Assembly (NCBI GenBank): GCA_023250585.1
Contig: JAHFAK010000042.1
Coordinates: 1 to 6,877, forward strand
Reading direction: 5' to 3'
DNA: 6,877 nucleotides
From: Deltaproteobacteria bacterium
GTDB lineage: Bacteria > Bdellovibrionota_F > JAHFAK01
The notes beneath the pieces are model-generated. The model was not told where the DNA came from, ran no database searches, and saw nothing but the letters and a program-made list of their open reading frames with translations. Each line of letters starts with the position of its first letter. The first letter of the stretch is position 1. Shown piece by piece: positions 1 through 6,877 of this stretch. A program made the translations under genes and the position numbers.

Positions 1-108
1 TAAAATATGTCTCGCAATGGTTGTTTTTCCTACTTGTCTTGGCCCAGCCAAAAAAACCATTTTTTTTTCTAAATCTTTTATTATATAATCTTCTAGATAT
101 CTTTTCAT
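1..108 (-). CDS. AAA ATPase, DUF4143/AAA_14 type, N-terminal fragment
   Basis: Partial gene that runs off the left edge; only its first 36 codons are visible. The protein begins MKRYLEDYIIKDLEKK, then MVFLAGPRQVGKTT, a Walker A P-loop (GPRQVGKT, residues 22-29) for ATP binding. An N-terminal R-Y-L/I segment followed at once by 'GPRQVGKTT' is the usual opening of the AAA_14 + DUF4143 ATPases, predicted cytoplasmic proteins of about 380-450 residues whose biological role is poorly known. The ATG at 108-106 is the first possible start, and there is no Shine-Dalgarno in front of it. A promoter-like sequence ends only about 7 nt upstream, so the mRNA may be leaderless. The neighbouring DOMON-like gene ends 97 bp upstream on the same strand. 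The family call is good, but the C-terminal DUF4143 part lies outside the window, so another P-loop ATPase with the same N-terminus cannot be excluded. Confidence 0.85.
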   Translation of the reverse strand, partial: MKRYLEDYIIKDLEKKMVFLAGPRQVGKTTIARHIL

Positions 109-112
109 TCTT

Positions 113-140
113 ACTATTATGCACCATACTGCATAATAGT
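113..140. repeat. Perfect 11-bp inverted repeat over the ATPase promoter (possible operator)
   Basis: ACTATTATGCA (113-123) and TGCATAATAGT (130-140) are exact reverse complements separated by the 6-nt spacer CCATAC. The dyad spans the spacer and most of the -35 and -10 boxes of the putative promoter and ends 5 bp from the start codon. A dimeric repressor site is the simplest reading. No T-run follows it on either strand, which argues against an intrinsic terminator. Confidence 0.6.
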
Positions 141-143
141 CAA
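116..143 (-). promoter_or_regulatory. Putative promoter of the ATPase gene
   Basis: On the minus strand a TTGACT -35 box (143-138) is followed after 16 nt by a CATAAT -10 box (121-116). The expected transcription start falls about 7 nt later, practically at the ATG (108). An 11-bp inverted repeat overlaps both boxes. This is inferred from consensus matches only. Confidence 0.5.
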
Positions 144-205
144 GACTAATATGCATGTTACTACATTACTGCCCATCTAAAGGTGTTCGCTACAGTATTA
201 CAATG

Positions 206-748
206 TTACAAAACCCTAAAATGTTCGGGCTGATGAAAATCGGGCGATGTTTTTGTTTCGGGCAAAAAAGCGGAGAAGTAATATTTTTTTTCAGGAAATC
301 CCAGAATAGCAAAAAAATTTCCGCGCACATTTGGTGTATTTGATTGCGAAGTATTACTCCCCAAACTTTTGAGCGGAATCGTACATGTTACATCCCAGCC
401 CAGATGATCCGGATGTATTTTTGCTTCGTGAGTAAAATTACTCTTGTACAAAAGATTTAACTCTTTATGTGGTTTTATAATTTCAAGTTCGCAATATTGA
501 TTATAAGGTGTTACTTGAAATTCATAATAATGAGGATTTCCTTCAAGCGTTCCATAAAACTCAACTACATCCATATTCCATAATCCCCAACATGATTTAT
601 GCTTTGGGAAGTCTGGGTCGGCGAAGATTGAGTTGGTTTCAACTGAAAAGTGTAGAGAAAGATGTGTTTTTGTAAGAGAGTATTCATAAAAAACTCGAGG
701 GACCTGAATAGTATTATTTTGTGAATAGATGAGCTTCAATAAATTCAT
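206..748 (-). CDS. DOMON/CBM9-like domain protein, 180 aa
   Basis: A single-domain cytoplasmic protein with no signal peptide or membrane segment. It resembles stand-alone DOMON-like (family 9 carbohydrate-binding-module-like) proteins: a WGLWNMDVVEFY stretch (residues 54-65, matching the usual W-x-x-D-V-V-E pattern), YYEFQVTPYNQYCELEI (74-90, the usual 'YYEFEVSP' strand), a GW segment (117-118), and a C-terminal SPDFHQPEHF (168-177, like the usual 'PDFH.P..F'). Homologous domains bind sugars or haem as beta-sandwiches, but the ligand of the stand-alone forms is not known and none can be read here. The gene is divergent from the HEPN-MNT pair. No Shine-Dalgarno precedes the ATG, and a TTGACA promoter lies 36 nt upstream, so the leader would be very short. 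The family assignment rests on remembered motif order and is moderately sure. Confidence 0.65.
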   Translation of the reverse strand: MNLLKLIYSQNNTIQVPRVFYEYSLTKTHLSLHFSVETNSIFADPDFPKHKSCWGLWNMDVVEFYGTLEGNPHYYEFQVTPYNQYCELEIIKPHKELNLLYKSNFTHEAKIHPDHLGWDVTCTIPLKSLGSNTSQSNTPNVRGNFFAILGFPEKKYYFSAFLPETKTSPDFHQPEHFRVL

Positions 749-761
749 ATTTAGATAAATC

Positions 762-790
762 TATCTAGTATAAGTGTACTTTTCTGTCAA
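762..790 (-). promoter_or_regulatory. Putative promoter of the DOMON-like gene
   Basis: On the minus strand a consensus TTGACA (790-785) is followed after 17 nt by TAGATA (767-762), a weak -10 box. Transcription would start near 755, about 7 nt before the ATG. The -10 is also one half of a small dyad (TAGATA 752-757 and TATCTA 762-767, read on the plus strand) that could be an operator. Confidence 0.45.
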
Positions 791-833
791 AACTACTTTT
801 TACTATCTTTTCCTATTTTCATAAGAGTCTTTC

Positions 834-863
834 TTGACGGTTTCGTCGTTATTTTGGTAAAGA
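834..863 (+). promoter_or_regulatory. Putative promoter of the HEPN-MNT operon
   Basis: TTGACG (834-839) is followed after 18 nt by TAAAGA (858-863), a poor -10 box. The predicted transcription start is about 4 nt before the ATG at 873. AGGA at 868-871 is too close to the ATG to work as a normal Shine-Dalgarno. The promoter stands back to back with that of the DOMON-like gene. Confidence 0.35.
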
Positions 864-872
864 GCACAGGAT

Positions 873-1277
873 ATGAATAAAAAAGATATTCGGTGGAAAC
901 AACGTTTTTCAAACCTTGAAAAAGCATTTCACCAACTTGAACAAGGGTTGACTATAAAAGATCCGAGTGAAATTGAAGAACAAGGCATTATTCAAAGTTT
1001 CGAATTTAGCTTTGAACTCGCCTGGAAAACATTAAAAGATTATCTAGAAAGCAAAGGAACGCTCGTTTCTTTTCCCCGAGATGTTATTAAAGAAGCCTTC
1101 CACCATGAAATAATAGACAATGGCGAGGTATGGCTTGAAATGCTTGAAAAAAGAAATTTTCTTGCTCATACATACGATGAAAAAAAAACACGTGAGGCTT
1201 TAAAACTTATTCGCGATACATTTTTTCCTGAAATAAAACAAGTCATCTCCTTTTTTGCAAAAGAGGCTTCAAAGTGA
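873..1277 (+). CDS. HEPN-family toxin / nucleotidyltransferase substrate-binding protein (HI0074-like)
   Basis: A 134-aa, mostly helical, soluble protein of the HI0074 (nucleotidyltransferase substrate-binding) branch of the HEPN superfamily. Typical features are the SFEFSFELAWKTLKDYLESKG core (residues 42-62), PRDVIKEAF (68-76), and the HEPN active-site motif RNFLAHTYDE near the C-terminus. R94, H99 and Y101 fit R-x4-H-x-Y. In HepT toxins of this superfamily the Arg and His form an RNase site, and the Tyr is the residue adenylylated by the partner MntA. All three are present, so the toxin could be active; that is inference from the family. The next gene, an MNT nucleotidyltransferase, overlaps its stop codon by one base (TGATG), as expected for a translationally coupled toxin-antitoxin pair. 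Length is normal for the family. Start choice: the first ATG of the frame, with a weak Shine-Dalgarno. Confidence 0.9.
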   Translation: MNKKDIRWKQRFSNLEKAFHQLEQGLTIKDPSEIEEQGIIQSFEFSFELAWKTLKDYLESKGTLVSFPRDVIKEAFHHEIIDNGEVWLEMLEKRNFLAHTYDEKKTREALKLIRDTFFPEIKQVISFFAKEASK

Positions 1278-1585
1278 TGGCATTTGGCCTTACCCAACAA
1301 AACATCCAACATATTCATGCTATCTTTCGACAATTTCCTTCAATAAAAAAAGTCATTATATTTGGCTCTCGTGCAATGGGAAACTTCAAAAAAGGATCTG
1401 ATGTAGATCTTGTTATTATGGATAATATTGATTCATCAATTATAAGCCAGGTCTCATCTATGTTAAATGAAGAAACCACACTCCCCTATATATTTGATGT
1501 AATTCACTATAACACGATAGCAAATGATGATTTAAAAAAGCATATAGAAACGTATGGAAAAAAATTTTATGAAAAGCGTGCGTGA
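1277..1585 (+). CDS. Minimal nucleotidyltransferase (MNT), MntA-like antitoxin
   Basis: A 102-aa minimal nucleotidyltransferase of the DNA polymerase beta superfamily. The catalytic signature G-S-x10-D-x-D is complete: G30, S31, D42, D44 within FGSRAMGNFKKGSDVDLVI. A further acidic residue, D74 in YIFDVIHY, is at the place of the third metal ligand. In characterised HEPN-MNT modules this enzyme transfers AMP from ATP to the tyrosine of the HEPN partner and so silences it; the same role is likely here. The ATG at 1277 overlaps the stop of the HEPN gene (TGATG). A GTG at 1274, in frame and better spaced from AAGAGG (1261-1266), is an alternative start adding one residue. The ATG is preferred because related proteins often begin with MxFGL. 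No clear terminator follows the TGA. Confidence 0.9.
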   Translation: MAFGLTQQNIQHIHAIFRQFPSIKKVIIFGSRAMGNFKKGSDVDLVIMDNIDSSIISQVSSMLNEETTLPYIFDVIHYNTIANDDLKKHIETYGKKFYEKRA

Positions 1586-1934
1586 TGATATTCTTATGAG
1601 AGTAGGATCTACTAAAATTACCTTATTTAGGCTATTTATTCCGTCGTCTTTTTAGAAAGCCAATAGATCACAAGATCAACTTCATTAATGAGGTTCTTTT
1701 AATTTTCATATAATTCTAATGGCAAAACCTTAGGGCTATGTATTTATTTCATGTTAGTTTTTATTTCTATTCTCCCAAGATATTATTAGTTTGCATTGCA
1801 GGTGAGCTCAAATTAAAAGAACTAATGATATTCATAAGATAAACATATATGGTTTTATCTACTTATTGGCACGAGTATTGCTTCAATAAAACATTGAGGC
1901 TCTAGGTGTAATCATTGTATAATTTGGAGGACAT
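1586..1934. other. Gene-free region of 349 bp
   Basis: No credible coding sequence was found on either strand; all frames are broken by stops at short intervals. It holds a short weak dyad (AGTAG-GAT-CTACT, 1601-1613) after the MNT gene and a separated 12-bp perfect inverted repeat (GTTCTTTTAATT 1693-1704, AATTAAAAGAAC 1811-1822). The right end carries the ribosome binding site and a -10-like TATAAT of the next gene. No tRNA or recognisable small RNA was seen. Confidence 0.5.
1926..1930 (+). promoter_or_regulatory. Shine-Dalgarno of the metalloprotease gene
   Basis: GGAGG lies 4 nt before the ATG at 1935 and fixes that start. It is the strongest ribosome binding site in the left half of the window. 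TATAAT at 1918-1923, with TTGAGG 18 nt upstream (1894-1899), looks like a promoter but would start transcription at about 1930 and cut the GGAGG off. The real promoter is therefore probably further upstream. Confidence 0.7.
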
Positions 1935-3095
1935 ATGAGAGACTACGTAAAATATATTTTTTTATTCCTATTAATTTTAGTTTTTAATGTGCGGGGACAA
2001 GAAGTGAAACATCTTAACAAAAATTTTACAACTATTGAAGATCAACTCTATAAGTGGACGCACGATAAAGATAAAACCCTTTATTACTCGTTATTCAAAG
2101 AACGCATTCCTGATAAAGATAAAACCCTCTATTATTCATTATTCAAAGAAAGCATTCCTCAACTTTCACTAACGAAAGATGATTTTAAACAAAGAAAAGA
2201 AGCACTATTAAAAACATTTGAATTGGTTAAAGAGTTACATCCTCAAAAAGACATTACCACAAAACAAATTGTTTTTTATGGAGATATGTTGGGAGAAGAA
2301 AATGTAAAAGAATTATTTGATGATAATCTTAATCACATAAAAACACCAGAAACAGAAATTTCTTCACGTTTTCATCCAGTTCATACAATTCTCATTGGTT
2401 CAAAATGGGTGGCTAGACACAACTCAAATGCAGCTTATGCATTTTGGTTAGGTCATGAACTTACCCACCTAATATTTCAATATGAAGTACCGGCTAATCT
2501 AAAAGAATATTTGAAAAAAAAGTTTGAGGACTCACCAGAAAATATTTTTATTACATATTTCCAGTTGCCGGTAGAAATACCACTACAAGACCTAAGAAAA
2601 AAGTTAAATACTGGAGGAGGAAGTATGGGGTATGGGTTTGGTACAGAAAATATTCCTCGAACGGTAGAATCGATTAAAGCGGGAATAAATATAGAGTGGA
2701 TAATAAAGGAGTATAAAAATTTACTACCAAGAAACATTGGTGGAAAATTAGAGCACTATTTTCGAAACTTATTACTATTAAAACAACTTGAAGAAATAGC
2801 TGATATGTATGGAATTGTTACTGCATCAACATTTATAAAGACATACTACAAAGATGATACAATAGAACAAAAAAAGGCTGCCTTAGAAATACTTAAATCC
2901 TTTCCTCCTATGTTGTATGAAGAAGTAGTAGAAATATTCATGAATTCAATTGGTTCAAAACCAGTTAATGAAAAAAGAGTTTTTGATGTCTTATTTAAAT
3001 GTAACGAGTTTAGAAAACTCCTAGGATTGAAACCAATTCCTCAGGAAGATTCTCTTGAAAAACTTTTAGAAGCTACGCCTCAATCTTCAGAATAA
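1935..3095 (+). CDS. Exported putative zinc metalloprotease, M48-like (HELTH motif)
   Basis: A 386-aa protein with an N-terminal signal peptide: short basic start MRDYVK, hydrophobic stretch IFLFLLILVF, likely cleavage near VRG-QE around residue 21; no lipobox cysteine. The protein would act outside the cytoplasm. HELTH at 174-178 gives two zinc-binding histidines and the catalytic Glu. About 110 residues later, LEEIADMYGI (285-294) supplies E286 in E-x-x-A-D, the usual third zinc ligand of M48-type gluzincins. A GGGSMGYGFG loop follows the catalytic helix. There is no transmembrane segment besides the signal, unlike the membrane-bound HtpX/Ste24 branch. Residues 44-59 are duplicated exactly in frame as 60-75. 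The substrate is unknown. The gene stands alone on the plus strand, 349 bp after the MNT gene. Peptidase class is fairly sure, membership of M48 itself less so. Confidence 0.7.
   Translation: MRDYVKYIFLFLLILVFNVRGQEVKHLNKNFTTIEDQLYKWTHDKDKTLYYSLFKERIPDKDKTLYYSLFKESIPQLSLTKDDFKQRKEALLKTFELVKELHPQKDITTKQIVFYGDMLGEENVKELFDDNLNHIKTPETEISSRFHPVHTILIGSKWVARHNSNAAYAFWLGHELTHLIFQYEVPANLKEYLKKKFEDSPENIFITYFQLPVEIPLQDLRKKLNTGGGSMGYGFGTENIPRTVESIKAGINIEWIIKEYKNLLPRNIGGKLEHYFRNLLLLKQLEEIADMYGIVTASTFIKTYYKDDTIEQKKAALEILKSFPPMLYEEVVEIFMNSIGSKPVNEKRVFDVLFKCNEFRKLLGLKPIPQEDSLEKLLEATPQSSE
2064..2159 (+). repeat. 48-bp tandem duplication inside the metalloprotease gene (2 copies)
   Basis: Units 2064-2111 and 2112-2159 match at 44 of 48 bases. 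Each codes for DKDKTLYYSLFKE(R/S)IP. Of the four differences, three are silent (CTT/CTC, TAC/TAT, TCG/TCA) and one changes Arg to Ser. The copy lies in the N-terminal region before the catalytic domain and keeps the frame. Confidence 0.95.
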
Positions 3096-3105
3096 TAATT
3101 TTCTT

Positions 3106-3131
3106 TGTAATTCATTGACAAATGTATTACA
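3106..3131. repeat. 26-bp palindrome between the metalloprotease gene and the PIN remnant
   Basis: TGTAATTCATT (3106-3116) pairs with AATGTATTACA (3121-3131) with a single T-T mismatch and a 4-nt loop (GACA). It starts 11 bp after the protease stop and ends on the A of the PIN-remnant ATG. It is AT-rich and no T-run follows, so it is a weak terminator candidate. Its position over the PIN start suggests a former operator. Confidence 0.6.
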
Positions 3132-3290
3132 TGGAAAAAGTTTTTATTGATACGAATGGACTGTTTGCCTTAGCTGATACAATGGAGCTTCACCGACTGT
3201 ACTTCAAATATTTTACTCAAGAAACACCGGATAGAAAAGATATTCACCTTTGATAAGCACTTTAAATAAATGGGATTTATAACGATATAA
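3131..3290 (+). pseudogene. Broken PIN-domain (VapC-like) ribonuclease gene
   Basis: The ATG at 3131 opens a 40-codon frame, MEKVFIDTNGLFALADTM..., ending with TGA at 3251-3253. This is the standard start of a PIN-domain RNase, with the first catalytic Asp (D7) in IDTN and the following LFALAD strand. In the frame shifted by +1, bases 3240-3290 read IFTFDKHFK, stop (TAA, 3267-3269), MGFITI, stop. 'TFDKHFKQMGF' is the usual C-terminus of PIN proteins, so the TAA probably replaces a CAA (Gln). An intact protein has about 130-140 residues; here roughly 70 central residues, including the middle acidic catalytic residues, are gone and the two ends are in different frames. No vapB-like antitoxin gene was seen beside it; the metalloprotease gene ends 35 bp upstream. 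The call rests on motif recognition of short segments. Confidence 0.75.
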
Positions 3291-3308
3291 AGTGTTCCGA
3301 TATAATGT

Positions 3309-4274
3309 CTAATTTCTTGTAAGAAGTACCTTTTCAGTCCCAAAATTAATATGAATATTTGATGACTCATTAATTCTTCCAATAACTGAAAATTCTTTAT
3401 CTAACACAGTTCCTTCTTCCACAATAACTACCATCCCCCATCCCATATTAAATGTTTCAAACATTGTGGTATAATCAATGTCCGCACGCCTTTTAATTTC
3501 TTGGAAAATTTCAGGAATCTCTCGAAGAGTTATATCCATACCATACTCGGTTAGGCGGAAGAGGTTACGAAAGCCGCTGCCCGTAATATGAGCTATTCCA
3601 TGAACTTTATCTTGTAAATCATTAATAATATTTATTATTTCTTTCACATAAATTCGAGTGGGGGTGAGAAGCTTTTGGATAGATCCTTTTTCTTTAGTAT
3701 CAAAAAGTTTGCGGATTAACGTATATCCATTGCTATGAGGTCCAGTAGAAGGAAGGCCAAGAATTACATCGCCTGGCTTTATTTTATTTCCCGTAATTAT
3801 TTTGTTTGGATGAACTAATCCTACGGCAAAACCAGCAAGATCATATTTACCATTATCATAAAAATCTGACATCTGTGCCGTTTCGCCACCGAGAAGAAGC
3901 ATGCGAGCTTCGCTACATGCCTTGACGATACTTACAAAAATTTCTTTCTTTATCGTTTCATCAATTTTTCCATGCGCAATATAATCGAGAAAAAAAAGAG
4001 GTGTTGCACCAACACAGAGCAAATCATTGACGTTCATTGCAACGAGATCTTGACCAATTCCATTATGGATTCCAGCATCCATTGCGAGTTTAATTTTTGT
4101 TCCAACGCCATCAGTAGTTGCTGCAATTGCAGTCGAATCATTGATTTTATAAATTCCTGCGTAGTCACCAACTTTTGAAAGAAGGTTTGCATTATTAGTT
4201 GCAAGACAATCTTTAATGTAATCAACCCAATGTTCTGCTTTGTGAATGTCTACGCCTGCTTGTTTGTAATCCAT
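3309..4274 (-). CDS. purM: Phosphoribosylformylglycinamidine cyclo-ligase (AIR synthetase)
   Basis: Cytoplasmic enzyme of de novo purine synthesis that closes FGAM to AIR using ATP. The 321 residues are close to the usual 330-350 and cover the whole fold. Visible landmarks: YKQAGVDI (3-10), TTDGVGTKIKLA (53-64, the ATP-binding DGVGTK), DLVAMNVNDLLCVGATPLFFLDY (76-98), LLGGETAQM (127-135), YDLAGFAVG (144-152), GPHSNGY (178-184), HITGSGF (229-235) and FNMGWGMV (275-282). The commoner forms GGETAEM and HITGGG are changed to GGETAQM and HITGSG, mild substitutions that give no sign of inactivity. It is the last gene of purQ-purH-(GIY-YIG)-purM and converges on the PIN remnant. The ATG at 4274 has only a poor Shine-Dalgarno (AGAAAG). 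A 29-bp hairpin ends 15 bp upstream, so expression may depend on read-through past that structure. Confidence 0.97.
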   Translation of the reverse strand: MDYKQAGVDIHKAEHWVDYIKDCLATNNANLLSKVGDYAGIYKINDSTAIAATTDGVGTKIKLAMDAGIHNGIGQDLVAMNVNDLLCVGATPLFFLDYIAHGKIDETIKKEIFVSIVKACSEARMLLLGGETAQMSDFYDNGKYDLAGFAVGLVHPNKIITGNKIKPGDVILGLPSTGPHSNGYTLIRKLFDTKEKGSIQKLLTPTRIYVKEIINIINDLQDKVHGIAHITGSGFRNLFRLTEYGMDITLREIPEIFQEIKRRADIDYTTMFETFNMGWGMVVIVEEGTVLDKEFSVIGRINESSNIHINFGTEKVLLTRN

Positions 4275-4289
4275 AAATACTTTCTAATG

Positions 4290-4357
4290 GAGATTGCTTC
4301 GCTACGCTCGCAATGACAATTCTCTATCTGTCATTGCGAGCGTAGCGAAGCAATCTC
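4290..4357. repeat. 68-nt perfect hairpin made of repeat copies A and B
   Basis: Bases 4290-4318 and 4329-4357 are exact reverse complements over 29 bp, with a 10-nt loop (ATTCTCTATC). The core is TTGCTTCGCTACGCTCGCAA, clearly richer in G+C than its surroundings. This is the dispersed repeat seen in many unrelated bacterial genomes, which yields spurious 'SVIASVAKQS' peptides when translated. It lies between the GIY-YIG stop and purM, and its inner end supplies two bases of the GIY-YIG stop codon. Confidence 0.95.
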
Positions 4358-4643
4358 ATAACTCATTATATAAGTCCTTCCAATTTTTATTCTCTTTACA
4401 AATTAAATCTATTTTCTTGTGTCTAGAACCTCCTTTAATTTGCTTTTCTCTTTTTATTGCTTCTTCAATATCAGTAAATACCTCATAATATACTAGTTTT
4501 ATAGTATTATACTTTTTTGTAAATCCATCTACCAATTTTTCTTTATGTTCATATACTCTTCTATGTAAATTATTTGTTACTCCCGTGTAAATAACTGTAT
4601 TATTTTTATTTGCCATCATATATACAGCGTATACTTTTTCCAT
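4356..4643 (-). CDS. Small GIY-YIG nuclease domain protein
   Basis: A 95-aa single-domain protein of the GIY-YIG superfamily (YhbQ/UPF0213-like group), probably a metal-dependent DNA endonuclease; the target is unknown. The first motif reads VYAVYMM (AVY at 6-8 in place of GIY), the second YTGVTNNLHRRVYEHK (YTG at 19-21 in place of YIG, Arg at 28-29), then GFTKKYN (40-46) and EAIKREKQIKGGSR (61-74) with the conserved Glu (E66) expected to bind metal. So the catalytic Tyr, Arg and Glu are present; the usual KGW becomes KGG. The ATG at 4643 is chosen because the family start 'MxKxYxVY' fits; no Shine-Dalgarno is seen. The frame stays open upstream through repeat copy C, reading SVIASVAKQ. The TGA stop overlaps copy B. 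It lies on the same strand as the pur genes but has no known role in purine synthesis and looks inserted. Confidence 0.9.
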   Translation of the reverse strand: MEKVYAVYMMANKNNTVIYTGVTNNLHRRVYEHKEKLVDGFTKKYNTIKLVYYEVFTDIEEAIKREKQIKGGSRHKKIDLICKENKNWKDLYNEL

Positions 4644-4655
4644 ATTACAAAAAGG

Positions 4656-4690
4656 TTGCTTCGCTACGCTCGCAATGACAGATAGACAAT
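4656..4690. repeat. Repeat copy C, right inverted partner of copy B
   Basis: Bases 4656-4690 match the reverse complement of 4319-4353 at 34 of 35 positions (the one change is G/C in GATAGAGAAT versus GATAGACAAT). The core is the same TTGCTTCGCTACGCTCGCAA. The copy ends on the last base of the purH stop codon and starts 12 bp upstream of the GIY-YIG ATG. Confidence 0.95.
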
Positions 4691-6195
4691 TAATGTAAAA
4701 AATGCCTCCGGCCTGTCATCAGCACATAAATGCCCTTTTCTTTTGCTCGTGTTACAACTAATTCGTCATTTTTTGATCCACCGGGCTGCATTAAATACTG
4801 CAGGCCCAACTCACTCATTTCATCAATCAAATCGGGGAAAGGCAAAAATGCATCGCTTGAAGCAAGAATAGAATCAAATTCAAGTTTTTCTTTTGATACA
4901 TTGATTTTTGGAGCAATGAGTTCTCGTACGCAATCAACACGATTAGGCTGTCCAAAGCCAGCCGCAAGAAGCATATATTTTCCTTCGCCAATTCTCATCG
5001 TAAGTGCAACGGCATTCGATTTCATACTCGCAACAGCAATTTCAGAAAAACGCAAGAATTGATTGTCATGAAAAAGCTTTGGTGCATCAGCAGGAATTGT
5101 TAATGCTTCAAAATGTTCATCTTTGTCTTGGAGTAACATGCCAATATTTGTTGATTTACCATCAATTGGGGAAAACTTCGATGCATCAAATGTAATAAGT
5201 CGCAAATTTTTCTTTGTATCTTTTATAGCTTGTAAAAACTTTTGAGAAAAAGACGGAGCAGCAAGTACCTCAATATATTTATCTTCAATCTCATCAAGAA
5301 ATGACGATGACACTCGAGTATTGAGCGCAACCACACTTCCAAAAGCACTTACTTCATCTCCAGCCCATGCAAGACGGAATGCAGTATCGCGATCAGTGGT
5401 AACAGCAAACCCACAAGGGTTATTATGCTTAATCACCACAGCAGCAGGTTCTTTAAAGCGGGCAACAATAGCAGTTGCAGAACTTATATCTAAAATATTA
5501 TTGTAGGAAATTGTTTTTCCATACGGTAAGATGCGGATCGCATCATTGAGAAAAATGGTAGCATGTTGATGAGGATTCTCGCCATACCGAATCGGCACAA
5601 CTTCTTCCTCAGTGACTTCAGGATCAAGTGAACTAAATTTTGCGAAAATATACTGATCGTAATCAGTAATTATACCAAATGCTTTTTTTGCAAGTTTTTT
5701 TCGGAACGTAACTGAGGCAGCGGCATTATACTCATGGTGCTCAAGAACATCCATTGCTTCTCGATAATCATTTGGATTCGCAACAACGGTAATATAACGA
5801 TAGTTTTTTGCAGCTGCACGAATCATATTTGGACCACCGATATCAATCATTTCAATAGAAGGACTGTCTTTAAAAGGATAGAGATTGCATACAACAATAT
5901 CAATGTGCGGAATGGCGTATTTTTCGACATCGTATTTGTGGTTCTCTTTCTGTCGGTCAAAAAGAATTCCTCCTAAAATTTCATATGATATTGTTTTGAG
6001 TCGTCCATCAAAGACTTCCGCTTTATCCGTAAAAGTACTGACTTCGATGCATGAAATTCCTTTGGCTTCCAAATATGTTTTGGTTCCTCCGGTCGCAATA
6101 ATACGATAGCCAAGATCAATGAGCTTCTTTGCGAATATTTCTACATCTTTTTTATTGTATACACTCATTAATGCATATTTAGAGAGATCGTGCAT
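4690..6195 (-). CDS. purH: Bifunctional AICAR transformylase / IMP cyclohydrolase
   Basis: Catalyses the last two steps to IMP: formylation of AICAR with 10-formyl-THF, then ring closure. It is cytoplasmic; 501 aa from the chosen ATG versus about 510-530 usual. N-terminal cyclohydrolase (MGS-like) domain: ALMSVYNKKDV (8-18), ATGGT (34-38), DGRLKT (63-68, with the conserved Arg and Lys), VCNLYPF (102-108), IDIGGPNMIRAAAKNY (117-132). C-terminal transformylase: RYGENPHQ (203-210), KHNNPCG (256-262, the catalytic Lys-His), VSAFG (282-286), KSNAVAL (392-398), SSDAFLPFPD (446-455), QPGGS (470-474), ending RRHFLH. The usual 'KTLHPKIHGGIL' reads KTISYEILGGIL, so the His-Pro and second His are missing. 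The ATG at 6195 is preferred over an in-frame TTG at 6213 because AAGGA lies 7 nt upstream. It overlaps purQ by 17 nt. Confidence 0.97.
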   Translation of the reverse strand: MHDLSKYALMSVYNKKDVEIFAKKLIDLGYRIIATGGTKTYLEAKGISCIEVSTFTDKAEVFDGRLKTISYEILGGILFDRQKENHKYDVEKYAIPHIDIVVCNLYPFKDSPSIEMIDIGGPNMIRAAAKNYRYITVVANPNDYREAMDVLEHHEYNAAASVTFRKKLAKKAFGIITDYDQYIFAKFSSLDPEVTEEEVVPIRYGENPHQHATIFLNDAIRILPYGKTISYNNILDISSATAIVARFKEPAAVVIKHNNPCGFAVTTDRDTAFRLAWAGDEVSAFGSVVALNTRVSSSFLDEIEDKYIEVLAAPSFSQKFLQAIKDTKKNLRLITFDASKFSPIDGKSTNIGMLLQDKDEHFEALTIPADAPKLFHDNQFLRFSEIAVASMKSNAVALTMRIGEGKYMLLAAGFGQPNRVDCVRELIAPKINVSKEKLEFDSILASSDAFLPFPDLIDEMSELGLQYLMQPGGSKNDELVVTRAKEKGIYVLMTGRRHFLH

Positions 6196-6877
6196 ATTCA
6201 ATTCCTTTCTCAAAAATGACCGTCCCTAGGGGAAGCTTTTCTTTTTTATTGGCTCCACCAGCCGGATGCATTTCATATCGGTGCATGGCTTCAGGATGAG
6301 GCATCATACCGAAAACGACGCCTGATGTATCACATATACCGGCACTATTACAAGCCGACCCGTTTGGGTTATTCGTATACGTAAAAACGATTTGTTTTTT
6401 ATCAAAAGTTTTCTCGTTAAAAAAAACTACTTTGCCTTCACCATGACGAATAGGTAGCTCAAAATAATCAGGAATATCTTTGCCAAATACGAGACATGTT
6501 TCTTTATTTTTTTCTAAGCCCACCCATGTATTAATAAAATGTCCCCCATCGTTTTGATCAAAGGCTATAGGAAAGAATCCAAGCTGAGCCAGTACTTGAA
6601 AGCCATTACAGATACCAATAATTGGTCGCTTCTTTTCGACATGCTGCTTGAGTTCATCATAAAACGTTGCCTGAATTCGGCGAGCAAGAACAAGCGCACT
6701 ACCAAGATAATCTGCATATGAAAAACCACCGGGAAAAACGATCATGTGATAGTCACGAATGAGCGGAGGATTTTCACAAATTTCATTCATGAGTTTTATA
6801 TCGGCAATAGCCCCTACTCTTTCACATGAAAATTTTGTTTCAATTTCACAGTTGATGCCATCGCCGGAAATAATGAG
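6179..6877 (-). CDS. purQ: FGAM synthase, glutamine amidotransferase subunit (5' end outside window)
   Basis: Glutaminase subunit that feeds ammonia to PurL for making FGAM from FGAR; cytoplasmic. 232 codons are visible and the frame is open to the right edge. The first visible residues, LIISGDGINCEIETKF, match the usual N-terminal strand of PurQ ('VLxLxGxGxNCExET'), so only a few residues should be missing. The class I amidotransferase triad is complete: Cys in GICNGFQ (residue 90 of the visible part, codon at 6610-6608), then His and Glu in MPHPEA (194 and 196). VFPGGFSYADYLGSA is the oxyanion-side loop. The C-terminal MPHPEAMHRYEMHP resembles the longer PurQ type rather than the short Bacillus form. 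An internal Met at 6790 is not the start, because the conserved N-terminal strand lies upstream of it. purL or another pur gene may lie further right. The stop overlaps purH. Confidence 0.95.
   Translation of the reverse strand, partial: LIISGDGINCEIETKFSCERVGAIADIKLMNEICENPPLIRDYHMIVFPGGFSYADYLGSALVLARRIQATFYDELKQHVEKKRPIIGICNGFQVLAQLGFFPIAFDQNDGGHFINTWVGLEKNKETCLVFGKDIPDYFELPIRHGEGKVVFFNEKTFDKKQIVFTYTNNPNGSACNSAGICDTSGVVFGMMPHPEAMHRYEMHPAGGANKKEKLPLGTVIFEKGIEYARSL
6203..6207 (-). promoter_or_regulatory. Shine-Dalgarno of purH, inside purQ
   Basis: The minus strand reads GAAAGGAA with AAGGA at 6207-6203, 7 nt before the ATG at 6195. It decides the start in favour of that ATG over the in-frame TTG at 6213, and it lies within the 3' end of purQ, pointing to translational coupling. 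Confidence 0.75.

Follow-up and report, generated by a model that had tools for sequence, protein, structure and literature searches.

A stretch of 6,877 nucleotides from a deltaproteobacterial genome (contig JAHFAK010000042.1), here termed the window, carries a small GIY-YIG nuclease gene between inverted copies of a palindromic repeat, within a run of purine biosynthesis genes. The arrangement raises the question of whether such a nuclease could be the enzyme of the repeats that enclose it. Palindromic repeats tagged with CGTC, TGTC or CCTC, including the dRS3 elements of Neisseria and the Rickettsia RPEs, were described in 2013 by Di Nocera et al. as elements that 'apparently lack a dedicated transposase' (PMC3733652).

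The window is one contig (C96) of a 2.24 Mb genome assembled into 164 contigs (G000), and the genes concerned, all on the minus strand, form the string purQ-purH-[GIY-YIG]-purM. The features are as follows.

3309..4274, minus strand: purM (PF00586, PF02769), the neighbour downstream of the unit.
4290..4318, minus strand: repeat A, a third copy lying head to head with B across a 10-nt spacer; the unit does not need it.
4329..4357, plus strand: repeat B, the palindrome downstream of the gene, TGTC head outward, with a 2-base overlap with the stop codon.
4356..4643, minus strand: GIY-YIG nuclease gene, 95 aa, a stand-alone domain (PF01541, 65.5 bits).
4653..4680, minus strand: repeat C, the palindrome upstream of the gene, TGTC head outward; relatives show the same placement and orientation.
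4690..6213, minus strand: purH (PF01808, PF02142), the neighbour upstream of the unit.
4329..4680, no strand: proposed mobile unit [repeat B - GIY-YIG - repeat C], approximately 352 bp, delimited by analogy with the loci L044 and L275 and with presence and absence in Sphingobium.

The preliminary description of this sequence had placed a 95-aa GIY-YIG gene between 35-bp inverted repeats identical at 34 of 35 positions. This was confirmed, the repeats corresponding, with slightly shifted ends, to the 39-nt arms of B and C (4318-4356 and 4653-4691; 95% complementarity, 296 nt between them), and in both the TGTC end faces away from the gene. It was likewise borne out that the reading frame is open back through C, to 119 codons in all, and stops in B, the codon at 4356-4358 sharing two bases with the end of that repeat. 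Copy A and its perfect hairpin with B (29 nt, 100% complementarity) also proved real, but the pair is simply a head-to-head repeat dimer and not a special part. On its plus strand the repeat has the consensus TGTCATTGCGAGCGNAGCGAAGCAATCTC. The window genome contains 21 copies of the core at three or fewer mismatches and 87 of a broader TGTC-headed form, GTCATTGCGA-N4..34-GCAATC, against 0 of the reversed pattern, and the core is therefore not a chance motif. Elsewhere in the window, at 873-1585, a gene for an NTase_sub_bind (HI0074-like) protein overlaps one for a small Pol-beta nucleotidyltransferase, a layout resembling that of MNT/HEPN toxin-antitoxin pairs, and a 48-bp in-frame tandem duplication (2064-2159; 92% identical) lies inside a 386-aa ORF without a Pfam match.

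AlphaFold predicts the window protein to adopt a compact GIY-YIG fold with confidence (pLDDT 94.5), the nearest folds being UPF0213, Slx1 and the UvrC N-domain. The Pfam match, above the cut-off (PF01541, E=5e-18), and the conservation of the GIY and YIG tyrosines (Y8, Y19) and of the catalytic R29 and E66 agree with this fold in assigning it to the GIY-YIG superfamily; within its subfamily Y8, Y19, G21, H33, E66 and K67 are invariant, and R29 nearly so. Values of dN/dS between 0.02 and 0.15 point to strong purifying selection on the nuclease. Its best solved relatives, the stand-alone UPF0213 proteins (1zg2, 1ywl), have the same domain and size but are distant, at 27% identity, and other stand-alone GIY-YIG genes are without these flanking repeats. 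Slx1 cuts branched DNA and thus offers a plausible model for hairpin cutting, although both it and UvrC are repair enzymes without flanking repeats, and the window protein has no partner domain. GIY-YIG homing endonucleases (I-TevI and free-standing forms) are also encoded by selfish genes, and spread through breakage and repair is possible in both cases. Unlike them, however, the window protein is a single domain of 95 aa without NUMOD or another DNA-binding domain, and the unit is inserted at numerous scattered sites and ends in palindromes of its own, with neither an intron nor an allele-specific site. Neither the window repeat nor the window protein had a match in Rfam, PHROGs, PADLOC or NCBIfam.

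The window palindrome has an outer stem of only 5 bp (ATTGC/GCAAT), a large internal loop and a variable inner part. A perfect inner stem of at least 4 bp was present in 27.5% of 160 distinct window-type copies compared with 4.8% of shuffles, an excess indicating that the hairpin is kept while its sequence changes, as would suit a nuclease that reads structure. The published CGTC-tagged REPs comprise four families with an 8-9 bp stem, a 4-5 nt loop, an unpaired head and an unpaired CCA-like tail (PMC3733652). With these elements (dRS3, Rickettsia RPE-4 and RPE-6; PMC3733652) the repeats studied here have in common the CGTC/TGTC head, an AT-starting stem and a preference for inverted pairs; as to the tail, many relatives end in CCA and the window copies in CTC. 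The window repeat, with its TGTC head, shares the head of the family but departs from the published dimensions of stem and loop, which the ATTCCCGC and ATGGCCGGG types at other loci do show, and is hence best regarded as CGTC-like rather than as a member.

In a first search, the window protein was compared with 98 phylogenetically scattered genomes with repeats disregarded; all close relatives with readable flanks sat, by eye, between palindromes, often of genome-specific sequence. An alignment of 14 such proteins was used for a protein-pattern scan of 84,980 species genomes, which gave at least 576 loci; the 80 best of them formed the test set. These were fetched by protein similarity alone, when the pattern had been noticed but not yet measured; the set is biased toward proteins resembling that of the window, and a few loci (three from Bradyrhizobium) are not independent. 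Palindromes were detected as GTC followed by a 5-nt arm starting with AT or GT, then, after an interval of 3-50 nt, the arm's reverse complement and C or T, with GTC outward and within 300 bp, a strict definition that skips the window's own copy C (tail AAC) and so gives slightly low counts.

A GTC-headed palindrome with its GTC end outward was found upstream of 58 of 79 relatives, spanning about 20 phyla, downstream of 70 and on both sides of 55. At 790 random positions in the same loci, with the same geometry, the corresponding numbers were 33, 27 and 1 (Fisher p=1e-66 for the two-sided comparison). The preliminary description had proposed counting how often the nuclease lies beside the repeat, and the enrichment found by such a count is very strong. 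A sequence-agnostic test, in which the upstream flank was locally aligned to the reverse complement of the downstream flank, gave scores of at least 12 for 73% of loci; random positions reached this score in 2.3% of cases and flanks paired across loci in 22%. Among other GIY-YIG genes, both UvrC-like and stand-alone, just one of 45 loci was two-sided (some of these loci being the same place fetched twice), and the association therefore belongs to the subfamily. That one case is itself a decayed relative, 41% identical, from the genome of the window, and its palindromes are of another type. The second, decayed gene of the subfamily in that genome, with an in-frame TGA, lies at G000:C21:2616-2789 (L008) and has on both sides a palindrome of a type different from the window's, CGTCATCCCGCGGCTTGACCGCGGGATCC.

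The association was also tested from the side of the repeats. Across all loci read, 68 of 69 adjacent, matched, GTC-outward pairs lying 200-700 bp apart enclose a GIY-YIG gene. In 65 this is the gene by which the locus was fetched; of the remaining four pairs, two in L103 and one in L140 hold additional GIY-YIG genes belonging to the subfamily, and the last holds none. A search of 386 genomes by palindrome spacing alone returned mostly repeat arrays and chance matches, including most of the type II matches, which were no units. Among the matches examined, a part of those listed, a GIY-YIG gene lay within the complete adjacent pairs, which came from the window, G039, G087, G004, G021 and G148, the last being a genome new to the analysis; L326 is a new unit found by spacing alone. 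On the deltaproteobacterial contig of L103, three GIY-YIG/palindrome units occur in about 6.5 kb (8001-8285, ~13292 and ~14156).

Palindromes are alike on the left and right within a locus and different between loci. In 87 two-sided loci, the left and right 8-nt stems differed at a mean of 0.82 positions, compared with 2.92 when permuted (minimum 2.38 in 2000 permutations). The preliminary description had also suggested comparing repeat and nuclease phylogenies, and these agree: protein distance correlated with stem distance (Mantel r=0.52, permutation maximum 0.13), including when only cross-phylum pairs were considered (r=0.32, permutation maximum 0.22), and four broad repeat types required 18 changes on the nuclease tree, compared with a mean of 54, and at least 48, when shuffled. 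Repeat and nuclease have thus diversified together. By contrast, host phylum required 37 changes for 22 phyla (68 rows), from which it follows that transfer of the gene between phyla has been extensive. Where a genome has two repeat types, each type is paired with its own nuclease. In G021, one unit ends in ATTGC-type palindromes and another in ATTCC-type palindromes; G025 combines units of the ATTCTGAG type with units of the ATTCC type; and in either genome both repeats are plentiful.

Several comparisons show that gene and palindromes are gained or lost as a whole. In G004, two copies (L044 and L275) are 82% identical, their homology beginning at the TGTC head on the left and stopping at the GACA end on the right, with unrelated flanks, and in G053 two copies are 91% identical across the approximately 395 bp comprising the gene and its palindromes. 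Sphingobium plasmids, otherwise about 87-98% identical around the fnrL spacer, show three states there: MM15, MM7A and TYG46 carry the full unit, TYG74 and TYG64 just one double-headed palindrome, and TYG72 and TYG65 neither. The single palindrome looks like the product of a crossover between the two unit ends or, in the other direction, the site of entry. Resembling this state, G000:C119:5517-5538 (L026) is a single double-headed palindrome, GTCATTGC..GCAATGAC, with 10-bp inverted flanks GATATTTATT/AATAAATATC. In Azospirillum lipoferum, the gene with its repeat dimers separates sufB from sufC, which in its relatives are divided by a short spacer. The same spacer carries a unit in Shinella, with a different palindrome type (L256 and L267), and these are possibly two independent insertions into one operon. 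The empty sites of Azospirillum and Shinella are too diverged to give exact unit ends. No target-site duplication was evident by eye at L044/L275, and the empty-site spacers are too diverged for one to be read. In Bradyrhizobium, the gene is in conserved synteny, so it is not always mobile.

Bare repeats had been suggested to be non-autonomous relatives and, as expected of such elements, pairs away from the gene favour the layout of the unit ends (52 GTC-outward, 15 inward, 16 tandem). Two further proposals were rejected. Insertion into palindromic targets was not above chance for gene units overall, the flanks beyond the GTC heads scoring 2.56 compared with 2.20 when permuted (permutation maximum 2.58), though the window's own outer flanks do match as an inverted repeat. 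A multi-copy repeat dimer in the window genome was considered as proof of repeat transposition, but the homology does not stop at the dimer and takes in a surrounding element that has inverted ends of its own. This element, of about 290 bp with ends GAGGTGTGAAAGAATCA, has captured the dimer and is present in approximately ten copies (G000 C10, C13, C19, C42, C49, C59, C61, C63, C67 and C82; L237-L246), and a Y1 transposase gene adjoins the C13 copy.

The distribution of the repeat among genomes complicates the assignment of the nuclease as its enzyme. In 97 other genomes, the nuclease was found in 15 and at least ten repeats in 26, with 12 having both (Fisher 3.7e-6) and 14 repeats only. The enrichment and the phylogenies support the assignment made in the preliminary description, but the case it had named as counting against it, genomes rich in the repeat yet without the nuclease, does literally occur: G062 (440 copies), G019 (132), G042, G058, G095 and others lack the subfamily. 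G062, with its roughly 440 TGTC-headed palindromes, yielded no member of the GIY-YIG subfamily and no Y1 transposase. In N. gonorrhoeae, a relative adjoins dRS3, and the nearest dRS3 copies point the opposite way. A link that runs one way fits the loss of an autonomous partner, and would also allow for other movers.

One such possibility is that a Y1/RAYT-like or other transposase moves the GTC-headed repeats and the GIY-YIG gene is a passenger caught between two of them. Y1_Tnp genes, present in 17 of the 19 genomes checked, mean that another enzyme could do the moving, and the element with the captured dimer demonstrates that other elements can amplify these repeats. A passenger would nevertheless be expected to vary, yet unit-sized matched pairs hold the same gene family in all but one instance; the co-diversification of repeat type and nuclease and the strong purifying selection also tell against it, as does the failure of Di Nocera et al. 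to see a transposase gene associated with CGTC repeats (PMC3733652), and we consider this explanation unlikely. A shade less probable again is a domesticated host function, in which the nuclease removes or resolves palindromes at cruciforms or stalled forks and the repeats gather as a side effect or through self-regulation. The Slx1-like fold, the selection on the gene, the synteny in Bradyrhizobium and the retention of the gene beside its own putative substrate would all be consistent with such a role, but it sits poorly with a patchy distribution (15 of 97 genomes), extensive transfer between phyla, several unit copies per genome, presence and absence between close plasmids, and the survival of repeat-rich genomes without the nuclease. 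That palindromes often insert beside small dispensable genes, so that the association reflects chance or target bias, is very improbable: some of these genomes do have such repeats commonly inserted between genes, but the random positions and the other GIY-YIG genes already contradict it, as do the matching of stems within loci and the agreement of repeat type with the nuclease tree.

The explanation we favour, and think probable, is that a selfish unit about 350-400 bp long is present once in the window and that the GTC-headed (CGTC/TGTC) repeats have this nuclease subfamily as their dedicated enzyme. The unit, a TGTC-headed palindrome, the nuclease gene and the same palindrome inverted, would have inserted between purH and purM, with bare repeats and GTC-outward pairs as its non-autonomous relatives. 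By analogy, the subfamily is proposed to play for these repeats the part of RAYT for GTAG-REPs. RAYT/TnpA-REP REPtrons and REPINs (PMC2817692, PMC3116915) similarly have a small nuclease gene between two inverted REPs, congruent repeat and enzyme phylogenies, few enzyme copies, many bare repeats and bare inverted pairs. The likeness is one of organisation, and the window unit is not a RAYT: its enzyme is a GIY-YIG hydrolase with no Y1/HUH domain (only PF01541 matches), its head is (T/C)GTC rather than GTAG, and its gene, of about 95 codons, is found in more than 20 phyla.

The small Slx1-like nuclease may recognise the hairpin or cruciform formed by its own palindrome beside the GTC head, and would then nick or cut at that head, or else cut a target. 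GIY-YIG enzymes hydrolyse DNA and do not join it, for which reason host replication or repair is invoked to copy the unit or bare repeats into the break; this is the least certain step. Whether these units amount to a class of mobile element not recognised before, present in over 20 phyla, with a ~95-aa GIY-YIG hydrolase as sole enzyme, hairpin ends, and structure-guided cutting coupled to host replication or repair, and the source of CGTC-type REPs, we regard as evenly balanced.

No earlier report linking a GIY-YIG nuclease to these repeats was found in the open-access PMC literature. With the gene in more than 20 phyla and nearly always between two palindromes of the type dispersed through the host genome, its product is likely to be the missing enzyme of one of the two major palindromic repeat families in bacteria. 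GTC-headed palindromes are among the most widespread bacterial repeats, and include dRS3 in Neisseria and, in Rickettsia, the elements inserting within genes; the enzyme left open by the 2013 survey now has a specific, very small and testable candidate. The unit may rank among the smallest one-gene mobile elements, and the matched enzyme-palindrome pairs are a useful set for studying hairpin recognition. REP-like repeats would then have originated on two or more occasions, with nucleases unrelated to each other.
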